The notes beneath the pieces were generated by a model, which saw nothing but the letters and a program-made list of their open reading frames with translations, did not search any database and was not told the DNA's origin. This document shows, piece after piece, positions 1 through 64,000 of a DNA stretch of 64,000 nucleotides (its first letter is position 1; every line of letters begins with the position of its first letter). This stretch comes from Wenjunlia tyrosinilytica (GTDB lineage: Bacteria > Actinomycetota > Actinomycetes > Streptomycetales > Streptomycetaceae). The stretch spans positions 62,194 to 126,193 of the forward strand of contig NZ_BMMS01000023.1 of the NCBI RefSeq assembly GCF_014646055.1, read 5' to 3'. The translations under genes were made by a program, and so were the position numbers.

Positions 1-367
1 TCAGCATGAAGCTCCGGTCCTTGGTGCCGGTGGTGAGCCGTTGCAGGAAGTCGTGCGCGACGACGGTCAGCGTCGGCATGCCGCCGTTGGGGAACGACGC
101 GTTGACACCGGTGATCTCGCCGACGAAGACCCGCTCCAGCGGGTCGGGCGCGTACCCCAGCGCGAGGGTGAAGGGCCGGTCGATGCGCAGCAGCGGATGG
201 TCGAGCCAGCGCAGGTTCTCGTTGGCGATCGAGACCTCGACGCGGTCGGCGCCCTGCATACCGTCGGTGTAGGTGATACGGCTCACGCAGCCGCGCAGCG
301 CCGCCGGGATCGGCCGGCCGTCGATCTCGACCCGGAACTCGGGGGCGTAGGCGGGGAACCGGGCCAT
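1..367 (-). CDS. eCIS baseplate hub, gpD/VgrG-like (partial, 3' end outside window)
   Basis: The first 122 residues are visible, starting MARFPAYAPEFRVEIDG at the ATG ending at 367. They match the N-terminal part of the phage late-control gene D / VgrG hub family: a beta-rich segment with a 'GFVGEITGV'-type turn (here RVFVGEITGV) and 'LTVVAHDFLQRL' near residue 110. In contractile injection systems this protein is the baseplate hub that ends the inner tube and carries the spike. The start codon lies one base after the stop of the LysM gene, so the two are co-translated. The remainder of the gene and presumably spike, baseplate J and fibre genes lie to the left of the window. Confidence 0.85.
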   Translation of the reverse strand, partial: MARFPAYAPEFRVEIDGRPIPAALRGCVSRITYTDGMQGADRVEVSIANENLRWLDHPLLRIDRPFTLALGYAPDPLERVFVGEITGVNASFPNGGMPTLTVVAHDFLQRLTTGTKDRSFML

Positions 368-368
368 G

Positions 369-1034
369 TCAGCTCACGACCTCGCCCGTCTCCGGGCTGT
401 GGAAGGGAAGCGCGGGGATGCGCAGTGCCTGCCCGGCGGCGAGGGCCCGGGGGTCGCCCAGCGCGTTGGCGAGCGCGATCGCGCGCCACAGCCGCGGATC
501 GTCGTAGTACCGGGCCGAGATCCCGCTGAGGGTCTCGCCGTCCACGACCGCGTGGAACTTCGAGAAGTCGGCCGTCTGGCGGCCCACCTCCTTGGCCTCC
601 CGCTCGGGGTCGATGAACCGGTTGAAGGTGACCGAGACACGTGCCCGGACGGGTCGGCCGTCGTCGGCGAACATCTGGTACTTCTGGTTGGCCCTGGCCA
701 GGACGCAGCGGAAGTCGAGGCTTCCCCACCGCACCCGTAGCACGGGCGGCGCGTGCAGGTCCTTGTCGATCTCCAGCAGCCGTACGACCCGGCCGGTGAG
801 ATCCCGGACGTCCTGCTTCACCGGGCTGCCGGTGTCCCAGGTGTCGAACATCAGCTCCATCTCGAGGGTCTGCATGTTGCCGTTGGCGAACTGGAGGATC
901 GGACCCGACAGCCCGGGGACGGCCTGAGAGGCGAAGGAGTTGTCCTGGTTGAGCGTGTACTCCTCCGGGTTGAACGGCACGGAGATGACTTCTCCCGTGT
1001 GTTCAACGGTCACCTGGAGCTTGGCGAGTGCCAT
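369..1034 (-). CDS. eCIS tube-associated LysM protein (Afp7/CIS tube-protein family)
   Basis: The product is 221 aa. Residues 1 to about 150 form the CIS-tube-protein domain (start MALAKLQVTVEHTGEVISVPF, with 'FNPEEYTLNQDNSF' typical of the family). Residues about 158-208 are a LysM fold ('VDGETLSGISARYYDDPRLWRAIALAN', ending ALRIPAL). In characterised eCIS and T4-like particles the corresponding protein (gp53/Afp7 type) links tube and hub, with LysM serving as a structural module and not for cell-wall binding. It follows the 279-aa gene after 42 bases and precedes the hub by one base. The family assignment is secure; the exact position in the particle is inferred from relatives. Confidence 0.88.
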   Translation of the reverse strand: MALAKLQVTVEHTGEVISVPFNPEEYTLNQDNSFASQAVPGLSGPILQFANGNMQTLEMELMFDTWDTGSPVKQDVRDLTGRVVRLLEIDKDLHAPPVLRVRWGSLDFRCVLARANQKYQMFADDGRPVRARVSVTFNRFIDPEREAKEVGRQTADFSKFHAVVDGETLSGISARYYDDPRLWRAIALANALGDPRALAAGQALRIPALPFHSPETGEVVS

Positions 1035-1076
1035 CAGCGTCTCCGTCGGGGGATGCGAGGGGCCGGGACATGCGGG

Positions 1077-1916
1077 TTAGAACACGCGCCCGAACCGCTC
1101 CCGTTGCGCGGTCAGTCGGTCGTCGAGCCGGGTCACGATCCGATCGGTGAGGCGCTCCAGATCGGCCTGCGCGGGATCCGGGCCGCCGCGGGCCGCTGCC
1201 GCCGCCCCAGGGGGATACCCGGGCGGGGCCGACAGCCGCGCGACGACCGGCGGTTGCTGCCCGACCGGGGTCGCGGCGGCACCGAGCCGTCCGTGGACCA
1301 CTCCCTGGCGGCGGGCGTCCCGTTCCACCCGACGGTGGCTGCCCACGACCCGGGTGACCAGCTCGGTGATCACCCGCCGCAGCGCCATGTCGGCCGAGGC
1401 CGCCCCACCGCTTGCGGGCACCGCGGTGCGACGGCCGAGCACGACCCGTCCCGTCGGGCCCGCAGGACCGGCGGGCCCGGCCGACCCGACCGGAGCCGCG
1501 CCGGGCGCCCGCTCGTACCCCGGGAGGCCGACGGACGCCGTCAGCCGCCGGAGAGGTACCGGTGCCCGATGCCCGGTCGGCCACCGCACGGGGGCCTGCG
1601 GTGGAGCGCCGACGCGGTGGCCGCAGGCCGACCTGGACACCGGCACCACGTCGACCGCCGACCGCACCAGGGCCGGATGGGAGCGGGCAGGCCATGGACG
1701 CGCGACCACCGCCGCCGGGGAGCGCTGCCCCCACGGGGTCAGGAACGTCATGCCCGCCGCCCTGCGTGACCGCTCCGCCCTGATGCGGTCACTGCTCATC
1801 CCGCGCGCCCAGGCACACCAGCGGTTCGGCCCGGTTCGGGTCCCGGGCGGACCTTTCCGCCGGCCGCGCACAGCCCGCAGCACCGGGTGCGCCCCGTCGG
1901 CGTGGTTCGGCGTCAC
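1077..1916 (-). CDS. eCIS operon protein of unknown function, Pro/Arg/Ala-rich
   Basis: The product is 279 aa and begins at GTG (1914-1916), overlapping the TGA of the preceding 54-aa gene as GTGA. Such overlap is strong support for translation. Most of the chain is low-complexity and probably disordered, with a short collagen-like run near the middle (GSAGPAGPAGPTGR). Only the last ~30 residues look structured, a charged amphipathic helix ending LTAQRERFGRVF. Proteins of this kind, variable with a conserved short C-terminal helix, occur between the DUF6760-type and LysM genes of Streptomyces eCIS loci; that comparison is from memory. No enzymatic motif is visible. A linker or chaperone role is possible but unproved. 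Confidence 0.6.
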   Translation of the reverse strand: MTPNHADGAHPVLRAVRGRRKGPPGTRTGPNRWCAWARGMSSDRIRAERSRRAAGMTFLTPWGQRSPAAVVARPWPARSHPALVRSAVDVVPVSRSACGHRVGAPPQAPVRWPTGHRAPVPLRRLTASVGLPGYERAPGAAPVGSAGPAGPAGPTGRVVLGRRTAVPASGGAASADMALRRVITELVTRVVGSHRRVERDARRQGVVHGRLGAAATPVGQQPPVVARLSAPPGYPPGAAAAARGGPDPAQADLERLTDRIVTRLDDRLTAQRERFGRVF

Positions 1917-2077
1917 GTCGCTGTCCCTTCGTTGACGCGTTGGTTGATGACCGAGATTTCCGACACCCAGCGGCGGCGGTCGGCGTGCTCCAGATTCATG
2001 ACCGACTCGGGGGGCCAGTGGAAGTGATAAGCGATGAAAGCCACCTCCTCGTACAGCGCCTTGAGGGGGTAGCTCAG
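1913..2077 (-). CDS. small eCIS protein, DUF6760-like, probable CTG start
   Basis: The product is 54 aa, with core YEEVAFIAYHFHWPPESVMN followed by LEHADRRRWVSEI, the hallmark of the short DUF6760-type proteins found in actinobacterial eCIS operons. Its function is unknown; position suggests a tube or baseplate assembly factor. No ATG, GTG or TTG lies between the upstream in-frame region and this core. The best start is CTG at 2075-2077, which overlaps the TGA of the upstream gene as CTGA, equivalent to the ATGA couplings elsewhere in the operon. Its own TGA overlaps the next GTG. The gene is real on conservation grounds; the start codon is the uncertain part. Confidence 0.72.
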   Translation of the reverse strand: MSYPLKALYEEVAFIAYHFHWPPESVMNLEHADRRRWVSEISVINQRVNEGTAT

Positions 2078-2439
2078 GATCCCCCCGCGGCGTTCACCGC
2101 CGCCGGGAACTGGTGCTCGCACCGCGGGCAGGACGTCTCCATGGCCGCGGCGCCGTGCTGGTTCGTGTGGTTGTAGAGCTCCTGGAGGTAGGCGAGGTCG
2201 GCGGCGTAAAGCCCCTCGACCACCTTCGGGTTGATCTGCGAGAGCGAGCCGAGGGAGGTCAGGACCCGCGACAGGATGATGACGATCAGATACGCCTCGT
2301 TCTGCTGGACTCTCGGGTCGCGCAGTGGATGGATCTCGTCCGCGGCGGTGGCCAGCCGCATGGTTCCCTTCCTGTGCAGGGTCCCGTCCTCGTCGGCGTA
2401 CCCCAGGGGAAGAACGAAGTCGACCTCGGTCTGGAACAT
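2074..2439 (-). CDS. eCIS tail-assembly-like small protein with CxxC pair
   Basis: The product is 121 aa, starting MFQTEVDFVLPLGYADEDGT two bases after the tube-gene stop. The N-terminal half (LATAADEIHPLRDPRVQQNEAYL) and middle helix (LTSLGSLSQINPKVVEGLYAADLAYLQELYN) match the phage-tail-assembly-like proteins that follow the tube gene in Streptomyces eCIS loci. The C-terminal METSCPRCEHQF holds a CxxC motif that could bind zinc, although only one Cys pair is present. Homologues of this position in phages are tail chaperones; that role is inferred here from gene order and size. Confidence 0.75.
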   Translation of the reverse strand: MFQTEVDFVLPLGYADEDGTLHRKGTMRLATAADEIHPLRDPRVQQNEAYLIVIILSRVLTSLGSLSQINPKVVEGLYAADLAYLQELYNHTNQHGAAAMETSCPRCEHQFPAAVNAAGGS

Positions 2440-2441
2440 GC

Positions 2442-2876
2442 TCAGGCCCTTTCGACCCGCTCGTGGGCCAGTTCGAGGGTTTCGATGGCGACCTCCGTGC
2501 CCTTGGCGCTGAAGTCCGCGCCGTCCCACTTGGTCGGCCAGGCGTCGAAGAAGTTCCAGCGCACCACCTCCTGGCCGGCGAGGTCGTTGAGGATGATGCT
2601 GCCGTTGCGCCGCACCACCACGCCCTTGGTGACGTCGCGGTACCAGTCGTACAGTTCACGCGAGTCGGTGAGCCCCCACTTCAGCGTGATGTTCGGGTAC
2701 TTGGTCTGGCCGGGCAGCTTGCGGTTGGCCGTGTTGTCGCCGCCCTCCCGGTACTCGACCGGGTCGGTGCTGGCTCCGAAGCCGGAGACGTCGGTGAAAC
2801 CGGCCTGGGTGATCCCGTCGAGCTCGACGAGGAAGTTGAAGTTGCGGTACGGATCCACGCGTGAGCCGGTGGCCAT
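2442..2876 (-). CDS. eCIS inner tube protein (T4 gp19-like)
   Basis: The product is 144 aa, beginning MATGSRVDPYRNFNFLVELD. The pattern 'DPYRNFNFLVELDGI...AGFTDVSGFGA' at residues 8-35 and 'LYDWYRDVTKG' around 78 are typical of the gp19/Hcp-type tube subunit, which stacks as hexamers to form the rigid tube driven out by sheath contraction. Length agrees with the family (about 145-150 aa). It directly follows the sheath gene (24-base gap). Only one tube paralogue is present between sheath and hub in this window, whereas some eCIS loci carry two or three. Confidence 0.93.
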   Translation of the reverse strand: MATGSRVDPYRNFNFLVELDGITQAGFTDVSGFGASTDPVEYREGGDNTANRKLPGQTKYPNITLKWGLTDSRELYDWYRDVTKGVVVRRNGSIILNDLAGQEVVRWNFFDAWPTKWDGADFSAKGTEVAIETLELAHERVERA

Positions 2877-2900
2877 GGGTATCTCCTCGCGGGTGGGAAG

Positions 2901-4067
2901 CTACGTGGTGGGAATCTCGGGGAACTGGGCGATCCGGAAGATCACGAACTCCGCCGGCTTGACCGGGGCCACCCCGATCTCGGTGATCACTTGCCCGACC
3001 TCGCGGGTCTCCGGCGGATTGGTGGACTCGTCGCACTTCACATAGAAGGCCTGCTCGGGCTGGGTACCGAAGAGGGCGCCGTCGCGCCACACCCTGGTCA
3101 GGAAGGCGGTGACCGACCGGTTGATCTTCTGCCAGAGCGGATTGCTGTTGGGTTCGAAGACGGCGAACTGGGTGCCCTCGTCGATCGACTCGCGCAGGAA
3201 GTTCATCAGCCGGCGGACGTTGATGTAGGGGATCTTCGTCGGGTCCGGGCTGCCCAGGGTGCGGGCGCCCCAGACCCGGATCGCGCCGTTGAGGGAGCGG
3301 ATCACGTTGATCCCCTGGAGGTTCACATTGCTCTGCTCGGCCTTGGACGTCTGGTAGGCCAGACCCAGCGCGCCGCGCACGGTCTCGTTGGCGGGCGCCT
3401 TGTGGACGCCTCGCGCGGTGTCGACCCGGGCGTAGAGGCCGGCCATCAGGCCGCTCGGCGGGATCGCGATCACGGCCTTGCTGTCGGGGTCGAAGACCTT
3501 GACGAACGGGAAGTAGATGGCCGCGTAGTCGCTGGTGCCGGCGGCCGTGCCCTCCAGGCCGCCCTTGATGTCCGCGGCGGTCACCGTGGTGACCTCCTGA
3601 CCGTCGAGGATGGCGAACCTGTCCTGCAGGTTGACGTCCTCGCAGTGGTTGATCAGGGCGGTCTGCACCGCGGCGTTGAGCGCCCCGGGCGCCGCGACGA
3701 TCGCCACCTCGTCGATCGCCGCGAACCTGTCCAGCACGTCCTGGACCTCACCGGCGTCGTCGAGGTCCGCCACCCGGGCCACCCAGCACACCGACCCGCC
3801 GTTGCTGAAGAACCCGTGGACCGAGTGGGCCAGAACGAGGTTCCCCGGGTCGAAATCCCCGAAGGCCCGCTTGAACTGGTCGAAGTCCGTGATCAGTTGG
3901 GGCTCTCCGGCCGGTGCCAGCGGGTACGGCGACCCGTCGGGCCGGGACGGCATCCTCGCCCCGGTCGAGACCCCGACGAGGCCGGCCGTGCTGGTGCCGA
4001 CTCCGGTGATCGCCGGGGTGACGGGCACCTCTTCCACATAGACACCGGGTGCCTGGTAGTTGGGCAT
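2901..4067 (-). CDS. eCIS contractile sheath protein
   Basis: The product is 388 aa, starting MPNYQAPGVYVEEVP, the conserved N-terminal arm of phage and CIS tail-sheath proteins. The C-terminal part (YINVRRLMNFLRESIDEGTQFAVFEPNSNPLWQKI, then FYVKCDESTNPPET) is the conserved sheath core that contacts the tube. Sheath subunits exchange terminal arms to form the extended lattice that later contracts. The chain is short compared with sheaths of about 500 aa in many Streptomyces eCIS loci: the variable surface domains between the arm and core are reduced. The gene sits between the DUF4255 gene (36-base gap) and the tube gene. Confidence 0.95.
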   Translation of the reverse strand: MPNYQAPGVYVEEVPVTPAITGVGTSTAGLVGVSTGARMPSRPDGSPYPLAPAGEPQLITDFDQFKRAFGDFDPGNLVLAHSVHGFFSNGGSVCWVARVADLDDAGEVQDVLDRFAAIDEVAIVAAPGALNAAVQTALINHCEDVNLQDRFAILDGQEVTTVTAADIKGGLEGTAAGTSDYAAIYFPFVKVFDPDSKAVIAIPPSGLMAGLYARVDTARGVHKAPANETVRGALGLAYQTSKAEQSNVNLQGINVIRSLNGAIRVWGARTLGSPDPTKIPYINVRRLMNFLRESIDEGTQFAVFEPNSNPLWQKINRSVTAFLTRVWRDGALFGTQPEQAFYVKCDESTNPPETREVGQVITEIGVAPVKPAEFVIFRIAQFPEIPTT

Positions 4068-4103
4068 CGGGGCTCCTTTCGGCGCGACTGCGCCCCGGGC
4101 CGC

Positions 4104-4946
4104 TCAGGGGGAGAGCGCCACGTCGTAGTCGTTGATGGCGGCGGCCGGAACAGTGATGGCCCGGTTGGCCGTCGTGAACCCGGGCGCGACGGCGGTCAGG
4201 GTGTGGGCGCCGACGCCGACCTGGGAGAACAGGAAGCGTCCGGAGGTGTCGGACGCGGTCGACCGCATGCCGTCGAGCGTGACGGTCGCGTTCGCCAGAG
4301 CCGTGTTCGTCCCCGCCTCACGGACGACACCGCCGATGGCGAAGAGCGGCTCCCCGGCGGTCGCCGGGTCGAGGTCGTCGTCCACGACCACCGTGCTCGT
4401 CACCACCCGCGGGCCCACGGTCACCGTGTCGCGCAGGTCCATTGCGACGGTGACCATCAGATGGAACGACGACCGGGGCGGGATCCCGAGCGCGCTCCAG
4501 AACTCGCCGAGGCTCTTGCTGTCATCCGACTGCGCCACCCATGTCGGCACCGGGAAGGGCTGGCCGACCAGCGAATTGCGCAGGTAGGCGGCGGGAATCA
4601 CCGGAAACCGGCTGAGCTTCGCCAGCGCCGTGCCCAGCAGCCGGTGCTCCTCCTCGACCCCGGTGGCGTCCGGCTTCTTCGACCACGCCGTGACCAGGTA
4701 GTCGCAGTCCAGCCGCAGCGGAGGCCGACGCTGGACGAAGACCCCGGCGACCTGTTCCACGACGGGCACCGGATCACGCAGGACACGATTCTCGTGCACC
4801 CCGTACTGGAAGAGGTTCACCGTGGGCTGGCTGAAGTCGAATGCCTTGTCGGGTGTCTTGAACGTGATGTCGACGCCCGCCAGCGACGGTGGAACCGCGG
4901 CGTCCTCCAGCAGGGCGCGCACGGTGAGGTCGAGGTCCTGGAACAT
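4104..4946 (-). CDS. eCIS DUF4255 (Pvc16/Afp16-type tail terminator) with C-terminal carboxypeptidase-regulatory-like domain
   Basis: The product is 280 aa. Residues 1 to about 190 are a DUF4255 domain (MFQDLDLTVRALLEDAAVP, 'TVNLFQYGVHENRVLRD', 'LRLDCDYLVTAWS'). This family includes Afp16/Pvc16, which caps and measures the sheath-tube. Residues about 202-278 are a carboxypeptidase-regulatory-like beta-sandwich ('FAIGGVVREAGTNTALANATVTLDG...TDTSGRFLFSQVGVGAHTLT' type; here SDTSGRFLFSQV). The ATG overlaps the ATPase stop by one base (TGATG). The appended domain could decorate the distal end of the particle; that is inference. Confidence 0.88.
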   Translation of the reverse strand: MFQDLDLTVRALLEDAAVPPSLAGVDITFKTPDKAFDFSQPTVNLFQYGVHENRVLRDPVPVVEQVAGVFVQRRPPLRLDCDYLVTAWSKKPDATGVEEEHRLLGTALAKLSRFPVIPAAYLRNSLVGQPFPVPTWVAQSDDSKSLGEFWSALGIPPRSSFHLMVTVAMDLRDTVTVGPRVVTSTVVVDDDLDPATAGEPLFAIGGVVREAGTNTALANATVTLDGMRSTASDTSGRFLFSQVGVGAHTLTAVAPGFTTANRAITVPAAAINDYDVALSP

Positions 4947-7114
4947 CAGCGCTCAGCCCCCAACGGTTCGTCACGGGAGTCCTCGGCGAGGAGCGCCGCG
5001 TATTCGCCCATGTCGTCCTCGGAGAGCACCCGGCCGATCTTCTGGTGTTCGCGCCAGGTCGCCCGGACGAGGTGGGCCATGCCGATCCGGCCGCCGTCGG
5101 CGCAGGCTCTGTACGCCGACGACAGGACGATGTTCTTGATGTTGCCGCCGGACAACCGGAACCTCCCGGCAAGGAAGGCGAAGTCGACGGTGTCGTTCAC
5201 GGGCGCGCCGGCGGGCATGAACTGCCGCCACATCCGCTCCCGGTACCGCTCGGTCGGCATCGGGAACTCCACGATGAAGTGGAGCCGCCGCAGGAAGGCG
5301 CTGTCGAGGTTCTCGCGGAGGTTGGTCGCGAGGATCGCGATGCCGTCGTAACTCTCCATCCGCTGGAGCAGATAGGCGACTTCGAGGTTGGCGTAGCGGT
5401 CGTGCGCGTCGCGGACCTCGGAGCGCTTGCCGAAGATCGCGTCCGCCTCGTCGAAGAAGAGCACCGCGTTGGCGCTCTCGGCCGCCTCGAAGATGCGCTC
5501 CAGGTTCTTCTCTGTCTCGCCGATGTACTTGCTCACCACCGTCGCAAGATCGATCTTGTACAGGTCGAGCCCCAGCTCCCCGGCCAAGACATCCGCCGCC
5601 ATCGTCTTTCCGGTGCCGGACGGACCCACGAACAGGGCGCACACCCCACGGCCCAGTGCCAGGACCCGCCCGAAACCCCACTGTTCGAGCACCCGCTGAC
5701 GGTGCGCCACCTGGTCGCACAGCTCGCGCAGCTGCGTCAGCACCTCCTCCGGGAGGATGAGGGCGTCCCACGCGTACCCGGGCTCCACCTTGCGGGACAG
5801 GGACGCAAGCTCCCGGCCGCACTGGGCACGGGCGGCGGCGAGGAGGTCCTCGTCCTGCGGCCGGGCGCCCGTCCACTCCGCCCGGTTGCGGGCGGTCGCG
5901 ACCGCCTCGCGGATGCGCCAGACGGGGAGGCGGTACTGTCCGGACAGCCGCTCGACGGCCCGGTCGCCGGCGGTGACCCCGCGCGCTTCGAGCTCCCGCC
6001 GCCACCACGCGCGGCGCGTTCCCGCTGCGGGCACCGGGAACGGCACCACGGCCACGCCTGCCGGGTCCCCGGGGCGGTGCGTCGGCGGCGCCCATGGCTT
6101 CCGCCCTGCGAGGACGGTCAGCACCCGGCCGGCCGCGACCTCCTGGACCAGCCGGTCGTACGCTCCCGAGGCCGACCCCCCGTCCAGCGCGTCGACTCCC
6201 GACACGAAGATCGCTCCGCGGCGCAGCCACGCCTCGCGGAACGCGATCCGGACGACCTCCTCCAGCGGCGCCGCGGCGCCCGCCGCGCGCTCCAGTTCCG
6301 TCACCAGCAGCGGCAGTCCTCGCTCCGCGGCCAGCGCTTCGGCCACGCTGAGCTGAACGGTGTCCGCCGGGCCCATGAAGTACAGGCGGGGGAGCGCCGA
6401 CCCGGGCCCGGCGCCGTCTGCCGGACGCGGCAGGGCCCGCAGCGTCTCCGGATCGAGGGGGAGAGCGGCGAGGCTGCCCCGCGGCTGTACGAACCGGGCA
6501 CAGCGGGCGAGCCGCGAGTCGAGCACCGACTGGCCGATGAGCAGATGCAGGATCTGCTCATCCACCTTCATCGCCTGGGAGAGCAGGGGCTGATGCGGCT
6601 GGTTCGGATCCGGGAGCAGATGGAGGAGACCGTGCCGGACGAGGGGCGCGTCGGCCGCGACCCTGCCGCGCGCTGTGAGGCGCGCCGCGGCCGAGGGGCA
6701 CAGCAGGTTGAGTGCGAGGTCCACCGACGGCCGCCGTCTGGTCACGTCGTCCTGGAGGTACGCGTAGAGCCGCTCGTAGCGCAGGTCCAGTTCCGGTGCC
6801 GCTGCGATGACCAGGAGATCGAGGTCGAGGGGGGTGAGGCCGAAGGTCCGGCCCAGCCAGGCGAGCTCGTTGCCCCGGTCGTCGTCCGGACCGTCGGCCG
6901 CGGGCGCGTCGGCGCCGAACAGCGGCTCGCCGGGGCCCCGGCTCAGCAGCCGGTCGACCTCGTCCGGGCCGATGGCCAGGCCGCGGTAGGGATCTGTGGC
7001 CGCCTGCGGCCCGTAGACGACGGCGGCGGTGTCCATGGCGCGGCCGAGGAGGGCGTCCAGACGGCGAAGCGCCGGCAGGAGGCCGAATCCCTCGGTGACG
7101 CCTGGCCCGTCCAT
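4946..7114 (-). CDS. eCIS AAA+ ATPase (Afp15-like)
   Basis: The product is 722 aa from the ATG ending at 7114, which has GGAG five bases upstream. Longer in-frame extensions lack a ribosome site. A long N-terminal helical region precedes the AAA+ core: Walker A GPSGTGKT near residue 497, Walker B VLFFDEADAIF near 550, sensor ILATNLRENLD near 590 and arginine finger RRLHFIVEFPMP. The family is the Afp15-type ATPase found in nearly every eCIS locus and needed for particle assembly. It precedes and overlaps the DUF4255 gene. A 133-base gap separates it from the 76-aa gene upstream, room for a secondary promoter. Confidence 0.92.
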   Translation of the reverse strand: MDGPGVTEGFGLLPALRRLDALLGRAMDTAAVVYGPQAATDPYRGLAIGPDEVDRLLSRGPGEPLFGADAPAADGPDDDRGNELAWLGRTFGLTPLDLDLLVIAAAPELDLRYERLYAYLQDDVTRRRPSVDLALNLLCPSAAARLTARGRVAADAPLVRHGLLHLLPDPNQPHQPLLSQAMKVDEQILHLLIGQSVLDSRLARCARFVQPRGSLAALPLDPETLRALPRPADGAGPGSALPRLYFMGPADTVQLSVAEALAAERGLPLLVTELERAAGAAAPLEEVVRIAFREAWLRRGAIFVSGVDALDGGSASGAYDRLVQEVAAGRVLTVLAGRKPWAPPTHRPGDPAGVAVVPFPVPAAGTRRAWWRRELEARGVTAGDRAVERLSGQYRLPVWRIREAVATARNRAEWTGARPQDEDLLAAARAQCGRELASLSRKVEPGYAWDALILPEEVLTQLRELCDQVAHRQRVLEQWGFGRVLALGRGVCALFVGPSGTGKTMAADVLAGELGLDLYKIDLATVVSKYIGETEKNLERIFEAAESANAVLFFDEADAIFGKRSEVRDAHDRYANLEVAYLLQRMESYDGIAILATNLRENLDSAFLRRLHFIVEFPMPTERYRERMWRQFMPAGAPVNDTVDFAFLAGRFRLSGGNIKNIVLSSAYRACADGGRIGMAHLVRATWREHQKIGRVLSEDDMGEYAALLAEDSRDEPLGAER

Positions 7115-7247
7115 CGCGGCTCCGTTTTCGTGCTCGTGTGTCCCGGTGTCCGCGCAGATGCCGCGTGCCCCTTCGGGCCCGCGGCGTCGGCGCCCGGCAA
7201 CGAGAGCACCGTAGGGAGCGCCCCGTCTCACGAGCGTCTCCGCCGCG

Positions 7248-7478
7248 TCACTCGCGGCCGTCGGGGGGCGCCGGGGACTGGTCGTGCAGTGCCTCGTACG
7301 CGTCAAGCCACTGCTCCACCACGGCGATGACCGCGTCCCGTCCCGTCAGCGGGGTGGGTTCTCCCGCGCTGCGGATGTCGGCGGTCCGGATGACGCGGCC
7401 GCACAGGGTCCCCGAGTCGGCCTGGGACCATATGGTGATCAGGAGAAGGGCGCCGGTGGCACCCGGGTCGTCAGCCAT
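7248..7478 (-). CDS. 76-aa eCIS-operon protein of unknown function
   Basis: The product is 76 aa (MADDPGATGALLLITIWSQA...), starting inside the last codons of the SARP gene (overlap 8 bases), so translation is likely coupled. The 'ALLLITIWSQADSGTLCGRVIRTADI' segment looks like paired beta strands and 'DAVIAVVEQWLDAYEALHD' like a C-terminal helix. No known motif is seen. Its place between the regulator and the assembly ATPase suggests a role in control or assembly of the injection system. Confidence 0.7.
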   Translation of the reverse strand: MADDPGATGALLLITIWSQADSGTLCGRVIRTADIRSAGEPTPLTGRDAVIAVVEQWLDAYEALHDQSPAPPDGRE

Positions 7479-8262
7479 GCCGGCCCTCTTGCAGGGGGTG
7501 CGCAGACAGAAGTTCGGCTCTGCCGGAGGTGCGTCGTCCGGCCGTCGGCGGCTGGTCGCCGGCCGGGGGCAGCATCGCAAGGAAGCGCGCCGAGGGCTCC
7601 AGCCCCAGTTCGTCGAGCAGGAACTCCCGGAACGCGCGGTAGTGCCGGACCGCCTCCACCATGTTGTTCTCGGCGAGGTGCACCGCCACGACTGCCCGAT
7701 GGGCACTCTCGCGCAGCGGCTCGATGCGCACGCACGCCAAAGCGGCCTCCAGGGCCAGCGCATGGCGTCCCCGTGCGATGAGGTGCCGGGCGACTGTTTC
7801 GAGGGAGTGGAGCTGCAGCTGGCGCATGCGTTCGCGCTCGAAGGCCACCCAGTCCTCGTCCCAGCTCGGCAGCAGGTCGCCGTCCAGGCGCAGCAGCTGG
7901 GGCACCTCGTCGACGCCGAGGGTCTCGGGCGAACTCACCACCCGCAGTGCCCACTCGGCGAACGCGTGAGTGTCGACGTCCACCGCGTCCGCGAGCGACA
8001 GATGGTCGTGTTCGCTGCGGACGACGGGCTGCCGCCCGCGGCGCAGCCGCCACAGGGTCGTACGGAGATTGCCGCGCGCGCGTTCCTCGGTGAGGTCGGG
8101 CCACAGCGTGCCGGCCAGCGAGGTGCGGGTGGCGTGCCCGTGCAGCCCGAGGTAGGCGAGGATCCGCTGCCCGCCCGCGCACACGTCGACGGGTCCGGCA
8201 CCGCAGTCGAGCCCGAAGCGACCCAGCAGGCGCAGTCGGGGGGAGGATTGCGCAACGGTCAT
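7471..8262 (-). CDS. SARP/BTAD-family transcriptional activator of the eCIS operon
   Basis: The product is 263 aa from ATG at 8262 (MTVAQSSPRLRLLGRFGL). Residues about 8-95 are an OmpR-type winged helix (RLLGRFGLDCGAGPV, LAGTLWPDLTEERARGNLRTTLWRLRR), and residues about 100-245 a BTAD helical repeat domain (FERERMRQLQLHSLETVARHLIARGRHALALEAALACVRIEPLRESAHR-type). SARPs activate Streptomyces pathways by binding direct repeats near the -35 box. An in-frame extension upstream (to 8580) is Arg/Pro-rich and runs through the repeat region, so it is rejected as start. Being first in the eCIS unit, it is probably the pathway-specific switch. Confidence 0.85.
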   Translation of the reverse strand: MTVAQSSPRLRLLGRFGLDCGAGPVDVCAGGQRILAYLGLHGHATRTSLAGTLWPDLTEERARGNLRTTLWRLRRGRQPVVRSEHDHLSLADAVDVDTHAFAEWALRVVSSPETLGVDEVPQLLRLDGDLLPSWDEDWVAFERERMRQLQLHSLETVARHLIARGRHALALEAALACVRIEPLRESAHRAVVAVHLAENNMVEAVRHYRAFREFLLDELGLEPSARFLAMLPPAGDQPPTAGRRTSGRAELLSAHPLQEGRHG

Positions 8263-8540
8263 GTCGTCTGCACCCCTGGTCCGGGCCGGCACTGTGGCAG
8301 TGGCTCTCCGGACGGGCAGCGCAGGTGCTCGTCCGCCGTCGCCCGTCGCGCCAAATCCCCTGTCGTCACCAGGGCAGCGCACCGGCCCATGGGCCGCATC
8401 GGGGAAGTCCCTACCCGTGGCGCTCTGCCGGGCCCCCGCCGCCTGCGCCGCTCCGGGCCCGGGCCGGGCGCTCGGCCGGTCGGCGTCCTCCCGGGGCGTT
8501 CTGCTCCCGTAGCCCGCCGGAACGGTCCCCATGACGCATC

Positions 8541-8585
8541 GGGGAACTCCCTGCAAAGGGAAGCGGGGAACTCCCTGCAAAGGGA
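8541..8585. repeat. two exact 21-bp direct repeats, period 24 bp, in the SARP/LuxR intergenic region
   Basis: A 21-bp unit at 8541-8561 is repeated exactly at 8565-8585. Each unit contains the small palindrome TCCCTGCAAAGGGA (arms TCCCT/AGGGA). A partial copy (GGGGAAGTCCCT) begins near 8401. The repeats lie 279 bp upstream of the SARP start and 125 bp upstream of the LuxR start, within the 447-bp divergent promoter region. Direct repeats spaced by about two helical turns are the usual kind of SARP operator, and palindromes suit a LuxR dimer; either could bind. The rest of the gap shows no coding pattern. Confidence 0.75.
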
Positions 8586-8709
8586 CCGGATGCGACTGAT
8601 CGACAGATTTACGCGGTGATGCGCGGATTGTCGTTGGTGCTCATGGGGGAGAGACCACCCTGACCAAGGTGGCGCGACGCGTTGCCGCAGCGGGGGCACC
8701 GGGGGCGCA

Positions 8710-11481
8710 ATGGAGCCGACATCGTTGGGCCGGCAGACGCTGGTCGGGCGCGAGCGCGAATGCGGTCTGCTGGACGGGATGCTGGCCGCGCTGACCCACC
8801 GCGGGTCGGCGCTGCTGCTGCGCGGCGACCCGGGCATGGGCAAGAGCGTGCTCCTCGACTACGCCGCCCGGGAGAGCGGCATGGATGTGCTTCGGGCCCG
8901 GGGTGTGGAGTCGGAGGCGGTCCTTCCGTACACCGTCCTGGCCGATCTGATGCTCCCGCTGCGCAGGTACTTCGCCGAGGTGCCCAGCGCCCAGTGCCGG
9001 GCGCTCGAGGGATGTCTGGCGTTGGCCGACGCCGTCGACGCAAACCCGTACGCGGTGTGCGCCGGGGCGCTGGGTGTGCTCGCCGCCGCCGGGCAGGCCG
9101 AGCCGCGGTTGGTGCTGGTCGACGACCTGCACTGGGGCGACCCCCTGTCGCGGCGGGTGCTGCAGTTCGTCGCGCGGCGCCTGACCACCGAGCGGGTGGC
9201 GCTGGTAATGGCCGTCCGGACCGAGCCGGACCAGGATGCCTCCTGGGAAGGGGTGCCCCAATTGGTACTGGAGGCGCTGGGCGACGACGCCTGCCGCGAG
9301 CTGCTGCACCGGCGGGGTCTGGACCCCGCCGACACCGCGGTCGCCCGGCTGGCCCGGCTGGGCATGGGCAATCCCCTGGTCCTGGTCGAGCACGCCGAAG
9401 CACTGGCCCGATGCCGGTCCCGCGGCGGGGAACAGCGGGACCAGGAGTGGCAGACCCCCGGCCCCCTGGTGGAACAGGCCTGGTGGGGACGGATGCGTGC
9501 GCTGCCCCGCACCACCCGCGACGCCCTGGTGTACGTCGCGCTCTGCCACGCACCGGAGTTCGCCGTCCTGGAACGGGCACTGGACGCCGGCGGGCTGTCG
9601 CTGGGCGCCCTGGAGGCGGCGGAGGAGGCCGGCCTGGTCCACGCCCACGACGGCGAATACCAGCTGCGGCATCCGGTGCTGCGCCCCCTGGTGCTGGCAC
9701 ACTGCTCGGTTGCCCAGCGGCTGCGCGCCTACCGCGCGCTCGCCGAGCAGTCGTCCGGCGAACTGCGCACCTGGTATCTGGCCGCTGCCGCGTGCCGACC
9801 GGACGAGACGGTGGCGGCAGCCCTCGCAGGTGAGGCGGGGCAGGCGCGGCTGCGCGCGGCGCTGGCCACCTCGGCCCGGATGTGGCACCGGGCGGGGGAA
9901 CTGTCCCCCGCCGCACCGGAGAAGGCCGCCAGGCTGCTCAACGCCGCCCAGGACGCCTTCCACTCCGGCGTCACCGGCGACGCCGCCCAGTGGTGCGAAG
10001 AAGCTCTGCGCCACAACGCCGATCCCGGGCTGGCCGCGGAAATCGAGCTGCTGCGGGGGCGGGTCCGCAGCTGGGCCGGCGACCCGGTCGGGGCCCACCG
10101 CCTGCTGGAGTCGGCGGCGGCCGTGGCCGAGCCGGCGGACCGGGCGTGGGCGTGCGCGCTGTACGGCTCGGCCACCATGCCGGCCGTGATGGGCGGCCGG
10201 CTCGCCCACGCGGCCGACAGCGCTTCCCGCTGCGCCGGACTGGCCGCCGCCCTGGGCACGGAGCCGGAGCAGCGGCTGGCCAGGGTCGTGCAGGGGACTG
10301 TGCAGGCACTGGCCGGGCGGGTGCGGGAGAGCCGTCGGCTGCTGCTGCGCGGCCGGGACGAACTCCGGGGGGACAAGGCGCCGGAGGAACTGCGGCAGGC
10401 GCTGCTGACCGGCCAGGCGCTCTCCTGGGTGGATGAGGAGGACGCCGCGCGCGAGATGATCGGCACCGTGATCGACCGGGCCCGGCTCGACGGTGTCCCC
10501 GCGCTGCTCCCGCAGGCCCTGGTGGTGCGCTGCGAGATGGAGTCGTGGAACCGTTGGGCGGCGGCCCGCACCGACGGGGCCGAGGCGCTGCGCTGGGCGC
10601 GGGACCTGGGGCACCGGCCCATGACCGGGTACGCGCTGCTCCTGCTGGCTCGGCTGGACGGGCTGCGGGGCGACCGGGCGGCGTGCGAGCAGCGCGTCGC
10701 GTCCTACGAGGAGCACTGTGGCGGTGTCCGCGGCCTGGAGCCGTTCGCCCAGGCCGCCCTGGGGGCGGCGGCGCTGACCGCGGGAGACCTGGGACCGTGC
10801 CGGGCCCATCTGGAGCGGGCGTTCACGGTGGCGCGGGAGATGGGGCTGGCCAATCCGAATCTGATGCCTTTCGTGGCCGAACTGGCCGAGGCGCACAGCA
10901 GGACCGGCGAGCCGGCACGGGCGGCCGACGTCACCGAGTGGCTGCGGGAGCGCGCACAGGCGACCGGCCTGGCGTGGCCGGTCGCGGCCCACGCCCGGTG
11001 CCGGGTCATGCTCGCCACCTCCGCCGACGAGGTGCTGGAGTGGCAGTCGGCCGCGGAGCAGGCGCACGCGGGACGGCCGATGGCGTTCGAGCTGGCCCGT
11101 ACCTGGTTGGTGTGCGGGGAGGCGCTGCGGCGTCTGCGGCGCCCAGCAGCCGCCCGCAGGCCGCTGCTCGACGCCCAGCGGGCCTTCGAGGCGCTGGGTG
11201 CCCTGCCCTGGGCGGCACGCGCCGCGGCAGAGCTGGCCGCGGCCGGCCACAGACCCGTTCAGCGGCAGGCGTCGCCCCCGGACGTGGACCAGTTGACGCC
11301 GCAGGAACTCCAGGTGGCCCGGGCGATCGGCGAGGGCCTCAGCAACACCGAGGCGGCCACTGCGCTGTTCCTGTCCCGCAAGACCGTGGAAGCGCATCTG
11401 ACCCGCATCTACCGCAAGCTCGGTATCCGGTCGCGGTCCGACCTCGCACGCTGCCTCGCCCGGGCCGGGATGATTGGCTGA
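8710..11481 (+). CDS. LuxR-family (LAL-type) ATPase transcriptional regulator
   Basis: The product is 923 aa (MEPTSLGRQTLVGREREC). Walker A GDPGMGKS is at residues 39-46 and Walker B-like LVLVDDLHWGD near 135. A long helical repeat region follows, and a C-terminal LuxR-type HTH lies at about 861-917 (LTPQELQVARAIGEGLSNTE, then LFLSRKTVEAHLTRIYRKLGI). LAL regulators couple ATP and ligand sensing to activation of large clusters. The gene is divergent from the eCIS operon and shares its upstream region, so it may control that operon, although it could act elsewhere. ATG follows GGGGGCGCA, a modest ribosome site. Confidence 0.93.
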   Translation: MEPTSLGRQTLVGRERECGLLDGMLAALTHRGSALLLRGDPGMGKSVLLDYAARESGMDVLRARGVESEAVLPYTVLADLMLPLRRYFAEVPSAQCRALEGCLALADAVDANPYAVCAGALGVLAAAGQAEPRLVLVDDLHWGDPLSRRVLQFVARRLTTERVALVMAVRTEPDQDASWEGVPQLVLEALGDDACRELLHRRGLDPADTAVARLARLGMGNPLVLVEHAEALARCRSRGGEQRDQEWQTPGPLVEQAWWGRMRALPRTTRDALVYVALCHAPEFAVLERALDAGGLSLGALEAAEEAGLVHAHDGEYQLRHPVLRPLVLAHCSVAQRLRAYRALAEQSSGELRTWYLAAAACRPDETVAAALAGEAGQARLRAALATSARMWHRAGELSPAAPEKAARLLNAAQDAFHSGVTGDAAQWCEEALRHNADPGLAAEIELLRGRVRSWAGDPVGAHRLLESAAAVAEPADRAWACALYGSATMPAVMGGRLAHAADSASRCAGLAAALGTEPEQRLARVVQGTVQALAGRVRESRRLLLRGRDELRGDKAPEELRQALLTGQALSWVDEEDAAREMIGTVIDRARLDGVPALLPQALVVRCEMESWNRWAAARTDGAEALRWARDLGHRPMTGYALLLLARLDGLRGDRAACEQRVASYEEHCGGVRGLEPFAQAALGAAALTAGDLGPCRAHLERAFTVAREMGLANPNLMPFVAELAEAHSRTGEPARAADVTEWLRERAQATGLAWPVAAHARCRVMLATSADEVLEWQSAAEQAHAGRPMAFELARTWLVCGEALRRLRRPAAARRPLLDAQRAFEALGALPWAARAAAELAAAGHRPVQRQASPPDVDQLTPQELQVARAIGEGLSNTEAATALFLSRKTVEAHLTRIYRKLGIRSRSDLARCLARAGMIG

Positions 11482-11580
11482 CCGGAAAACTCGACGGCCA
11501 GGCGGGTACGGCGAGGCGGCCTCTCGGCGGTGAGGGGCCGGGAGGCTTCTGGCTGGGGGTCGGCTTGAGCGGGGATTGCG

Positions 11581-11760
11581 TTAGGTGGTTGCCGGGGCGA
11601 GGGTGGGTTGCGGCCGAGGGCTTTGAGCCGGCGGACCAGGTCGCGGGTCTTGCGGGCGGGGCCGAGGTTGAGGGTGTGGAAGTCGCTGCCGAGTTCGCGG
11701 TAGCGGGCGATGGGGTTGTTCGTCAGGCGCCGGACATGCGGCGGAGCTGACGGTGTGCGC
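11581..11760 (-). pseudogene. transposase C-terminal remnant
   Basis: On the minus strand the residues LTNNPIARYRELGSDFHTLN and GPARKTRDLVRRLKALG resemble the C-terminal tail of Streptomyces IS transposases (pattern ARYxDLGxDxxxxR...RKxRxxVRQLxALG). After ALG the normal ending continues in another frame (PTLAPATT then stop at 11581), so one frameshift separates them, and no upstream catalytic domain is present. The IS family was not determined. Base composition matches the surroundings, so this is an old insertion relic. Confidence 0.4.
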
Positions 11761-12663
11761 CCAGGTCTTGCAGGCTGCCGACCGCGCCCCTCTTCTACGC
11801 ATCCCTGAGCGACCCCGTACGCGCTCACCACAAGGAGCCTCCGCCAACTTGAGGCCGGTGGGCGCCCTGCTCATGCTCGAACGCCCCGTCGCCCGCGACC
11901 ACTTGGCCGAACTCGTCCATGGAAGTCCGAAAGAGCACCCTTCCCTCCGGTTCGCCGATCCCGTAGCAGGGGCGGGCCCGGCCGTGGCCAGGCGCTGCAA
12001 CGGCCGGAACAGGTCTGTCGACGAAGACCCGTACCCCCTGATCGCCCCCTGACTGCCCCTCCGGCTTCCCTCGCTACGACGAGCCGCAGTGCCTTGTCGG
12101 CGTGGATCCGCCCCGAGCCCATGCACGCCGTGTGATCCGAGAAGCGCTCCCGCCGCGGGATCTCCAATCCCCGCTCCGCCGACCGGCCATGGCCTCGTCC
12201 AGGAGACCATGACGCCGGAACCCGCAGGGACGGTCCCCAGGCCGCCCCTGCTGGGGACAACCGGGGCCGTGCGGTCATCGGCTGCTGCCGACCGCCCTGC
12301 AGCGCAGGGTTTCCTGAACTGGAGTTCGAATGCCGCGAGGGTGGGGATCTTTGCCCCACAAGCTCAAAACCCATCGATCGGAGAACTGCCGGTGAGAGCG
12401 ACGGCGTTGAACCGGGGAATCCGGTCGGGCCCAGGCCGCGGGACGCGGTGGACGGCCCGGCCCTCGAAGAGACCGCCGAGAACGCGTCGACTTCTGACAC
12501 ACCGCCTGCCGCGCCGACCAGCCGCCACGAAGGCCGCGCTGGACATGGATGTTCGGTCCTCGTCCGGCTGCCGGCCCCGACACGTTCCGGGACAGCCCTC
12601 CTGCATGAGCAGCCCGTTTACTGACCGACCTGGAGCCGGACCTACCGGGTGAACAGCCCCTGC
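11761..12663. other. about 0.9 kb without a convincing gene
   Basis: Open frames on both strands are Arg/Pro/Ser-rich with no conserved motif. A minus-strand segment near 12050-12150 (DHTACMGSGRIHADKALRLV) has a more balanced composition but is interrupted and not recognisable. At 12603-12690 a degenerate ~15-bp unit (core ATGARCAGCCC) occurs several times and leads into the integrase remnant. The stretch is best read as decayed DNA between a transposase tail and an integrase start. Confidence 0.5.
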
Positions 12664-12990
12664 ATGAACAGCCCCTTCATGAGCAGCCCGCTTCCCGGTC
12701 CGGTGACGGCAGACGACCGGCCCCTCCGGCGTCGTACACCGCGGCGGTCGAGCGCTACCTCACCGGGGCGGGCATCGCGAAGTCCTCCGCGCGGATCCAC
12801 CGGATCTCGCTGACGACCTGGGGGTGGATGCTCGCCGGCGAACCGGCGCCGACCGGACTCGCCCGCCGGGGCGCGAAGCCGCCCGTCTTCCCCGTCGCCG
12901 CGATCGGCGACCCGGCGCTGCCTGAGTTCCTGGCCGAGCCGGCGGCGCAACGCGCAGACGAGATGGACGCCGGGGTCGAGCAGGAACCAG
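12664..12990 (+). pseudogene. integrase-like protein, N-terminal remnant with frameshift
   Basis: Starting at ATG 12664 or 12679, one frame reads MNSPFMSSPLPGPVTADDRP. From about 12712 the coding continues one frame over as APPASYTAAVERYLTGAGIA and KSSARIHRISLTTWGWMLAG, followed by PVFPVAAIGDPALPEFLAEPAA. This closely resembles the SAM-like N-terminal region of certain Streptomyces tyrosine-recombinase-type proteins (recalled resemblance, not searched). The match stops near 12990 and the catalytic domain is missing, so the gene is frameshifted and truncated. It supports a mobile-element origin for the 11.5-13.4 kb stretch. Confidence 0.5.
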
Positions 12991-13348
12991 GCAGAGAGCG
13001 CGGTTTGACGTCCCATGATTTGACATCCCGCCAGAGCTGACTGTTCACGGTGCCGTTTCACTGCAGGGCCACGGCCTTCTCGCACGTGCGGATGAAGTCG
13101 CCGAGCAGGCTCGCGGTCTTCCGCGGTTTCTCCCGGAGGTCCTCCAGCGGCGCGGGCCGCGCCTGAGCATCGCGACCGGCGCGTGGTCCGGCTTCGACCC
13201 GGCGGCCGCCGACGCGACCGTGCGGGTGGCGGCGAAGCCATGTCGAAGCCTGGGGGCGCCGCCTCCGGGGCGGTGCCGGGTCCCCCACCTCCTGGGCAGC
13301 GCGCGGCACCCGCCTTCCACCTGGTGCATTCCAGTTTTTCGGTGACCC

Positions 13349-13399
13349 TTGACAGGGCCCGTTCGTCGGCGGACTCTGTTCGTCAACTTGCCGAACGAA
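13349..13399 (+). promoter_or_regulatory. probable promoter and ROK operator upstream of the sugar-type operon
   Basis: TTGACA at 13349-13354 is a consensus -35 box, with a weak -10 (GACTCT, 13372-13377) after 17 bases. Overlapping and following it are GTTCGTC at 13361 and 13378 and the opposed CGAACGAA at 13392, i.e. direct and inverted half-sites of GTTCG. ROK repressors bind such palindromes near their own promoter. The block ends 10 bases before the ROK start. Binding is inferred from position only. Confidence 0.45.
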
Positions 13400-13409
13400 T
13401 GGAGTCGAG

Positions 13410-14663
13410 GTGCGCGAGATGACGCCGGCCGGCCCCCTGCTGCGACAGGTCAACACGCAGACGCTGATGCAGCTGATCATTCACACGGGGCCGGTGACCA
13501 GGGTGGAGCTGGCGCGAAGGTCGGGGCTGTCCAAGCAGACGGTGTCGGAGATCGTCCGCCAGCTGCAGGGTGCCGACTGGGTCCGGGAGACCGGGCGGGT
13601 GCGCGGGGGAGTCGGGCGCAGCCCGGTGGCGTACGAGTTCAACCCGCGGTCGGGGTTCGTGATCGGCGTGGACCTGGGCGGCACCAAGCTGCGGGCGGCG
13701 ATCGGTGATCTGGGGGGCGGGCTGCTCCACGAGATCGTGGAGTCCACCGACCCGCTGGGCGGACGGCACGTGATCGAGCAGGTCTGCTCGGTCAGCCGCC
13801 GCCTGGCCGACCTTGCCGACGCGTCCTGGGACGCGGTGCTGTGCGTGGCCATCGGCACACCGGGCGTGCTGAATCCTCAGACCGGTGTGATGGATTTCGC
13901 CGTCAACATCCCCAGCTTCGGTGACCTGCGTGTGCAGGACGAGCTGACCGGGCGCCTCGGTGTGCCGTTGCTCCTGGACAACGACGTGAACATGGCCGTG
14001 CTCGGTGAGCACTGGCAGGGGCTCGGCCAGGACAGCAGTGACTTCGTGTTCATCGCCGTCGGCACCGGCATCGGCATGGGCGTGGTGGCCGACGACGAGA
14101 TCCGCCGCGGCTGCAACGGGGCAGCGGGAGAGATCTGCTACCTGCCCATCGGCGCGGACCCCCTTGACCGGGCCAACCAGGTCAAAGGTGCTTTCGAGGA
14201 GGCCGCGGCCGGCGCCGGCCTGGTCCGGCGGTATGTGGAGGCCGGGGGCCGGGAGGTCGGCGTCCCCGAGATCTTCGCGGCGGCGGCCGACGGCGACGCG
14301 GCCGCCCAGCTGGTTCTGGACGATGAAGGGCGCCTGATCGGACAGGCCATCTGCGCGGTGGCCGGCGTGCTGGATCCCGAGCTGGTGGTACTCGGCGGCG
14401 GCATCGGCTCACGAACCGAGCTCCTCGAACCGGTTCGCAACTGGCTCGGCCGGTTCATGCTCCAGCCCCCGGAAGTGCACACAAGCGCTCTGGGCCATCG
14501 CGCACCGCTGGTCGGCTCGATGGCTGTGGCGCTGCGCACGGCGCACCAGGACCTGTTCGGGGCGACCGCGCTGACCCCGCTGGTGCTCCCGACACCGCCC
14601 AGCGGCACCGCCGATGCCGCCGACGGGGACGTGGCGGCACCGAATCCGGGGGGGACCCGATGA
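13410..14663 (+). CDS. ROK-family transcriptional regulator
   Basis: The product is 417 aa from GTG 13410 (GGAG at 13401). Residues about 15-75 are a winged HTH (LARRSGLSKQTVSEIVRQLQ) and residues from 82 a ROK fold with the ATP/sugar-site start DLGGTK at 88-93. The usual ROK zinc motif CxCGxxGCxE is absent: the equivalent region reads AAGEICYLPIGADP. The protein is therefore unlikely to be a sugar kinase and acts as a repressor sensing a ligand. Its ATGA overlap with the M20 peptidase and the following transporter genes indicate an autoregulated operon. Confidence 0.9.
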   Translation: MREMTPAGPLLRQVNTQTLMQLIIHTGPVTRVELARRSGLSKQTVSEIVRQLQGADWVRETGRVRGGVGRSPVAYEFNPRSGFVIGVDLGGTKLRAAIGDLGGGLLHEIVESTDPLGGRHVIEQVCSVSRRLADLADASWDAVLCVAIGTPGVLNPQTGVMDFAVNIPSFGDLRVQDELTGRLGVPLLLDNDVNMAVLGEHWQGLGQDSSDFVFIAVGTGIGMGVVADDEIRRGCNGAAGEICYLPIGADPLDRANQVKGAFEEAAAGAGLVRRYVEAGGREVGVPEIFAAAADGDAAAQLVLDDEGRLIGQAICAVAGVLDPELVVLGGGIGSRTELLEPVRNWLGRFMLQPPEVHTSALGHRAPLVGSMAVALRTAHQDLFGATALTPLVLPTPPSGTADAADGDVAAPNPGGTR

Positions 14664-15973
14664 GCCTCGAGCCGGACGTCCGGGACCGGATCCTGGCCGC
14701 AGTGGACCGTGACGAGGCATTGGCTCTGCTGCGGCAGGCCGTGGCCGTGCCCAGCGTCACCGGCGAGGAGGAGGCGTTCGCCCGGTTCGCGGCCGAGCGC
14801 CTGGCCGAGGCCGGTGCCGATCAGGTCTGTGTCGAGGAGTTCGCCGAAGGGCGCCCCAATGCCTGGGGCGTCGTCCGCGGCGCCGGCGGGGGACCGGGAC
14901 TGATGTTCGTGGGCCACCTGGACACCGTGCACGTCCGCGGCTGGGAGGAGCACTGGCGTGGCGACGTGCGGGAGGACCCGTTCAGCGGTGCCGTCGTCGA
15001 CGGCCGGGTGTGGGGGCGTGGAGTGGGCGACCTCAAGGCCGGAATCTGCACCGTGATCGCCGCGCTGCAAACGCTGCGGCGCGTGGGGCTGGCACCGCGC
15101 GGCGACGTCTGCGCCGTGTTCGTCGGTGACGAGGAGAGCGGCGAGCCGGGCAGCGGGATCAGCGCCGGGATCAAGGACATCGTGCCCCGGATCGAGAGCG
15201 GACAGATCCCGCGGCCGGATTTCGCCGTGTACGTGGAGCCCACCCAACTGCACGTCTACACCGCCCAGATGGGCTTCTTGATCGCCGAAATCACGCTGGA
15301 GGGCCGCTCGGCGTACTTCGGTGCGCCCGAACTGGGTGTCGACGCGGTCCGCGCCGCCCACGAGGTGCTGTCCGGACTATGGGCGTACACCGACGAGCTG
15401 GAGCGGCGGCCCAGCCATCCGCTGGTCGGCCGTCCCTTCCTGCTCGTCACCGGCATCACCGGCGGCGGCTACATCGCCGTACCGGGGAAGTGCCGGATCG
15501 ACCTGATCCGCAAACTGCTCCCCGGGGAGAGTCTGGACCGGGCCAAGGCCGAGCTGGACCGCGTCGTGGCGGCCGCGGTCACCGACCAGCGGGTCCATGC
15601 CACCGTCGCGTACACCGCCCCCAGGGACCACGCCGTCGGCGGTACCCCGAACGAGACCGACCCCGAAACCATCGGCGTCGTCCGGCTGCGGGAGGCGATC
15701 CGGACGATGCGCCCGGACCGGGGCGAGGTCCAGGGCGCCCCCTACTGGTCGGAGAACCCCTTCCTGTCCACCCGGCTCGGTGTCCCCGCCGTGTACTGCG
15801 CACCGGGGGACATCCGCAACTGCCACACCTTCGACGAACACGTCCCCGTCGACGAGTACCTCGACGCCGTCGGCGTCTTCGCCACCTTCATCGCCGACTT
15901 CTGCGGTGTCCGCGACGCGGACGCCCCCCACCCACCCCCGCACCACGGAGCAAGACATCATGAGATCACGTAA
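14660..15973 (+). CDS. M20-family metallopeptidase/deacylase
   Basis: The product is 437 aa. The metal ligands and catalytic residues of M20 (ArgE/DapE/CPG2) enzymes are visible: GHLDTVH (H86, D88), GVGDLKAG (Asp near 123), DEESGEPGS (Glu pair near 156) and a final His in CHTFDEHV. These enzymes use two zinc ions to cleave amide bonds in N-acyl amino acids, dipeptides or diaminopimelate derivatives. The ATG overlaps the ROK stop, and the 3' end overlaps the lipoprotein start by 14 bases. Placement in a ribose-type ABC operon suggests that it processes the imported compound after uptake; the substrate is unknown. There is no signal peptide, so it is cytoplasmic. Confidence 0.9.
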   Translation: MSLEPDVRDRILAAVDRDEALALLRQAVAVPSVTGEEEAFARFAAERLAEAGADQVCVEEFAEGRPNAWGVVRGAGGGPGLMFVGHLDTVHVRGWEEHWRGDVREDPFSGAVVDGRVWGRGVGDLKAGICTVIAALQTLRRVGLAPRGDVCAVFVGDEESGEPGSGISAGIKDIVPRIESGQIPRPDFAVYVEPTQLHVYTAQMGFLIAEITLEGRSAYFGAPELGVDAVRAAHEVLSGLWAYTDELERRPSHPLVGRPFLLVTGITGGGYIAVPGKCRIDLIRKLLPGESLDRAKAELDRVVAAAVTDQRVHATVAYTAPRDHAVGGTPNETDPETIGVVRLREAIRTMRPDRGEVQGAPYWSENPFLSTRLGVPAVYCAPGDIRNCHTFDEHVPVDEYLDAVGVFATFIADFCGVRDADAPHPPPHHGARHHEIT

Positions 15974-17096
15974 CACCGCGGGGGCCATCGTCGCCTCCGC
16001 CGCACTGCTCGCCATGGCAGCCTGCAGCACGGGCGCCCAGACGACCGGCGCACCCAAGACCGAAAAGTCGCCGACCGGCACCACCACCGCGGCGGCGCCG
16101 CTGACCGAGACCCGTGGCCCCAACGGCGAGAAGCCCACCGCCACCAGCGACCTCACTCTGAGCGCCGCCGACGCGGCGAAGGTGAAGGCCGGCCACTACA
16201 CCGCCGCGCTGTTGTGGCACACATCCTCCGACTTCACCAACGCGGTCACCGCGGGTGCCGACGACGAGTTCGCCCGGCTCGGCGTCAAGGTGGTCGCCAC
16301 CACCGACGCCGGCTTCGACGCCGCCAAGCAGAAGAGCGACGTGGAGACCGTGCTGGCGAAGAAGCCCAGCGCGGTGATCTCCCTCCCGCTCGACCCCACC
16401 ACCGCGGCCGAGGCCTTCCGCCCGGCCAAGCAGGCGGGGACCAAACTGGTGTTCCTCTCGAACGTTCCCACCGGATACCGGCAGGGCGTCGACTACGAAT
16501 CGGTGGTCACCGACGACCTGTTCCAGATGGGAAAGCAGGCCGCCGACGCACTGGCGAAGTCCATGGGCGGCAAGGGCGAGATCGGCTGGATCTACCACGA
16601 CGCCAAGTACTACGTCACCAACCAGCGCGACAACGCGTTCAAGACCACCATCGAGCGGGACCACCCGGGCATCAAGATCGTGGCCAAGCAGGGGATAGCC
16701 GACCCGGCGCGGGCGGAGGACATCGCCAACGCGATGATTTCCCAGCACCCGGATCTGAACGGCGTCTACGTGACCTGGGCCGAACCGGCCGAGGGTGTGC
16801 TGTCGGCGCTCCGCAACGCGGGCAACACCAAGACCAAGGTGGTGACCCTGGACCTGTCCGAGCCGATCGCCCTCGACATGGTCTCCGGCGGCAACGTCAT
16901 CGGCATGGTCGCCGACCAGGCCTACGAACTGGGCCGAGCCCTGGCGGCGGACGCCGCGTACGGCCTGCTCGGCAAGAAGGCGCCGCCGTTCCTCGTCGCC
17001 CCCGCGCTCACCGTCACCAAGGACAACCTTCGCGAGGGCTGGCACCAGTCCTTGCACCGCAAGCCGCCCGCCTCCGTACTGAAGGCCGCCAAGTGA
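15960..17096 (+). CDS. ABC transporter substrate-binding lipoprotein (ribose/xylose-type, periplasmic-binding-protein-1 fold)
   Basis: The product is 378 aa with start ATG 15960 (GGAG nine bases upstream). The signal segment SAALLAMAAC gives a lipid-modified Cys at residue 22, though Met at -3 is slightly unusual. A Thr/Pro-rich linker of about 45 residues follows. The binding domain starts near residue 75 (YTAALLWHTSSDFTNAVTAG) and contains 'KPSAVISLPLDPTTAAEAFRPAKQAGTK'-type motifs of sugar-binding proteins. It presents substrate to the permease encoded next; the GTGA overlap shows coupling. Confidence 0.9.
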   Translation: MRSRNTAGAIVASAALLAMAACSTGAQTTGAPKTEKSPTGTTTAAAPLTETRGPNGEKPTATSDLTLSAADAAKVKAGHYTAALLWHTSSDFTNAVTAGADDEFARLGVKVVATTDAGFDAAKQKSDVETVLAKKPSAVISLPLDPTTAAEAFRPAKQAGTKLVFLSNVPTGYRQGVDYESVVTDDLFQMGKQAADALAKSMGGKGEIGWIYHDAKYYVTNQRDNAFKTTIERDHPGIKIVAKQGIADPARAEDIANAMISQHPDLNGVYVTWAEPAEGVLSALRNAGNTKTKVVTLDLSEPIALDMVSGGNVIGMVADQAYELGRALAADAAYGLLGKKAPPFLVAPALTVTKDNLREGWHQSLHRKPPASVLKAAK

Positions 17097-18091
17097 GGAC
17101 CCGAGCCCACCAGAACGCGCGGGCGGCGGTCACGCCGCCCGCGATCCTGGATCGTCTGCGGGCGGCCGACCCCCGCCGCTACGTGGTCTACGCGGGGTTC
17201 GCACTGATCATGGTGGTCTTCTCGATAACCCTGCGCGACTCAGGATTCCTCACCACCCCGAACCTGGTCCACATCGTCCAGCAGACCGCCCCGATCACCG
17301 TGATGGCGGTCGGCCTGGTGCTCGTCCTCACCGCCGGCGAGATCGACCTGTCCATCGGGTCCGTGGTGGCGCTGTCCGCCCTGGTCGCCGGGGTGATGCT
17401 GCGCGACTACGACAGCATGCCGCTGGCCGTCGCCGCCTCGCTGGCCGTGGGCGCCGGGGTCGGCCTGTTCAACGGCCTGTTCGTGACCCGGGTGCGGGTG
17501 CCGTCCTTCCTGGTCACCCTGGCCACCCTGGGCCTGGTCGCCGGCCTCGCCCGGGTGATGACCAACCTGCAATCGGTGCCGATCACCCATGAGTACTTCA
17601 ACGGGCTGTTCGGATCCGGTTCGATGGCCGGGATCTCGACCCTCGTCCTGTGGAGCGCCGCCGCGGTGGCCGTCGGCCACTATGTGTACCGGCACACCCG
17701 GTTCGGCGCGCACGTCCTCGCCGTCGGCGACAACGCCCGGGCCGCCCGGGTGTCCGGGGTCAAGGTGGAACGGGTCAAGGTCGCGGTGCTGGTGATCAGC
17801 GGCCTGTGCGCCGCTCTGGCCGGGCTGCTCTACGCCGGCCGGCTGCACGGCGCCACGTACACCCTCGGCGAGACCGACATGCTGACCGTGATCGCCGCCG
17901 TGATCGTCGGCGGAAACCGGCTCTTCGGCGGCTCCGGCACCGTCGTCGGCGCTCTCGTCGGGTCGCTGGTCATGGGCGTGCTGAACAACGGCCTCATCCT
18001 CGGCGGCCTGTCGGTCTCCCAGCAGATGATCGCCCGCGGCGTGATCATCCTGGTCGCCGTCGCCCTCACCCTGCGCGAGGAGAAGGCGTGA
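17093..18091 (+). CDS. ABC transporter permease, RbsC/BPD_transp_2 type
   Basis: The product is 332 aa from GTG 17093, which overlaps the TGA of the lipoprotein gene. It has about eight to ten hydrophobic segments. The ribose-permease signature is clear: LVLVLTAGEIDLSIGSVVAL and, near the C-terminus, AAVIVGGNRLFGGSGTVVGALVGSL. It forms the membrane channel, usually as a homodimer. The next gene starts 153 bases later; that spacer encodes nothing recognisable. Confidence 0.93.
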   Translation: MRTRAHQNARAAVTPPAILDRLRAADPRRYVVYAGFALIMVVFSITLRDSGFLTTPNLVHIVQQTAPITVMAVGLVLVLTAGEIDLSIGSVVALSALVAGVMLRDYDSMPLAVAASLAVGAGVGLFNGLFVTRVRVPSFLVTLATLGLVAGLARVMTNLQSVPITHEYFNGLFGSGSMAGISTLVLWSAAAVAVGHYVYRHTRFGAHVLAVGDNARAARVSGVKVERVKVAVLVISGLCAALAGLLYAGRLHGATYTLGETDMLTVIAAVIVGGNRLFGGSGTVVGALVGSLVMGVLNNGLILGGLSVSQQMIARGVIILVAVALTLREEKA

Positions 18092-18244
18092 CCCGGCCCG
18101 CACCTTCCCGGCCCTCATCTCGCCACCGCGCCCGCGTCGCCGGCCCGAACGGCCTCTCGACCGGAACCCCCCGGGTGGCCGGCCTCCGGACCACCGACGG
18201 CACGCCCGCGCCCGGTTCGGCGTGAGCCGCACACAGGAGAACCA

Positions 18245-19015
18245 ATGAGCACCACGGCCACCCCGAGCGCCGCGCCCGCGCTGCGCCTGGACCGCATCCG
18301 CAAGGAGTTCGGCGGAGTCGTCGCCGTCGAGAACTTCAGCCTCGACATCCACCCGGGGCAGATCGTCGCACTGGTCGGCGACAACGGCGCCGGCAAATCC
18401 ACCATCGTCAAGATCGTCTCCGGGGTCCACCACCCCACCTCCGGCTCGATCGCGCTTCACGGCGACCAAGTCCACTTCCCGGACGCCAGCGCCGCCCGCG
18501 GCCACGGCATCGAAGTCGTCTACCAGGACCTGGCCCTGGCCGACATGCAGCCGGTGTACATGAACATGTTCCTCGGCCGGGAACTGGTCACCGGGCCGCT
18601 GCGCAGGCTGGACAAGAAGCGCATGGCATCCCAGACCCAGGCTCTCGTCGACGAACTCGATGTGAGGATCCCCTCCGCGCGGGCCACCATCCGTGAACTG
18701 TCCGGCGGACAGCGCCAGGGCGTGGCCATAGCCCGGGCCACCCACTGGGCCACCTCACTGGTGCTCATGGACGAACCCACCGCCGCCCTCGGCGTTGCGG
18801 AGACCGCCAGGGCCGAACAGCTCATGCGGCAACTGCGCGAGCGAGGGCGAGCCATCCTGCTGGTCAGCCACAATCTCGACCAGGTCTTCCGGGTCGCCGA
18901 CCGGATCGCCGTGCTGCGCCGCGGCGCGCAGATCGGCGTCCGGGAAACCGCGAAGACCACGCACAACGAGATCGTCTCCATGATCACCGGCCTCCAGCCC
19001 GCGGACGAGGCGTAA
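18245..19015 (+). CDS. ABC transporter ATP-binding protein (single-domain, sugar type)
   Basis: The product is 256 aa. Walker A GDNGAGKS is at 45-52, the signature LSGGQRQG near 158, Walker B LVLMDEPTAAL and the H-loop LLVSHNLDQ. Unlike RbsA or XylG (about 500 aa, two ATPase halves) it has one domain, like FrcA-type ATPases, so two copies would pair with the permease dimer. The ribosome site AGGAG lies six bases before ATG. It is the last gene of the ROK-M20-ABC unit. Confidence 0.92.
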   Translation: MSTTATPSAAPALRLDRIRKEFGGVVAVENFSLDIHPGQIVALVGDNGAGKSTIVKIVSGVHHPTSGSIALHGDQVHFPDASAARGHGIEVVYQDLALADMQPVYMNMFLGRELVTGPLRRLDKKRMASQTQALVDELDVRIPSARATIRELSGGQRQGVAIARATHWATSLVLMDEPTAALGVAETARAEQLMRQLRERGRAILLVSHNLDQVFRVADRIAVLRRGAQIGVRETAKTTHNEIVSMITGLQPADEA

Positions 19016-19023
19016 CCGCCCCA

Positions 19024-19066
19024 CGGCCCGTTCGGGGGATCGCCGAGACAAGCCCAAACGGGGCCG
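19024..19066 (+). terminator. imperfect hairpin after the ABC operon
   Basis: CGGCCCGTT at 19024-19032 pairs with AACGGGGCCG at 19057-19066 with one bulged base, nine bases after the ATPase stop. There is no U-run, as is common for actinobacterial terminators. The location fits the end of the operon. Confidence 0.4.
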
Positions 19067-19072
19067 CTCTTC

Positions 19073-20165
19073 TCAGAGGCACTGGCCGGAGTTCTGCAGC
19101 GTCCCGGCAGATCCGCCCTCACCGCTGGGCACCGTGCTGGGCGTCGGCGCCTTCATAGCCGTGCTCGGTCTGACGAGCACCACGGCGTCCCAAAACGATG
19201 CCCGTTTCAACAAGCTGACCGCGACGCAGGTGACAGTGAAGGACAGCGGAGGAGGCGACGCCGCAGAAGTCCCACTGGCCTTTCCGCAGGACGCCGACGC
19301 CCGCATCGGAAGGCTCAACGGAGTCACAGCGGCAGGGGTGTACTGGAAAGTCCGGCTCAGCGCGGACCAGACCGTCGGATCCACCCCCTTGACCCAGTCC
19401 GACGACCCACATGTCCGCACTGATGTCATCGCCGCCTCGCCGGGCCTCCTGGACTCCGCCGGCCCCCATCTGGCGCAGGGCAGGGTGTTCGACTCCTACC
19501 ACGACTCAAAGCGCCGGCAAGTAGCGGTGCTGGGCTCGGCCATCGCCGTGAGACTGGGCATCACCACCCTCGACACCCAGCCCGCCGTCTTCATCGGGAA
19601 CACGCCGTTCACCGTCATCGGCATACTGGACGATGTCGTACGCAAGCCCGAACTGCTCCTGTCCGTCGTCGTCCCGCGTACCACCGCCGAGCACATTTGG
19701 GGCCCCGCCCAGCGACGATCGCGCCGAGATGCTCGTCTCCACCCGGCTCGGCGCGGCACGCCAAATCGCGGACGAGGCCGCCCTCGCGCTGCGCCCCGAG
19801 CACCCGGAGTACTTCAGTGCGATCCCGCCTCCTGATCCCAAGGCGTTGCGCTCCGACGTCGGCGGCGATCTGTCCCAGCTGTTTCTCCTGCTGGCACTGG
19901 TGTGCCTGTTCATTGGCGCGGTAGGCATCGCCAACACCACGCTGGTGTCCGTCATGGAGCGCACGGCGGAGATCGAACTGGGCCGAGCCCTCGGAGCACG
20001 AGGTCTCCATATCACGGTCCAATTCCTGGCGGAGTCGACGCTCCTGGGCCTTCTCGGAGGTTTGGTGGGCACCTCATTGGGCATGGTCGGTGTCGTGGTG
20101 GTCTGCGCTGTCCAGAAGTGGACGCCGGTACTCGCCACCCGAGCGGAGTTCGTGGCGGCTTCCTC
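19073..20165 (+). pseudogene. FtsX/MacB-type ABC permease, frameshifted and truncated
   Basis: Coding similarity begins abruptly as EALAGVLQRPGRSALT, then shifts frame near 19112 to LGTVLGVGAFIAVLGLTSTT and a periplasmic domain. It shifts again near 19705 to DDRAEMLVSTRLGAARQIAD, and ends with the three-helix FtsX domain (LFLLLALVCLFIGAVGIANTTLVSVMERTAEIELGRALGA). The last transmembrane segment is lost near 20165. The intact family has a short N-terminal leader, a MacB periplasmic domain and FtsX at the C-terminus, working with an ATPase in lipoprotein or peptide export. Both ends and two frames are damaged, so it is not functional. Confidence 0.8.
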
Positions 20166-20556
20166 CCCCTGCAGGAACTGGTGATCCGAGACATCCTCGC
20201 CGACCTGGAAGGCCTCGTCCGCTGGGGCGGCGACGACCGCAAACCGGATGAGTCCCTCTTCTACATCGACGTCCCCCCTGACGACGAGCGTCTCATTCGG
20301 ATCGCGGACAAGATCCATACGTGGAACCACACGCCGGGCAAGGGCTCTGGGGTCGTGATCGACCCCCTACAGCCAGCGCCGCGCAGCAGCCCGACGCCTC
20401 GCCGCGCGCCAGGCATGAGGAGAGCCCGGGGGCTGGCCGCGCGGGCATCCACTGTCTGCTCGGCGGAGGCGGACGACGAGGCAAAGCTGGGCGGACACGT
20501 CGCCGTGTTCGCCCGGCCCGGGTGTGTCAACTCAACCGCCCTGTTTGACTTTCGGT
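20166..20556 (+). other. junction region with an unidentified coding fragment
   Basis: From about 20181 a fragment reads LVIRDILADLEGLVRWGGDD, then ESLFYIDVPPDDERLIRIADKIHTWNH, which looks like genuine protein but has no start and loses coding character by about 20370. It is probably the tail of another truncated gene joined to the permease relic. The remaining 190 bases show nothing. Confidence 0.4.
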
Positions 20557-20940
20557 ATGGCTTCGTGCGTGGGCGGATCCGTGAACGGTGCGTACATGGA
20601 CGCCGCACTGACCGCGGCTACCGCGGTGGCGGCGATCGTGCTGGGTTGCGTCACGGGCGCGCTGGTCGGCTCTGCGCAGGCGGTAGCCGCTGGACGCAAT
20701 ACCGCCTTCTTGATCGGGATGATGCTCTGTGCGCGCACTGCCGTCGGCCAGGCCGCGGTCATGGTCCCGGTGGCATGGCTCGTTGTGGTGCTCCTTTTCG
20801 GCTTCCGTATCGGAAGAGATCCCTATCCGTGGACGATCCTTCCCGAACCCGCCCACGTCCGGCATGCCATCGCCGGCTCGACGCTGATGTTCGGCCTTGG
20901 CATCGCCGCCCAGCTCCACGCTTCAAGGAAGACCTCATGA
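20557..20940 (+). CDS. small membrane protein paired with an ABC ATPase
   Basis: The product is 127 aa from ATG 20557 (GTG 20524 is an alternative). It has about three to four hydrophobic segments (AALTAATAVAAIVLGCVTGALVG; MVPVAWLVVVLLFGF; IAGSTLMFGLGIAAQ). No family was recognised. Its TGA overlaps the ATG of the following ATPase gene (ATGA), so the two are expressed together, and it may be the membrane part, or a shortened remnant of the membrane part, of an ABC exporter. Because the upstream sequence is broken, it may itself be the C-terminal part of a larger permease. Confidence 0.5.
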   Translation: MASCVGGSVNGAYMDAALTAATAVAAIVLGCVTGALVGSAQAVAAGRNTAFLIGMMLCARTAVGQAAVMVPVAWLVVVLLFGFRIGRDPYPWTILPEPAHVRHAIAGSTLMFGLGIAAQLHASRKTS

Positions 20941-21680
20941 CTCTGGAACTGGCCTCGTGTACCTACGCCTACAGACGCTGGAGCGCGCCCGTCCTGGACG
21001 ATTTCTCTTTCACAGCGCCATCGGGTCTGACGATTCTTCTGGGCCCCAACGGCGCCGGCAAGTCCACCCTCCTCAAGCTGGCCGCGGGCGTCAGCCGTCC
21101 TCGCAGAGGAACCGTCACCTTCGACGGCGTCGCCTCGCACACCAAGTCCTACCGTCGCGCTGTCGCCTGGATGCCGCAGCACATCTCCCCCCTCCCTTCC
21201 CTCACCGTCCGTGAATACGTCGCCTACATAGGCTGGCTCAAGGGCATGAGCCGCTCCGAGGCATGGGAACAGGCAGCCCAGGCCCTGTCACGCGTCGAAC
21301 TGGACGACCAGGCAGGCACGAAGACGACTCGGCTGTCCGGAGGCCAACTGCGCCGGGTGGGCGTTGCTGGTGCACTCGTCCACAAAGCGCGGATTCTGCT
21401 ACTCGACGAGCCAACCGCCGGCATGGATCCGCGTCAGCGGCGTGTCTTCCGGGACACACTGAACAGCCTCACGGAGGACGTGCAGGTGCTGATGTCCACG
21501 CACGATGTCACCGACCTCGCGGAGGAAGCGGACCATGTCGTCGTCGTCAGCGCCGGCCGCATACTGCATGCCGGGAGTACGGAGGACTTCCTGGCCCACA
21601 CTCCCTCAGGCAGCGCTCCCGGCCGCGCGGCCGAAGGTGCGTACTCCGCTCTCCTTGGGTCCGAAGAGACCGGCCTGTAA
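20937..21680 (+). CDS. ABC transporter ATP-binding protein
   Basis: The product is 247 aa, MTLELASCTYAYRRWSAPVL. It has Walker A GPNGAGKS near residue 37, signature LSGGQLRRVG, Walker B ILLLDEPTAGMDP and H-loop STHD. It is an export-type (ABC-2-like) ATPase. A longer frame upstream exists but the ATGA overlap with the membrane gene fixes this start. No complete permease is present nearby, so the transporter may be incomplete or depend on the short membrane partner. Confidence 0.88.
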   Translation: MTLELASCTYAYRRWSAPVLDDFSFTAPSGLTILLGPNGAGKSTLLKLAAGVSRPRRGTVTFDGVASHTKSYRRAVAWMPQHISPLPSLTVREYVAYIGWLKGMSRSEAWEQAAQALSRVELDDQAGTKTTRLSGGQLRRVGVAGALVHKARILLLDEPTAGMDPRQRRVFRDTLNSLTEDVQVLMSTHDVTDLAEEADHVVVVSAGRILHAGSTEDFLAHTPSGSAPGRAAEGAYSALLGSEETGL

Positions 21681-21860
21681 GGCCCAACGAGGACGTCCAG
21701 CCACAGTCGGCGCAGGCGTCCAGCTCGTTGGGGCGCAGGTGTCGTTGGCTGCCGGACGGGGCAGCCTGGGCCTGGATGTCGAGATCATTTTTGCTCCCCG
21801 CCATGCGGGGCGTGTCCGCAGGACGCGTCAGTCACATCGATGGACAGAAACAGGTGAGCC

Positions 21861-22982
21861 ATGCTGCTGAGAACGTTCGGCTGGTCCTTTGCGATCACCG
21901 TTGTCGGCCTGACCCTCGCGGGGCTCTTCTGGGGCTGGGAAGCCCTGGCCGTGGTCGCGCTCCTGTCCGTTCTCGAAATCTCGCTGTCCTTCGACAACGC
22001 CGTCGTCAACGCCGGCGTACTCAAGAAGCTGAACGCCTTCTGGCAGAAAATCTTCCTCAGTGTCGGCATTCTGATCGCAGTCTTCGGCATGCGGCTGGCC
22101 TTCCCCGTGCTGATTGTCTCGCTCTCCGCGCAGAAGGGCCCGATCGCCGCAGTCCAGCTCGCGCTCGACGAACCCACAAAGTACGAGCACCTGGTCACCG
22201 ACGCCCACCCGGCCATCGCCGCGTTCGGCGGCATGTTCCTGTTGATGATCTTCCTTGACTTCATCTTCGGGGAGCGGGACATCCAGTGGCTGCGCTGGAT
22301 CGAGCGCCCGCTGGCAAAACTGGGCAAGATCGACATGCTCTCGGTCTGCACCGCCCTGACCGCCCTCCTGGTGTCAGCGCTGACGGTGGCCACCCACGCC
22401 CACCAGAGCTACGGCCACACGGACAAGACAGCCACGGTTCTCCTCTCCGGCGTCGCAGGCCTGATCACCTACCTCATCGTCGGCGGTCTCTCCGGACACT
22501 TCGAGAACCGGCTGGAGGAAGAGGAAGACCGCGAACACGACGCCGAAGAGAAGACCAAGGAAGCGAACGACGGACCCCCAGCGAGCGGCCTGGCGGGCAA
22601 GGCCGCGTTCTTCACGTTCCTCTACCTCGAAGTGCTCGACGCCTCCTTCTCCTTCGACGGCGTCATCGGCGCATTCGCCATCACCAACCAGATCTTCTGG
22701 ATGGCGCTCGGCCTCGGCATCGGCGCCATGTACATCCGCTCCCTCACCGTCTACCTCGTGCGCCAAGGCACCTTGGAGGACTACGTCTACCTCGAGCACG
22801 GCGCCCACTACGCCATCGGGGCACTCGCAGTCATCCTTCTGGTCACCATCCAGTACCAGATCAACGAAATCATCACCGGCCTCGTCGGTGTCGTGCTGAT
22901 CGCCTGGTCCTTCTGGTCCTCCGTGCGCCGCAACCGAGTCTTCACCGACGACAGCGGCTCTTCCCCGCGCGAGGCGCCGTGA
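21861..22982 (+). CDS. DUF475/TerC-type integral membrane protein
   Basis: The product is 373 aa with about eight hydrophobic segments. The two family motifs, SFDNAVVNAGVL (near residue 44) and its repeat SFDGVIGAFAIT (near 268), place acidic residues inside the membrane as in TerC/Alx proteins, which are linked to tellurite resistance and manganese or other metal handling. A charged loop rich in Glu/Asp/Lys (residues about 218-240) separates the halves. The 180-base leader contains a perfect hairpin CCCCGC-CAT-GCGGGG at 21796-21810, 51 bases before the start; it may influence expression, but no known riboswitch could be assigned. Confidence 0.85.
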   Translation: MLLRTFGWSFAITVVGLTLAGLFWGWEALAVVALLSVLEISLSFDNAVVNAGVLKKLNAFWQKIFLSVGILIAVFGMRLAFPVLIVSLSAQKGPIAAVQLALDEPTKYEHLVTDAHPAIAAFGGMFLLMIFLDFIFGERDIQWLRWIERPLAKLGKIDMLSVCTALTALLVSALTVATHAHQSYGHTDKTATVLLSGVAGLITYLIVGGLSGHFENRLEEEEDREHDAEEKTKEANDGPPASGLAGKAAFFTFLYLEVLDASFSFDGVIGAFAITNQIFWMALGLGIGAMYIRSLTVYLVRQGTLEDYVYLEHGAHYAIGALAVILLVTIQYQINEIITGLVGVVLIAWSFWSSVRRNRVFTDDSGSSPREAP

Positions 22983-23335
22983 GACGGCCGTCCGCCTCGA
23001 CCGCCCGATCGAGACTGACGGCCATCGTTGACATCCGGGGCTCCGATCACTACGGAGCTCCACATCACGAAGTCCACTGCGCACCCTGCGCCGCGTGACC
23101 GTCAGGCCAAGCGACGCCTTGCGGTGATACCGCGCCCGCCGTCGTCCCAGTTGCCCAGAGCGGGTTCCGGGGGAGTGCTGTCGAGGAGTAGCCGACTTTT
23201 CGATCGTGCCCTTGTAGGTGTCCACCCTCAGCCCCGAGTCTGATGGGAGAAGGCCGGCACCAGGCCGGAGGAAGGAGCTGGTTGCAGCCTCGATCGAGAT
23301 GGTAGGGGCAACTGGCTGCCGCGGCGTCATGGCCA
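22983..23335. other. 350-bp gap with only fragments
   Basis: Around 23245-23330 the plus strand reads RRKELVAASIEMVGATGCRG, reminiscent of the start of a TetR-family helix-turn-helix, but it stops after about 30 residues at the convergent kinase gene. No other coding or structured element was found. The similarity is too short to call a gene. Confidence 0.3.
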
Positions 23336-23980
23336 TCACCGCGTGGGCGAACGCCCCACCGCGTGCTGCCTGTCGACGGTCTCGAGCACCGCGTCGGCCA
23401 GGTTCTCGACGGACCGTCCGCTGCCCGTGTCGATGCGGTCGAGGTCCAGCCGGTCGACTGCCTCAAGCATGAGTGCCTGGAAGCGCAGGGTGCGGGACAG
23501 GAACGTGTCCATCAGGGCTCGTTCCTCGGGCGATGCTTGGTCGTGGCGGCCGGCCGCGTGCACCCGTGCGCGCAGGACAGTCTCGTCGGCGGTCAGCCAT
23601 ACCGCGGCGGTGTGCGGGGTGACCAGCTGTGCGACACGGACGGGCCAGAGCGCTGAGCCCTCCAGGACCAGACCCGCCACTGTTGCCCCGGCCCCGCTTG
23701 TCGTCGTGCGGGACGTGATCAGCCCTTCGATGCGGGGCCACAGCCGGACGTAGTGGTCGAGAACGGAGGTGATCAGCTCGTCGACCGTGAGCGATCGGTA
23801 ATGCTCGGCGACGTGCGTCGGTACCTCCCGGCCCGGGGTTCGCCAGGGCCGTCCCGGATGCCGCGCCAGCGCGTCGGTGGACAGGCACTCGAACCCGAGG
23901 CTGTCCGCCACGGCCCGGGCCACGGTCGACTTCCCGACATTCGACGTCCCGCCGATCAACACCACCCGCACACCCCGCAT
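23336..23980 (-). CDS. P-loop kinase-like protein (2-phosphoglycerate-kinase/AAA_33-like)
   Basis: The product is 214 aa from ATG 23980: MRGVRVVLIGGTSNVGKST. Walker A GGTSNVGKST at residues 10-19 follows the first strand directly. A lid/base-recognition region (HAAGRHDQASPEERALMDTFLSRTLRFQALM) resembles small-molecule kinases and 2-phosphoglycerate-kinase-like P-loop proteins. The long in-frame N-terminal extension up to 24277 is Ser/Arg-rich and lacks a ribosome site. The substrate is unknown. It is divergent from the broken M20 gene. Confidence 0.7.
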   Translation of the reverse strand: MRGVRVVLIGGTSNVGKSTVARAVADSLGFECLSTDALARHPGRPWRTPGREVPTHVAEHYRSLTVDELITSVLDHYVRLWPRIEGLITSRTTTSGAGATVAGLVLEGSALWPVRVAQLVTPHTAAVWLTADETVLRARVHAAGRHDQASPEERALMDTFLSRTLRFQALMLEAVDRLDLDRIDTGSGRSVENLADAVLETVDRQHAVGRSPTR

Positions 23981-24155
23981 GCCGGCGACCCTACTGATCA
24001 CCGCGAAGGAATGCGTGCAGTCGGCGCAGGCGGATGAGGCGGCACACCAGTCCAGTCCCGGCAGGCTCGCGCGGAGATCGAGCAGCGCTCGTCGCGGACG
24101 CGCAAGCATTCCCAGGGCAGCTCTCGTCGGCGCCGGGTCCGGTAATCTCCGGGGT

Positions 24156-24470
24156 ATGTCATCGGCTCTGGACCGCGAGGTGATCGCGGAGTTGGCGGCC
24201 GGGATCGAGGAAGAGCTGATCGAGCTGCGCCGGGAGATCCACCGGCACCCCGAGCTTGCGGGCGATGAATGGCGCACCTCTGTTCTGGTCGCCGACCGGC
24301 TGCGTGCCGCGGGGCTCGCGGTCTGGACAGGGGTGGGCGGCCACGGCGTGGTGGCGGTGCTCGATGGTGCGGGTGCCGGGCCGACCGTCGCCTACCGGGC
24401 CGACATGGACGCGGTCGACGACGAGGAGCTGTTCGACACCGACTTCGCGTACTCCCGCCGACCTGATCAG
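24156..24470 (+). pseudogene. M20 amidohydrolase, N-terminal fragment
   Basis: From ATG 24156 the protein MSSALDREVIAELAAGIEEE, then LRREIHRHPELAGDEWRTS and TVAYRADMDAVDDEELFDTDF, is the start of an M20/amidohydrolase (IAL/ACY1 type; RADMDAV carries the metal-binding Asp). After about residue 105 similarity is lost as the sequence joins a methyltransferase-like fragment. The intact family has about 390-430 aa, so three quarters are missing. Confidence 0.7.
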
Positions 24471-24479
24471 GGGAGGCTG

Positions 24480-24958
24480 CTCCAGTTTGCCGGCCGCGGG
24501 CGCCTCGCACCGCATCGGCGAGACCGGGACAGGAGGCGGCCTCGGACTGCCTTGGTCGGCCTCCGGAGCTGCCCCCGGCGCCCGGCTCGTCAGCGTCGAG
24601 CGTGACCAGGAGCATGCCCGCATCGACACCGAGGTCTACCGAGACTGCGACCACATCGAAGTCATCCATGGGGGACTGGCGGCGCATCGAGGACCATGGC
24701 GCCTACGACCTGCTCGTCCTCGATTGCGCAGGCCAGGGCAAGGACAACGACGCCGCAGACCCCGCGCGTCTGCTCGAGTCCGGCGGAGCGGTGGTGATCG
24801 ACGACTTCGCCCCAGGCACCACATGGCCTCCGCACTTCAATGGCGCACGCGACCTGCCCCGCCTGCACTGGGTGGAACATCCGGACCTCCACACCACTGA
24901 ACTGCGCCTCGCGCCGGACCTCAGCGTGGTCGTCGGCACCCGCCTTCCCGTCGCCTGA
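24480..24958 (+). pseudogene. SAM-dependent O-methyltransferase-like gene, truncated and frameshifted
   Basis: One frame reads HRIGETGTGGGLGLPWSASG, a Rossmann glycine loop, then ARLVSVERDQEHARI and EVYRDCDHIEVIHG. A run of five G at about 24668 shifts the frame, after which GDWRRIEDHGAYDLLVLD, GGAVVIDDFAPGTTWPPHFNG and ELRLAPDLSVVVGTRLPVA continue to a stop at 24958. Removing one G would restore reading. The N-terminus is absent where it fuses to the M20 fragment. Confidence 0.65.
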
Positions 24959-25063
24959 AGGCGGTTGTGACCGCGGGATGCCACGAACGTCCGAGTGGGT
25001 GGACCACTGCTCTCTCTTGTCGAGGACGCCGCGGCCATGCGAGGTGGCCGGATTCGTTGCCGG

Positions 25064-25447
25064 TCAGGTGGTGGTCCAGTTCCGCAGTTGGCGGGCGATC
25101 CCGGCGACGCCGAGCGCGCCGGAGGCGGCCTCGCGGACCAGGACCACCGCGTCCTTGGGGGTGTAGTCCAGACGGTGCCCCAGCAGGGCGAGGTATGCCT
25201 CGGCGCAGTGCCAGGCGAAGGCCTCGTTGGAGTGCTCCAGGCAGGGCAGTTTCACCAGCGTCTGCAGCAGGGCCGCCGCCTTGAGATGGTCGGAGCCGTA
25301 GATCTCGCGGTCCATGGCCTTCGCGTACACGCGGTGCACGGCCGCGTAGAGGGTGCCGTAGTCGTCGACCTGCGGGTCACCTGGGACAAGCTCGGCGGCG
25401 TGCAGGAGGAAGGAGACGTCGATCCGAGGCGGTTCGGGCTGGGTCAC
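25064..25447 (-). CDS. Fic/Doc-type toxin component
   Basis: The product is 127 aa from GTG 25447, overlapping the antitoxin stop (GTGA). The order YGTLYAAVHRVYAKAMDREIYG, then helix AAALLQTLVKLPCLEHSNEAFAWHCAEAYLALLGH, resembles the Doc/Fic-like toxins annotated in Streptomyces. The canonical Fic loop HPFxxGNKR is degenerate here (EHSNEAFAWHCAEAYL), so AMP- or phosphate-transfer activity cannot be assumed. Pairing with an RHH-type upstream gene fits a toxin-antitoxin operon. Confidence 0.7.
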   Translation of the reverse strand: MTQPEPPRIDVSFLLHAAELVPGDPQVDDYGTLYAAVHRVYAKAMDREIYGSDHLKAAALLQTLVKLPCLEHSNEAFAWHCAEAYLALLGHRLDYTPKDAVVLVREAASGALGVAGIARQLRNWTTT

Positions 25448-25740
25448 GCGGCGTGGTCCCGCCCGTCGCGCTCGAGGTCGCGGCGGGCCTGTTGCTCGGC
25501 GGCGCGCTGCTCCGTACTGGGGTCGGTGGTGCCGGGCTCGGCGGCGAAGGCGTCGCCGCTGCGGGCGGCGGAGGCCCTGAAGTGCTCCAGGAAGGCGCTC
25601 TCGACGGCGGTGGCGCGCTCGTAGGCGGCCGAGAGGATGTACTCCTGCATGCTGACACCGGCGGCCTTGGCGGCGGCGGCGATGGCCGCGCGCTGCCCGG
25701 GGTCGGGGAATCGCAGGCTCATGGCTTTGGGTTCACTCAT
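25444..25740 (-). CDS. antitoxin, ribbon-helix-helix type
   Basis: The product is 98 aa: MSEPKAMSLRFPDPGQRAAI and AAAAKAAGVSMQEYILSAAYERA. The short strand MSLRFP followed by two helices is the ribbon-helix-helix DNA-binding fold, and a charged, probably disordered tail (residues 60-98) would wrap the toxin. The ATG abuts a 17-bp palindrome, indicating autorepression. It precedes the toxin with a 4-base overlap. Confidence 0.75.
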   Translation of the reverse strand: MSEPKAMSLRFPDPGQRAAIAAAAKAAGVSMQEYILSAAYERATAVESAFLEHFRASAARSGDAFAAEPGTTDPSTEQRAAEQQARRDLERDGRDHAA

Positions 25741-25764
25741 GATACCAACGGTATCACCGGTACC
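25740..25764 (-). promoter_or_regulatory. leaderless promoter and palindromic operator of the toxin-antitoxin operon
   Basis: TGATACCAACGGTATCA (25740-25756) is a perfect inverted repeat with 7-bp arms, followed by a related GGTACC. Its first base belongs to the antitoxin ATG. On the coding strand a -10 type hexamer TACCGT lies 8-13 bases before the ATG, and no Shine-Dalgarno sequence fits between, so transcription probably starts at the ATG (leaderless mRNA). Antitoxin binding here would cover the -10 box. Confidence 0.6.
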
Positions 25765-25887
25765 GCGAAGTGTCGCGCGTTCCTGCCTGACCTGCCGGGT
25801 CGCCCCCGCGCCGACCGCCCTGGTGGCCGCAGCCGTCCATCGCTGCGGACGGTTCAGGACGGCTCGCGCTTGCGGGGCTGTCGGCGG

Positions 25888-26690
25888 CTACTGCGGCGCC
25901 GTCCCCGACGTCGCCGCCCGCGGCCGAACGGGCCGACACGCCGGTACGGTCGCCGTACCGCCCTCGGGAAGGTGCGCGTCACCAACAGCGTCTCCGGGCT
26001 GCTGCTGCCTTGAATGCTTTCGGTGTCCGCCTGGGATGTGCGCAGCCCGGGGTGCTGCCGGTTGGCGGTGGGAGGGAGACGCACACTTCGTTGAGACAGC
26101 CGCGCTCATCGGCATCAGGGTCGGCGCCCAATGGATGCGTGTCGGATTCGTGGCACGGCCCCCCGCGCCTTTCGGCTCATGGTCGGGGCCCCTTCGCGCC
26201 GTGCACGGATCTGTATTCGGCTGCGAGCCGGGACCGAGGTCGTCGATGAGCATGTTGAGGATCGCGGGATCTGCTGTGGGGCTGCGGCCTGTGTCTGCGG
26301 CCACGCGCAGCCGCTCGAGACCCTCGGGGCAATAGTGTCCGAAGACCGCGGCGCACCCGCTGAGGTCGCTGGTCCAGCCGTGCCGGCGAGGTATGACGAG
26401 CGTGCAGCCAGTTCGAACGACGCGGCGGGCAGCACCTCGGTTGAGGATCTTGCGTTGTGCGTCCGTGGTGGCGCGGGCCGCTCGGCCGCGCCGGCGCGGG
26501 AGCGGGAACGCGAGGTCGCCGTTCGTCTCGCGGGCGAGCAACGAGGTGGGGTGATAGAGGGGAGGCCGTTCGGCGAGGTCCTCGCCCAGAAGAGGTGTGC
26601 ACAGAAAGGCGACGAAGAAGCCGAGGTCGTAGCGCTCGAGCCTTCCCTCGCGATCGTCCCGTCCCCGTTCAAATCCTTCACGCCCCACCG
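25888..26690 (-). pseudogene. chimeric ORF, unidentified remnant downstream of IS4 fragment
   Basis: The minus-strand frame runs from the IS4 fragment into a segment of balanced composition (YDLGFFVAFLCTPLLGEDLA, VFGHYCPEGLERLRVAADTG, DPAILNMLIDDLGPGS) that has no start codon of its own and no family I recognise. The part below about 26170 is Pro/Thr/Arg-rich and not convincing. It most likely holds the inside of an old gene joined to the transposase piece by deletion. Confidence 0.35.
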
Positions 26691-27047
26691 CGACCAGCCG
26701 CCATCCGCGATACCAAGTGCCTGCCGTCTCCACCGTTGCGACCGGCCGGCACACCCGGGCGAACAGCGCTTTCAGCGGTTCGGGCCCCAGCCGAAGCCGC
26801 GCCCGGCCGATCGCCGCCGTCGTCGGTACCCGCCACGCCCCTGCCCCGCGGCCGGTCTCCTCCAACAGGTGGACAACAGGCGTGCGACCTCGTCATATCC
26901 CTGTCCGGAGCAGGCACATCGCCAGCCCGAAGTAGATCACCACCCGTGCCAGCAGCGGCTGGCGACGCTGCTCGACCCGACCGCACCCGGCAACCGCCTC
27001 ATCGACCAGCTCCGGCAAAAACGCGGGTCAGTACCCCGATCGCAATC
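26685..27047 (-). pseudogene. IS4-family transposase, N-terminal remnant with several frameshifts
   Basis: Reading three frames in turn gives IGVLTRVF, LPELVDEAVAGCGRVEQR then LLARVVIYFGLAMCLL, GYDEVARLL, and finally WRVPTTAAIGRARLRLGPEP with LFARVCRPVATVETAGTWYRGWRLVAV. This is the N-terminal IS4 domain of a common Streptomyces transposase; the DDE core should begin right after 'RGWRLVAVDG' but the sequence departs. At least three indels and loss of the catalytic domain make it dead. No terminal inverted repeats or target duplication could be seen. Confidence 0.75.
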
Positions 27048-27189
27048 CGATCCGAAACCCGATCACCTACCGATGACTTCGTCTGTCCGGGCCTTGGCAC
27101 CCTGCACCCAACGACCGAAAAGGCCCAAAGTCATTGGTATTGAGGCTAAGGCTGCTGTGAGGATCTGGTTGCTGGGATGATCGCTCCTC

Positions 27190-28008
27190 ATGACTTCCGT
27201 TCCTTGGAGTACTCACGCTGTCGACCTCCGGCCCGACAGCGTGATCAAGAGGTTTCGGCGTGAGAGTCGTGGAAAGTGCGAGCGGGAGTGGCGTGCACTG
27301 ACGCTGCTGGCTGCGTATGCACCGGGCCTGGCCCCCGTCCCCCAAAGCGCGGACCTTGCGGCGGAGGAGCCTGTGGTGGTGATGTCGCGCGTGCCGGGTG
27401 AGCCGCTGCGAGGAGAGCCGCTTGGCGATCAGCAGCTGAAGGCTCTGGCAGCGGCGGCGAGCGACCTGTATGCGGCTGTGCCGGCGGATGTCCTGGCTGG
27501 GGTTCCCGTCCGGCCTGGCCGGCAGCATCAACTCATCGCCCAGATCCGTGCCTGGGTGCCGCAGGCTCGCTCGCGAGTCAGCGGGGAAGTGGGCGAGGCC
27601 ATGGACCGCGGCCTTGACTGGCTGACCCGTTCAGGCATGGAGCGAGCCGGCCGACCGGACGTCCCGATGGTTTTCGGTCCGGGGGACGGCAACCTCGCCA
27701 ACTATCTGTGGGACGGCACTCGTGTGCGGGTCGTCGACTTCGAGGACTCCGGCCTCAGCGACCGGCCCTTCGAGCTGGCGGAGATCACGGAACACGTTGC
27801 CAGCTGGGTCGGCCCGCCTCTCGATGTGGAGGCGTTTCTCGATCTGTTTGACCTGAACGACGCCGAACGTGCCCGGCTGCCGGAATGCCGCAGGCTGCTG
27901 GCGCTCGTGTGGTTGCTCCTCTTGTCCTTCGACGACCCTCTGCATCCCCGGAACCCGCCGGGAACAGCCGAGCGGCAAGCCGCCCGGCTGTCCGAACTTC
28001 TCAACTGA
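27190..28008 (+). CDS. aminoglycoside phosphotransferase (APH)-family kinase
   Basis: The product is 272 aa. The catalytic segment FGPGDGNLANYLWDGTRVRV, followed at once by VVDFEDSG (near residues 160-182), corresponds to the HGDxxxxN...DxD motifs of APH/choline-kinase folds; His is replaced by Gly-Pro, but the catalytic Asp and Asn remain. The ATP region begins at VIKRFRRESRGKCEREWRAL, with Lys as the expected nucleotide ligand. The substrate may be an antibiotic, sugar or other small molecule. The gene is isolated between IS relics, in keeping with transfer. Confidence 0.8.
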   Translation: MTSVPWSTHAVDLRPDSVIKRFRRESRGKCEREWRALTLLAAYAPGLAPVPQSADLAAEEPVVVMSRVPGEPLRGEPLGDQQLKALAAAASDLYAAVPADVLAGVPVRPGRQHQLIAQIRAWVPQARSRVSGEVGEAMDRGLDWLTRSGMERAGRPDVPMVFGPGDGNLANYLWDGTRVRVVDFEDSGLSDRPFELAEITEHVASWVGPPLDVEAFLDLFDLNDAERARLPECRRLLALVWLLLLSFDDPLHPRNPPGTAERQAARLSELLN

Positions 28009-28012
28009 GGCC

Positions 28013-28290
28013 ATGCGCCGGATGGCCTTCCGAACCGGGACTGGTCACCAGGTCGTCACTTCCCGGACGAAGCCAGGCACTTGTCGTGCCAGCCGCCACG
28101 GCATCCCGGGTCGCACCGCCCGCAATGCGGCGCTGGCCGCCCTCACTGCTGATCTCCGCAGCCCGATCCTCGCCGACGTGACCGGGATGCACCGCCGCAC
28201 CGAGCTCCGCTGAGTCCTGCGCCAAACCTGACTGGGCCGAGTTCCTCCCCGCCCGAGCCGAGGACAAATCGGGAGACGTCCCTCCAACCA
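28013..28290 (+). pseudogene. recombinase C-terminal remnant (tentative)
   Basis: The plus strand reads RTARNAALAALTADLRSPIL, then ADVTGMHRRTELR and stop, and in another frame PDWAEFLPARAEDKSGD. The combination resembles the end of Streptomyces recombinase or integrase-type proteins (…ALAADLPAPILADLLGMH…W…DWADYxAARA), from memory. It is frameshifted and lacks catalytic residues. It lies just upstream of pip. Confidence 0.3.
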
Positions 28291-28340
28291 TCGACTAATC
28301 TCGCGAGGTTGTTCTTCACGCCCTTCAGGAGGAGACCGTC

Positions 28341-29306
28341 ATGGCCGAGCCGTTCCCGCCTGTCGAACCGTACGCGCGCGGTCTCCTCGATGTCGGCGAC
28401 GGCCACCGGATCTACTGGGAAACGAGCGGCCATCCCAATGGGAAGGCGGCGCTGTGCGTGCACGGCGGCCCCGGCAGCGGTGGGCGCCGCAGCAGTCGCA
28501 AGTTGTTCGATCCCGAGGTCTACCGGATCGTCCTGTTCGATCAGCGCGGCTGTGGTCAGAGCCGTCCTCATGCCTCCGACCCGGCTGTCAGCCTCGATCA
28601 GAACACCACAGACCACCTCATCGCCGACATGGAGCGGCTGCGCGAGCACTTGGACATCGAGCACTGGCTCCTCTATGGCGGCTCCTGGGGCTCAACGCTG
28701 ATCCTCGCCTACGCTGAGCGCTACCCCGAGCGGGTCTCCGAGATCGTCATCGTCGGTGTCACCATGACCCGGCCCGAGGAGACCGAATGGCTCTACCGCG
28801 GCGTCGGACGCCTGCTGCCCGGCCCCTGGGAAGCATTCCGCGACGCACTGCCCGAGACAGACCGGGACGGCAATCTCGTGGCCGCCTACGACCGGCTGCT
28901 GAACAGCCCGGATGAGGCGGTCCGAGCCAAGGCGGCGCGCGACTGGTGCGCCTGGGAGGACGCCGTCATCGCCCACGAGGCACTCGGTCATCCGGGCCAC
29001 TACAGCGACAAGCCCGACGACGCGCTGATGGCCTTCGTCCGGATCTGCGCGCACTACTTCGCGAACGACGCCTGGCTTGAGGACGGGCAGTTGCTGCGCG
29101 ACGCACATCGGTTGGCCGGGATCCCGGGCGTGCTGATCCACGGCCGGCTCGACCTGGGCAGCCCGCTGAAGACCGCGTGGGAACTGTCCAAAGCATGGCC
29201 GGACGCGGAGCTGACGGTAGTCGACGACTCGGGACACACGGGCAGTCCCGCGATGCAGGACGCGATCCTGGAAGCGACTTCGCGGTTTGGCGAGAACGGG
29301 CGGTGA
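28341..29306 (+). CDS. pip: proline iminopeptidase
   Basis: The product is 321 aa with a strong ribosome site AGGAGGAG nine bases before ATG. It shows the S33 family: oxyanion motif HGGPGSG near residue 45, DQRGCGQSRPH, the nucleophile elbow GGSWGS near 114, and C-terminal Asp (HGRLDLGSP) and His (DDSGHTG). The enzyme removes N-terminal proline from peptides in the cytoplasm. Length is typical (about 320 aa). It stands alone, with no co-directional partner, and a convergent small membrane gene follows. Confidence 0.93.
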   Translation: MAEPFPPVEPYARGLLDVGDGHRIYWETSGHPNGKAALCVHGGPGSGGRRSSRKLFDPEVYRIVLFDQRGCGQSRPHASDPAVSLDQNTTDHLIADMERLREHLDIEHWLLYGGSWGSTLILAYAERYPERVSEIVIVGVTMTRPEETEWLYRGVGRLLPGPWEAFRDALPETDRDGNLVAAYDRLLNSPDEAVRAKAARDWCAWEDAVIAHEALGHPGHYSDKPDDALMAFVRICAHYFANDAWLEDGQLLRDAHRLAGIPGVLIHGRLDLGSPLKTAWELSKAWPDAELTVVDDSGHTGSPAMQDAILEATSRFGENGR

Positions 29307-29407
29307 CTGGCACCTCGCTCCAGAAGGAACCTGAAGAATGCGCAGGCCGGGCGGGCTCCACGAGCAGGCGGCCCCGGCCGACAACTCGCAGCGCGCTCGT
29401 TCAAGAT

Positions 29408-29611
29408 CTAACCGGTCAGTGCCACGAGTGCAGTTGTCAGGTTGGCGGCGAGGGTGAGGGTGGCTGCGAAGACAAGGGCGGCGCGGCTGAGGGCGGCCTG
29501 AGGGGTGGCATGGTCGCAGCGGGCGAGGTAGCCGGCGGCGGCAGCGGCCAAGACAGCGACGATCACCGCAAGAACACAGGCCAGCAGAATCATGACGGTG
29601 CGATCGGACAT
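29408..29611 (-). CDS. 67-aa membrane protein
   Basis: MSDRTVMILLACVLAVIVAV begins the first hydrophobic helix and AALSRAALVFAATLTLAANLTTALVAL is the second; they are joined by a short loop with LARCDHATPQ. Two-helix proteins of this form are widespread in Streptomyces, often beside XRE/TPR-type genes; function is unknown. It is divergent from the large HTH/P-loop gene, with only 138 bases between, so the two may share a control region. Confidence 0.65.
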   Translation of the reverse strand: MSDRTVMILLACVLAVIVAVLAAAAAGYLARCDHATPQAALSRAALVFAATLTLAANLTTALVALTG

Positions 29612-29749
29612 GATGCGTGGTTCCCCTTTCGGCACAACGTGGTAGACAGCGGTGCCGAATCTGGCAAAGCAGGTGTTCGCCGTGGTGCGAGTGGTCGAAG
29701 ATGAACACCAGCGGACAGCCAACGTCAACAGCGGGGGGAGCAGGGGCGG

Positions 29750-31978
29750 GTGGTTGCGGAAGGGCTCCACGACCCGGCGGCACTGCGCGCCCTGCACGAC
29801 CGCCTGGAGGCGGCCCGGGTCAAGCAGGGGCTGGACAAGACACAGCTGGCCAACCGCAGCAGATTGAGCCGCACCACCGTCAGCCAGGCATTCAGCCACT
29901 CCGCGCGCACGGTGCCCTCGGCCGACACCCTCGGCGCCCTCGCGGCCGCACTGGAACTGGACGTTCAGCCACTGCTCGAGTTACGCAGGGCCGCCATCGG
30001 CCCAACAGCGTCCCCGGCCGTTCCCCCCGGGGTAGGGCAACCGATCGCGGCCTGTGACCCCCTTGCCCTTGAAGTCCACCCAGCCGTCGACGTCCCACAC
30101 CAAAACCACCGCCGCCGCCCGAATTCACCCCGGCAACCGAGGCCAACAGCCATCCTCCCCCACTACGTACCGCGCCTGCACGATGCCATCCTGGCCAACC
30201 TGGTCGAGACCGCAGCCGACGGGCACAGCCAGATCGCCGTGCTCGTCGGCTCCTCCTCCACCGGAAAAACCCGCGCCTGCTGGGAAGCCGTCCAGCCCCT
30301 GGCCGGGCGCGGTTGGCAGCTGTGGCACCCCTTCGATCCCACCCGCGCCGAAGCCGCCCTGGCCGACCTGGACCGAGTCGGCCCGCGCACGGTGGTCTGG
30401 CTGAACGAGGCCCAGCACTACCTGGGCGCCGGTACCGGCGTAGGCGAGAGGATCGCAGCGGCCTTACACACCCTGCTAACCAACTCCGCCTGCGGACCAG
30501 TACTGGTCCTGGGCACACTGTGGCCGCAATACGCCCGCAACTACACCACCATGCCCCACCCGGGCCTACCGGACCCCCACTCGCGGGTGCGCGAGCTACT
30601 GGACGGGCACCTGATCACACTGCCCGATCACTTCGACACCGACGCCATCGCCGCCATGCAGGCCCTCGCCGATGCCGGAGACGAGCAACTCGCCCACGCC
30701 CTGGAACATGCCCGCGACGCACGGCTGACCCAGTTCCTGGCCGGAGCGCCACACCTGCTGCGCCGCTACCATGCCGCCACCCCGGCAGCTCGCGCAGTGC
30801 TCGAGGCGGCGATGGACGCGCGCCGCCTCGGGGCCAGTCTGCACCTGCCAATGGCCTTCCTCGCCCATGCCGCAGAGGACTACCTGGGCGACGACGACTT
30901 CGACCTCCTCCAAGACGACTGGTTCGATCAGGCCCTCACCGAACTCGCCACACCCGTGCACGGCAACCTCGCCCCGCTGCGCCGCGTGCGCACCCGCCGC
31001 ACCCGCCGCCCCATGGACGCGTCCTCCACCCCGGACGCCGCACGTCCGACGCTGTACCGGCTCGCCGACTTCCTCGAACAACACGGACAGCGCACACGTC
31101 GCAGGCTGTGCCCCCCGGCATCCTTCTGGGAGGCTGCCCATCACCACTTCACCAGCCCCGATGATCTCGCCCACCTCGCCGATTCCGCATCCAACCGCTA
31201 CCGCAACCAGTGGGCCAACCCCCTATGGCACAAGGCCGCCTACGCCGGAAACACCACTGCCCTGCTGTGGCTTGCCTGGATACGTGAAGAGGCCGGGGAC
31301 CACGAGGGTGCCGAAGCTGCCTGTCAACGCGCCGCCGACGCCGGAAACACCGACGCCCTACTCCGGCTCGCCCAGATGCGGGAGAGGGCCGAGGACCACG
31401 AGGGGGCTGAAGCCGCCTATCAGCGCGCCGCCGACGCCAGCAGTACCAGCGCCCTGCTGTGGCTCGTCCGAATGCGGGAGAGGGCAGGGGACCACGAGGG
31501 TGCCGAAGCCGCCTATCAACGCGCCGCCGACGCCGGAAACACCGACGCCCTCCATCGGCTGGCCCGGATGCGGGAGAAGGCCGGGGACCGCGACGGGGCC
31601 GAGGCTCTGTACCAGCGTGCCGCCAGCGTCGGCGACACCAGCGCCCTCTTGTGGGTTGCCCAGATGCGGGAGAGGGCCGAGGACCACGAGGGGGCTGAAG
31701 CCGCCTACCAGCGCGCCGCCGACGCCGGAAACACCGACGCCCTACTCCGGCTCGCCCAGATGCGGGAGAGGACTGGGGACCACGACGGGGCCGAACGCCT
31801 CGCCCGCCAAGCCGCCGACGCCGGACATACCTACGCCCTGTACCGGCTTGCTGAGATGCGGGAGAAGGCCGGGGACCGCGACGGGGCGGAACGTCTCGCC
31901 CGCCAAGCCGCCAACATCGGAAACACCGACGCCCTACTCCGGCTCGCCGAGACGCGGGAGAAGGACGGGGACGCGTGA
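29750..31978 (+). CDS. XRE-HTH / P-loop NTPase / repeat protein, STAND-like sensor
   Basis: The product is 742 aa from GTG 29750, with a purine-rich GGGGGGAG about 12 bases upstream. Domains: XRE-type HTH at about 10-70 (LRALHDRLEAARVKQGLDKT, LANRSRLSRTTVSQAFSH); a P-loop NTPase with Walker A GSSSTGKT at 167-174 and a Walker-B-like VVWLNEAQHYL near 215; a helical middle region; and from residue 499 eight tandem 32-residue helical repeats (consensus AGNTDALLRLAQMRERAxD then HEGAEAAYQRAAD). Architecture follows STAND proteins, in which repeats sense, the NTPase switches, and the N-terminal domain acts, here by DNA binding. A defence or regulatory role is possible; no neighbour gives a direct clue. 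Confidence 0.85.
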   Translation: MVAEGLHDPAALRALHDRLEAARVKQGLDKTQLANRSRLSRTTVSQAFSHSARTVPSADTLGALAAALELDVQPLLELRRAAIGPTASPAVPPGVGQPIAACDPLALEVHPAVDVPHQNHRRRPNSPRQPRPTAILPHYVPRLHDAILANLVETAADGHSQIAVLVGSSSTGKTRACWEAVQPLAGRGWQLWHPFDPTRAEAALADLDRVGPRTVVWLNEAQHYLGAGTGVGERIAAALHTLLTNSACGPVLVLGTLWPQYARNYTTMPHPGLPDPHSRVRELLDGHLITLPDHFDTDAIAAMQALADAGDEQLAHALEHARDARLTQFLAGAPHLLRRYHAATPAARAVLEAAMDARRLGASLHLPMAFLAHAAEDYLGDDDFDLLQDDWFDQALTELATPVHGNLAPLRRVRTRRTRRPMDASSTPDAARPTLYRLADFLEQHGQRTRRRLCPPASFWEAAHHHFTSPDDLAHLADSASNRYRNQWANPLWHKAAYAGNTTALLWLAWIREEAGDHEGAEAACQRAADAGNTDALLRLAQMRERAEDHEGAEAAYQRAADASSTSALLWLVRMRERAGDHEGAEAAYQRAADAGNTDALHRLARMREKAGDRDGAEALYQRAASVGDTSALLWVAQMRERAEDHEGAEAAYQRAADAGNTDALLRLAQMRERTGDHDGAERLARQAADAGHTYALYRLAEMREKAGDRDGAERLARQAANIGNTDALLRLAETREKDGDA
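31244..31975 (+). repeat. 96-bp tandem repeats encoding 32-aa helical repeats
   Basis: Seven full units and one partial unit with a 96-bp period form the 3' third of the STAND-like gene. Units 2 and 6 (starting about 31340 and 31724) share long nearly identical DNA, more similar than adjacent units are, which indicates recent copying within the array. Changes in copy number would keep the frame, because 96 is divisible by three. Confidence 0.85.
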
Positions 31979-32229
31979 ACATGCACGCCGAGCGGGAGGA
32001 GGCTTCTGCTCGCACGGCTCCACGGCCTCGACTCAGCGTGCGCGCCCCGAAAACGCAACATGGCACGCACTCGGCGGGTCAGCACTCCCGGCACGGAGCG
32101 CATCGCGGCGAGCTCCGGGCCTTCGGCGTCGTCGGCGGTCAGGTCGTCCTCGATCTGCTGGAGGGCGAGCTGGGCGATGCCGACCGAGGCGCGGACGCGT
32201 TCCAGGCGAGTGCGGGAGCGGCCGGTCAC
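31831..32229 (-). CDS. hypothetical protein, probably truncated
   Basis: The frame starts at GTG 32229, overlapping the TGA of the upstream small gene (GTGA). The first ~65 residues (RLERVRASVGIAQLALQQIE, DDLTADDAEGPELAAMRSVP, GVLTRRVRAMLRF) look genuine and helical. Beyond about 32030 the frame runs antisense into the STAND-like gene and becomes Arg/Ser-rich, so the true 3' end has probably been lost. Function is unknown. Confidence 0.4.
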   Translation of the reverse strand: MTGRSRTRLERVRASVGIAQLALQQIEDDLTADDAEGPELAAMRSVPGVLTRRVRAMLRFRGAHAESRPWSRASRSLLPLGVHVHASPSFSRVSASRSRASVFPMLAAWRARRSAPSRSPAFSRISASRYRA

Positions 32230-32459
32230 CGGGTGGTCGCCTTGGTGGTGGCGATGAGCGCGGCGACGGTCTCCAAGTCGTGCTGCCAGGCGGAGTCCAG
32301 GTGGAAGGCGCCTTCTCTGAACCAGGAGAAGGCTGTTCGGACACCGCCGGCCACGCACGAGTCACGAATGCGGAACCCCTGACCGTGACTCTTCACTTTC
32401 ACCCCTGAATGAGAGCAAAAGGGGCATGCGGCTGAGTCGCATTTGATCGGGTCGACCAT
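32226..32459 (-). CDS. 77-aa hypothetical protein
   Basis: The visible C-terminal half, RIRDSCVAGGVRTAFSWFRE then GAFHLDSAWQHDLETVAALI, has balanced composition, and the stop overlaps the next gene's GTG. The N-terminal part (MVDPIKCDSAACPFCSHSG) contains two Cys pairs, but the start choice is uncertain. It may be part of a small two-gene unit of an integrated element. Confidence 0.4.
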   Translation of the reverse strand: MVDPIKCDSAACPFCSHSGVKVKSHGQGFRIRDSCVAGGVRTAFSWFREGAFHLDSAWQHDLETVAALIATTKATTR

Positions 32460-32802
32460 GTCGTGGAGGGTCTCGGCTCCAATCTCGCGGCCGGTTGCAT
32501 CGTTTGTACTCCGTCTGCCCAGTTCAAGACTCGACGTTCAGCAGGCTGGACTTCGAGATGGCCTACTTGCTCAGGCCAAAGAGGGCCAGTGAGCAGGCAC
32601 TCAGGTTTGATTTCAGCCGAGCACGGGCGCCCACCATTCGGCGTAAGGTGAGGCGCGTGGGTTTGCCTGAGGAGGGGTTCCACTAGACCATGAGGGTGAA
32701 CCGGCGTCTGCGGGCCGCTGCCTGAAAAGGCGGCGGCCCCCTGCTGTCACAGGAGGCCGCCGGCGGTGATGAATCCGATCTCCCGTGAAAGGAGCCGTCT
32801 TC
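32460..32802. other. 343-bp gap with a possible hairpin before the small membrane gene
   Basis: No convincing gene was found. At 32728-32762 complementary GGCGGC and GCCGCC runs around CCCCCTGCTGTCACAGGAGG could form a hairpin, 40 bases before the 83-aa gene; it may be a terminator or leader structure. The region is slightly lower in GC than its neighbours. Confidence 0.3.
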
Positions 32803-33054
32803 ATGGACCATGCTAAGGCGGACAACGAAGGGCGCCCACTCCAGCCAGGTTTAGCCCTCCCCGTGAGGCGTCGTCGCTCGCTGCTCGCTGGCGGCGTTGC
32901 GATGGCTTCCGGTGTGCTGTGTGCACTGGTGTTGCTGAACGTGGTGTCAGCGGAGCAGGCATCGGCGGTGGCTGTGATCGTCGCGTCCGGCACTGCGTCG
33001 GTTAGGGCTGTTTTCGCTGGTCAGAAGCGAGGTGGCACCGTGATCGAAGACTAG
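32803..33054 (+). CDS. 83-aa single- or double-pass membrane protein
   Basis: MDHAKADNEGRPLQPGLALP, then a basic stretch VRRRRS, a hydrophobic helix LLAGGVAMASGVLCALVLLNVV and a second weaker one (SAVAVIVASGTASVRAVF). ATG 32803 has AAAGGAG eight bases upstream; an earlier ATG at 32785 overlaps that site and is rejected. No family was recognised. It may be a small holin-like or plasmid-type membrane protein. Confidence 0.55.
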   Translation: MDHAKADNEGRPLQPGLALPVRRRRSLLAGGVAMASGVLCALVLLNVVSAEQASAVAVIVASGTASVRAVFAGQKRGGTVIED

Positions 33055-33139
33055 CGAGTCGGCCTGTTGAGCCAACGCCGCGCGGGGTCCTGGCAAGCCG
33101 ATCAGGGCCCCGTTCCGGCGCCGGAACCTGCCCAGTTGA

Positions 33140-33335
33140 TCAGAGCGTCTTCACGTCGCTCGTGCGCGCGGCCATTTGGTCGAACGTGGGGATTCCCAGG
33201 AAGGCTGAACGGTCCCTGCGTTCCTGTCTGGAATCGAGTTGGGCGATCTTCTCCTCAGCTGCAGCACGGCTGGCGGAGAGGCCTTCGACTTCGCCGAGCC
33301 GGCCTTCACGTTCAGCTTCCGCGATCCATCCGGAT
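33140..33335 (-). pseudogene. integrase/recombinase C-terminal remnant (tentative)
   Basis: The minus strand reads WIAEAEREGRLGEVEGLSAS, then RAAAEEKIAQLDSRQERRDR and SAFLGIPTFDQMAART. A helix of the form 'AExEGRLGExEGLxxSxxxAxxKxAQL' ending in 'LGIPxF' is, from memory, the C-terminal tail of several Streptomyces recombinases. No catalytic residues remain upstream, where the frame becomes Pro/Arg-rich. Together with nearby plasmid-like genes it suggests a lost integration module. Confidence 0.4.
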
Positions 33336-33445
33336 GCGGCCGCGCACCGTCCGTCTCGCCCCGGCGGCTCTGAGCCAAGCGGCCTGGCGCACCGGCCGCT
33401 GCCCGAGCCCGTGCTCGGTGGGGCGGGGCGGCCGGGCACGGGCCG

Positions 33446-35314
33446 TCAGCTGTCGGAGCGGAATGCGCCGTGGACGCGCAGGTTGCCTTGGATCGCCACC
33501 TGGTCGTCGTTGACGTGCATGAGCCAGTCGGTCCCGTTGCGGACCGACAGGTGCCCGTTGGCGTTCACCTTCCCGATGAACAGCGAATCCTCCTGGACGC
33601 GCAGGCCGCCGTTGACCGAAATCTGGTCGTCGTTGGTGTGCAGGATCCAGCCGCCGCCGTTGCGGACCGACAGGTGCCCGTTGGCGTTCACCTTCCCCTC
33701 GAACTGCGACTCCCCGTGGACGACGAGTTTGAACTGGTTGTCCTCGGTGGTCAGCTTGCCCCTGACCGTCAGGTCGCCCGCGTGGACCGCACCCCCGACC
33801 TCCAGGTTCCGCATCGGCCGCAGATCGCCGTTGACGGTGAGGTCACCCCCGGCGACGACGTTCCCGGCGGCGTTCACCTCGCCCTCGGCGTCCAGCCGGC
33901 CGCGGACGACCAGGCGGGGCGGGCCGTCCTGCGTCTCCAGCACGTTGTCGACGGTCAGCCCGCCCTGGAGGATGAGGCGTTCCTTGACCTGGGCCCGGCG
34001 AGTGACCAGGTCGTCCAGGTCTGCCTTGGCGGCCGCGACGGTTCCCCACTGATGGTTTCCGGCGCCTTGGTACACGTTCAGCCCGGCGGATGGGAAGGCG
34101 ATCCATCCGTCGTCGGCTGTGCGGCCTTGCACCCACGCGGTGTTGATGCCGTTCATGTCCGCCTTGTCGCCGGCGACGGTGCCCCACGCCTGCTGTCCGT
34201 CCTTGCGCACGTTCACGCCGGACTGCGGGAACTCGGCCCAGCCCTTGCCGCCGTCGCGGTCGCCGACCCACGGGGTGTTCACGCCGTTCGCGGCGCCGAC
34301 CTTGTCAGCCGTGACGGTACCCAAGTCGCTTCCCGCTCCATGGCCGACCGTGATCCCGGTGGGCGGGAACTGGATCCAGCCGGCGTCGTTGCCGCGGCCC
34401 TGCACCGACGTGGTGGTGACGCTGTCGACGTCGGCCTTGGCGGCCGTGACGGTGCCAGGCGCGTTGGAGTCGTTGTGGATCTGCGCGCCTTGTGCGGTGA
34501 ACGTGATCCGCCCCTTGTCCGCGGTGCCCTCGACCCACGGGGTGTGCAGTCCGTTGGTGGCGGTGACGCTCTCGAACTCGGGGCTGCGCAGGTGGACGGT
34601 GGTGGTGAGGATGTACTCCGGCTGTTGCTGCTGCGGTGACGAGGTGGCTGTCAGGGTGTAGGTGGCGTCCCGCTTCGGCTCCTCGCCCGCCGCCGGCGTC
34701 CACTCCCAGCCGGTCCCGGCCGTGTGCGGGGGGTTCTTTGAGGGGCCGTCCGGTCCATGGATCTGGTAGGTGAAGGTGTCGGATCCCTCCCACTGCAGGA
34801 CGACGCTCTTGCCCGCGGCCACCAGAGACTGCTTCGGACGGAAGTTGCGCGGCGCCTTGGGGGCCTGCTTCAGCAGGCTCAGCGTCACGGGGGAGTCCTG
34901 CTTCCAGGGACCATTCCACACCGTCTCCGTCACCCGCAGCAGGACCGGCCCCGGCGTGCTGGAGACCGGGAAGCCCTCCAGCGCGAGGATCATGGAACCG
35001 CTCGCCTTGAAGTACGTGGTGGGCTGGGGGGTCACGGTGAAGACACCTGTCGTGGCGTCCCAGTTGGTCACCGGCTCTTCCCCCGGCATCCTCGATTTGT
35101 CCGGCAGGACCCGAGCCGTGATCGCCTTCGGATCGGGCGTCAGGGCATCCTCCTGTTGCCCGAAGGGCACTTGCACCGTGAGGGAAACCCAGGCCATGTC
35201 CTGGTCCTTCGGGTTGGAGGCGACGATGTAGACCGCTCCCTTGGACGTTCCGCCCGCCTCCGACACCTGGAGCGGAGCCGGGTCGGTGAGGATGTTGTAA
35301 ACAAGAAAAGCCAC
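33446..35314 (-). CDS. large beta-rich repeat protein, fibre- or bactofilin-like
   Basis: The product is 622 aa from GTG 35314 (GGGGGG eight bases upstream). N-terminal beta-sandwich modules (residues 1 to about 250, with FLVYNILTDPAPLQVSEAGG and VVLQWEGSDTFTYQIHG) are followed by three roughly 48-residue repeats (NTPWVGDRDGGKGWAEFPQS, NTAWVQGRTADDGWIAFPSA). A C-terminal run of short strands (GGDLTVNGDLRPMRNLEVGG, then two copies of GKVNANGHLSVRN) is typical of beta-helices in phage fibres. There is no signal peptide and no enzyme motif. A trimeric fibre or adhesin-like role is inferred; it may belong to an element or serve as a receptor-binding protein. Confidence 0.7.
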   Translation of the reverse strand: MAFLVYNILTDPAPLQVSEAGGTSKGAVYIVASNPKDQDMAWVSLTVQVPFGQQEDALTPDPKAITARVLPDKSRMPGEEPVTNWDATTGVFTVTPQPTTYFKASGSMILALEGFPVSSTPGPVLLRVTETVWNGPWKQDSPVTLSLLKQAPKAPRNFRPKQSLVAAGKSVVLQWEGSDTFTYQIHGPDGPSKNPPHTAGTGWEWTPAAGEEPKRDATYTLTATSSPQQQQPEYILTTTVHLRSPEFESVTATNGLHTPWVEGTADKGRITFTAQGAQIHNDSNAPGTVTAAKADVDSVTTTSVQGRGNDAGWIQFPPTGITVGHGAGSDLGTVTADKVGAANGVNTPWVGDRDGGKGWAEFPQSGVNVRKDGQQAWGTVAGDKADMNGINTAWVQGRTADDGWIAFPSAGLNVYQGAGNHQWGTVAAAKADLDDLVTRRAQVKERLILQGGLTVDNVLETQDGPPRLVVRGRLDAEGEVNAAGNVVAGGDLTVNGDLRPMRNLEVGGAVHAGDLTVRGKLTTEDNQFKLVVHGESQFEGKVNANGHLSVRNGGGWILHTNDDQISVNGGLRVQEDSLFIGKVNANGHLSVRNGTDWLMHVNDDQVAIQGNLRVHGAFRSDS

Positions 35315-35663
35315 TGCTGAAACCCCCCTGGATTCTGCTGGGCGTGCGCCCGTCCCCACGGGCCAGTCCCCGTACGGTCCATATCGCTGTCCCGCCCGAC
35401 GGCCCATGAACCCCGATGCGCCACAACCGGCGCGAACCAGACCTACACTGGCCGAAACAGGGATTACCGACGTTCCGGTGCAAGGTCGCCAGGGCAAGGC
35501 CGGTCGCGAGCACGCGTCGACCCCGCCCGCTCGAAGAAGCCGCGCAGCAGGTGAACCCCCCGCACGATCAATCCCGCCGGGATTTCCTGTGCGCCAGCTA
35601 CTCGCAGCCGGATTTCCAGCGCAGGCCCAGGCGTAACAGGCAGTCACTGATCCCGCAGCTTGT

Positions 35664-35813
35664 TCAGCGGATGCCGGTGATGTGCAGGCCGCGGTGGGCG
35701 AGGAAGCCGTCCCGCTCCGCGTCCTCGCCGGGGATCCAGAGCTGTTCGGCGGGGTGCGTGGTGCCATTGCCGGCCTCGGTGGTCTCGATCTCGTACAGGG
35801 CCGTGGCGGTCAC
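35664..35813 (-). CDS. 49-aa hypothetical protein, copy B of a duplicated family
   Basis: VTATALYEIETTEAGNGTTH, then PAEQLWIPGEDAERDGFLAH and RGLHITGIR. The GTG start overlaps the TGA of the preceding frame. The first ~38 residues are nearly identical to those of the 81-aa gene at 36999-37244 while the C-termini differ completely, so one copy was truncated or recombined. Function is unknown; such proteins occur in actinobacterial integrated elements. Confidence 0.55.
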   Translation of the reverse strand: MTATALYEIETTEAGNGTTHPAEQLWIPGEDAERDGFLAHRGLHITGIR

Positions 35814-36162
35814 GCGGCACCCTCCCGTTCGCTGATCGCCGCCAGGAGCGCGCCGGCGTCCCCTTTGCAGGGGGCGCGGTAGGAGCGGTGGTCGCCGACG
35901 TCGAGCGGTGTCGCCTTCGCGGTGGTGCCCGTCGCGCCGGTGGCCTGCGGCTGCGCGGTGAGACGGTCGGCGTCGCGCTCGGCGTGGCGGCACTGGGTGT
36001 ACCGGCCGACTCCGACCGCGATGTCCCGGCCGCTGCCCGGAGCCCAGGGCTGGGGTTCTTGCGGGCGGTGAGCATCGCCCGGAACTGGTCGGCGGCGGCT
36101 TGGTCATCGGGGGTGAGGGCGCCGGGCGCATGGCCGCGGCGGCGGAAGAAGGGGCGCTTCAT
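35810..36162 (-). pseudogene. small gene with a one-base frameshift, partner of copy B
   Basis: From ATG 36162 the protein reads MKRPFFRRRGHAPGALTPDD, then QAAADQFRAMLTARKNP. The sequence then has four C where five would keep the frame, and coding resumes one frame over as PWAPGSGRDIAVGVGRYTQC, continuing to DVGDHRSYRAPCKGDAGALL and EREGAA at the stop 35810. The end matches the paralogue at 37241 (SYRDPCKEDAVALLAGTIEREGAA). Either the gene is broken or a C was missed in a homopolymer. Confidence 0.55.
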
Positions 36163-36312
36163 CGGGCGGGCTCCTGGTCGTGGGCGGAATGGGTCCAGGG
36201 GAGGCGAGGCTGTCGTCGGCGGTGCGGGGGAGCAGGTGGCCGTGGAAGTGTTCTTCACGGGCGGGGTGTCTCATGAGATGGGTGTCTCCTCGGGCGGTCG
36301 GGGTCGTTATGT

Positions 36313-36831
36313 TCACCCGTTCCGGTGCTGCGAGAGCTGTGCTTGTGTGGCTGCCAGGGTCTCGGTGAGCGTGGAGAACACAGTGGTGTCAGGGCGGGCG
36401 AGCCGGGTCTGCCAGCGGACGTCTTCGACCCGCGGGTAGTCGGGGTCAGCGCCGACGACGAGGCGGCGGGCGGGATTGTCCAGGGCAGCGCCGAGCTCGA
36501 ACATGGCGATGGGCTGGACACCGCCCGGTGGGAACCAGAACATCGTCAGCACGCTTGGAAGGTGCAGGCAGCGGTGCTCCCACTGGATCTGGATTGAGGT
36601 CTGGCCGGGATCGTCGATGGGGAAGTGACGCCGCCGGGGATTCAGCACGATCACGTTGAAGTCGGCGAGCGCGGCCGTCGCCGGCTTCTGCCAGTTCTCG
36701 ACTCCGGTGATGCCGCCGGCAAGGAACACTGCGGGGGGATCGTCCGGCGCCGGGTGGTAGGTGTCCGGGCATTCGTAGTAGCGCGGCAGGGGCGTCTGGT
36801 CGTCGTCGGGTATGTCGGTGTGCGCGATCAT
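36313..36831 (-). CDS. nucleoside 2-deoxyribosyltransferase-like protein
   Basis: The product is 172 aa from ATG 36831 (ATGA overlap with the frame upstream). VFLAGGITGVENWQ is the start motif of the nucleoside 2-deoxyribosyltransferase-like fold; NVIVLNPRRRHFP, WEHRCLHLPSVLTMFWFPPG and PIAMFELGAALDNPARRLVV (containing the Glu that is the family nucleophile) complete it. Members exchange bases on deoxyribose or hydrolyse nucleoside derivatives. In actinobacteria close homologues often sit in phages and integrated elements. It is flanked by the two copies of the duplicated small-gene pair. Confidence 0.8.
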   Translation of the reverse strand: MIAHTDIPDDDQTPLPRYYECPDTYHPAPDDPPAVFLAGGITGVENWQKPATAALADFNVIVLNPRRRHFPIDDPGQTSIQIQWEHRCLHLPSVLTMFWFPPGGVQPIAMFELGAALDNPARRLVVGADPDYPRVEDVRWQTRLARPDTTVFSTLTETLAATQAQLSQHRNG

Positions 36832-37002
36832 TCCGTGCCCTTCGCTGGGGTATTCCTGCAAGTCGTGGGGCGCAGTGGGGTGACCCGTCCTCCGGTTGCG
36901 GCGAGCTCTTGGCGGAGCTGGGTGTTGTCGTGGTGCAGAGCCGCGAGGGTGACCGGCTGGGAAGCGCTCCAGCACGGTGCGCCGCGCGGTCGCGGTAGTC
37001 AT
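36828..37002 (-). pseudogene. small protein gene with apparent frameshift
   Basis: ATG 37002 overlaps the upstream TGA and begins MTTATARRTVLERFPA. After an extra base in CCAGCCGGTC the coding continues as VTLAALHHDNTQLRQELAAT then GGRVTPLRPTTCRNTPAKGT, and the stop at 36828 overlaps the next ATG. Both ends fit the operon, so it is a real gene that is either frameshifted or misread by one base. The helix LHHDNTQLRQEL may form a coiled coil. Confidence 0.5.
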
Positions 37003-37244
37003 CGCTGGCGGCCGCCGTTCTCGTAGGCGTCGATCAGGTCACCGGCGGTGTCGGGATGGGTGACGGTCCCGACCCAGGCGCAGGTCTCGGTCCACACGCT
37101 GGTGACGGCCGTCTCGGGATCGAGGTGGGCGATGCACGGGCCGTCCCGCTCCGCGTCCTCGCCGGGGGTCCAGAGCTGTTCGGGGGGCGTGGTGCCGTTG
37201 TCGGCCTCGGTGGTCTCGATCTCGTACAGGGCCGTGGCGGTCAC
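36999..37244 (-). CDS. 81-aa hypothetical protein, copy A of a duplicated family
   Basis: VTATALYEIETTEADNGTTP, PEQLWTPGEDAERDGPCIAH, then LDPETAVTSVWTETCAWVGT and a helix (AGDLIDAYENGG). GTG 37244 overlaps the preceding TGA. It shares its N-terminal half with the 49-aa gene at 35664. It is probably the complete form of the family. No function is known. Confidence 0.6.
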   Translation of the reverse strand: MTATALYEIETTEADNGTTPPEQLWTPGEDAERDGPCIAHLDPETAVTSVWTETCAWVGTVTHPDTAGDLIDAYENGGRQR

Positions 37245-37498
37245 GCGGCACCCTCCCGTTCGATGGTCCCAGCCAGGAGCGCGACGGCGTCCTCTTTGCA
37301 GGGGTCGCGGTAGGAGTTGTGGTCGCTGACCTTGGGCGGGCGGGGCCCACCGGCCGGATCCTGCGGATGGTCGGGACAGTGCGCGTTCACGATCACCGGC
37401 CTGCCCGGCACCGGGCGCCCCACCCACACGTGGCGTTGGTTGTCGATCCATGCGCCGATCCGGTGTCCGACGCGTGCGGACGAGCGGCTGCCACGCAC
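37241..37498 (-). CDS. hypothetical protein, partner of copy A
   Basis: The probable start is GTG 37498, but the start is uncertain. The core reads RIGAWIDNQRHVWVGRPVPG, RPVIVNAHCPDHPQD, then PPKVSDHNSYRDPCKEDAVA and a stop that overlaps the next gene. The end resembles the broken gene at 35810-36162. The region upstream (37560-37640) contains repeats of CCCCGACTCCGGCACT, which probably lie outside the gene. Confidence 0.5.
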   Translation of the reverse strand: MRGSRSSARVGHRIGAWIDNQRHVWVGRPVPGRPVIVNAHCPDHPQDPAGGPRPPKVSDHNSYRDPCKEDAVALLAGTIEREGAA

Positions 37499-37662
37499 GC
37501 GGCCTGCCGGAGCAAATGATGCGCACCGTGAAAACCAGGACGGGACGAGAACCCAGGGCCGCTCCGGCACTCCCCGACTCCGGCACTCCCCGACTCCGGC
37601 ACTCCCCGACTCCGGCGCTTCTCGACTCGACTCCGGCGCTCCTCGACGAACGATTCCTCCGC

Positions 37663-38079
37663 TCAGCAGGTGGATGCGCTGCCGGGGATTTCGAGGTCGC
37701 CATCGACGTACTGGGCGCGGCCGAAGCCGAAGGACCAGTCGGCCGCGGTGTTCTCGACGTATCCGATGAACACGTCCTCCCCGGCCACGCCCACCTTTGA
37801 CAGGGAACGAGCGATCGCGGCGTAGAGTCGCTGCTTGGTCTGCGTCGAGCGCCCTGCCTGCGTGAAGACCTGAACCATCACGACGCCGTCGCTTCGCTCG
37901 AACCCCAGGCCGGCGTCCTGCGCGATGACGTGGCCGCGCTCGTGCTCGGTGATGAGCTGGAACCGGTCGCGGCCCGGGATTCCCAGCGTGTCCACGACGG
38001 CGCCGTGGATGGCGTCGGCGACGGCGCCGACCTGGGCCTCGGTACGGCCCTTGACGAGGTCGATGCGGATAAGAGGCAT
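37663..38079 (-). CDS. tautomerase-superfamily protein
   Basis: The product is 138 aa: MPLIRIDLVKGRTEAQVGAV. Proline directly after the initiator Met is the general base of the 4-oxalocrotonate tautomerase superfamily. RFQLITEHERGHVI and VMVQVFTQAGRSTQTKQRLY follow, with two beta-alpha-beta units. The usual substrates are keto-enol acids from aromatic degradation; none is evident here. It is divergent from a LysR regulator across a clear palindrome, so it is the likely target of that regulator. Confidence 0.88.
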   Translation of the reverse strand: MPLIRIDLVKGRTEAQVGAVADAIHGAVVDTLGIPGRDRFQLITEHERGHVIAQDAGLGFERSDGVVMVQVFTQAGRSTQTKQRLYAAIARSLSKVGVAGEDVFIGYVENTAADWSFGFGRAQYVDGDLEIPGSASTC

Positions 38080-38182
38080 GAGTCGAGACTCCTTGCTGGT
38101 GGTTGATGGCGGTGCTGCGGAACGTGCCTCCAGGCTGTCCTCGGACGACCCATAGGTCAAAGACCTGGATCTTTTCGCAGCT

Positions 38183-38199
38183 ATAAGAAGTTCATATAC
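38183..38199. promoter_or_regulatory. near-perfect LysR-type palindrome between tautomerase and LysR genes
   Basis: TATAAGAAGTTCATATA (38183-38199) is symmetrical around its central G with 7 of 8 arm bases matching. It is AT-rich against a GC-rich background, lies 10 bases before the LysR ATG and about 104 bases before the tautomerase ATG, and fits the T-N11-A form. It probably also contains promoter elements, so LysR would repress itself while activating the divergent gene. Confidence 0.65.
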
Positions 38200-38208
38200 A
38201 TTGAGGTC

Positions 38209-39105
38209 ATGGAGGCTCGCACACTGCAGTACTTCCTTGCCGTGGCCGAGGAACGGTCCTTCACCTGGGCCGCGGCCCGCTGTCATGTCGCACAGCCCGC
38301 CATCAGCCAGCAAATCCGTTCCTTGGAACGGGAATTGGGCGAAGCGCTGTTCGAGCGCGACTCCCGAAGCGTCCGCCTGACTGCCGCGGGCGATGCCCTC
38401 ATGCCGCACGCCCGTGCGGTGACAGCGGCCATCACCGCCGCGAAGGCCGAGTTCGCCGCGCGATCCGGCCTGCTCACCGGGAACCTCGTGCTGGGAGCCG
38501 CCGACGGGGTGGAGAGCAGCAGCCTGCCCGCACTGCTCGGCACGTTCCACAGGCTCCATCCCGGGATCAGCGTGCAACTCGTCGAGGGCGCGAGTGCCGC
38601 CCTGGTTCCCCAGGTGCGCCAGGGGTCCCTGGACGCGGTGTTCGTCGCCGTGCCGATGGACGGCCTCGATCCGGCCGAGCACCGGGTGCTCGTGCGCAAC
38701 GAGATCGTGGCGTTGGTCGCCTCCGACCAACCGCAGGCCGGGCAGGAGGTCCTGCACCTGGAGGAGTTCTCCTCGGTCCCGTTGATCACCTACGGCCGGG
38801 ACAGCGGCCTGTACCCCCGGCTGCGTGCCGCTTTCGAAGCGGCAGGGGTTCCCCTGCGACCCGCCTACGCCACCAACCATGTCGCGCTGCAACTGGAACT
38901 CGTCGCGGCCGGTGTCGGCATCGCCCTCGCCGCGGGAGCGGCCGGAGGCATCGCCAGGGATCCGCGGGTTACGGTGGTACCGGTCGCGCCTCGCATCGCC
39001 TACGCCAAGGCACTGATCTGGCGCGGCAGTTCGTACCTGTCGGCTCCCCTGCGCGCGCTGCTCGACCTGCTGCCGCCGGACGACGAGCACACGCTCACCG
39101 CGTGA
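38209..39105 (+). CDS. LysR-family transcriptional regulator
   Basis: The product is 298 aa: MEARTLQYFLAVAEERSFTW followed by the HTH (HVAQPAISQQIRSLERELGE) and a periplasmic-binding-like effector domain (LVLGAADGVESSSLPALLGT onward). Length is normal for LysR (about 300 aa). Divergent transcription from the tautomerase gene and the palindrome between them indicate control of that gene in response to a small, probably aromatic or acid, effector. Confidence 0.93.
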   Translation: MEARTLQYFLAVAEERSFTWAAARCHVAQPAISQQIRSLERELGEALFERDSRSVRLTAAGDALMPHARAVTAAITAAKAEFAARSGLLTGNLVLGAADGVESSSLPALLGTFHRLHPGISVQLVEGASAALVPQVRQGSLDAVFVAVPMDGLDPAEHRVLVRNEIVALVASDQPQAGQEVLHLEEFSSVPLITYGRDSGLYPRLRAAFEAAGVPLRPAYATNHVALQLELVAAGVGIALAAGAAGGIARDPRVTVVPVAPRIAYAKALIWRGSSYLSAPLRALLDLLPPDDEHTLTA

Positions 39106-39435
39106 CCCCGGGTTCCCGGCCGCGTCGGCCGTGTGGCGCGTCGCGTCATCCGGCGAACGCCTCGGCGCAGACCCCGGCGCGGTGTCGTACGGCGTGACCA
39201 TCCCACGGCGTTGACGCCCTCGCCGCGGATTCCGCCGGTCCTCCTCCGGCCCGATTCACGGCCCGGAGCCCACGTCGGGGTCGGCGGCATGGGCACCGCA
39301 CCCCGAAGAGCGAGTGGATCATCACTCATCGTCATGGCAGAAAAGTTGGGTTTCTTGTCATTGCCGCCATTACGACTCGGTGCGATGCTGAGCGTGCGAC
39401 GGCCTCGAAGGATGCGGGGAAAGGACGGTGGACCA

Positions 39436-40404
39436 GTGAACACGCGTACGGTGCTCGCCGTTCTGCAGGACCCGGTGATGGCCTTGAATGTGACCGGCCC
39501 GCTGGAGGTCTTCGCCGCCGCGGGGCCGGAGGCGTACCGGATCACCACGGCCTCGCTCGACGGCCGCGCGGTCCGTACCGCGTACGGCGTGAACCTCCGG
39601 CTCCTGCCGGACGCGGACCTGAACGACTGCGAATCCCCGCACACCCTGGTGGTGCCCGGCGGCCCCGTCGACAACCCGCCGAATCCGCGGCTGACCGCGC
39701 GCCTCAGCGAACTCGCGGACGGCGCCGAGCGCGTCGTCGGCATCTGCACCGGCAGTTTCCTGCTCGGGGCGGCCGGACTCCTGGGCGGGCGGCAGGCGAC
39801 CACCCACTGGGCGTTCTGCGACCTGCTCGCCGACCGCTTTCCCGATACCTTCGTCGAACCCGAGCCGCTCTACGTCCGAGACGGCCGGGTCGCCACCTCC
39901 GCCGGCGTCACCGCCGGCATTGACCTCTCGATCGCCCTGGTCGAAGAGGATTTGGGCGCCGAGGCGGCACTGGCGGTGGCCCGCGAGCTGGTCGTGTCCC
40001 GGCATCGGTCCGGCGACCAGGGGCAGTTCGACGCCCACGAGCGCGGGCGGCGCGCGCAACGCGATCCGCTGCGTCAGGTCCAGCAGTGGATTGCCGACAA
40101 TCCCTCCGACGACCTGTCGGTGGACAACCTCGCCCGGCGCGCGATGTTGTCCCCCCGGCAGTTCGCCCGCGTCTTCCAGGACGAGGTCGGCATGACGCCG
40201 GGCCGGTACGTCGACCGGGTACGCCTCGACGCGGCCCGTCGCCGACTCGAGGGGTCCGTCGACGGCCTGGACGAGGTCGCCCGGGACACCGGCTACGGCT
40301 CCGCGGAGGCCATGCGGCGCGCCTTCATGCGCCAACTGTCCATCCCGCCGGGGGAGTACCGGAAGCGATTCCGATCCACCGCCGCGCCGGGGCCGGCGCT
40401 CTGA
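39436..40404 (+). CDS. GlxA-type regulator (DJ-1/PfpI-like domain plus AraC HTH)
   Basis: The product is 322 aa from GTG 39436, just before the conserved first strand NTRTVLAVLQDPVMALNVTG. Residues about 1-175 form a DJ-1/PfpI glutaminase-like fold including GICTGSFLLGAAGLLGGRQA with the nucleophile-elbow Cys; residues about 220-310 carry two AraC helix-turn-helix motifs (NLARRAMLSPRQFARVFQDE; ARDTGYGSAEAMRRAF). The in-frame extension back to 39133 is Arg/Pro-rich. Members regulate catabolic genes; the target may be the downstream DUF4331 gene. Confidence 0.9.
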   Translation: MNTRTVLAVLQDPVMALNVTGPLEVFAAAGPEAYRITTASLDGRAVRTAYGVNLRLLPDADLNDCESPHTLVVPGGPVDNPPNPRLTARLSELADGAERVVGICTGSFLLGAAGLLGGRQATTHWAFCDLLADRFPDTFVEPEPLYVRDGRVATSAGVTAGIDLSIALVEEDLGAEAALAVARELVVSRHRSGDQGQFDAHERGRRAQRDPLRQVQQWIADNPSDDLSVDNLARRAMLSPRQFARVFQDEVGMTPGRYVDRVRLDAARRRLEGSVDGLDEVARDTGYGSAEAMRRAFMRQLSIPPGEYRKRFRSTAAPGPAL

Positions 40405-40540
40405 TCCGGCCTTGCACCGATCCGGCACACGCGCGATCGGGCACACGCGCGATCCGACGCACGCGTGATGTGGCGCGAGCGGGCCGCCCGCGCCCGGCGG
40501 CCGCGGGCAAACGGAAAGGAGACCCTGTCAGGAGGTAGGC

Positions 40541-40935
40541 GTGCACACCGACATTGCGCCCACACCCGAGGGGCTTTCCGCCGCCGCGTACTTGCGCTGC
40601 TGTCCCTTCGACGCGTGGCGCATGTCCGTGCATCGTGGGGCCATCACCACCCGGACACGCGAACTCGGGTTGCCCACACCGGAGTTCTTTTTCCGACAAC
40701 GGGCGCCTTTCCCGCGACCCGCTCCCGGAACCGCGGACTGCTCGTGCTGGTCGCCCGCGGCGCGTTCGAATTCGTGCTGATACCCGGGCCGTTCGTGTTC
40801 TCGCTCGACGACCGGAAGGGAGCGCGGATCATCCGGCGCCTCGGGTCGCACCACTGCACGGTGCTCGAACTGTCCACGCGTGGCGGCATGATGCCATGCC
40901 CGCCGACGTGCGCCGTCGAGGAGATTCGGCGGTGA
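40541..40935 (+). pseudogene. possible frameshifted gene of unknown function
   Basis: One frame starts GTG 40541 (after AGGAGGTAG) with HTDIAPTPEGLSAAAYLRCC. Another frame, from about 40720, gives RNRGLLVLVARGAFEFVLIP, GPFVFSLDDRKGARIIRRLG and ends EEIRR at 40935. The second part looks genuine. A single indel near 40715 would join them into about 130 aa. No family was recognised. Confidence 0.35.
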
Positions 40936-40962
40936 ACCCGCCCGCGGCCAGCGCGCGAGCAC

Positions 40963-41007
40963 CGAACCGACCGTCGTACCGACTATCGAACCGACCGTCG
41001 TACCGAC
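40963..41007. repeat. 21-bp direct repeat, period 24 bp, upstream of DUF4331 gene
   Basis: A 21-bp unit (beginning CGAACCGACCG) occurs at 40963-40983 and exactly again at 40987-41007, followed by related CCGATCCG/CCGACGC variants to about 41055. It lies 90-135 bases upstream of the TTG start and just after the broken gene. The spacing suits an operator for a dimeric regulator such as the nearby AraC-type protein, although simple tandem slippage is also possible. Confidence 0.6.
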
Positions 41008-41096
41008 CACCGATCCGTATGCCGACGCATACCGATGATGCCGATGGCTGACGATCGGCGGAGACGACACCGAAAACCCACCTGTGGAGGTATCCC

Positions 41097-42149
41097 TTGT
41101 CCCATCACCTCGACTCCGAACTCGCCCGTCGGGATCCCCGTTTGGACATCAGCGATGTCTACCTGTTCCGGGGCAGTACCGGCACCGTCTTCGTCATGAA
41201 CGTCGACCCGCTGTCCGGGCGCCACGGCTTCCATCCCGAGGGCATGTACGAATTCAAGGTCGACCTCGACGCCGACGCGGTCGAGGACATCACGTTCCGC
41301 TTCGTCTTCGATGCCATCGAGGCCGAGGACGACGCCGACGCGACCGCCGATCACGACCACCCCCAGCGGTGGTCACTGCGGGTCCTCCACGGGCCTGAGG
41401 CCACCGATCGCGACGCGGCGGGAGTCGAACTCCTGCGAGGTGCCACCGACGCGGTGAGCGTTTCCGCCGATGGTGGGATCCGCGCGTGGGCGGGCCCTGC
41501 GGCGGATCCGTTCTGGATCGAGGGCACGGTGGTGACCGCCGTCAGGACCGCCCTGGCCGAGGGCAAAGGACTGGACCTGGCCGGGTTCGATACCGACCGG
41601 GCCGAGAATCCGTTCCAAGGGACGGACGTCGGCGCCATCGTGCTGGAAGTGGCCGACCACGTGCTCGCGGCGGACACTATCGGCTTTTGGGGTGTGTCCG
41701 TTCTGGCCACCGACGCCGGCGGTTGGCGCCAGATCAACCGTTGCGCGACGCCCCTGATCAACACCCTGTTCGAGTTGGAGGACGCCGAGCGCGGGATCGA
41801 CTTCAACGCGACCCGACCCGATGAGGATCGGGTGCTGTACGGCCCCCGCGTCATGCGCGACACCTCGGCCACGCGGGCCGCCATGGCAGGCACCGCGGAC
41901 GCGTCCGCACACGCCGAGCGGGTCCGGGACCTGTTGTTTCCCGACGTGCTGCGCTACGAGATCGGCACCGAGGCGTCGTTCACGCCCGAACGCCGCAACG
42001 GTCGCCCCTTCGCGGACTGCACCCCCGAGGCCATGTTCGAAATCGTCCTGGGCACCCGCGTGGCGCTCGGCCTCGATGCCTCCTCGGCGGGCGTCCCCCG
42101 CGCCGACTTCCCCTACGTTCCGCTCCCGACCGCGACTCGGCAATCCTGA
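41097..42149 (+). CDS. DUF4331-family protein
   Basis: The product is 350 aa from TTG 41097; GGAGG at 41086-41090 six bases upstream fixes this start. SHHLDSELARRDPRLDISDV, then YLFRGSTGTVFVMNVDPLSG, is the recognised N-terminus of DUF4331 proteins (SHH...D..DxYxF). Later motifs include DVGAIVLEVADHVL and a His/Asp-rich acidic loop (DDADATADHDHP). The family is often exported or linked to metal-dependent functions, but no signal peptide is present here and the function is unknown. Confidence 0.85.
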   Translation: MSHHLDSELARRDPRLDISDVYLFRGSTGTVFVMNVDPLSGRHGFHPEGMYEFKVDLDADAVEDITFRFVFDAIEAEDDADATADHDHPQRWSLRVLHGPEATDRDAAGVELLRGATDAVSVSADGGIRAWAGPAADPFWIEGTVVTAVRTALAEGKGLDLAGFDTDRAENPFQGTDVGAIVLEVADHVLAADTIGFWGVSVLATDAGGWRQINRCATPLINTLFELEDAERGIDFNATRPDEDRVLYGPRVMRDTSATRAAMAGTADASAHAERVRDLLFPDVLRYEIGTEASFTPERRNGRPFADCTPEAMFEIVLGTRVALGLDASSAGVPRADFPYVPLPTATRQS

Positions 42150-42193
42150 GGCGCCTTCTGGGAGTCCTGGTCGGACACCGTTCAAGGGTGTTC

Positions 42194-42994
42194 CTACGGT
42201 GTGGTTCTGTTCTGGGCTCGGTGCAGCAGCGTGGGGTCGTGGGCGTTGACGAGCAGGAGGTCGAGAGGGTTCTCGGCGCAGAGCCGGCTCAGACGGCGGT
42301 GGTTGCCTTCGACTTTGGACCAGTCAGAGGCAACGACTCGCTCCATCGTGGTCAGGGACTTCGGGACCTGGCCGGTGCCGTCGATCTGTCCGCGGTGGTA
42401 GAAGCAGTCACCGACGTGGAGAACCCAATGGGTGCCTGCGTCCACAGCGACGGCAGCATGGCCCCGGGAGTGGCCGGGCAAGCTGATCATGACGATGCCG
42501 GCGGCGATTTCGGTGAGTTCTTTGGCGTTGGGGAACCCCCGCCACGGCTCACCGCCTTCAACGGTGTGCGGGACGATCAGTGGGTCGTGGGCGCGGTGGG
42601 ATGCGAGGTAGCGGCCCCGCTCAATGGCTCCTTCGGGCTGCAGGGCAGCGTGGTTCTCGGTGGTGGTGAGATGGACCTGGGCCCAAGGGAAGTCGGCGAG
42701 TCCGCCGGTGTGGTCGGCGTCGAAGTGGGTGAGGACAATGTGGCGGACATCCTGGGGGGCGTAGCCGAGTGCGGTCACTTGGCGGATCGCTGCCTCGGCG
42801 GTGTCAAAGGCGGGGCGGACATAGAAGCGTGCTGCTCCGAAGCGTCCTGCTGGGTCGGCGGCGTCCTTGAGTCCGAGGCCGCTGTCGATGAGTACCAGGC
42901 CGTTGTCGGTCTCAACGAGCAGGACGTGGCAGACCAGTCCCTCGGGTGCCCGCCAGGGGCGCATGGTGCCGCAGTTGAGGTGGTGGACCTTCAT
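42194..42994 (-). CDS. metallo-beta-lactamase-fold hydrolase
   Basis: The product is 266 aa. All metal ligands of the fold are visible: HFDADH (HxHxDH variant with Phe-Asp) near 90, SLPGHSRGH near 172, GDCFYH with bridging Asp and the final His in NAHD. The pattern VLIDSGLGLKDAADP resembles AHL-lactonase-like and glyoxalase-II-like enzymes. It is the last gene of a minus-strand TetR-controlled unit, seven bases after the preceding stop. The substrate may be a lactone or thioester. Confidence 0.88.
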   Translation of the reverse strand: MKVHHLNCGTMRPWRAPEGLVCHVLLVETDNGLVLIDSGLGLKDAADPAGRFGAARFYVRPAFDTAEAAIRQVTALGYAPQDVRHIVLTHFDADHTGGLADFPWAQVHLTTTENHAALQPEGAIERGRYLASHRAHDPLIVPHTVEGGEPWRGFPNAKELTEIAAGIVMISLPGHSRGHAAVAVDAGTHWVLHVGDCFYHRGQIDGTGQVPKSLTTMERVVASDWSKVEGNHRRLSRLCAENPLDLLLVNAHDPTLLHRAQNRTTP

Positions 42995-43001
42995 GGGCGT
43001 C

Positions 43002-43352
43002 TCAGTCCTCGACGATCAGCCGCGGGTGGCACAGCGGGTGGTCGGCGAACGCACCGATCGTGGTGCCCATGACGCGGGTACCTGCCGGCGGGTGCGGAGC
43101 GCGCGGGCTTGCGGTCTCAACGACCCCGGCCACCTCCATTCCCGCGGTGAACGCGCCCTCGCCCTCAGAGTTGGCGGTGTGGGAGCTCTCCAGCGCGTAC
43201 AGGTCGGCTCGGTTGAGGCCGGCAGCGTGGACCTGGATGCGGACGGCGCCACGCTGCTCGGGCAGGGCGATCTCCTCCCGCAGCCATTGCGCTCCCTCAC
43301 CGCCGATCAGGGCGCGCAGGGTCGAGGCGGTCTCGTTGGTTCTCGTGGTCAC
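43002..43352 (-). CDS. truncated zinc-type/quinone oxidoreductase (GroES-like domain only)
   Basis: The product is 116 aa from GTG 43352 (GTGA overlap with the NTF2-like gene). It carries the N-terminal GroES-like half of the quinone-oxidoreductase family: VRIQVHAAGLNRADLYALES, MEVAGVVETASP, and stops after GAFADHPLCHPRLIVED. The Rossmann cofactor domain (about 200 aa) is missing, and the MBL gene begins seven bases later, suggesting an internal deletion that kept the operon in register. It may be non-functional. Confidence 0.65.
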   Translation of the reverse strand: MTTRTNETASTLRALIGGEGAQWLREEIALPEQRGAVRIQVHAAGLNRADLYALESSHTANSEGEGAFTAGMEVAGVVETASPRAPHPPAGTRVMGTTIGAFADHPLCHPRLIVED

Positions 43353-43960
43353 GATCGTGCTCCTGTGTCCTGGGGGCCGAGGTTCGGCTCGGTGCTGATC
43401 AGCAGCCGCGGATCGGGCTCCGCCCCGGCTGCGGAGAGCGCGCCGCGAAGGACGCGGGCGAGCTTGAGCAGTCCGGCGGGCCTGCGTTTGTCGAGGCCCG
43501 CTACCAACTGCTTGAGGATGGTGAGCTGGTCGAAGTAGATGCGCTCGGTGACCAGGTGCTCGTTCTCGTCGAAGATGAAGTACGCCGTCATCCGGGTGCG
43601 GTGTTTCGACCCGGTCGGCGGGATCTTGCCGAGCATGCCGTGGTGGGTGCCCTGAAGCCAGAACTCCACGATCACCGCATCGGCACTGTGCCTGAAGGCG
43701 ATCAGTTCGTGATCCTGGTCGGGGAACGCGACCCGGGTGTCGTGGTAGTAACCGCGGACCTCGGAGTCGCCGTCGTACACGAGCATCTGCGCGATCAGCT
43801 CGTAGTGCGGGTGGGGGAACGTCGAGAGCGTGGCATCCCAATCCTGGAGGACCTCGTCACGGAAGTGGTCGAGCACGAGCCGCTCCCGGGCTCGCAGGAC
43901 GGCCTCGGCAGGCAGCGTGAACCGGGAGGTAGGTGACGGGTCGGCGGGTACGGCGGACAT
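43349..43960 (-). CDS. NTF2/SnoaL-like protein
   Basis: The product is 203 aa. The central part (residues about 35-140: RDEVLQDWDATLSTFPHPHY, VRGYYHDTRVAFPDQDHELI, AVIVEFWLQGTHHG, RMTAYFIFDENEHLVTERIY) is a cone-shaped NTF2-like fold. Members act as cyclases, dehydratases or binding proteins. A C-terminal helical extension is present. It is translated with the oxidoreductase fragment. Confidence 0.8.
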   Translation of the reverse strand: MSAVPADPSPTSRFTLPAEAVLRARERLVLDHFRDEVLQDWDATLSTFPHPHYELIAQMLVYDGDSEVRGYYHDTRVAFPDQDHELIAFRHSADAVIVEFWLQGTHHGMLGKIPPTGSKHRTRMTAYFIFDENEHLVTERIYFDQLTILKQLVAGLDKRRPAGLLKLARVLRGALSAAGAEPDPRLLISTEPNLGPQDTGARS

Positions 43961-43974
43961 TTGTTTCTCCTGTC

Positions 43975-45087
43975 TCAGGCGGGCTGGGCGCCGTGGCGAA
44001 TCGCGCCGTGGGTGAACGTCGGCTTCGTGCCGGGATTGGTCCAGGCACCGGTCAGCTCACTGGAGGGGAAGAACTGCAGGAACCGCGGATCGGCCTGGCT
44101 GCGGTCGGCCAGGGCCTTCTCCATGACGATCGAGTTGTATTGATCAGCCGTCGTCTCGATCGTGTTCGCGTTCAGCACGACCTCCTGCTGCCATGCGCGG
44201 GCCCACCTCGCCAGGCCCGGGAGCTTGGAGTACTCCGGGACCAGCGCCTCAGCGGCGATCACGTTCTCGCTGGACACCCAGATACCGGTGTCGGTGTTGA
44301 CAACCAGGGACTGGTTTCCGAACACATGGCCGGGGGTCTTCAGCACCGCCACGCCGGGGCCCAGCACCACCGAGCCGTTCACCGGCAGGAACGCCTCAGC
44401 CGGGACATCGGAGTAGGCACCAGGCTGGTACCAGGGTTTTTGCAACGGGTGAAGGTCTGCCAGCGCAGCCAGCTCGTCGCGCTGCACGATCACCTTCGCG
44501 TTGGGGAACGCTGCCTCGGGTGCCTGCCCGAGATCGTCCTGGAAGGCGGTGGTCCCCACCCAGCGCCGCAGGTCCTGGGTGTGGAGGTGGTCGAACATCA
44601 GATAGTCCACCTCCACCGGCTCGATCCCCAGCCGGGCCAGATGACTGGGCACCGTGCCGTGCTCAGTCACGACCTGCCGCTCCAGAAAGCTCGGCGTGTG
44701 CTGGGCCAACGTGTCGAAGTACGGCGTGTACCGCCCCAGCTCATGGTCGCTCGGCTCGAACAGCAACACCCGCTTGCGGCCGCCGGACTCAGTCCAGCGG
44801 ATCACCTGCATCCGGTTCGTGATCGACAGGAACGGCGCCAGCGCTTTCGAGGCCCGGAACAACCCGAACCGCGTCGGATAGGGCAACGTCACCAGGTCGC
44901 ACGTCACGACGCTGTCCGGTGTTCCGGTCGACGTGAACTCGCCGCGGAATGCCGCAGCCTGCTGCCGGGCAATCCGCAACCGTGCCCCGGGCGGCTCCTC
45001 GGAGCGGGAGAGGTCGGTCACCGCATCGACCACCGTGCCGACCGTGGGCAGATCCTTCACCTCGGTACTGGTCCAGGGCAAGCGCAT
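43975..45087 (-). CDS. MBL-fold-like protein, first gene of TetR-controlled operon
   Basis: The product is 370 aa from ATG 45087 with AAGGAG five bases upstream. EVDYLMFDHLHTQDLRRWVG and LKTPGHVFGNQSLVVNTDTG look like the metal regions of a metallo-beta-lactamase fold, but the HxHxDH motif is altered (DHLHTQD). The preceding DLVTLPYPTRFGLF and 'MQVIRWTESGGRKRVLLFEPSDHE' elements are not familiar. It may bind one metal or none. It is separated from the divergent TetR gene by 93 bases containing two operators. Confidence 0.7.
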   Translation of the reverse strand: MRLPWTSTEVKDLPTVGTVVDAVTDLSRSEEPPGARLRIARQQAAAFRGEFTSTGTPDSVVTCDLVTLPYPTRFGLFRASKALAPFLSITNRMQVIRWTESGGRKRVLLFEPSDHELGRYTPYFDTLAQHTPSFLERQVVTEHGTVPSHLARLGIEPVEVDYLMFDHLHTQDLRRWVGTTAFQDDLGQAPEAAFPNAKVIVQRDELAALADLHPLQKPWYQPGAYSDVPAEAFLPVNGSVVLGPGVAVLKTPGHVFGNQSLVVNTDTGIWVSSENVIAAEALVPEYSKLPGLARWARAWQQEVVLNANTIETTADQYNSIVMEKALADRSQADPRFLQFFPSSELTGAWTNPGTKPTFTHGAIRHGAQPA

Positions 45088-45110
45088 CGTCACTCCTTGC
45101 ACACAAGGTT

Positions 45111-45158
45111 TACCCACATCGTGGGTATCTGCTGGGCCACTATATCCACGGCGTGGAT
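45111..45158. promoter_or_regulatory. paired TetR operators between divergent genes
   Basis: TACCCACATCGTGGGTA (45111-45127, perfect 7-bp arms) and ATCCACGGCGTGGAT (45144-45158, perfect 15-bp palindrome) share the core A(C/T)CCAC-N2-CGTGG-(G/A)T. Their centres are 32 bases apart, three helical turns. They lie between the TetR ATG (45181) and the MBL-like ATG (45087), and TATATC (45141) between them may be a -10 box. This is a classical arrangement for cooperative TetR repression of both directions. Confidence 0.75.
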
Positions 45159-45180
45159 TTAATCAATCGGCTCCGGCACA

Positions 45181-45888
45181 ATGAACCGCATGACTCGATC
45201 AGCGGACGCCAACGCCGGAGCCCGACGCGGCCGGCCCCCCAAGGGCGCCTCTCAGCTCTCCAGGGACGCGATCGTCGACGCCACCCTCGAGGTCATCGAC
45301 ACCGGCGGGGTCACCGCGGTCAGCATGCGTTCCGTCGCGCGAGTCCTCGGAGTCGACGCCAAGAGCCTCTACAACCACGTCGACGGCAAGGACGGGCTTC
45401 TCGACGCCGTCGCCGAGCACCTGCTCGGCGGGGTGTTCATCCCGCCGGCGACCGGCGACCTGCGCATCGATCTGCCCGCGATCGCCGACGCTTTCCGTGA
45501 CCGTGCGCTCCTCCACCCCGAAGCCGCACCCCTCGTGCTGACCCGCCAGCTCGCATCCATCGAAGGACTCGCACCGGTCGAAGCACTCCTGGGCGCACTC
45601 AGATCAGCGGGATGCCCGACCGAGGAATCGGTGCAGCTGATGCGCATTCTCGTGGCCTCGCTGATCGGCACCCTGCTCCGGGAAGCTCAGGCGGGCCCCA
45701 CCCTCGGTATCTCGGACACGGGCGGCATCGCCGCGCGGCAGAAGACACTGGAGGACTCGGGTCTTCCCCACGTGATCGAAGCCGCCCCGCATCTCGCGCG
45801 GTTCGACCGCGATGCGGAGTACGAGTACGCCGTCCAAGCTGCCACAGCACTCGTGCTGGACAGGATCAGGGCATCGCATGGAGGGTGA
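45181..45888 (+). CDS. TetR-family transcriptional repressor
   Basis: The product is 235 aa. The N-terminal HTH spans residues about 27-75 (SRDAIVDATLEVIDTGGVTA, SMRSVARVLGVDAKSLYNHV), of the class with a 'LYNHVDGKDGLLDAV' recognition helix, resembling tetracycline-repressor-like members with a C-terminal TetR_C-type ligand domain. It starts at ATG 45181 (second ATG 45190 possible). It is predicted to repress the divergent four-gene MBL/NTF2 operon and itself through the paired palindromes. Confidence 0.92.
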   Translation: MNRMTRSADANAGARRGRPPKGASQLSRDAIVDATLEVIDTGGVTAVSMRSVARVLGVDAKSLYNHVDGKDGLLDAVAEHLLGGVFIPPATGDLRIDLPAIADAFRDRALLHPEAAPLVLTRQLASIEGLAPVEALLGALRSAGCPTEESVQLMRILVASLIGTLLREAQAGPTLGISDTGGIAARQKTLEDSGLPHVIEAAPHLARFDRDAEYEYAVQAATALVLDRIRASHGG

Positions 45889-46005
45889 GCGCGAAAAAAT
45901 CGCACGGACAGCCAATGATGCGCAGGCCGCTGCCGCCCCGCCTGTCGGCAAACGATGGCGGGCCCAAGCGGTCGGCGCATCAACGCTGTTCAGACGGTGT
46001 CCTAC

Positions 46006-46170
46006 GTGGTGCGGCGGACCAGTCGCTTGTCGCAGCACAGGGCGGCGGCGAGGCCGAACCACCAGCTCCCGTCGGCCTCCTGGAATCTGTGCGAGACCGT
46101 GGCGCGCAGGCTCTGGCCGTCCGGCAGCCGCAGGACCGCCTGCGCCCATGGCCGTTCTGCCGCTCGGGAG
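46006..46170 (-). pseudogene. fragment of a small Streptomyces-type protein (tentative)
   Basis: The minus strand reads ERPWAQAVLRLPDGQSLRAT, then VSHRFQEADGSWWFGLAAAL and CCDKRLVRRTT to a stop. The strand pattern 'AVLRLPDGQxLxATVSHRFQEADGSWWFGL' looks genuine, but no start codon follows the in-frame TGA at the 5' side and the C-terminus departs. It is likely a truncated copy of a small beta-rich protein. Nothing else codes between 45889 and 46179. Confidence 0.35.
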
Positions 46171-46179
46171 GTGTCTCAC

Positions 46180-46193
46180 TTATCGTTCGATAA
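46180..46193. promoter_or_regulatory. orphan 14-bp perfect palindrome
   Basis: TTATCGTTCGATAA is a perfect palindrome in an AT-rich island, followed by ATTGTTCGAA. Such TATCG/CGATA sites are used by PadR- and TetR-like repressors. The adjacent gene (minus strand) is broken, so the operator may be a relic of a lost gene. Confidence 0.5.
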
Positions 46194-46407
46194 TTGTTCG
46201 AATCTGGGGTGAGCGGCAAGGACCCCCCGGTCCGGGATGCGGTCACGGCTGATCGGGGGTGCGATGGGGGTCATGCCGCAGACCATCGCGAAGCCGGCCG
46301 TCTCCTGGGGCCCGGGGTCGTCGCGGTCGCCGTCCACGCCGCGACCACCCCGCACCCGGTACCCCTGCACCAGATGCAGAACGCCGACGGCGCCCGGGCG
46401 GCTCTTG

Positions 46408-46454
46408 ACTTTCCCAGTGGGAAAGTGGAACTCTTACTTTCCCGATAGGAAAGT
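46408..46454 (+). promoter_or_regulatory. two 19-bp palindromes upstream of membrane/winged-helix operon
   Basis: ACTTTCCCAGTGGGAAAGT (46408-46426) and ACTTTCCCGATAGGAAAGT (46436-46454) are near-identical palindromes with centres 28 bases apart. A TTGACT -35 box (46405) overlaps the first. The second ends 11 bases before the GTG start and contains the ribosome site, so binding would block both transcription and translation. The winged-helix protein encoded downstream is the likely ligand. Confidence 0.75.
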
Positions 46455-46465
46455 GAGGTTTCGTC

Positions 46466-46930
46466 GTGGACAACATCACTCCGGAGCAGGCCCGCACCGC
46501 CCTTTACGCGGCCGACAGTGCCCGGCGCGGGGTAGCCGGGGAAGTCGGCCTGCCCCGCGGCTACTGGTGGGCATTGGCGGCCGGCTGGCTCCTGCTGGGC
46601 GTGCTCGGCAACGTGCTGCCGCCCTGGCCGGCCGGGATCGCGACCCTGGGCTTTGGCGCAGGGCACGCAGTGCTTGCGTCGCGCCTGCTCGACGGGCGCC
46701 GACGCACCGACCGACTGCAGGTGAGCGCGGCGGTCGCCGGCCGCCGCATCCCACTGGTGGTGATCGGCATGCTGCTCGGGCTCATCGGACTCACCGTCCT
46801 TGCGGCGCTCGCGCTCGACGCCGACGGCACCGACCATGCCGGCATCTGGGCGGCGGTGCTGGTCGCGGCCGTCGTCGGGTTCGGTGGACCGGAAATCCTG
46901 CGCGTTGTGCGCCGTTGGGTGCGGGCATGA
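46466..46930 (+). CDS. membrane protein cotranscribed with winged-helix regulator
   Basis: The product is 154 aa from GTG 46466 (GAGG seven bases upstream). An N-terminal soluble helix MDNITPEQARTALYAADSAR is followed by two hydrophobic pairs (WWALAAGWLLLGVLGNVLPP, GIATLGFGAGHAVLAS; then IPLVVIGMLLGLIGLTVLAA, GIWAAVLVAAVVGFGG). Function is unknown; such proteins are regularly paired with HTH_34 regulators in actinobacteria. The stop overlaps the next ATG. Confidence 0.75.
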   Translation: MDNITPEQARTALYAADSARRGVAGEVGLPRGYWWALAAGWLLLGVLGNVLPPWPAGIATLGFGAGHAVLASRLLDGRRRTDRLQVSAAVAGRRIPLVVIGMLLGLIGLTVLAALALDADGTDHAGIWAAVLVAAVVGFGGPEILRVVRRWVRA

Positions 46931-47244
46931 CGAAGGCGCAATTCGACGAGCTGATCCATCCCAGCACCCGCTTGTCGCTGGTGGCGACACTGGCAGCCGC
47001 CGACTGGGCGGAGTTCGCCTTCCTCAAGGACCGGCTCCAACTGTCCGACTCGGCGCTGTCCAAGCAGATCACGACACTCGAAGAAGCCGGGTATGTCGCC
47101 ACGGAACGCCGCCTCAGCGGCAGCCGCCGGAAGGTACGCGCCCGGCTCACCAGCGCCGGCCGGGATGCCTTCAACGGCCACATCGCGGCACTGCAGGCAA
47201 TCATCGCCGACGCGGCAGCACCAACCGAAGTGCCTCCGGCGTGA
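46927..47244 (+). CDS. winged-helix transcriptional regulator (HTH_34/MarR-like)
   Basis: The product is 105 aa: MTKAQFDELIHPSTRLSLVA, then FAFLKDRLQLSDSALSKQITTLEEAGYV is the helix-turn-helix and RRKVRARLTSAGRDAFNGHI the wing and dimer helix. This is the short winged-helix domain family (PF13601 type). It overlaps the membrane gene (ATGA) and probably binds the paired palindromes upstream. Confidence 0.85.
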   Translation: MTKAQFDELIHPSTRLSLVATLAAADWAEFAFLKDRLQLSDSALSKQITTLEEAGYVATERRLSGSRRKVRARLTSAGRDAFNGHIAALQAIIADAAAPTEVPPA

Positions 47245-47899
47245 AGCCGTGTTCGCCGGCTCAAGGGAACGACGCGTTGCTCAGCCGGGTTCGCCGAGAA
47301 CGCCTCAGTGCCAGATTTCGATTTCGTCCCGGCTGACAAGGTGCGCAAGCCGGAGGCCAGGCAGGCTGTGCTGCGGAAGCCGGTCGGCTGAACCGCCTTC
47401 GTGGGAGGGGGCGGCGGGAGGCGTTCACCAAGCCGGTGCCGAAGACCGCAGGCGCGGGTCCGGTTCCTGCTCGACAAGGCGAAGGGCTCCATGCGAGCCC
47501 TGTCCGTGCCCATCTCCCGCCGCACCGTGCAGAGCGACCACGCATCGCCCGGCCGCCCCATGCTGTCTTCTCAAGCCCGGCCACGAGCCCGGGCCCGGCC
47601 ACGGGCCCCACCCCGAACACCACCCCGAGGAAGGTACGGCGGTCCTGGGTGAGCAGTGCCACCGGTCCAGTCACGGTGGTTGGGTCGGGTTTCTCGCCCC
47701 CGAGCCCGAACACGAGCCCGAACGTGAGCCCCAGGCCCCTAGCCCGAACACGAGCCACTGTCCCCCCGGGGCCTCCGCGGACGCGCCCAACAGGCCTGCG
47801 GATGCCCTACCTGCGGGCGCTGCGCCGGCCACTGTGCGGCGCCACGCTGAACCCGTGTTCCCGCAGGATCGCGGCACGGCAACGGTCCAGCCCAGGGGC
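47245..47899 (-). pseudogene. remnant of a Gly/Leu-repeat membrane (NACHT-type) protein within a 650-bp gap
   Basis: At about 47560-47760 the minus strand reads LTFGLVFGLGGEKPDPTTVT, GPVALLTQDRRTFLGVVFGV and GPVAGPGLVAGL. This resembles the C-terminal membrane part of large Streptomyces NACHT ATPases, in which a 'LLxQDRRTF' segment precedes Gly/Leu/Phe transmembrane repeats (comparison from memory). Nothing else of that protein remains. The DNA here has short degenerate CCCGAACACGAGCC repeats. The rest of the gap shows nothing. Confidence 0.35.
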
Positions 47900-49258
47900 T
47901 CATCCTGCTGTCATCCGCGCGAGCTCCGCGGCCGCGGCAACAGGATGGCCCGCCTTCGCCAGTTCCTCCAGGCGCCCGGACAGCTCTGCCAGCGGGCGGC
48001 GCAGGTCGTCGTGGACCGCTTCGCCGCCCCGTGCAAGGGCCAGATGCAGGGCGGTGATCCCGGTCTGCGTCCACCCGTCGCCGTGCTCCCGCAGCCAGTT
48101 TCGCGGATCCCCGACGAGGTGCCGGAAGGCGGTGTCGTACAACAGGTGGCTTTCCAGCGCGAGCCGCCAGGCGACATCCGGGTCACCCTCCGACTGCCGC
48201 AGGTCCGCTGCCAGTTGGCCCAGGCGCCGGGCATACGGCGGGGCCGCCTCCGGATGCGGCAACCGGCCCGTCACGGAGGCGGACTCGCCGGAGGCGAGAG
48301 CACGGTGCAGGGCCTCGACGGGCTCGCCCAAGACCGCTCCCGCTCGCAGAACCGCCTCGCCGAGCGTGACCGGTACCCCCTCGGCCAGGATGCGTTCTTG
48401 GGCCGGAACGGCGGCCGGATCGAGGCAGGCCGCCCGGGCGAGCAGTGGCGCTGCCTCGGCTGGGCGGCCTGCGGCGCGCAGGTGCACGCCTGTGCGGGCC
48501 AGCGCGCTCGCGAGGTCGCCCCAGCCCTGCTCGGCGGTGCTCAGCGTGAAGCCGTCCACGGCCAGGGCGTGGTCCCAGTTGGCCCGGGCGGCTTCGATCC
48601 GGGATGCGACCGCCGCGGCCATGTCGGTGGCGTAGCCGATGTGCGCGTCTGGGTCGGCGATCAGGGTGTCGATCGCGTCCTGGTACCGGCCCAGGGCCTG
48701 TCCGGCACAGAACAGGGCCTGGTCCGGGTCACCGTGCTGTGCGTGCACGACCGCGGCCAGGCTGAGCAGGCGGGCGAAGTCCAGCGAGCGGGGAGGCCCC
48801 GCGCTCTGCAACCCGGCTCCTACATAGGCCTCCACGGCCAGGTCGGTGTCGGTGAGCGCGGAAGCCGCGTGCCCGGCGGCGCAGTGGGCCACGGCGCGGC
48901 GTGCACGGACGTCGCCGAGCCGTATCGCCAGCTGCGGTGACGCGAGCCGGGATAGCTCGTAGCGGCTTTCGCTCTCATCGAGTGACGACAGGGCCTCGTC
49001 GATCAGGTCCACGGCGGTCTGCGAGGACCCCATGGAGTACAGCAGCGACGCGAGCTGTTCGTTCAGCCGCGGTTCGTCCGGGCGTGCGTCCAGCTCCGCG
49101 CGCAGGATCCCTGCCGCCCGGCTGTGCTGGTCCAGCGACCGCAGATGCAGCCGACGGCGCTCCGCGCCTTCGGCTCGCTGAGCCTGCGTGCGGGCCTCCA
49201 CGCCTTCCCAGTAGAGCTCGTACACCCGCGACTGCCAGTCGTCGGCGGACGAAGCCAT
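47900..49258 (-). CDS. helical-repeat (TPR-like) protein
   Basis: The product is 452 aa from ATG 49258 (GGGGGGA four bases upstream; the in-frame extension to 49660 is Ser/Arg-rich). MASSADDWQSRVYELYWEGV begins a series of helix pairs with Ala/Leu periodicity and TPR-like segments, e.g. SALTDTDLAVEAYVGAGLQS and DPDQALFCAGQALGRYQDAI. There is no catalytic motif. It is probably a scaffold or sensor; divergent 295 bases from the 133-aa gene. It has no obvious partner domain. Confidence 0.7.
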   Translation of the reverse strand: MASSADDWQSRVYELYWEGVEARTQAQRAEGAERRRLHLRSLDQHSRAAGILRAELDARPDEPRLNEQLASLLYSMGSSQTAVDLIDEALSSLDESESRYELSRLASPQLAIRLGDVRARRAVAHCAAGHAASALTDTDLAVEAYVGAGLQSAGPPRSLDFARLLSLAAVVHAQHGDPDQALFCAGQALGRYQDAIDTLIADPDAHIGYATDMAAAVASRIEAARANWDHALAVDGFTLSTAEQGWGDLASALARTGVHLRAAGRPAEAAPLLARAACLDPAAVPAQERILAEGVPVTLGEAVLRAGAVLGEPVEALHRALASGESASVTGRLPHPEAAPPYARRLGQLAADLRQSEGDPDVAWRLALESHLLYDTAFRHLVGDPRNWLREHGDGWTQTGITALHLALARGGEAVHDDLRRPLAELSGRLEELAKAGHPVAAAAELARMTAG

Positions 49259-49553
49259 CAAGTCCCCCCTTGTCGGCTCTCGAGGCGCCCACCCTACTCG
49301 AACACACGAGCGTCCACGGAGGTCTACTGTGGCCCGCTCACCGACTTCGGTGGAGTCCCGGTGCCCTGCTGCGGCCGCGAGGATATTGGCGTGTCGGAAA
49401 AACCGCGGGAGCCGTGGGGCCCTGCGGGCTACCGTGCCTATCACGGTCGTTGGCGCTGTTCGTGAGCTGCTGCCGGATGCGGGCCGTTCGGTAGCGGCCA
49501 CCACATGGAACCGGTCGTAAGGGCCGGCCTGGACACGGAAAGGCGGGCATCCC

Positions 49554-49955
49554 GTGAGCTGGTCGATGTTCAGGTTCCGCGAGCACTGGGCACACGCGCA
49601 CGACGTCCAGCAAGAGACGTTCATGGCGTTGGCGGCGATGTACGTCGAGGCCAATCCCACCTATCGCGCGGTGCCGTGGCTGCGCGAATGGCAGGCCTTC
49701 TGGCTGAGGTCGATCGGGCGGCAGGCCAACGGCCTCACGGACGTGTGCGCCGACGACTATCTGACCGACGACGGTCGTGTCGCGCAGTTCCGGGAATTCC
49801 TACGCGACTACCAGTCGTGGCTGGTTGCCTCGGAGGGACCGTTGGTCACGGCCGCCGGGCTGAGCGCCGACAAACTCGTCGAGTTCACTCAGACCGTCGA
49901 TGCCGTGCTCGCCGGCGACGAGACGCACCCCACGGTTCAGCTAGTCCAGCAGTGA
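49554..49955 (+). CDS. hypothetical protein of 133 aa
   Basis: The protein starts GTG 49554 (MSWSMFRFREHWAHAHDVQQ). It is mostly helical, with TFMALAAMYVEANPTYRAVP, an aromatic-rich WLREWQAFWLRSIGRQANGL, and LRDYQSWLVASEGPLVTAAG. Composition and codon use are typical of real genes. No family was recognised. The 295-base upstream region, shared with the divergent repeat-protein gene, shows no obvious operator. Confidence 0.55.
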   Translation: MSWSMFRFREHWAHAHDVQQETFMALAAMYVEANPTYRAVPWLREWQAFWLRSIGRQANGLTDVCADDYLTDDGRVAQFREFLRDYQSWLVASEGPLVTAAGLSADKLVEFTQTVDAVLAGDETHPTVQLVQQ

Positions 49956-50039
49956 GGAGCCTGGGCCGCCGCCCGGAAGGGGCCTGCGCCACGGCTGAGC
50001 CGCACAGCGCTTCTCCGCGAGCGCGATATGGGTCCGTCC

Positions 50040-50424
50040 ACGTCGGACAGCCCTCGCCCTCGAAAACGAGCCGAGGCGGGAGCCGCACTTCGCGCACCGC
50101 ACCTCCGTCCGCACCATCCCATGCGAACGGTCTTGCCGGAGTTCCACCCATACGAGCCGGGGCTGCGGCGTCAGCCCCTGCAACTGACGCGTCACCGCCG
50201 GGCCCGGCACCACCGTCGACGGCAATGGCAGCGCGGCCGCCCCATGGACGTCATGGGCTCCGATGAATGCGGCTCGTCGGCCGCGGACGGCAGACGCTGC
50301 ACGGCGCAGGAGGGACGGCTGCACGAGATGCGCACCGCGGCACTGCCACGACCGGCGGCGTCCACACGCACCGTCCATCTGCGTCCCGGCACCCGCTTCA
50401 TCCAGCTCGCGGTCTCCGTCATCC
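50040..50424 (-). pseudogene. broken small Cys-rich hypothetical (tentative)
   Basis: From an ATG near 50424 the minus strand reads MTETASWMKRVPGRRWTVRV, then VRISCSRPSCAVQRLPSAAD. After about 60 residues the frame becomes Arg-rich, while another frame holds MVRTEVRCAKCGSRLGSF with a CxxC pair. It resembles a Cys-rich Streptomyces protein family starting 'WTVR...RISCSRPSC..QRLPSAADE' but is frameshifted. The remainder of 49956-50659 shows nothing further. Confidence 0.35.
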
Positions 50425-50659
50425 GTCTTCCTCCTCTGCCGTGTCCCCGCCGCCCGCACCGTGCCACCACGACCAACAGGCGCGACGGCGGCCCCACCGT
50501 AGGCGGCACGCGGCCCGAAGGCGCTGAACTCGCGCTGCTCACCGGTGACCAGCGCGTGAGCCATCGTCGACTTGTTGATGACCGGGCGCGGCATGTTCGA
50601 ATCGAATGCCGCGATGCCGACAGCCGGGGACGAGGCCGGCCGGCGAACCCGTCGAAGCC

Positions 50660-51520
50660 CTATGTGCCAACGGCGCCTTGCGTGAATCGCCGAAGGTGTG
50701 CACGCACAACGTCGGGCTGCTCCAACCAGGGCTCGTGCCCTGCGCCCTCGATCCGAGTCAGCGGAAGAGCGAGCCGGAGCGCGAGCGATTCAAGTGCCGA
50801 CACAGGACGAGGATCGTCGGCCCCGCCGAGGAGCTCCGCCCGCGCCGGCAGGCACGCACGTAGCTCGGCAAGGTGCTCATCGAGCGGATCCATGCGTCCT
50901 TCCTTGCCAAGGGCGCCGTTCATAGCCCAGTTGACCGGGCGACGCTGCCGGGCATCCTGGGCTGCCAGGTGCCACCCGCGTGCGGGATCGGCGTGGTCGG
51001 TGAACCAGGCCAGCGTGAGCAGTTCGACTTCCTGCTCCTCCGTGCGGTCCGGCACCTCCTCCAATAAGCGGAGCCGCTCCTGCTGCGCGGCGGACATGCG
51101 GCGGCCGCGCTCCTCTCGGTCCCCGGTGCGCCAATCGCCGACGAATGGCCCGCACATCAGCAGCATTGCGGCAACCCGGTCAGAGTGCGTCAGGCAGAAC
51201 CGGCTCGCCAGATCGGTGCCATAGGAGTGTCCAATCAACACGGCCTTGGGCACGTCCCATGCGTCGAGCAACTCGGCGAGATCGTCGACATGCCGGGCGA
51301 AGGAATGGCGGCCCTGCCACGGGGATTGGCCCGTGCCACGCTGGTCGTACCGGTACACGGGCGCGAGGTCGGCGACCATGGGGGCGACATCGCCCAGATA
51401 GTCCGGCAGCCCCGGACCGCCATGGAGCATGACCACGGGCGGCTGCCGAGTCGTGTCCCCCAGCGCCATCCAACGCAACTGCGCCTCGTCGGCCATCGAC
51501 GCGAGGCCCTGCGTCTCCAT
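50660..51520 (-). CDS. alpha/beta hydrolase, proline-iminopeptidase-like
   Basis: The product is 286 aa from ATG 51520 (METQGLASMADEAQLRWMAL). Oxyanion motif HGGPGLPDYLG, strand-turn YRYDQRGTGQSPWQGR, nucleophile elbow GHSYGT, and C-terminal His in GAGHEPWLEQPD complete the triad. It belongs to the S33-like hydrolases, which include peptidases and esterases. It differs clearly from the pip product at 28.3 kb, so it is not a recent duplicate. No operon partner is seen. Confidence 0.85.
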   Translation of the reverse strand: METQGLASMADEAQLRWMALGDTTRQPPVVMLHGGPGLPDYLGDVAPMVADLAPVYRYDQRGTGQSPWQGRHSFARHVDDLAELLDAWDVPKAVLIGHSYGTDLASRFCLTHSDRVAAMLLMCGPFVGDWRTGDREERGRRMSAAQQERLRLLEEVPDRTEEQEVELLTLAWFTDHADPARGWHLAAQDARQRRPVNWAMNGALGKEGRMDPLDEHLAELRACLPARAELLGGADDPRPVSALESLALRLALPLTRIEGAGHEPWLEQPDVVRAHLRRFTQGAVGT

Positions 51521-51731
51521 CAAGGTCACCGCGGAGAGCCTACCGGTGTCACTGAGGCTCCGCCGAAGGTTGAAGAAGCTGACCAGGACCCGGTGCCTGC
51601 GGCGGTACTTCAGCGCGGAGCCGCACACCATCGGGCTCCGGCACGCAACCGGCGGGGCCGGCTGTCAGTGCCGGGTGTTCTCCTGGGGAGTTGACGCGGG
51701 GAACCGGTTACGGGACGAGTTGGGGGTCCAC

Positions 51732-51959
51732 GTGGTTCACGTCAGGGAGTACCACCGCGGCGATGGGACACGCGTTCGCGCGCACGAGCGCCGCGCTCCG
51801 ACAGCGGCGGGCGGAGGGCTCGGCGCCTTCCTCCTGCTGCTGCTGATATGGGCGCTGTCGAGCGGGCATATCACGGTCGACGCGCCGAAGAGCACGGTGC
51901 CGCCACCGCACGGGCCGACCGCTGCGCCGGTCCAGCAGCACCATCCGCACGGGGACTGA
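51732..51959 (+). CDS. 75-aa single-pass membrane protein
   Basis: From GTG 51732: VVHVREYHRGDGTRVRAHER and RAPTAAGGGLGAFLLLLLIW, then ALSSGHITVDAPKSTVPPPH and a His/Pro tail. A basic N-terminal segment 'VREYHRxDGTxVRxHxR' followed by one hydrophobic helix is common in small proteins of Streptomyces phages and integrated elements. Function is unknown. The start could be a few codons away. Confidence 0.5.
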   Translation: MVHVREYHRGDGTRVRAHERRAPTAAGGGLGAFLLLLLIWALSSGHITVDAPKSTVPPPHGPTAAPVQQHHPHGD

Positions 51960-52180
51960 TCCGCGCAGCCCCGAAGGTGCCGCGGGCCCGGCCGCTCTCG
52001 CTCTCGGCCCGGGGTCCGCGTGGCTGCCCTGACGCAGGGCGCCCCGCTGACGACGGGGGTGCGGCAGCGGGGCAACCGCCGCGGTAACGCAGGGCGTGCG
52101 CGTACTGACGGACGGGTACCGGTTGTCAGTGGTGCGTGGTCCCATAGGAGGTCATTTCCGATTCACCGGGGGGTGGAACG

Positions 52181-52408
52181 TTGGGGACGCTGGCTGTCCT
52201 GTGGGGCTTATGGGCGATCGGTGCGGCGGCGGTGGCGACGTGCGGGGGCTGGACCCGCGCTGAGGGGCGGTGCCGCAATCCGAGGAAGGGCCTGTTCAAC
52301 CGCTGCCAGCACCACGGCTGGCAGCTGGTCACCGGCACGGACGTGCTGGTGGTGGTGCTGTGCTGGGTCGGCTACCAGATCGTCACGCACTACGGCGGCG
52401 GCTCGTGA
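52181..52408 (+). CDS. 75-aa membrane protein with Cys/His cluster, upstream partner of nuclease
   Basis: The protein starts TTG 52181; no ATG or GTG lies in frame near the GGGGGG upstream. One hydrophobic helix (LAVLWGLWAIGAAAVATCGG) is followed by a Cys/His-rich loop (TRAEGRCRNPRKGLFNRCQH, HGW) that could bind zinc, and a second helix (TGTDVLVVVLCWVGYQIV). The stop overlaps the nuclease GTG, so both are made together. Confidence 0.65.
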   Translation: MGTLAVLWGLWAIGAAAVATCGGWTRAEGRCRNPRKGLFNRCQHHGWQLVTGTDVLVVVLCWVGYQIVTHYGGGS

Positions 52409-53103
52409 GCGCCCGCCGTCCCCCCGCGCGGCGGGGCTCGAGGAAGCGGCGGTCCGCGAAGAACGCCGACGGTGAGGCTCTGCTGGTCCTGTCCGTGGCG
52501 GCGGTGGCGCTGGTGGCGGCCGTGGCCGCGGTGCGGTGGCTGCTGGAGCACTGGTGGCTGCTGGTCCTGGCCGCGGCGGTCGCGGCCTGCGTCGGCGGAG
52601 CATGGGGGCATCGGCGCTCGCAGCGGCTGCAGTGGGAGCGGGTGCAGACCCGGGCGCTGCGGTACCAGCTCACCCAGCTCGACGCGCTGCACCACCGGCA
52701 GTTCGAGTTCGCCGTGCGGGATCTGATGCGGCGCGACGGCTGCCCGCAGGCCCAGCAGGTGGGCGGGCGCGGCGACAACGGCGCCGACGTGCTGGCCACC
52801 GACCCGCTCGGGAGGCGCTGGGTCATCCAGTGCAAGCACCGGCAAGCCGGTCTGGCCGGATCCGCCATAGGCACCCCCGACCTGCAGGTGCTCAACGGCA
52901 CCGGGCGCCCTGTCCACAAAGGCGACGTCGTGGTGCTGGTGACCAACGGACGGTTCACCGCCCCCGCCGTCACCTTCGGGCGGCAGCAGAAGCTGCACCT
53001 GGTGGACCGCCACCTCCTGGGCCAGTGGGCCGCCGGCTCCCGCCCGCTGTGGGAACTGCTCGACCGGATCCCCCCGCCACGTCGTCCCACCGCGCTGTCG
53101 TAG
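52405..53103 (+). CDS. membrane-anchored Mrr-like restriction endonuclease
   Basis: The product is 232 aa from GTG 52405. Two hydrophobic helices at about 27-68 (LLVLSVAAVALVAAVAAVRW; HWWLLVLAAAVAACVGG) precede an Mrr_cat-type PD-(D/E)xK domain: helix FEFAVRDLMRRDGC, GDNGADVLATDPLG with Asp128, and WVIQCKH with Gln142 and Lys144. Mrr enzymes cut modified or foreign DNA. The nuclease domain would face the cytoplasm at the membrane, and coupling to the small Cys/His membrane protein suggests a two-part module, perhaps against incoming DNA. Confidence 0.82.
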   Translation: MSARRPPARRGSRKRRSAKNADGEALLVLSVAAVALVAAVAAVRWLLEHWWLLVLAAAVAACVGGAWGHRRSQRLQWERVQTRALRYQLTQLDALHHRQFEFAVRDLMRRDGCPQAQQVGGRGDNGADVLATDPLGRRWVIQCKHRQAGLAGSAIGTPDLQVLNGTGRPVHKGDVVVLVTNGRFTAPAVTFGRQQKLHLVDRHLLGQWAAGSRPLWELLDRIPPPRRPTALS

Positions 53104-53239
53104 CGCGGGCCGAGCCACGATGCGAAAGGGCGCCCCGCCGATGGCGGGGCTCTGCCTGCGTATGGTTCGTCTGCCCAGTCACTGCCGCCGACCGTGAAGC
53201 GCACCCGCTTCGCCTCCCGTGCGCCAGCGCCCGCCCGCC

Positions 53240-53379
53240 CTACAACGCGTCTCCCACGTCCAGGGCTGTGTCGGCGTCGGCGATGGTGTCCGTGAACAGC
53301 ACCCGGAATCCCCAGCGCATCCCACGCGATCCTGCAAGAGGGCCGCTGGCCTCCGGGCCCGGCACGACCTTTGCCTCCC
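53240..53379 (-). other. short coding-like fragment in 53104-53379
   Basis: The minus strand carries WEAKVVPGPEASGPLAGSRG and MRWGFRVLFTDTIADADTAL followed by DVGDAL and stop. It looks like the end of a protein but has no start or recognised family. A short direct repeat CCTTTGCCTCC(C/T) lies at 53369-53395. The rest of the gap shows nothing. Confidence 0.25.
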
Positions 53380-53589
53380 ATGACCTTTGCCTCCTGTCGA
53401 ACGGATGATGGGGGGTGGTCCTACGTTGTTGATGGGTCGGATGGGCTGTCGTACGGTCCGGAGGATCCAGTGGCCCGGGGTATGGCTTGGGGGTGGTTGC
53501 CTTCGATGGTTCCTGTGACACCTGGCCGCCCGGGGCCGCACGACGACTCGACCACTGATGAGGAGCTGCGGGCCCTCGGGTATCGCTGA
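53380..53589 (+). CDS. 69-aa hypothetical protein (tentative)
   Basis: From ATG 53380: MTFASCRTDDGGWSYVVDGS, DGLSYGPEDPVARGMAWGWL and a C-terminal TTDEELRALGYR. Composition (Gly, Trp, Asp) is plausible for a folded small protein and differs from the Arg/Pro-rich false frames around it. The ribosome site is poor and no family was recognised. Confidence 0.4.
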   Translation: MTFASCRTDDGGWSYVVDGSDGLSYGPEDPVARGMAWGWLPSMVPVTPGRPGPHDDSTTDEELRALGYR

Positions 53590-53990
53590 GTAGCGGCACC
53601 GCGCTCCGTCGCCCGCCGCCGGCGCCTCGGATTCGCCCGCCACTGGCCCTGGACCGATGTGATCACTGAGGCGATCCAGCGACTCGCAGGCCTTCCGGGC
53701 CTGGGCTGACCAGCACGTTCCCGTCCCTACGAGTTGCATCGCCCCACCGGAGGAACCCGGCGCCCGGCCCGACGCGCGACAGTCGGGCCGCCGGCACACC
53801 CGAAAACTCCGCCGAACGCAGATCGGCCGCCGGCAAGAGATGACGGCCAATCACGAAAGATCGAGGTTAGTATGAAAGTGTGCGCGTAACTCGGGTCGGA
53901 TGGCAGCACCCCGACAGTCCGGGACCGATCACGAGCCGCGCAGTGGTCATTGACTTCGGGTAGTGGTGTCGCGTTTCTGTGGGAGTTGCT

Positions 53991-54410
53991 GTGGTTGCGG
54001 GTCGTGTGGTGCGTTTTGACAGTACGCGGGGTTACGGATTCATTTCGCCGGCGTACGGCGGAGAGGACGTCTTCCTCCATGTGAACGATCTGCTGATGCC
54101 GGAGGCGTATCTGCGCTCCGGTCTTCAGGTCGAGTTCGAGATCGAAGAGGGGGAGCGGGGCCAGAAGGCGTCGTCCGTCCGGCTCGCCGAACCCGCCGAG
54201 CGAAAGCCGACGGAGATGGTCCCGACCGGGACCCTCGGACCTGCGGGCGACGGAGAGCAGTTGTGTGACGTGCTCTCCCAGGACGAGTTCCGCAAGGAAA
54301 TGACGGAACTGCTTCTGGCGGCGGCACCCTCGCTCACGGGCGAGCAGATCCTCGCGATCCGGCGCCGCGTGGTGGACTTCGGAAAGCGCCACGGCTGGGT
54401 CGAGGACTGA
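53991..54410 (+). CDS. cold-shock-domain protein with C-terminal extension
   Basis: The product is 139 aa from GTG 53991 (GGGAG six bases upstream; GTG 53979 includes that site). Residues 1-65 form a cold-shock domain: RVVRFDSTRGYGFISPAYGG contains RNP1 and DVFLHVNDL RNP2, both with the RNA-binding aromatics. The C-terminal ~60 residues (LCDVLSQDEFRKEMTELLLA, ILAIRRRVVDFGKRHGWVED) are helical and not part of classic 67-aa cold-shock proteins. It probably acts as an RNA chaperone with an added interaction domain. A strong terminator follows. Confidence 0.9.
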   Translation: MVAGRVVRFDSTRGYGFISPAYGGEDVFLHVNDLLMPEAYLRSGLQVEFEIEEGERGQKASSVRLAEPAERKPTEMVPTGTLGPAGDGEQLCDVLSQDEFRKEMTELLLAAAPSLTGEQILAIRRRVVDFGKRHGWVED

Positions 54411-54422
54411 GCCTTTCGAAAA

Positions 54423-54463
54423 CCGCCCCCTGTCTCCACGGTGGACGCGGAGACAGGGGGCGG
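54423..54463 (+). terminator. strong terminator hairpin after the cold-shock gene
   Basis: A perfect 15-bp stem, CCGCCCCCTGTCTCC (54423-54437) with GGAGACAGGGGGCGG (54449-54463), encloses an 11-base loop, 12 bases after the stop. The absence of a U-tract is normal in Streptomyces. It may also end transcripts from the minus strand. Confidence 0.85.
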
Positions 54464-54470
54464 CGCCTGC

Positions 54471-54612
54471 TCACTTGTCGTGCAGATGACGAAGACAGTC
54501 ATAGAGAGTGGGCAGGGTGTTCGACAACTGATCCGTAAGCTCTTTGAGCCGGAGAATGGCCGCTTCAGCGCCCTCGAGGGACTCCGGCCGGAGATCCAGC
54601 AGCGGAAGTGAC
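54471..54612 (-). pseudogene. C-terminal fragment of a helical protein
   Basis: The minus strand reads LLDLRPESLEGAEAAILRLK, then ELTDQLSNTLPTLYDCLRHL and HDK to the stop at 54471. It looks genuine, but no start codon is found in this frame before similarity to coding sequence fades near 54620. It abuts a second fragment on the plus strand, suggesting a rearrangement junction. Confidence 0.35.
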
Positions 54613-55105
54613 CGCTCCGGGAAGAGTTCGAGCCCGGCCGGAGGACTCCCGGAGCTCTGACAAGAACGGCATCTGCGACGCGTGTGTACGGGCCGTGCTG
54701 AACGACCCGAAGACGGAGCGGCTGCTTGACCCGGATGCGGAATGCATCACCCCAACAGGCGATCTGTCATGGCGAATCGGTACCGGCGTGGGACATCGCC
54801 GGGTCCATGCAGTGGGCTCTTCACCTGTCCGCGCCCTTGCCGCTGAAGTGTGCGAACGGCAGGGTGAAGTCGTGATCATTGCCTTCTTACGTGACGACAC
54901 GCAGGGTGCAGTGACGGTGACGCTGGACTGCGTCGATGATCCCGCTGTGATCGGCAAGCCCCCCTCGGCCCATGGTTTCCCATGCTGCACCGCTGTGGTG
55001 GACTACCCGGGCAAGGGTTACCGGTCCCTGTTCGGCTGGGTCCAACTGGTGCGTTCGACGGACAACTCGTCCGCCGGGGCCGCCTTTGACATGGACCCGT
55101 TTTAG
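54608..55105 (+). CDS. hypothetical protein, probably C-terminally truncated
   Basis: A frame of 165 aa runs MTAPGRVRARPEDSRSSDKN to DMDPF. The part from about residue 85 (VVIIAFLRDDTQGAVTVTLD, HGFPCCTAVVDYPGKGYRSL, FGWVQLVRSTDN) looks like real protein. In similar Streptomyces proteins (from memory) 'GWIQLVRSTD...DPF' is followed by another ~100 residues, so the stop at 55105 may cut the gene. The N-terminal 80 residues (with GICDACVRAVLNDPKTERLL) may or may not belong to it. Confidence 0.4.
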   Translation: MTAPGRVRARPEDSRSSDKNGICDACVRAVLNDPKTERLLDPDAECITPTGDLSWRIGTGVGHRRVHAVGSSPVRALAAEVCERQGEVVIIAFLRDDTQGAVTVTLDCVDDPAVIGKPPSAHGFPCCTAVVDYPGKGYRSLFGWVQLVRSTDNSSAGAAFDMDPF

Positions 55106-55202
55106 GGGAGCTCGCGGGTGCGTAGGCGACCGGCGGTCGGGCACACCTCCCGGGTGCGGGTGCCCGGGTGGTTCTCCGGGGGTACGGTCCCTTCGGCAGT
55201 CT

Positions 55203-55643
55203 TCAGCCGAGCTGCTGGGCCAGTCCGACGATGATGCCCTCGGGGCCGCGGACGTAGCAGAGCCGATAGCTGTCCTCGTACTGCGCCACCTCGCCGACGA
55301 GTTCGGCGCCGTGGGTGCGCAGGCGGGCAACGACGTCCTCGATGTCGTCGACGGCGAACATGATGCGGCGAATGCCCAGCGTGTTCGTCGGCGCGTCCTT
55401 CGGCTCGGCGCCGATCGCCTTCGGCGTGTGGAACATCGCCAGCTCGATTCGGCCGTGGCCGTCCGGGGTCCGCAGCATCGCGATGTCCTGTCGGACGTCG
55501 TCGAGCCCGATGACACGCTCCACCCAACGTCCCTCGATCGGCGCCTTGCCCTCCAGCTCCATGCCGAGTTCGACGAAGAATGAAATAGCGGCGTCAAGGT
55601 CGGCGACAACGATGAGGACGTTGTCCATCCGCTGGATCGTCAT
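55203..55643 (-). CDS. VOC-superfamily (glyoxalase/bleomycin-resistance-like) protein
   Basis: The product is 146 aa from ATG 55643: MTIQRMDNVLIVVADLDAAI, then FFVELGMELEG, two beta-alpha-beta-beta-beta modules, GRIELAMFHTPK and RRIMFAVDDIEDVVARLRTH, ending YVRGPEGIIVGLAQQLG. Metal ligands are partly present (Glu in IELAMF; the usual first His is replaced by Asn in MDNVLIVV). It may be a binding protein or dioxygenase-like enzyme. It is a stand-alone gene. Confidence 0.88.
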   Translation of the reverse strand: MTIQRMDNVLIVVADLDAAISFFVELGMELEGKAPIEGRWVERVIGLDDVRQDIAMLRTPDGHGRIELAMFHTPKAIGAEPKDAPTNTLGIRRIMFAVDDIEDVVARLRTHGAELVGEVAQYEDSYRLCYVRGPEGIIVGLAQQLG

Positions 55644-55949
55644 TGAGATCCTCCTTTGGTGTGGTACGGCCACGGTGGCCGCATCTGTTCCCGAGACGGA
55701 GCCGCCAGGCCGTTCCCGACATCCTCCGTCACATCTTCTTCGAGAACCTCTTGACGCAGCGGTGCGGTCGCACGCCAGTCATCGCTTCGGACGAAAACGC
55801 CGCAGGTCCAATTGAAGCGGATTCGGGTCGGCGCGTCTGATCACGACCTCGCACATGCCCTGGCTGGGCGGGGCGGGCCCGATCGCGCCGCCTCCGGTGG
55901 GCCCGACCCAGGGGCAGGCCGCGAGGCGGGGCGGACCCACCTCCTTGGC

Positions 55950-56172
55950 ATCGCATGGCGCCGCATGGCGCCAGGTGGCATCACTCGGCATCATACGGTG
56001 CCACTCGGCGCCATTCCGCGCTCCCAAAAGCGCATGGGCGCGCATGGTGCCACAACGGCTCAGGTCGTCCTCTCCCACGTTTCCGCAGTTCAGGGCGGCC
56101 GCTCTCAAGCTCGCTCCGCGCATGGCGTCACCCGGACTTGCGCGAGGCGCCATAGTGGTGCCACTATGGCGC
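55950..56172 (+). promoter_or_regulatory. large palindrome and operator-like half-site cluster before the RHH regulator
   Basis: GCGCCATAGTGG (56147-56158) and its exact complement (56161-56172) are separated by two bases, ending one base before the ATG at 56174. Between 55950 and 56055 several GGCGCC, TGGCGCC and TGGTGCCA copies occur. The ATG position leaves no room for a Shine-Dalgarno sequence, so the transcript is probably leaderless, with CACTAT as -10. Autorepression by the RHH protein encoded next is likely. Confidence 0.7.
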
Positions 56173-56173
56173 A

Positions 56174-56692
56174 ATGGATCTCACCCCGTATGTCGACACC
56201 CTCCGTCGCGAACTCGCGGTGGCCGCCGAAGCCGGCGGGGAGGATGCCCGCGAGCTGGCCGAGCGGCTCACCGCTCCTCTGGAGTCGGCGACCCGTCTGA
56301 TCATGCTCAATGTGCTCTCCGCCGCGATGGACGAGATCACCCGCGAGCTCGCCCCCGGCTCGGTCGACGTACGGCTGCGCGGGCTCGACCCCGACTTCGT
56401 GGTGACGCCGCCGCCCGCCGACGGCCGTCCCATGGAAGCGGCCGCCGCGCCCGTCGAACCGCTCATGGCGCAGGCGCCCGCCGACGGCGACGAGGGCGGC
56501 ACCGCCCGCGTCAATCTGCGTCTGCCGGCCCACCTCAAGGCGCGCGCCGAGGAGGCCGCGAGCCGCGAGGGCCTGTCGGTCAACGCGTGGCTGGTGCGGG
56601 CCGTGTCGGCCGCGGTCGACGGCGGCACGCGGCCGCGTACGACGGAGAAGACCCACACCATCGGACAGAGCTTCACGGGCTGGGTGCGCTAG
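56174..56692 (+). CDS. RHH-type regulator (HicB-antitoxin-like C-terminus)
   Basis: The product is 172 aa: MDLTPYVDTLRRELAVAAEA, a helical N-terminal domain to about residue 65, a Pro/Ala linker, and a C-terminal ribbon-helix-helix (ARVNLRLPAHLKARAEEAAS, REGLSVNAWLVRAVSAAVDG). The last residues HTIGQSFTGWVR are probably a tail. Homologues are annotated as HicB-family antitoxins, but no HicA toxin is adjacent; instead it heads an operon with DUF4097 and a DrrAB-type exporter, which it probably represses. Confidence 0.82.
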   Translation: MDLTPYVDTLRRELAVAAEAGGEDARELAERLTAPLESATRLIMLNVLSAAMDEITRELAPGSVDVRLRGLDPDFVVTPPPADGRPMEAAAAPVEPLMAQAPADGDEGGTARVNLRLPAHLKARAEEAASREGLSVNAWLVRAVSAAVDGGTRPRTTEKTHTIGQSFTGWVR

Positions 56693-56774
56693 CCGCGCCC
56701 CGCCCGCCCCACTTCACCGGCATCACGTCCCCACCGGCGGGGACGCTCCCAAGACCCAACAGGACGGTACAGCC

Positions 56775-57617
56775 ATGCCTTCTTTCGACACTCCCGAAGC
56801 GATCTGCGCCACCGCGCACGTGGAAGCCGGCTCCATCCGGTTCTGCGCCGGTGACCGTCTCGACACCCTCGTCGACGTGCGGCCCCGCGACCCCAAGAAG
56901 GACCAGGACGTGCGCACGGCCGAGCAGACCGAGGTCTCGTACGCGAGCGGCGCACTGACCGTCAGGACGCCCAAGCCCAATCTGCTCGGCCGCACCGGCA
57001 CCGTCGACGTGACGGTCGAGCTGCCCACGGGCTCGCGGATCGACATGACCGGCGCCTGGGCCCAGGTGCTGGGCGAGGGCCGGCTCGGCGAGGTCCGCGT
57101 GAAGACCTCGTCCGGCGATGTGTGCCTCGACACCACCGGGCCGCTGCACCTGAAGGCGTCGCACGGGTCCATCACCGTCGACCGTGTCGAGGGCACGGCC
57201 GAGATCACCACCAGCTCCGGCAGTCTGCGCGTCGGCACCGTGGACGGTGACGCCGTCCTGAAGAACTCGCACGGCACCACGACCGTCGGCGCCGTGACCG
57301 GCGATCTGCGGGTGAGCGGCGCCAACGGGGACATCGACATCGCGCGCGCCGAGGGCTCGGTCGCCGCGACCACCGCCAACGGCACCCTGCGCGCGGCCGA
57401 AGTGGCCCGCGGCACCGTGCAGTTGGAGACCTCCCACGGCGCCATCGAGGTCGGCATCCGCGAGGGCACCGCCGCCTGGCTCAACGTCAGCTCCGACCGC
57501 GGGCAGGTGCGCAACACACTCACCGCCTCCGAGACTCCGGACAGGACCGAGGACACCGTCGAGGTCCGCGCCCGGACCCGCTACGGCAACATCGACATCC
57601 GCCGCGCCCGGGCCTGA
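56775..57617 (+). CDS. DUF4097-family beta-solenoid protein
   Basis: The product is 280 aa without a signal peptide. Repeating short strands with alternating small residues (VRVKTSSGDVCLDTTGPLHL, ASHGSITVDRVEGTAEITTS, GSLRVGTVDGDAVLKNSHGT, GDLRVSGANGDIDIARAEGS) form the right-handed solenoid of DUF4097/adhesin-like proteins. Members often lie beside ABC exporters and stress regulators in actinobacteria, with unknown biochemical role. It lies 82 bases after the RHH gene and 63 before the ATPase. Confidence 0.88.
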   Translation: MPSFDTPEAICATAHVEAGSIRFCAGDRLDTLVDVRPRDPKKDQDVRTAEQTEVSYASGALTVRTPKPNLLGRTGTVDVTVELPTGSRIDMTGAWAQVLGEGRLGEVRVKTSSGDVCLDTTGPLHLKASHGSITVDRVEGTAEITTSSGSLRVGTVDGDAVLKNSHGTTTVGAVTGDLRVSGANGDIDIARAEGSVAATTANGTLRAAEVARGTVQLETSHGAIEVGIREGTAAWLNVSSDRGQVRNTLTASETPDRTEDTVEVRARTRYGNIDIRRARA

Positions 57618-57680
57618 ACACCGGCCCCCCGCAAACCCGCCCACTCCCCAGCCACTTCAGCCTTCGCAAGGGAAGGTTCC

Positions 57681-58694
57681 ATGCCCTCTTCTGTCATGCC
57701 CACGTCCAGGATCGATGGTCGGCAGTCGCCCGCCGCCGTCTCCACCGCCGGTCTGCGCAAGTCGTACGGCGACAAGACCGTGCTCAACGGCATCGACCTG
57801 CACATCCCGGCCGGGTCCGTGTTCGCGCTGCTCGGGCCCAACGGCGCCGGCAAGACCACCACCGTGCACATCCTGTCCACCCTCATCGCCGCCGACAGCG
57901 GCCGGGCCCAGGTCGCGGGCCACGACGTCGCCACGTCACCGGACGGGGTGCGCGCCGCGATCGGCGTCACCGGGCAGTTCTCCGCCGTGGACGGCCTGAT
58001 CACCGGCGAGGAGAACATGCTCCTCATGGCCGACCTGCACCACCTGTCCAAGCGCGAGGCCCGCCGCACCACCGCCGAGCTGCTGGAGCGCTTCGACCTG
58101 GTGGAAGCCGCCAACAAGCCCGCCTCCAGCTACTCCGGCGGCATGAAGCGCCGCCTCGACATCGCCATGACCCTGGTCGGCGACCCGCGGATCATCTTCC
58201 TCGACGAGCCCACCACCGGCCTCGACCCCCGCAGCCGCCACAACATGTGGCAGATCATCCGCGAGCTGGTCTCCGACGGGGTGACCGTTCTCCTCACCAC
58301 GCAGTACCTGCAGGAGGCCGACGAGCTCGCGGACCGTATCGCGGTGCTGCACGAGGGCAGGATCGCCGCCGAGGGGACCGCGGACGAGCTGAAGCGGCTC
58401 ATCCCGGGCGGGCACGTGCGGCTGCGCTTCTGCGACCCGTCCACCTACCGGTGCGCAGCCGACGCGATCCGCGAGGTCACCCGGGACGACGAGGCGCTGT
58501 CGCTGCAGATCCCCAGCGACGGCAGCCAGCGCGAACTGCGCTCCATCCTCGACCGGCTGGACCGGGCCGGCATCGAGGCCGACGAACTCACCGTGCACAC
58601 CCCCGATCTCGACGACGTCTTCTTCGCCCTGACCGGCTCCAACCAGCCGAACCAGCCGAACCAGCCGAACCAGCCCAAGGAGGCTGTCCGATGA
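57681..58694 (+). CDS. DrrA-type ABC exporter ATPase
   Basis: The product is 337 aa (ribosome site GGAAGG). Walker A GPNGAGKTTT is near residue 54, the signature YSGGMKRRLDIAMTL, Walker B IIFLDEPTTGLDPRSR and H-loop TTQYLQEADELADRIAVL are all typical of the daunorubicin-resistance ATP-binding family. The C-terminal DrrA domain (about 235-315) ends TPDLDDVFFALTG, then a run of four Asn-Gln-Pro repeats. Its TGA overlaps the permease ATG. It likely exports a drug or lipid-like compound. Confidence 0.92.
   Translation: MPSSVMPTSRIDGRQSPAAVSTAGLRKSYGDKTVLNGIDLHIPAGSVFALLGPNGAGKTTTVHILSTLIAADSGRAQVAGHDVATSPDGVRAAIGVTGQFSAVDGLITGEENMLLMADLHHLSKREARRTTAELLERFDLVEAANKPASSYSGGMKRRLDIAMTLVGDPRIIFLDEPTTGLDPRSRHNMWQIIRELVSDGVTVLLTTQYLQEADELADRIAVLHEGRIAAEGTADELKRLIPGGHVRLRFCDPSTYRCAADAIREVTRDDEALSLQIPSDGSQRELRSILDRLDRAGIEADELTVHTPDLDDVFFALTGSNQPNQPNQPNQPKEAVR
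58641..58676 (+). repeat. 9-bp tandem repeat encoding (Asn-Gln-Pro)4
   Basis: AACCAGCCG is present three times exactly and once with a final C at 58641-58676, near the 3' end of the DrrA-type gene. Slippage in 9-bp steps would change only the tail length and the spacing to the overlapping permease start. Confidence 0.85.
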
Positions 58695-59482
58695 GCTCCC
58701 TGGCCCTCGCTGTGCGCGACGCGTCCACGATGCTGCGCCGCAACCTCCTGCACGCGCGGCGCTACCCGTCCCTCACCCTGAACCTGCTGCTCACGCCGGT
58801 CGTCCTGCTGCTGCTCTTCGTCTACATCTTCGGAGACGTGATGAGCGCGGGCATCGGCGGCGGCGGCGCCGACCGCTCCGCCTACATCGCCTACCTCGTG
58901 CCGGGCATCGCGCTGATGACCATCGGCGGCACCGTGGTCGGGACCGCGGTGTCCGTCTCCAACGACATGACCGAGGGCATCATGGCCCGCTTCCGTACGA
59001 TGGCGATCCACCGCGGCTCGGTACTCATCGGGCACGTCGTCGGCAGCGTGCTGCAGTCGGTCATGAGCGTGGTCATCGTGGGTGCCGTCGCCGTGGCCAT
59101 CGGCTTCCGGTCCACGGATGCCACGGCCCTGGAGTGGCTGGCGGCGTTCGGGCTGCTCGCGCTGGTCGCCCTGGCGCTCACCTGGATCGCGGTCGGGATG
59201 GGCATGGTCAGCCCGAACGCCGAGGCGGCCGGCAACAACGCACTGCCGCTGATCGTCCTGCCGCTCATCTCGAGCGCCTTCGTCCCGGTCGACGCGATGC
59301 CCGGCTGGTTCCAGCCGATCGCCGAGTACCAGCCGTTCACCCCGGCCATCGAGACCCTGCGCGGCCTGCTGCTCGGCAGCGAGATCGGCCACAACGGATG
59401 GCTCGCCATCGTCTGGTGCCTGGCTCTCTCCGCGCTCGGCTACTTGTGGTCGAAGGCGGTTTTCAACCGCGACCCGAAGTAG
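58691..59482 (+). CDS. DrrB-type ABC-2 permease
   Basis: The product is 263 aa from ATG 58691 (ATGA overlap). It has six hydrophobic segments, beginning LTLNLLLTPVVLLLLFVYIF; the ABC-2 motif AGNNALPLIVLPLISSAFVPVDAMPGW-type loop (here NALPLIVLPLISSAFVPVDA), and PFTPAIETLRGLLLG are the DrrB hallmarks. It forms the membrane part of the exporter with the DrrA-type ATPase. Confidence 0.93.
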   Translation: MSSLALAVRDASTMLRRNLLHARRYPSLTLNLLLTPVVLLLLFVYIFGDVMSAGIGGGGADRSAYIAYLVPGIALMTIGGTVVGTAVSVSNDMTEGIMARFRTMAIHRGSVLIGHVVGSVLQSVMSVVIVGAVAVAIGFRSTDATALEWLAAFGLLALVALALTWIAVGMGMVSPNAEAAGNNALPLIVLPLISSAFVPVDAMPGWFQPIAEYQPFTPAIETLRGLLLGSEIGHNGWLAIVWCLALSALGYLWSKAVFNRDPK

Positions 59483-60115
59483 CCGAGACGACCGCGCGGG
59501 CCGTATCCCGCAGCTCGTCCCGCCCGAGGGCGGCGTACTCCGACACCGCGTCGGCGTACGCCGCCCCTCCACGCCCTGGGCCGCCCGCCGGCCGGGCCGC
59601 GGACATCGTCGGCCGGAACCCGCGCTGCACCCGCATCCGTTCGGCCGGCGCGATCAGCCGTACGGTGAGGTGTCCCCGGACGCGGCCCCGGCCAACTGAT
59701 TGCCTGGGCGTTTACCGGCGTGAGGCTTCGTGCTCAGTGGAACCAGACGACGAGTCGGACGTTTTCCGGGCCATGGAGCTCGTTGAGCGCAGCGCTCACG
59801 TTCCGAACCGGGCCCAAAAGGCTCTGGCTCTCCCGCCTGCGAGGCGTCCAGGCGGGGGGAGTTGGCCGCGCGCCGGCCTTCGCGGAGCAGCGGCTGGGCA
59901 GGGCTTGGGCCACCAGGCCTTTTCGATCTCGGTCGTATCCGGCGGCACGGCCAGCAGGTCCCAGCGCCCCTGGCCGGGCGCGAGCAGGACGACAGAGAGC
60001 GCTGCGGCGGTGGGAAAGGAGCGGCTCACTTGTCCCCGGCTTCTCGGCCCCGCCCGTCGCGACCGGCTGCCGGACTGCCCCGGTGTGCTAAACAGGGAGC
60101 AACCAAAGGGGTATT
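59483..60115. other. 630-bp gap, one short coding-like fragment
   Basis: On the minus strand, from GTG 60029, a fragment reads VSRSFPTAAALSVVLLAPGQ then GRWDLLAVPPDTTEIEKAWW before becoming Pro/Arg-rich near 59900. It could be the first part of a truncated gene; no family was recognised. There is no terminator of note after the permease. The last ~60 bases hold the promoter of the dehydrogenase gene. Confidence 0.3.
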
Positions 60116-61294
60116 TTGCAGCAGCTCACGCTCGGAATCATGTCGCAGACCCGCAAGGAGAACGAGCATCGTCTGCCCGTTCACCCCGCTCATTTCGACC
60201 GAATCGACGCCGGTCTCCGCAAGCGCATCTACCTCCAGGAGAACTACGGGGAGTATTTCGGCGTCCCGGACAGCCGGCTCGCCCCACTCGTCGCGGGCTT
60301 CCGCACACGCGAGGAACTCATCGCCGGCTGCGATGTCATCCTGCTGGCCAAACCGCTCCCCGAAGACCTGGCGGAACTGCGCGAGGGCCAGGTCTTGTGG
60401 GGCTGGCCGCACTGTGTCCAGGACGAGAAGGTCACCCAGACCGCCATCGACCGGCGGCTGACCCTGATCGCCTTCGAAGCGATGAACCACTGGACCCGCA
60501 GCGGCGCCTTCAACCTGCACGTCTTCCACAAGAACAACGAGCTGGCCGGGTACTCCTCGGTCCTGCACGCCATGCAGCTGACCGGCGTGACAGGCGACTA
60601 CGGGCGGCGGCATCGCGCGGTCGTCATCGGCTTCGGCGCGACCGCCCGCGGCGCGGTGACCGCGCTCAGCGCCCTGGGCGTGCACGACGTCGACGTGCTC
60701 ACCGCGCGTGGCGTCACCGCCGTCAGCTCTCCCATCCACTCCGCGCGGATCGTCCACTTCGACCACGACAAGGCCGACGGGACCCTCGACCCGCGACGCA
60801 GTGTCGCCCTCACCGAGGACGGCCCGCTGCCGCTGGCCGAGTTCCTCGCCGGGCACGACATCATCGTCAACTGCGTGCTGCAGGACACCGACGCGCCGCT
60901 GATGTTCCTGATAGACGAGGACCTGCCCAAGCTGGCCCCCGGTACCCTGGTCATCGACGTCTCCTGCGACGAGGGCATGGGCTTCGACTGGGCCCGGCCC
61001 ACCACCTTCACCGACCCGATGTTCACCGTCGGCGACCACGTCAGGTACTACGGGGTGGACCACAGCCCGTCCTACCTGTGGGACTCCGCGACCTGGGAGA
61101 ACAGCGAGGCCCTCCTGCCGTATCTGGACGTCGTGCTCCAGGGCCCCGACGGCTGGGACGCCGACGACACGATCGGGCGCGCCATCGAGATCCGCCGGGG
61201 TGTCGTCCAGAACCGCAAGGTGCTCGCCTTCCAGCACCGAACCGCCCAGTACCCGCACGTCCAGGAGGAGACCCGGGCGGCGTCGCGGCCGTAG
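60116..61294 (+). CDS. N5-(carboxyethyl)ornithine synthase-like dehydrogenase
   Basis: The product is 392 aa from TTG 60116 with AAAGGGG five to six bases upstream. LGIMSQTRKENEHRLPVHPA and YLQENYGEYFGVPDSRL match the N-terminus of the alanine-dehydrogenase/ornithine-carboxyethyl-synthase family; VVIGFGATARGAVTALSALG is the NAD(P) Rossmann loop near 164-183; NHWTRSGAFNLHVFHKNNEL is specific to this branch. Relatives join pyruvate to ornithine (or lysine) reductively. The substrate cannot be fixed from sequence. Confidence 0.82.
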   Translation: MQQLTLGIMSQTRKENEHRLPVHPAHFDRIDAGLRKRIYLQENYGEYFGVPDSRLAPLVAGFRTREELIAGCDVILLAKPLPEDLAELREGQVLWGWPHCVQDEKVTQTAIDRRLTLIAFEAMNHWTRSGAFNLHVFHKNNELAGYSSVLHAMQLTGVTGDYGRRHRAVVIGFGATARGAVTALSALGVHDVDVLTARGVTAVSSPIHSARIVHFDHDKADGTLDPRRSVALTEDGPLPLAEFLAGHDIIVNCVLQDTDAPLMFLIDEDLPKLAPGTLVIDVSCDEGMGFDWARPTTFTDPMFTVGDHVRYYGVDHSPSYLWDSATWENSEALLPYLDVVLQGPDGWDADDTIGRAIEIRRGVVQNRKVLAFQHRTAQYPHVQEETRAASRP

Positions 61295-61565
61295 CGGTGG
61301 GGCATCCGGCGTCCAGTCGTCCTGCGACCGCCGTCGGGCCTTCCGGGGTGCCGATGGTCCCTACCACCGTGGAGGTGAAGCTCCTGGTGGACGGGTTGCC
61401 GACCAACAGCAGACCTGTCCGCCCGGAGCTTGACGTGCCTGTCTGCGCATCGGGTCTTGATCCGTCCGGCCCGGCCCTTTCGGCAGCGCTGGGGCTGCGG
61501 CAGACGGGGCAGGGGTCACCGCCGGGGAGGGTGCCCCAGTCGGAGCACAGCGGGCAGGATGCCAT
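61041..61565 (-). CDS. Cys-motif hypothetical protein, 3' part doubtful
   Basis: From ATG 61565, immediately after the upstream TAG: MASCPLCSDWGTLPGGDPCP then VCRSPSAAERAGPDG. Two CxxC pairs (CPLC, CPVC) spaced by about 14 residues suggest a small zinc ribbon. The frame continues to 61041 but runs 254 bases antisense into the dehydrogenase gene and becomes Arg/Ser-rich, so the true protein probably ends, or was truncated, near 61300. It is the third of three tightly packed small genes. Confidence 0.45.
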   Translation of the reverse strand: MASCPLCSDWGTLPGGDPCPVCRSPSAAERAGPDGSRPDAQTGTSSSGRTGLLLVGNPSTRSFTSTVVGTIGTPEGPTAVAGRLDAGCPTATAATPPGSPPGRAGTGRFGAGRRAPCGSGRHPGGSRWRARSCRRRPSRRGPGARRPDTAGGPRCSPRSRSPTGRTGCGPPRST

Positions 61566-61667
61566 CTACCGGCCCTCCCGCAAGTGCCTGGCGCGCTCCG
61601 CGGCGGCGGCAGCCTCCCTGATCCGGTCGAGCCTGCGTGCGACGTCTTCGGTCAGGCGCTCGCTCAT
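61566..61667 (-). CDS. 33-aa protein
   Basis: MSERLTEDVARRLDRIREAA then AAAERARHLREGR, a single charged helix. ATG 61667 overlaps the TGA of the gene before it (ATGA), and its TAG directly precedes the next ATG. The coupling on both sides supports expression. The helix may dimerise as a coiled coil. Similar tiny proteins are common in actinobacterial integrative elements. Confidence 0.55.
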   Translation of the reverse strand: MSERLTEDVARRLDRIREAAAAAERARHLREGR

Positions 61668-61780
61668 CGGGCACCGCCCGTCCTGCGTTTGTCGGCCTCG
61701 CGGGCCCGGCGCAGCGCTTCGTCCTGCTGGGTGGGGTGGTCGTCAGCCGCGGTGATCACGACTGCCATGATGTGGACCAT
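61664..61780 (-). CDS. 38-aa protein, first of a three-gene mini-cluster
   Basis: MVHIMAVVITAADDHPTQQD then EALRRAREADKRRTGGAR, from ATG 61780 with AGAGG eight bases upstream. A short hydrophobic strand is followed by a charged helix. It is longer in frame upstream (to 61870), but that part crosses the strong hairpin at 61813-61846 and is rejected. No function is known. Confidence 0.5.
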   Translation of the reverse strand: MVHIMAVVITAADDHPTQQDEALRRAREADKRRTGGAR

Positions 61781-61812
61781 CAGGTCCGCCTCTCTGTCAG
61801 GTGGGTCCTGTA

Positions 61813-61846
61813 GGCAGGGCCCCGGGGTTGCGCCCCCGGGGCCTGC
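61813..61846. promoter_or_regulatory. very stable hairpin upstream of the small-gene cluster
   Basis: GGCCCCGGGG and CCCCGGGGCC form a 10-bp stem around TTGCGC, extended by GGCAG/CTGCC with one bulged base. It lies 33 bases before the 38-aa gene on the minus strand. It could be a terminator of an upstream unit or a leader structure. Confidence 0.6.
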
Positions 61847-62043
61847 CGTTTGTCCGCCCTGCTGGGCCACGAGCGGCCACGGCCGCCCCGCACCACCACG
61901 AGGCAGGGGTGGCGCGGACTGTGGTCACTGGCAGGTGTGTCGGCGGATGATTCGTTGCACGACGTCGGGGCCGCCTGGTTGCCGCGGACGTCGTCGGGTC
62001 AGGTCACCCGGCCCGGCACGGCGTCGGGGTGGTCACCTGCACT

Positions 62044-62077
62044 ACCCATCACCACGCGCGTCCGGGTGGTGATGGGT
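62044..62077. repeat. 12-bp perfect inverted repeat with 10-bp spacer
   Basis: ACCCATCACCAC (62044-62055) and GTGGTGATGGGT (62066-62077) are exact complements around GCGCGTCCGG. It is in a non-coding stretch between the small-gene cluster and a broken gene. It could be a protein-binding site, a recombination or replication feature of an element, or a terminator. Confidence 0.7.
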
Positions 62078-62163
62078 CGGCGCTTTTCGGAGTTCTCGAG
62101 GAACGGGCGTTTCCTCCAGCCCTCTCGTGCAGCACCCCCGGGCAAACCTTGCATGCGGACACG

Positions 62164-62534
62164 GTGAGGGGGCCGGTGCTGGACCGGCACACCGCCCTCG
62201 TCACGATCCGCATCGTGCACAGCGACGACCGCGAGGTCGCCACCGATGTCGCATCCGCCCCTACCGAAGCCGGAATCCCGGACGGTGTGCTCACCGTGTG
62301 CGCCCCGGACGGGGACATGGCTTGGCCGGACCCGCCGTGGTCGCCTCCGGCACCGCGCATCCCCGCATCGAGTACGAAGCCGAGTGGGGCGACGTCGCCG
62401 CACTCGCCGGCCAGGCGCTGCCGTGGTGGCCCGACCTGCTGCGCCTGCCCCACCTGATCCGCGGGTGGAAGCCCGGCGCCCAGCCGGCCGTCGCGCCGGT
62501 CCGGCGAACAGCGCCTGCGCCACCACGGAGCTGA
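62164..62534 (+). pseudogene. hypothetical gene with one frameshift
   Basis: From GTG 62164: VRGPVLDRHTALVTIRIVHS, DDREVATDVASAPTEAGIPD, GVLTVCAPDGD. Near 62325 coding moves to another frame as AGPAVVASGTAHPRIEYEAE, WGDVAALAGQALPWWPDLLR, LPHLIRGWKPGA, ending at 62534. Joined, it would be about 122 aa. No family was recognised; proteins of this form occur with small element genes. The frameshift may be decay or error. Confidence 0.45.
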
Positions 62535-62721
62535 CCGCGCCCGGACGCGTTCGACCCGCGGCCTGGACGTCGAGTTCGAGGCGGACGAGGAAGTACCACT
62601 ACCGGCCGCGGCGCCGAAGAGCCGGACAGAGATCGTTTTCTCGCACGGCCGAGCGGAGGGCGGCCGGGGGCTGGCTCTGCCCCTTCAGCCATGCCGTGGG
62701 CATGCCGTGGCCATGCAGCGA

Positions 62722-64000
62722 CTACCTCTTGGTGTCCTTCGTCGACTGTCGGCTGGAGAGGGTCACGACGTGGGAGGTCCCAAGGACCTTGCCCTGCGCG
62801 TTCAGCGCCTTCACCTGGAAGTACGGTCCGGGGGCGTTCGTGGTGACGGCTGTCTCGAATCCGGACCGTGGAGCCTTTTCGACGACGACCGACAGGGAAT
62901 CGGCGTCGGGTCCGGCGAGTACCCGCCATGCTCTGGTCTGCGTCGAGCCGTTCCAGGAGGCGTAGACGACGCTGTGCCCGCCGTCGGACCGTGCCGCCGT
63001 TCTCGGCGGGTAGTACGGCGTGCCGATCCACTCGTTCCGAAACGCTCGATACGAGATGTTGGAGCCCGGCAGCTTCGCGTCGTAGAGCAGGTTGTGCAAG
63101 CCGCTGCCCTCGGTGTTCCCCGCACCCGCGTACTCCGAATAGTACGGGCTCTGGCCCCACCCGATGAATTCGTTGCCGTTGGAAAGGGCCTGGGTGTTTC
63201 CCTGGGTCGGTGATTCCAACGGCGGCTGGTGGTAGTAGGTCCTGTCCACGGTCGCCTTCCGGCTGTGGAGGTCAAGGTTGAGGATCAGGCCGTGCGACCG
63301 TTGTTCGGGGGCGCCGTCCGGAAGGTCGCAGCAGCCGTCGTCGAACATGCTGATCCGGTTTCCCGGCCGGAATCGGGCATCGTGCTGCCAGTAGAAGTCC
63401 GCGTTCGGCCCGAAGGTGAAGTCGCTCTTCTTCCCTCCGAGTTGCCAGCGGACCTTCCCGGATCTCTTTTCGACGTCGTAAACCGCCCACATGTTCCGGG
63501 CCGAGATCAACAGCCGGCCGTCAGGACCCTCGTCGACCGAGTTGATGTGGAAGGCGTCCCACACCCCGCCGGACGACGACGCACTCGAGGCCGCCTCCTC
63601 GGAATCGGCGGGGTCGATGTGGTCCAGCGCGTTCCACGAGTAGAGGAGTCTGCCCGTGGCGAGGTCGACCTCCTGGATCTCGCTGTTCTCGATGGCCCCG
63701 TTCTTCGGGCCCCCATAGCGAGTGAGATCCATGGGCACCGGTTTGGAGGCGATGAACAGCGCCGTTCCTCTGCGCGTCAGGGTGAATTCGTGCTCGTCCG
63801 GGTAGTAGCCGTGATGCGCGAACACCGTTTTGAGCAGGCGGTAGTGGGTGTCGTAGATGTAGTAGCACCCGCCCGGTTCCGGCGCACCGGCCGGCAGGTT
63901 GGTATAGGCCGGGGGAAGCGCGAGGGTGCCCTGCCACCAGGTCAGCACCGGTTGCCCCCGGTCCCCGCCGCCGGCGTAATAGGTCTGGACCTTGAAGTCG
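62722..64000 (-). CDS. arylsulfotransferase (ASST)-family protein, 5' end outside window
   Basis: 426 residues are visible; the frame is open to the window edge (…DFKVQTYYAGGGDRGQPVLT at the N-terminal side). Repeated blade-like segments typical of the ASST beta-propeller are present: GGCYYIYDTHYRLLKTVFAH, DEHEFTLTRRGTALFIASKP, GRLLYSWNALDHIDPAD, DAFHINSVDEGPDGRLLISA, SDFTFGPNADFYWQHDARFR. The conserved His residues (HEF, HIN, QHD) match the catalytic set of the family. C-terminal ~80 residues form a beta-sandwich. Members with signal peptides act outside the cell; the start is not visible here. Confidence 0.88.
   Translation of the reverse strand, partial: DFKVQTYYAGGGDRGQPVLTWWQGTLALPPAYTNLPAGAPEPGGCYYIYDTHYRLLKTVFAHHGYYPDEHEFTLTRRGTALFIASKPVPMDLTRYGGPKNGAIENSEIQEVDLATGRLLYSWNALDHIDPADSEEAASSASSSGGVWDAFHINSVDEGPDGRLLISARNMWAVYDVEKRSGKVRWQLGGKKSDFTFGPNADFYWQHDARFRPGNRISMFDDGCCDLPDGAPEQRSHGLILNLDLHSRKATVDRTYYHQPPLESPTQGNTQALSNGNEFIGWGQSPYYSEYAGAGNTEGSGLHNLLYDAKLPGSNISYRAFRNEWIGTPYYPPRTAARSDGGHSVVYASWNGSTQTRAWRVLAGPDADSLSVVVEKAPRSGFETAVTTNAPGPYFQVKALNAQGKVLGTSHVVTLSSRQSTKDTKR

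Follow-up and report, generated by a model that had tools for sequence, protein, structure and literature searches.

The window, a stretch of 64,000 nucleotides from Wenjunlia tyrosinilytica, encodes a 742-aa protein that joins an XRE-type helix-turn-helix (HTH) domain, a STAND-like NTPase and a Sel1/TPR-type repeat array, and, divergently from it, a small protein with two hydrophobic segments (Table 1). A conserved inverted-repeat element of ~45 bp is flanked by the two genes. On balance, we slightly favor the interpretation that the pair forms a conflict module of the immune type, i.e., a STAND-type sensor that acts through a membrane effector under transcriptional control.

Table 1. Features of the two-gene locus, in window coordinates.
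Feature	Position	Strand	Basis or remarks
67-aa two-TM protein, conserved divergent partner (TM1 - LAR.D.ATYP.A loop - TM2)	29408..29611	-	138 bp from large gene
Predicted operator GTGTTCGCCGTGGTGC-N5-GTCGAAGATGAACAC-cagCGGACAG	29673..29719	.	inverted half-sites GTGTTCG / CGAACAC
HTH - STAND-like NTPase - Sel1/TPR protein, whole gene	29750..31978	+	742 aa, GTG start
XRE-type HTH, aa 19-73	29804..29968	+	Pfam HTH_3, E 2.6e-6, above Pfam cut-off
Walker A GSSSTGKT, aa 167-174	30248..30271	+	G and K (near-)invariant in 98 cores
Walker B-like TVVWLNEAQ, aa 214-222	30389..30415	+	WL invariant, N/D then E/D in 98/98 cores
GxP-like motif LAGAPHLL, as in STAND NTPases	30737..30760	+	P in 90/98 cores
Seven full and a partial eighth 32-aa helix-pair repeats, predicted sensor	31235..31975	+	TRF, unit table, AlphaFold, Sel1 structures

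The architecture of HTH, P-loop and repeats that had been proposed for the large ORF was confirmed by the HTH_3 match, the GSSSTGKT motif and the 32-aa array, and AlphaFold models of the protein show an HTH predicted with confidence, a core of AAA+/STAND type and a regular solenoid of helix pairs. Foldseek matches to the HTH include CapH-N, C.BclI and DdrO. The head is of the HTH_3 type, and a search of the 742-aa protein for a SARP-type head (OmpR-type DNA-binding domain plus BTAD) yielded no BTAD or Trans_reg_C match. A second full-type family member in the same genome, 61% identical to the window gene, is cut by a contig end. The window copy may be truncated, given that it lacks the C-terminal tail PYGLDPDGTPTxPW found in 26 of 38 XRE-headed members; a frameshift hiding the tail was rejected, as the tail occurs in none of the three downstream frames. 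The original prediction did not include this loss of the tail, nor the operator or the exchange of effectors within the family.

In a family alignment, the Walker A pattern G....GK[ST] and the Walker B pattern WL[ND][ED] are present in essentially all 98 distinct NTPase cores, and an R..D box before Walker B, a T..W strand and the GxP-like LAGAP motif are near-invariant as well. Three hallmarks of STAND NTPases are found: a Walker A motif with a Walker B motif of the form hhhh[DN][DE], the GxP motif that in STANDs precedes the winged helix (LAG(A/G)P.L, assigned by pattern only), and C-terminal superstructure-forming repeats, here the Sel1/TPR solenoid. The modeled core (aa 93-333) resembles AAA+ proteins (NSF-D2, Z 13.7) and ORC; Apaf-1 and CED-4 are among the Foldseek matches of the core, with low TM, and aa 320-460 are partly of low confidence in the model. 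Comparing the first model with the PDB singled out no chain as an evident STAND relative ahead of generic AAA+ proteins. The predicted STAND-like layout of HTH, NTPase and repeats is supported. However, a Pfam search with the 742-aa protein reached no curated STAND, NACHT or NB-ARC model (AAA_16 only, below its cut-off), and we therefore claim more strongly that the protein works like a STAND than that it belongs to the STAND superfamily.

In the window gene, TRF detects tandem repeats at 31235-31972 with a period of 96 bp and 7.7 copies. The array, modeled with a pLDDT of about 90, is far beyond chance: it forms a Sel1/TPR solenoid that matches Sel1-repeat structures with Z up to 22.8. Since seven units are complete and the eighth comprises 23 aa, the count of eight 32-aa repeats in the original prediction was slightly generous. 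Units 2 and 6, said to have almost the same DNA, are indeed identical over their first 57 bp, but only 83% identical over the full 96 bp; the pairs 2/5 (85%) and 6/7 (84%) match as closely, so the similarity extends across the array and does not set units 2 and 6 apart. The change in copy number drawn from it is supported, as arrays range from 0 to 15 units among family members (none or one recognizable unit in L147, L148 and L143; 15 in L026 and L129) and are homogenized internally, with within-array unit identity of up to 100% and a consensus of its own for each array. This variation in number and consensus rules out a constant repeat sequence, which would have spoken against a recognition array. 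Homogenization of repeats can also be a neutral process, which counts against the immune reading.

The suggestion that the small membrane protein is a partner proved correct. A divergent two-TM gene lies upstream of 37 of the 38 distinct XRE-headed members and of none of the 60 other intact members (Fisher 3e-26; these counts are of distinct members and ignore shared ancestry), with the private element between the genes. Partner homologs are 42-66% identical and differ by 37/23/48% at codon positions 1/2/3, and all five strong matches (E<1e-20) of an HMM search of 61 genomes lie beside an XRE family member. The codon-position pattern, the pairing and these HMM matches led us to reject a chance ORF. 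Weaker, distant two-TM homologs occur without an adjoining family member, e.g., the orphan small proteins L164-L167 on other contigs and genomes, which have an LAR.DGAT.P loop and no HTH-NTPase neighbor. Among the orphan homologs examined, no pairing with other sensors of the same kind was seen. Given such orphans, a two-TM protein of this type need not be toxic, nor require a sensor, which is a point against the favored interpretation.

Across the XRE loci, the intergenic element has the consensus GTGTTCGCC.TGGTTC-N5-GACGAAGATGAACAC-cggCGAACAC. It scores 23-30 of 31 at 37 of 38 XRE loci and 21 at the remaining one, and the best score at the 60 non-XRE loci is 21 of 31. A search of the entire 8.49-Mb genome with the spacer unconstrained gives two copies, one before each family member. 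Judging from this, the predicted operator is a dedicated switch and not the site of a global regulator, because only two genomic sites exist, each before a family member; a regulon was rejected for the window genome on the same count. We infer that the HTH binds the element at 29673-29719, and likewise the direction of regulation.

Relatives of the large protein that lack this HTH carry other heads on the same NTPase. L149 has a caspase N-terminal to it (Pfam Peptidase_C14, 1e-10) and L084 a trypsin-like protease (Trypsin_2, 2e-14); Mrr-like nucleases are found on L087-L089 (Mrr_cat, 1.5e-5 for L088), alpha/beta hydrolases on L032, L035 and L115 (Hydrolase_4, 7e-5 for L032), and a weakly matched HNH domain on L039 (HNH_2, 0.002). 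L144, which has no HTH, lies opposite a restriction gene of the GmrSD type (GmrSD_N, 2e-27). In a tree of the NTPase, L149 with its caspase and L144 with its GmrSD neighbor both fall within the XRE clade (support 0.94 for L149 plus its XRE sister), and at both loci the two-TM partner is absent. Because of this nesting, HTH and partner have, by the tree, been replaced at L149 and L144. The cassette of HTH, element and partner has also moved as a unit, since L090 carries all three on a distant NTPase lineage. A second HTH-like class, which is not recognized by Pfam (outside the XRE class, several HTHs were assigned by eye), has an unrelated divergent two-TM protein in five of six members, with a spacing of ~580 nt as in the XRE class and its own repeated TGTCC/GGACA half-sites. 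At L096, L097, L103, L122 and L146 of this class, the two-TM protein has the motif LLLALS.ALH.G.AAAFTAWR.GT.

A single-protein query detected the NTPase in 88 of 294 genomes of the order (Streptomycetales), often as decayed pieces. In an even sample of the phylum, three of 396 genomes match, each belonging to the family of the window genome, and the named relatives are from Streptomyces; the NTPase belongs to a patchy family of Streptomycetales type. In one genome (G276, contig C1), matches of equal score at 31523-32503 and 9610360-9611340 lie in opposite orientation near both contig ends, so the gene is probably within the terminal inverted repeats of a linear chromosome. In an empty-site comparison, one congener's genome gave no match to the aminopeptidase gene flanking the window locus. 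Further genes of the window, all on the minus strand, include a 773-aa product (33446-35767) whose internal repeats are degenerate (GVNTPWV..GW..FP.SG) and whose C-terminal stretch weakly resembles bactofilin (Pfam 4e-5, below cut-off), a nucleoside 2-deoxyribosyltransferase-like domain (36313-37002; Pfam 2e-12), and a 512-aa ORF (37663-39201) that matches Tautomerase_2 only at its C-terminal end, leaving an unassigned N-terminal part of ~370 aa. A phage-borne origin was dropped, as the viral collection searched, with few peptide patterns, held no relative. The idea of a defense island was unsupported as well: the flanking genes are heterogeneous and share nothing, with few PADLOC matches (counted with no matched control set).

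In the mechanism that we propose, the Sel1/TPR array would be the sensor that meets the trigger, the NTPase would keep the large protein switched off or on, and the XRE HTH would occupy the operator shared by the divergent genes. A trigger on the array would cause a nucleotide-dependent change that alters operator occupancy and, in turn, expression of the two-TM gene, the product of which would act at the membrane, as an effector rather than as an anchor or receptor. The trigger might be an invader and the result growth arrest or death, which would give the module a role in defense. The immune reading is favored because the exchanged outputs are the ones known from STAND conflict systems, and because of the patchy distribution and the turnover of repeats. 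The sensor of bacterial immunity in the original prediction holds in part: relatives carry immune-type effector heads, but the flanks are not enriched in defense genes, and PADLOC has no specific model for the 742-aa protein (weak HTH-level matches to RmrA and HTH_VI only).

The closest working analogue of this mechanism would be AfsR, a large SARP of the STAND class in Streptomyces, in which a DNA-binding head is likewise combined with NOD and TPR parts; these hold back transcription of its key target, the small gene afsS, until ATP binds (PMC10936776). The similar layout in related bacteria also lends some weight to a physiological regulator of the AfsR type, i.e., an HTH-NOD-TPR transcription factor that, on nutrient or developmental signals, turns on a small neighboring regulatory gene and has no immune role, which we nevertheless consider unlikely: patchy presence and decay, two sites per genome, strongly diversifying repeats and the exchange with caspase or nuclease outputs are ill-suited to a core regulator. 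The present pair differs from AfsR-AfsS in having an XRE in place of a SARP head, in its presumed target, a divergent membrane protein, with two sites per genome, and in the exchange of heads with caspase or nucleases among relatives. Alternatively, the two-TM protein could be a membrane anchor or signal receptor that tethers or informs the HTH-STAND protein, the DNA binding of which is then released, as for membrane-sequestered regulators. The near-obligate pairing and the common element would fit this equally well, and TM helices do precede the NTPase in L034 (two, fused) and as an N-terminal segment in L048:4309-5511; the partner is, however, gone where an enzyme appears (L149, L144), which suits an effector better and makes an anchor or receptor rather improbable. 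A toxin-antitoxin-like addiction pair, mainly selfish, in which the HTH protein represses or neutralizes a small membrane toxin, would account for the private predicted operator, the divergent small hydrophobic ORF, the patchy distribution and the pseudogenes, but is very improbable, as addiction needs neither a long variable sensor array nor an NTPase, replacement by an enzyme output removes HTH and partner alike, and the viral collection searched held no relative.

The same order of effector head, NTPase and superstructure repeats is seen in the STAND conflict systems described for multicellular bacteria (Kaur et al., 2020; PMC7159879) and in the Avs-type antiphage STANDs summarized in PMC10907252, with caspase, trypsin, nuclease or TM outputs and lineage-specific variable sensors. 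In the XRE class, by contrast, the proposed output is a separate, regulated membrane gene instead of a fused enzyme, and the NTPase reaches no curated STAND model, only a weak AAA_16 match. HTH regulators of immune operons, such as CapH, share the HTH fold and, as predicted for the present protein, local control of an immune operon (PMC13373217, PMC9122588). In those regulators, no STAND NTPase with repeats is attached to the sensor kinase, protease or WYL domain (PMC13373217, PMC9122588), whereas sensor, switch and HTH of the 742-aa protein are one polypeptide. A literature search covering open-licence papers found no description of an HTH-NTPase/two-TM pair.

More tentatively, and with slightly less than even confidence, we propose that these proteins are a class of NLR-like sensors with a transcriptional effector arm: HTH, operator and membrane effector would be one exchangeable cassette that trades places with outputs of the caspase, GmrSD, Mrr, trypsin or hydrolase kind while the NTPase-repeat chassis stays the same, and would have arisen at least twice with unrelated two-TM proteins. 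If true, this would link STAND/NLR immunity, with its fused or assembled enzymes, to Streptomyces STAND regulators such as AfsR. The reading predicts an immune-type switch that produces its effector only after sensing, and the family would provide a natural swap series, with different outputs on the same chassis, one operator, and an array length that can be compared between strains.

Follow-up and report, generated by a model that had tools for sequence, protein, structure and literature searches.

A predicted membrane-anchored Mrr-type nuclease with exchangeable small partners and RecA-NDp-like promoter sites in Streptomycetaceae

INTRODUCTION

Nucleases that work at membranes, and nucleases of the Mrr type, are both represented among described systems. 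RmuC is a membrane-anchored PD-(D/E)XK-like nuclease, and Zorya also couples membrane proteins to nuclease action. At the position of the predicted membrane hairpin of the nuclease described here, Mrr-type type IV restriction enzymes carry a DNA-reading domain.

The promoter type found at the present locus belongs to the RecA-NDp/PafBC regulon, which is known for repair genes. The RecA-NDp consensus is given as tTGTCRgtg-8-TannnT (PMC5656591), SCO6735 of S. coelicolor, which lies behind a RecA-NDp promoter, rises five-fold after UV (PMC5087735), and in mycobacteria the signal that activates PafBC is single-stranded DNA (PMC11804915). An initial search in a study with published mitomycin C RNA-seq data suggested that the PafBC motif of M. 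smegmatis is not conserved in S. venezuelae (PMC9380542).

Here, we analyze a locus within a 64,000-nt stretch of the Wenjunlia tyrosinilytica genome (contig NZ_BMMS01000023.1, positions 62,194 to 126,193, forward strand), which we refer to as the window. An Mrr-type nuclease gene (C) is preceded there by two genes for small proteins (A and B), and we compare this arrangement with those surrounding related nucleases in other genomes and on plasmids.

RESULTS

Anatomy of the locus

The locus in the window is a three-gene module, A-B-C, and its anatomy is firm (Table 1). The original prediction described B and C as overlapping by four bases, and both genes lie where it placed them, with a common GTGA; it missed gene A, as well as the two promoter-like sites that precede A and B. 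The distribution of charges suggests, according to the positive-inside rule, a cytoplasmic orientation for three parts: the A motif, the B loop, and the nuclease of C.

Table 1. Features of the A-B-C locus (positions within the window)
Feature	Position	Strand	Description
RecA-NDp-like site before A	51662..51684	+	CTGTCAGTG-N8-TCTCCT; 10 of 12 consensus letters
Gene A	51732..51959	+	75 aa, GTG start; YxRxDGTxVRxHxR motif followed by a single predicted membrane helix (residues 24-42)
RecA-NDp-like site before B	52123..52145	+	TTGTCAGTG-N8-TCCCAT; 11 of 12 consensus letters, all but the A of the -10 box
Gene B	52181..52408	+	75 aa, TTG start; basic Cys-X9-Cys-X10-Cys-X2-His loop flanked by two predicted membrane helices
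Putative metal loop of B, Cys21 to His45	52241..52315	+	All four putative ligands unchanged in 9 of 9 B proteins
Gene C	52405..53103	+	232 aa, GTG start; Pfam Mrr_cat, structure model, fold matches
Mrr catalytic domain of C, residues 92-208	52678..53028	+	Includes Asp128, Gln142, and Lys144

By sequence, C belongs to the Mrr_cat family, matching Pfam PF04471 at 74.7 bits (cutoff, 21; E = 8.5e-21) over residues 92-208. The original prediction had called C a membrane-anchored Mrr nuclease with Asp128, Gln142, and Lys144 in place, and this description is supported: all of the aligned relatives (45 of 45) have these three residues, as well as Glu101 and Asp124, and two hydrophobic segments (residues 25-43 and 46-64) coincide with a helix hairpin. 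In the structure model (mean pLDDT, 90.5; pTM, 0.74), helices spanning residues 18-48 and 50-83 are followed by the nuclease domain. C can be described as an Mrr-type PD-(D/E)XK nuclease with a hairpin at its N terminus that would anchor it at the inner face of the membrane.

Comparison of folds places the nuclease part of C among several kinds of enzymes. When the Foldseek matches were compared a second time, the best alignment of this part was with AF1548 (Z = 14.3; rmsd, 2.3; 112 residues), the next matches include, among others, a Can2 nuclease (Z = 11.1), MspJI (10.8), and AspBHI (10.4), and the list also includes repair nucleases and Holliday junction resolvases, a common fold being no proof of function. 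A sequence search of the PDB with C returned zero matches at E ≤ 1. Among the Pfam matches of C at E ≤ 1 there is neither a separate DNA-reading domain, the N-terminal part being a helix hairpin in the model, nor an RmuC profile. In its action, C would at most resemble a type IV restriction enzyme.

In B, hydrophobic segments at residues 4-22 and 50-68 flank a basic loop. The original prediction saw a possible zinc loop here, and the Cys/His loop between the helices stands: Cys21, Cys31, Cys42, and His45 show no variation in 9 of 9 B proteins, which matches what a putative metal site requires. Metal binding itself is putative, and the structure model of B is poor (pLDDT, 69), such that the site is not assessable from it. 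The HGGxSTG domain (NCBIfam NF041373) scores 11.5 bits against B and 22.6 bits (E = 6.1e-5) against the best of its relatives, both under the cutoff of 29.

Gene A has fewer affinities to described families. For residues 6-75 (51747-51956), Pfam and NCBIfam gave no match at E ≤ 1, and the whole protein matches no PHROGs family. The association of A with C is close: at E ≤ 1e-10, A was found at 30 places in 150 genomes, of which 29 adjoin C, while the last one lies at a contig end; the profile itself included 11 of these 30 places as rows, and of the remaining 19, 18 adjoin C. At the same threshold, the search of 394 genomes of the class recovered A only within the family to which the window belongs.

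Exchange of partners and conservation of the B-C pair

We read 76 distinct C loci, a hand-chosen and non-random sample composed of the window, five plasmid regions, the loci of the best matches to C in 297 Streptomycetaceae genomes, 40 regions picked from the matches of that search, and loci added through B; these remained from 87 records after the removal of five duplicates and six records without C. Partners were assigned by iterated profiles and by reading of the loci. A partner adjoins C in 59 of the 76 loci, this being A in 36, D in 18, B in 3, and both A and B in 2 (the window and genome G029), and the other 17 loci have no recognized partner. In those 59 loci, the partners stand upstream of C and are small and co-directional, and they often overlap C. 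D constitutes an unrelated two-helix family with the motif RLRRRTxxRSRxDE between its helices. The usual partner of C is A or D, and B is a minority partner.

Partner type does not follow the relationships of the nucleases. On a tree of the 76 nuclease domains, constructed by a quick method that leaves many forks open, there are at least seven changes of partner type, and a single clade of 16 C loci (starred on the tree) contains eight loci with A and eight with D. Partners have been repeatedly swapped on this tree.

These counts bear on the two-gene module of B and C envisaged by the original prediction. The B-C pair is real, but the two-gene model was rejected as a general one because A or D usually partners C, and the window contains A as well. 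When B was searched for in 297 Streptomycetaceae genomes, there were nine strong places, all of them also profile rows; five of the nine adjoin C, three are without C in the 3.2 kb read, and one is at a contig edge, with the C match of the same genome near the edge of a different contig. The 394 genomes of the class yielded five further strong B places in another family, and in four of the five, B comes directly after C, whereas in the window it comes before. Recurrence of the B-C neighborhood in other genomes indicates that the pair did not arise by chance, its presence in five of nine Streptomycetaceae cases and four of five cases in the other family shows that it is conserved across the two, and its retention despite the flipped order argues for a working link. 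A plasmid search with the single B sequence returned zero matches.

Several loci depart from these arrangements. Two genomes (L096 and L098, in G003 and G019) have B without the nuclease, in the same arrangement in both, with B adjoining a membrane protein for which several helices are predicted and a protein that has a single hydrophobic segment at its N terminus. Two genomes have several nuclease copies each, partly in tandem: three C-like stretches occur within 5 kb at L054 (G192), and genome G154 by itself has eight C-like matches. At L077 (G046:C7), the start of the nuclease gene is overlapped by a gene for what we take to be an FtsK/TraB-type DNA transfer protein.

Promoter-like sites upstream of A and B

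Both sites in the window stand out against their surroundings. The site before B, which starts 58 bases ahead of the start of B, has the top score of the 64 kb on both strands, and the site before A shares its score of 10 of 12 letters with three other places in the window, again counting both strands. The sequence TGTCAGTG occurs in the window, on either strand, solely at these two sites, with 1.75 occurrences expected. The -10 boxes are imperfect, reading TCCCAT before B and TCTCCT before A.

Such sites recur at other C loci according to the type of partner. Sites with at least 10 of the 12 letters lie 600 to 150 bases before C in 31 of the 76 loci, versus 0.75 of 76 in shuffled sequences and 0 of 76 downstream; they are present at 27 of the 38 A loci (including those with both A and B) and at 0 of the 18 D loci. 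Positions that were unused in picking the sites, among them a TG before the -10 box and the last T of the -10 box, are also conserved, to a degree that is inflated by related loci. TGTCRGTG is absent from the stretches read at all five B loci of the other family.

The genome that contains the window has the exact consensus six times, versus zero for a reversed control pattern, and the genes following these sites are presumably uvrB, rpsF, and others. The rpsF gene, which encodes ribosomal protein S6, is the usual neighbor of ssb. Two tandem WYL genes in the same genome are candidates for pafB and pafC.

In its A and B forms, the module probably has a RecA-NDp-like promoter upstream, and the sites before A and B indicate that these genes are probably induced by damage or by single-stranded DNA via PafBC. 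They suggest a nuclease that is induced under such circumstances and not one that serves as a constant gatekeeper.

Two further sequence elements were noted. A conserved stretch around TGCCATT upstream of D may be another regulatory site (L005, L008, L012, L013, L015, L019, L031, and L035). At L092 (G000:C39:28066-28088), an exact RecA-NDp consensus lies 31 bases ahead of a gene that we presume to encode a Cas3-type HD/helicase protein.

Distribution and genomic neighborhood

At E ≤ 0.001, C-like matches occur in 226 of the 297 Streptomycetaceae genomes, many of these matches being distant, and 171 of 72,556 plasmid records contain a C-like match, 161 of which are from Streptomyces. The laboratory strain S. 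venezuelae NRRL B-65442 has a copy on plasmid pSVJI1, with the nuclease gene vnz_RS37415 and an A partner, and its derivative SS-292, cured of this plasmid, has been described (PMC8788739).

Pfam searches recognized no methyltransferase and no defense neighbor among the 15 ORFs neighboring the locus in the window, and the lack of a methyltransferase in these 15 ORFs makes a standard restriction-modification system unlikely; on two plasmids, a methyltransferase lies 3 kb or more from a C-type locus. A phage origin was rejected because the phage collection gave only two distant matches, with under 32% identity. The flanking abhydrolase gene had only distant relatives in three genomes, so that no empty site was readable. 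Judged by titles and the openings of abstracts, none of the papers listed in the literature searches describes the module.

Elsewhere in the window, a run of genes on the minus strand (369-7306) resembles, by eye, the parts of a phage tail or contractile injection apparatus, including a sheath-like start.

DISCUSSION

The reading that we favor, to which we assign slightly less than an even chance, is that A, B, and C form a damage-induced, membrane-tethered, type IV-like nuclease module directed against foreign DNA. PafBC, once activated by damage or by the single strands that an invading phage or plasmid exposes, would raise A, B, and C. A and B, as small membrane proteins, would place short segments rich in Arg and His or in Cys and His on the membrane face where C lies and, by way of a presumed protein contact, would recruit, gate, or hold back the nuclease. 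C would then cut at the membrane, its most likely target being foreign or abnormal DNA, in a form of type IV-like restriction or abortive defense. We infer induction from the promoter-like sites, and the foreign target from membership in the Mrr family, the absence of a methyltransferase from the 15 ORFs, the patchy and plasmid-rich distribution, and the exchange of partners. Several observations speak against this reading: the imperfect -10 boxes, the missing sites at D loci and at the five B loci of the other family, the search that suggested no conservation of the M. smegmatis motif in S. venezuelae, the 17 C loci with no recognized partner, the three strong Streptomycetaceae B places without C in the 3.2 kb read, the lack of recognized defense neighbors among the 15 ORFs, and the restriction of PADLOC matches to the nuclease domain.

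Some of the same features would be expected of a toxin-antitoxin or plasmid maintenance system, in which C would be a DNA-cutting toxin kept inactive in the membrane by the A, B, or D protein encoded upstream. Small, co-directional upstream partners that often overlap C (the 59 of 76 loci with a partner), a single type of effector with unrelated and exchangeable partners, the 171 plasmid records, and the adjacency of the C locus to partition genes on two small plasmids are all consistent with it. We nevertheless regard this explanation as unlikely: damage would induce A, B, and C alike, which is unusual for a maintenance pair, B comes after C in the other family, copies reside also on chromosome-sized contigs, and 17 of the 76 C loci are without a recognized partner.

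Slightly less likely again is a role in DNA repair or clearance, by which a damage-induced nuclease, like other RecA-NDp genes, would deal with host DNA that is broken or cross-linked, in the vicinity of the membrane. The patchy, plasmid-rich distribution and the exchangeable partners are atypical of core repair, and the promoter is missing at D loci and at the loci of reversed order, whereas a promoter type common to repair genes and a list of fold matches made up in part of repair nucleases and Holliday junction resolvases point toward such a role. The constant gatekeeper of the original prediction, an always-present membrane nuclease that would cut DNA entering by phage injection or TraB-type double-stranded transfer independently of damage, is the least probable of the three, since a damage-type promoter site occurs in 27 of 38 A loci, even though the membrane anchor with its nuclease predicted on the cytoplasmic side, the carriage on plasmids, and the D loci without a damage promoter would accord with it.

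If the locus is indeed a damage-induced module aimed at foreign DNA, then a gene whose sole name in the plasmid records (171, including 161 from Streptomyces) is "restriction endonuclease" would be recast as the effector of a defined module, which is anchored in the membrane, draws on exchangeable partners, and is probably under damage control. PafBC, known for repair, would be tied to the control of foreign DNA, and the module would offer a direct test case of whether bacteria station nucleases at the membrane against incoming double-stranded DNA. A broader proposal, which we consider less likely than not, is that the module represents a new, inducible, membrane-sited class of defense that is widespread on Streptomyces plasmids, in which a tethered Mrr nuclease would be combined with interchangeable tiny membrane proteins of three unrelated families that sense or gate invading DNA, PafBC, as a sensor of single-stranded DNA, would act as the switch, and double-stranded DNA delivered by TraB-type conjugation of Streptomyces could be cut at the membrane.

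Each of the known systems resembles this module only in part. The sites before A and B, with 10 and 11 of 12 letters, liken it to the RecA-NDp/PafBC regulon, but that regulon is known for repair genes and the -10 boxes at A and B are imperfect. The loop of B has a Cys-Gly...Cys...Cys-x2-His spacing comparable to that of the HGGxSTG domain but sits between two membrane helices and scores under the cutoff. RmuC shares the idea of a membrane-tethered nuclease, whereas C lacks an RmuC Pfam match and has small membrane partners. The phage defense candidate PDC-S02 of PADLOC and ZorD of Zorya contain an Mrr-like nuclease domain (E = 1.2e-7 and 5.4e-7), but these matches are partial, covering only the nuclease part of C, and the C module has tiny partners and no recognized motor protein. 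Mrr-type type IV enzymes, represented by MspJI and AspBHI on the basis of fold, share the catalytic domain, its Asp...Gln-x-Lys signature, and the lack of a partner methyltransferase among the scanned neighbors of C; C differs from them in its predicted membrane hairpin and its small membrane partners.
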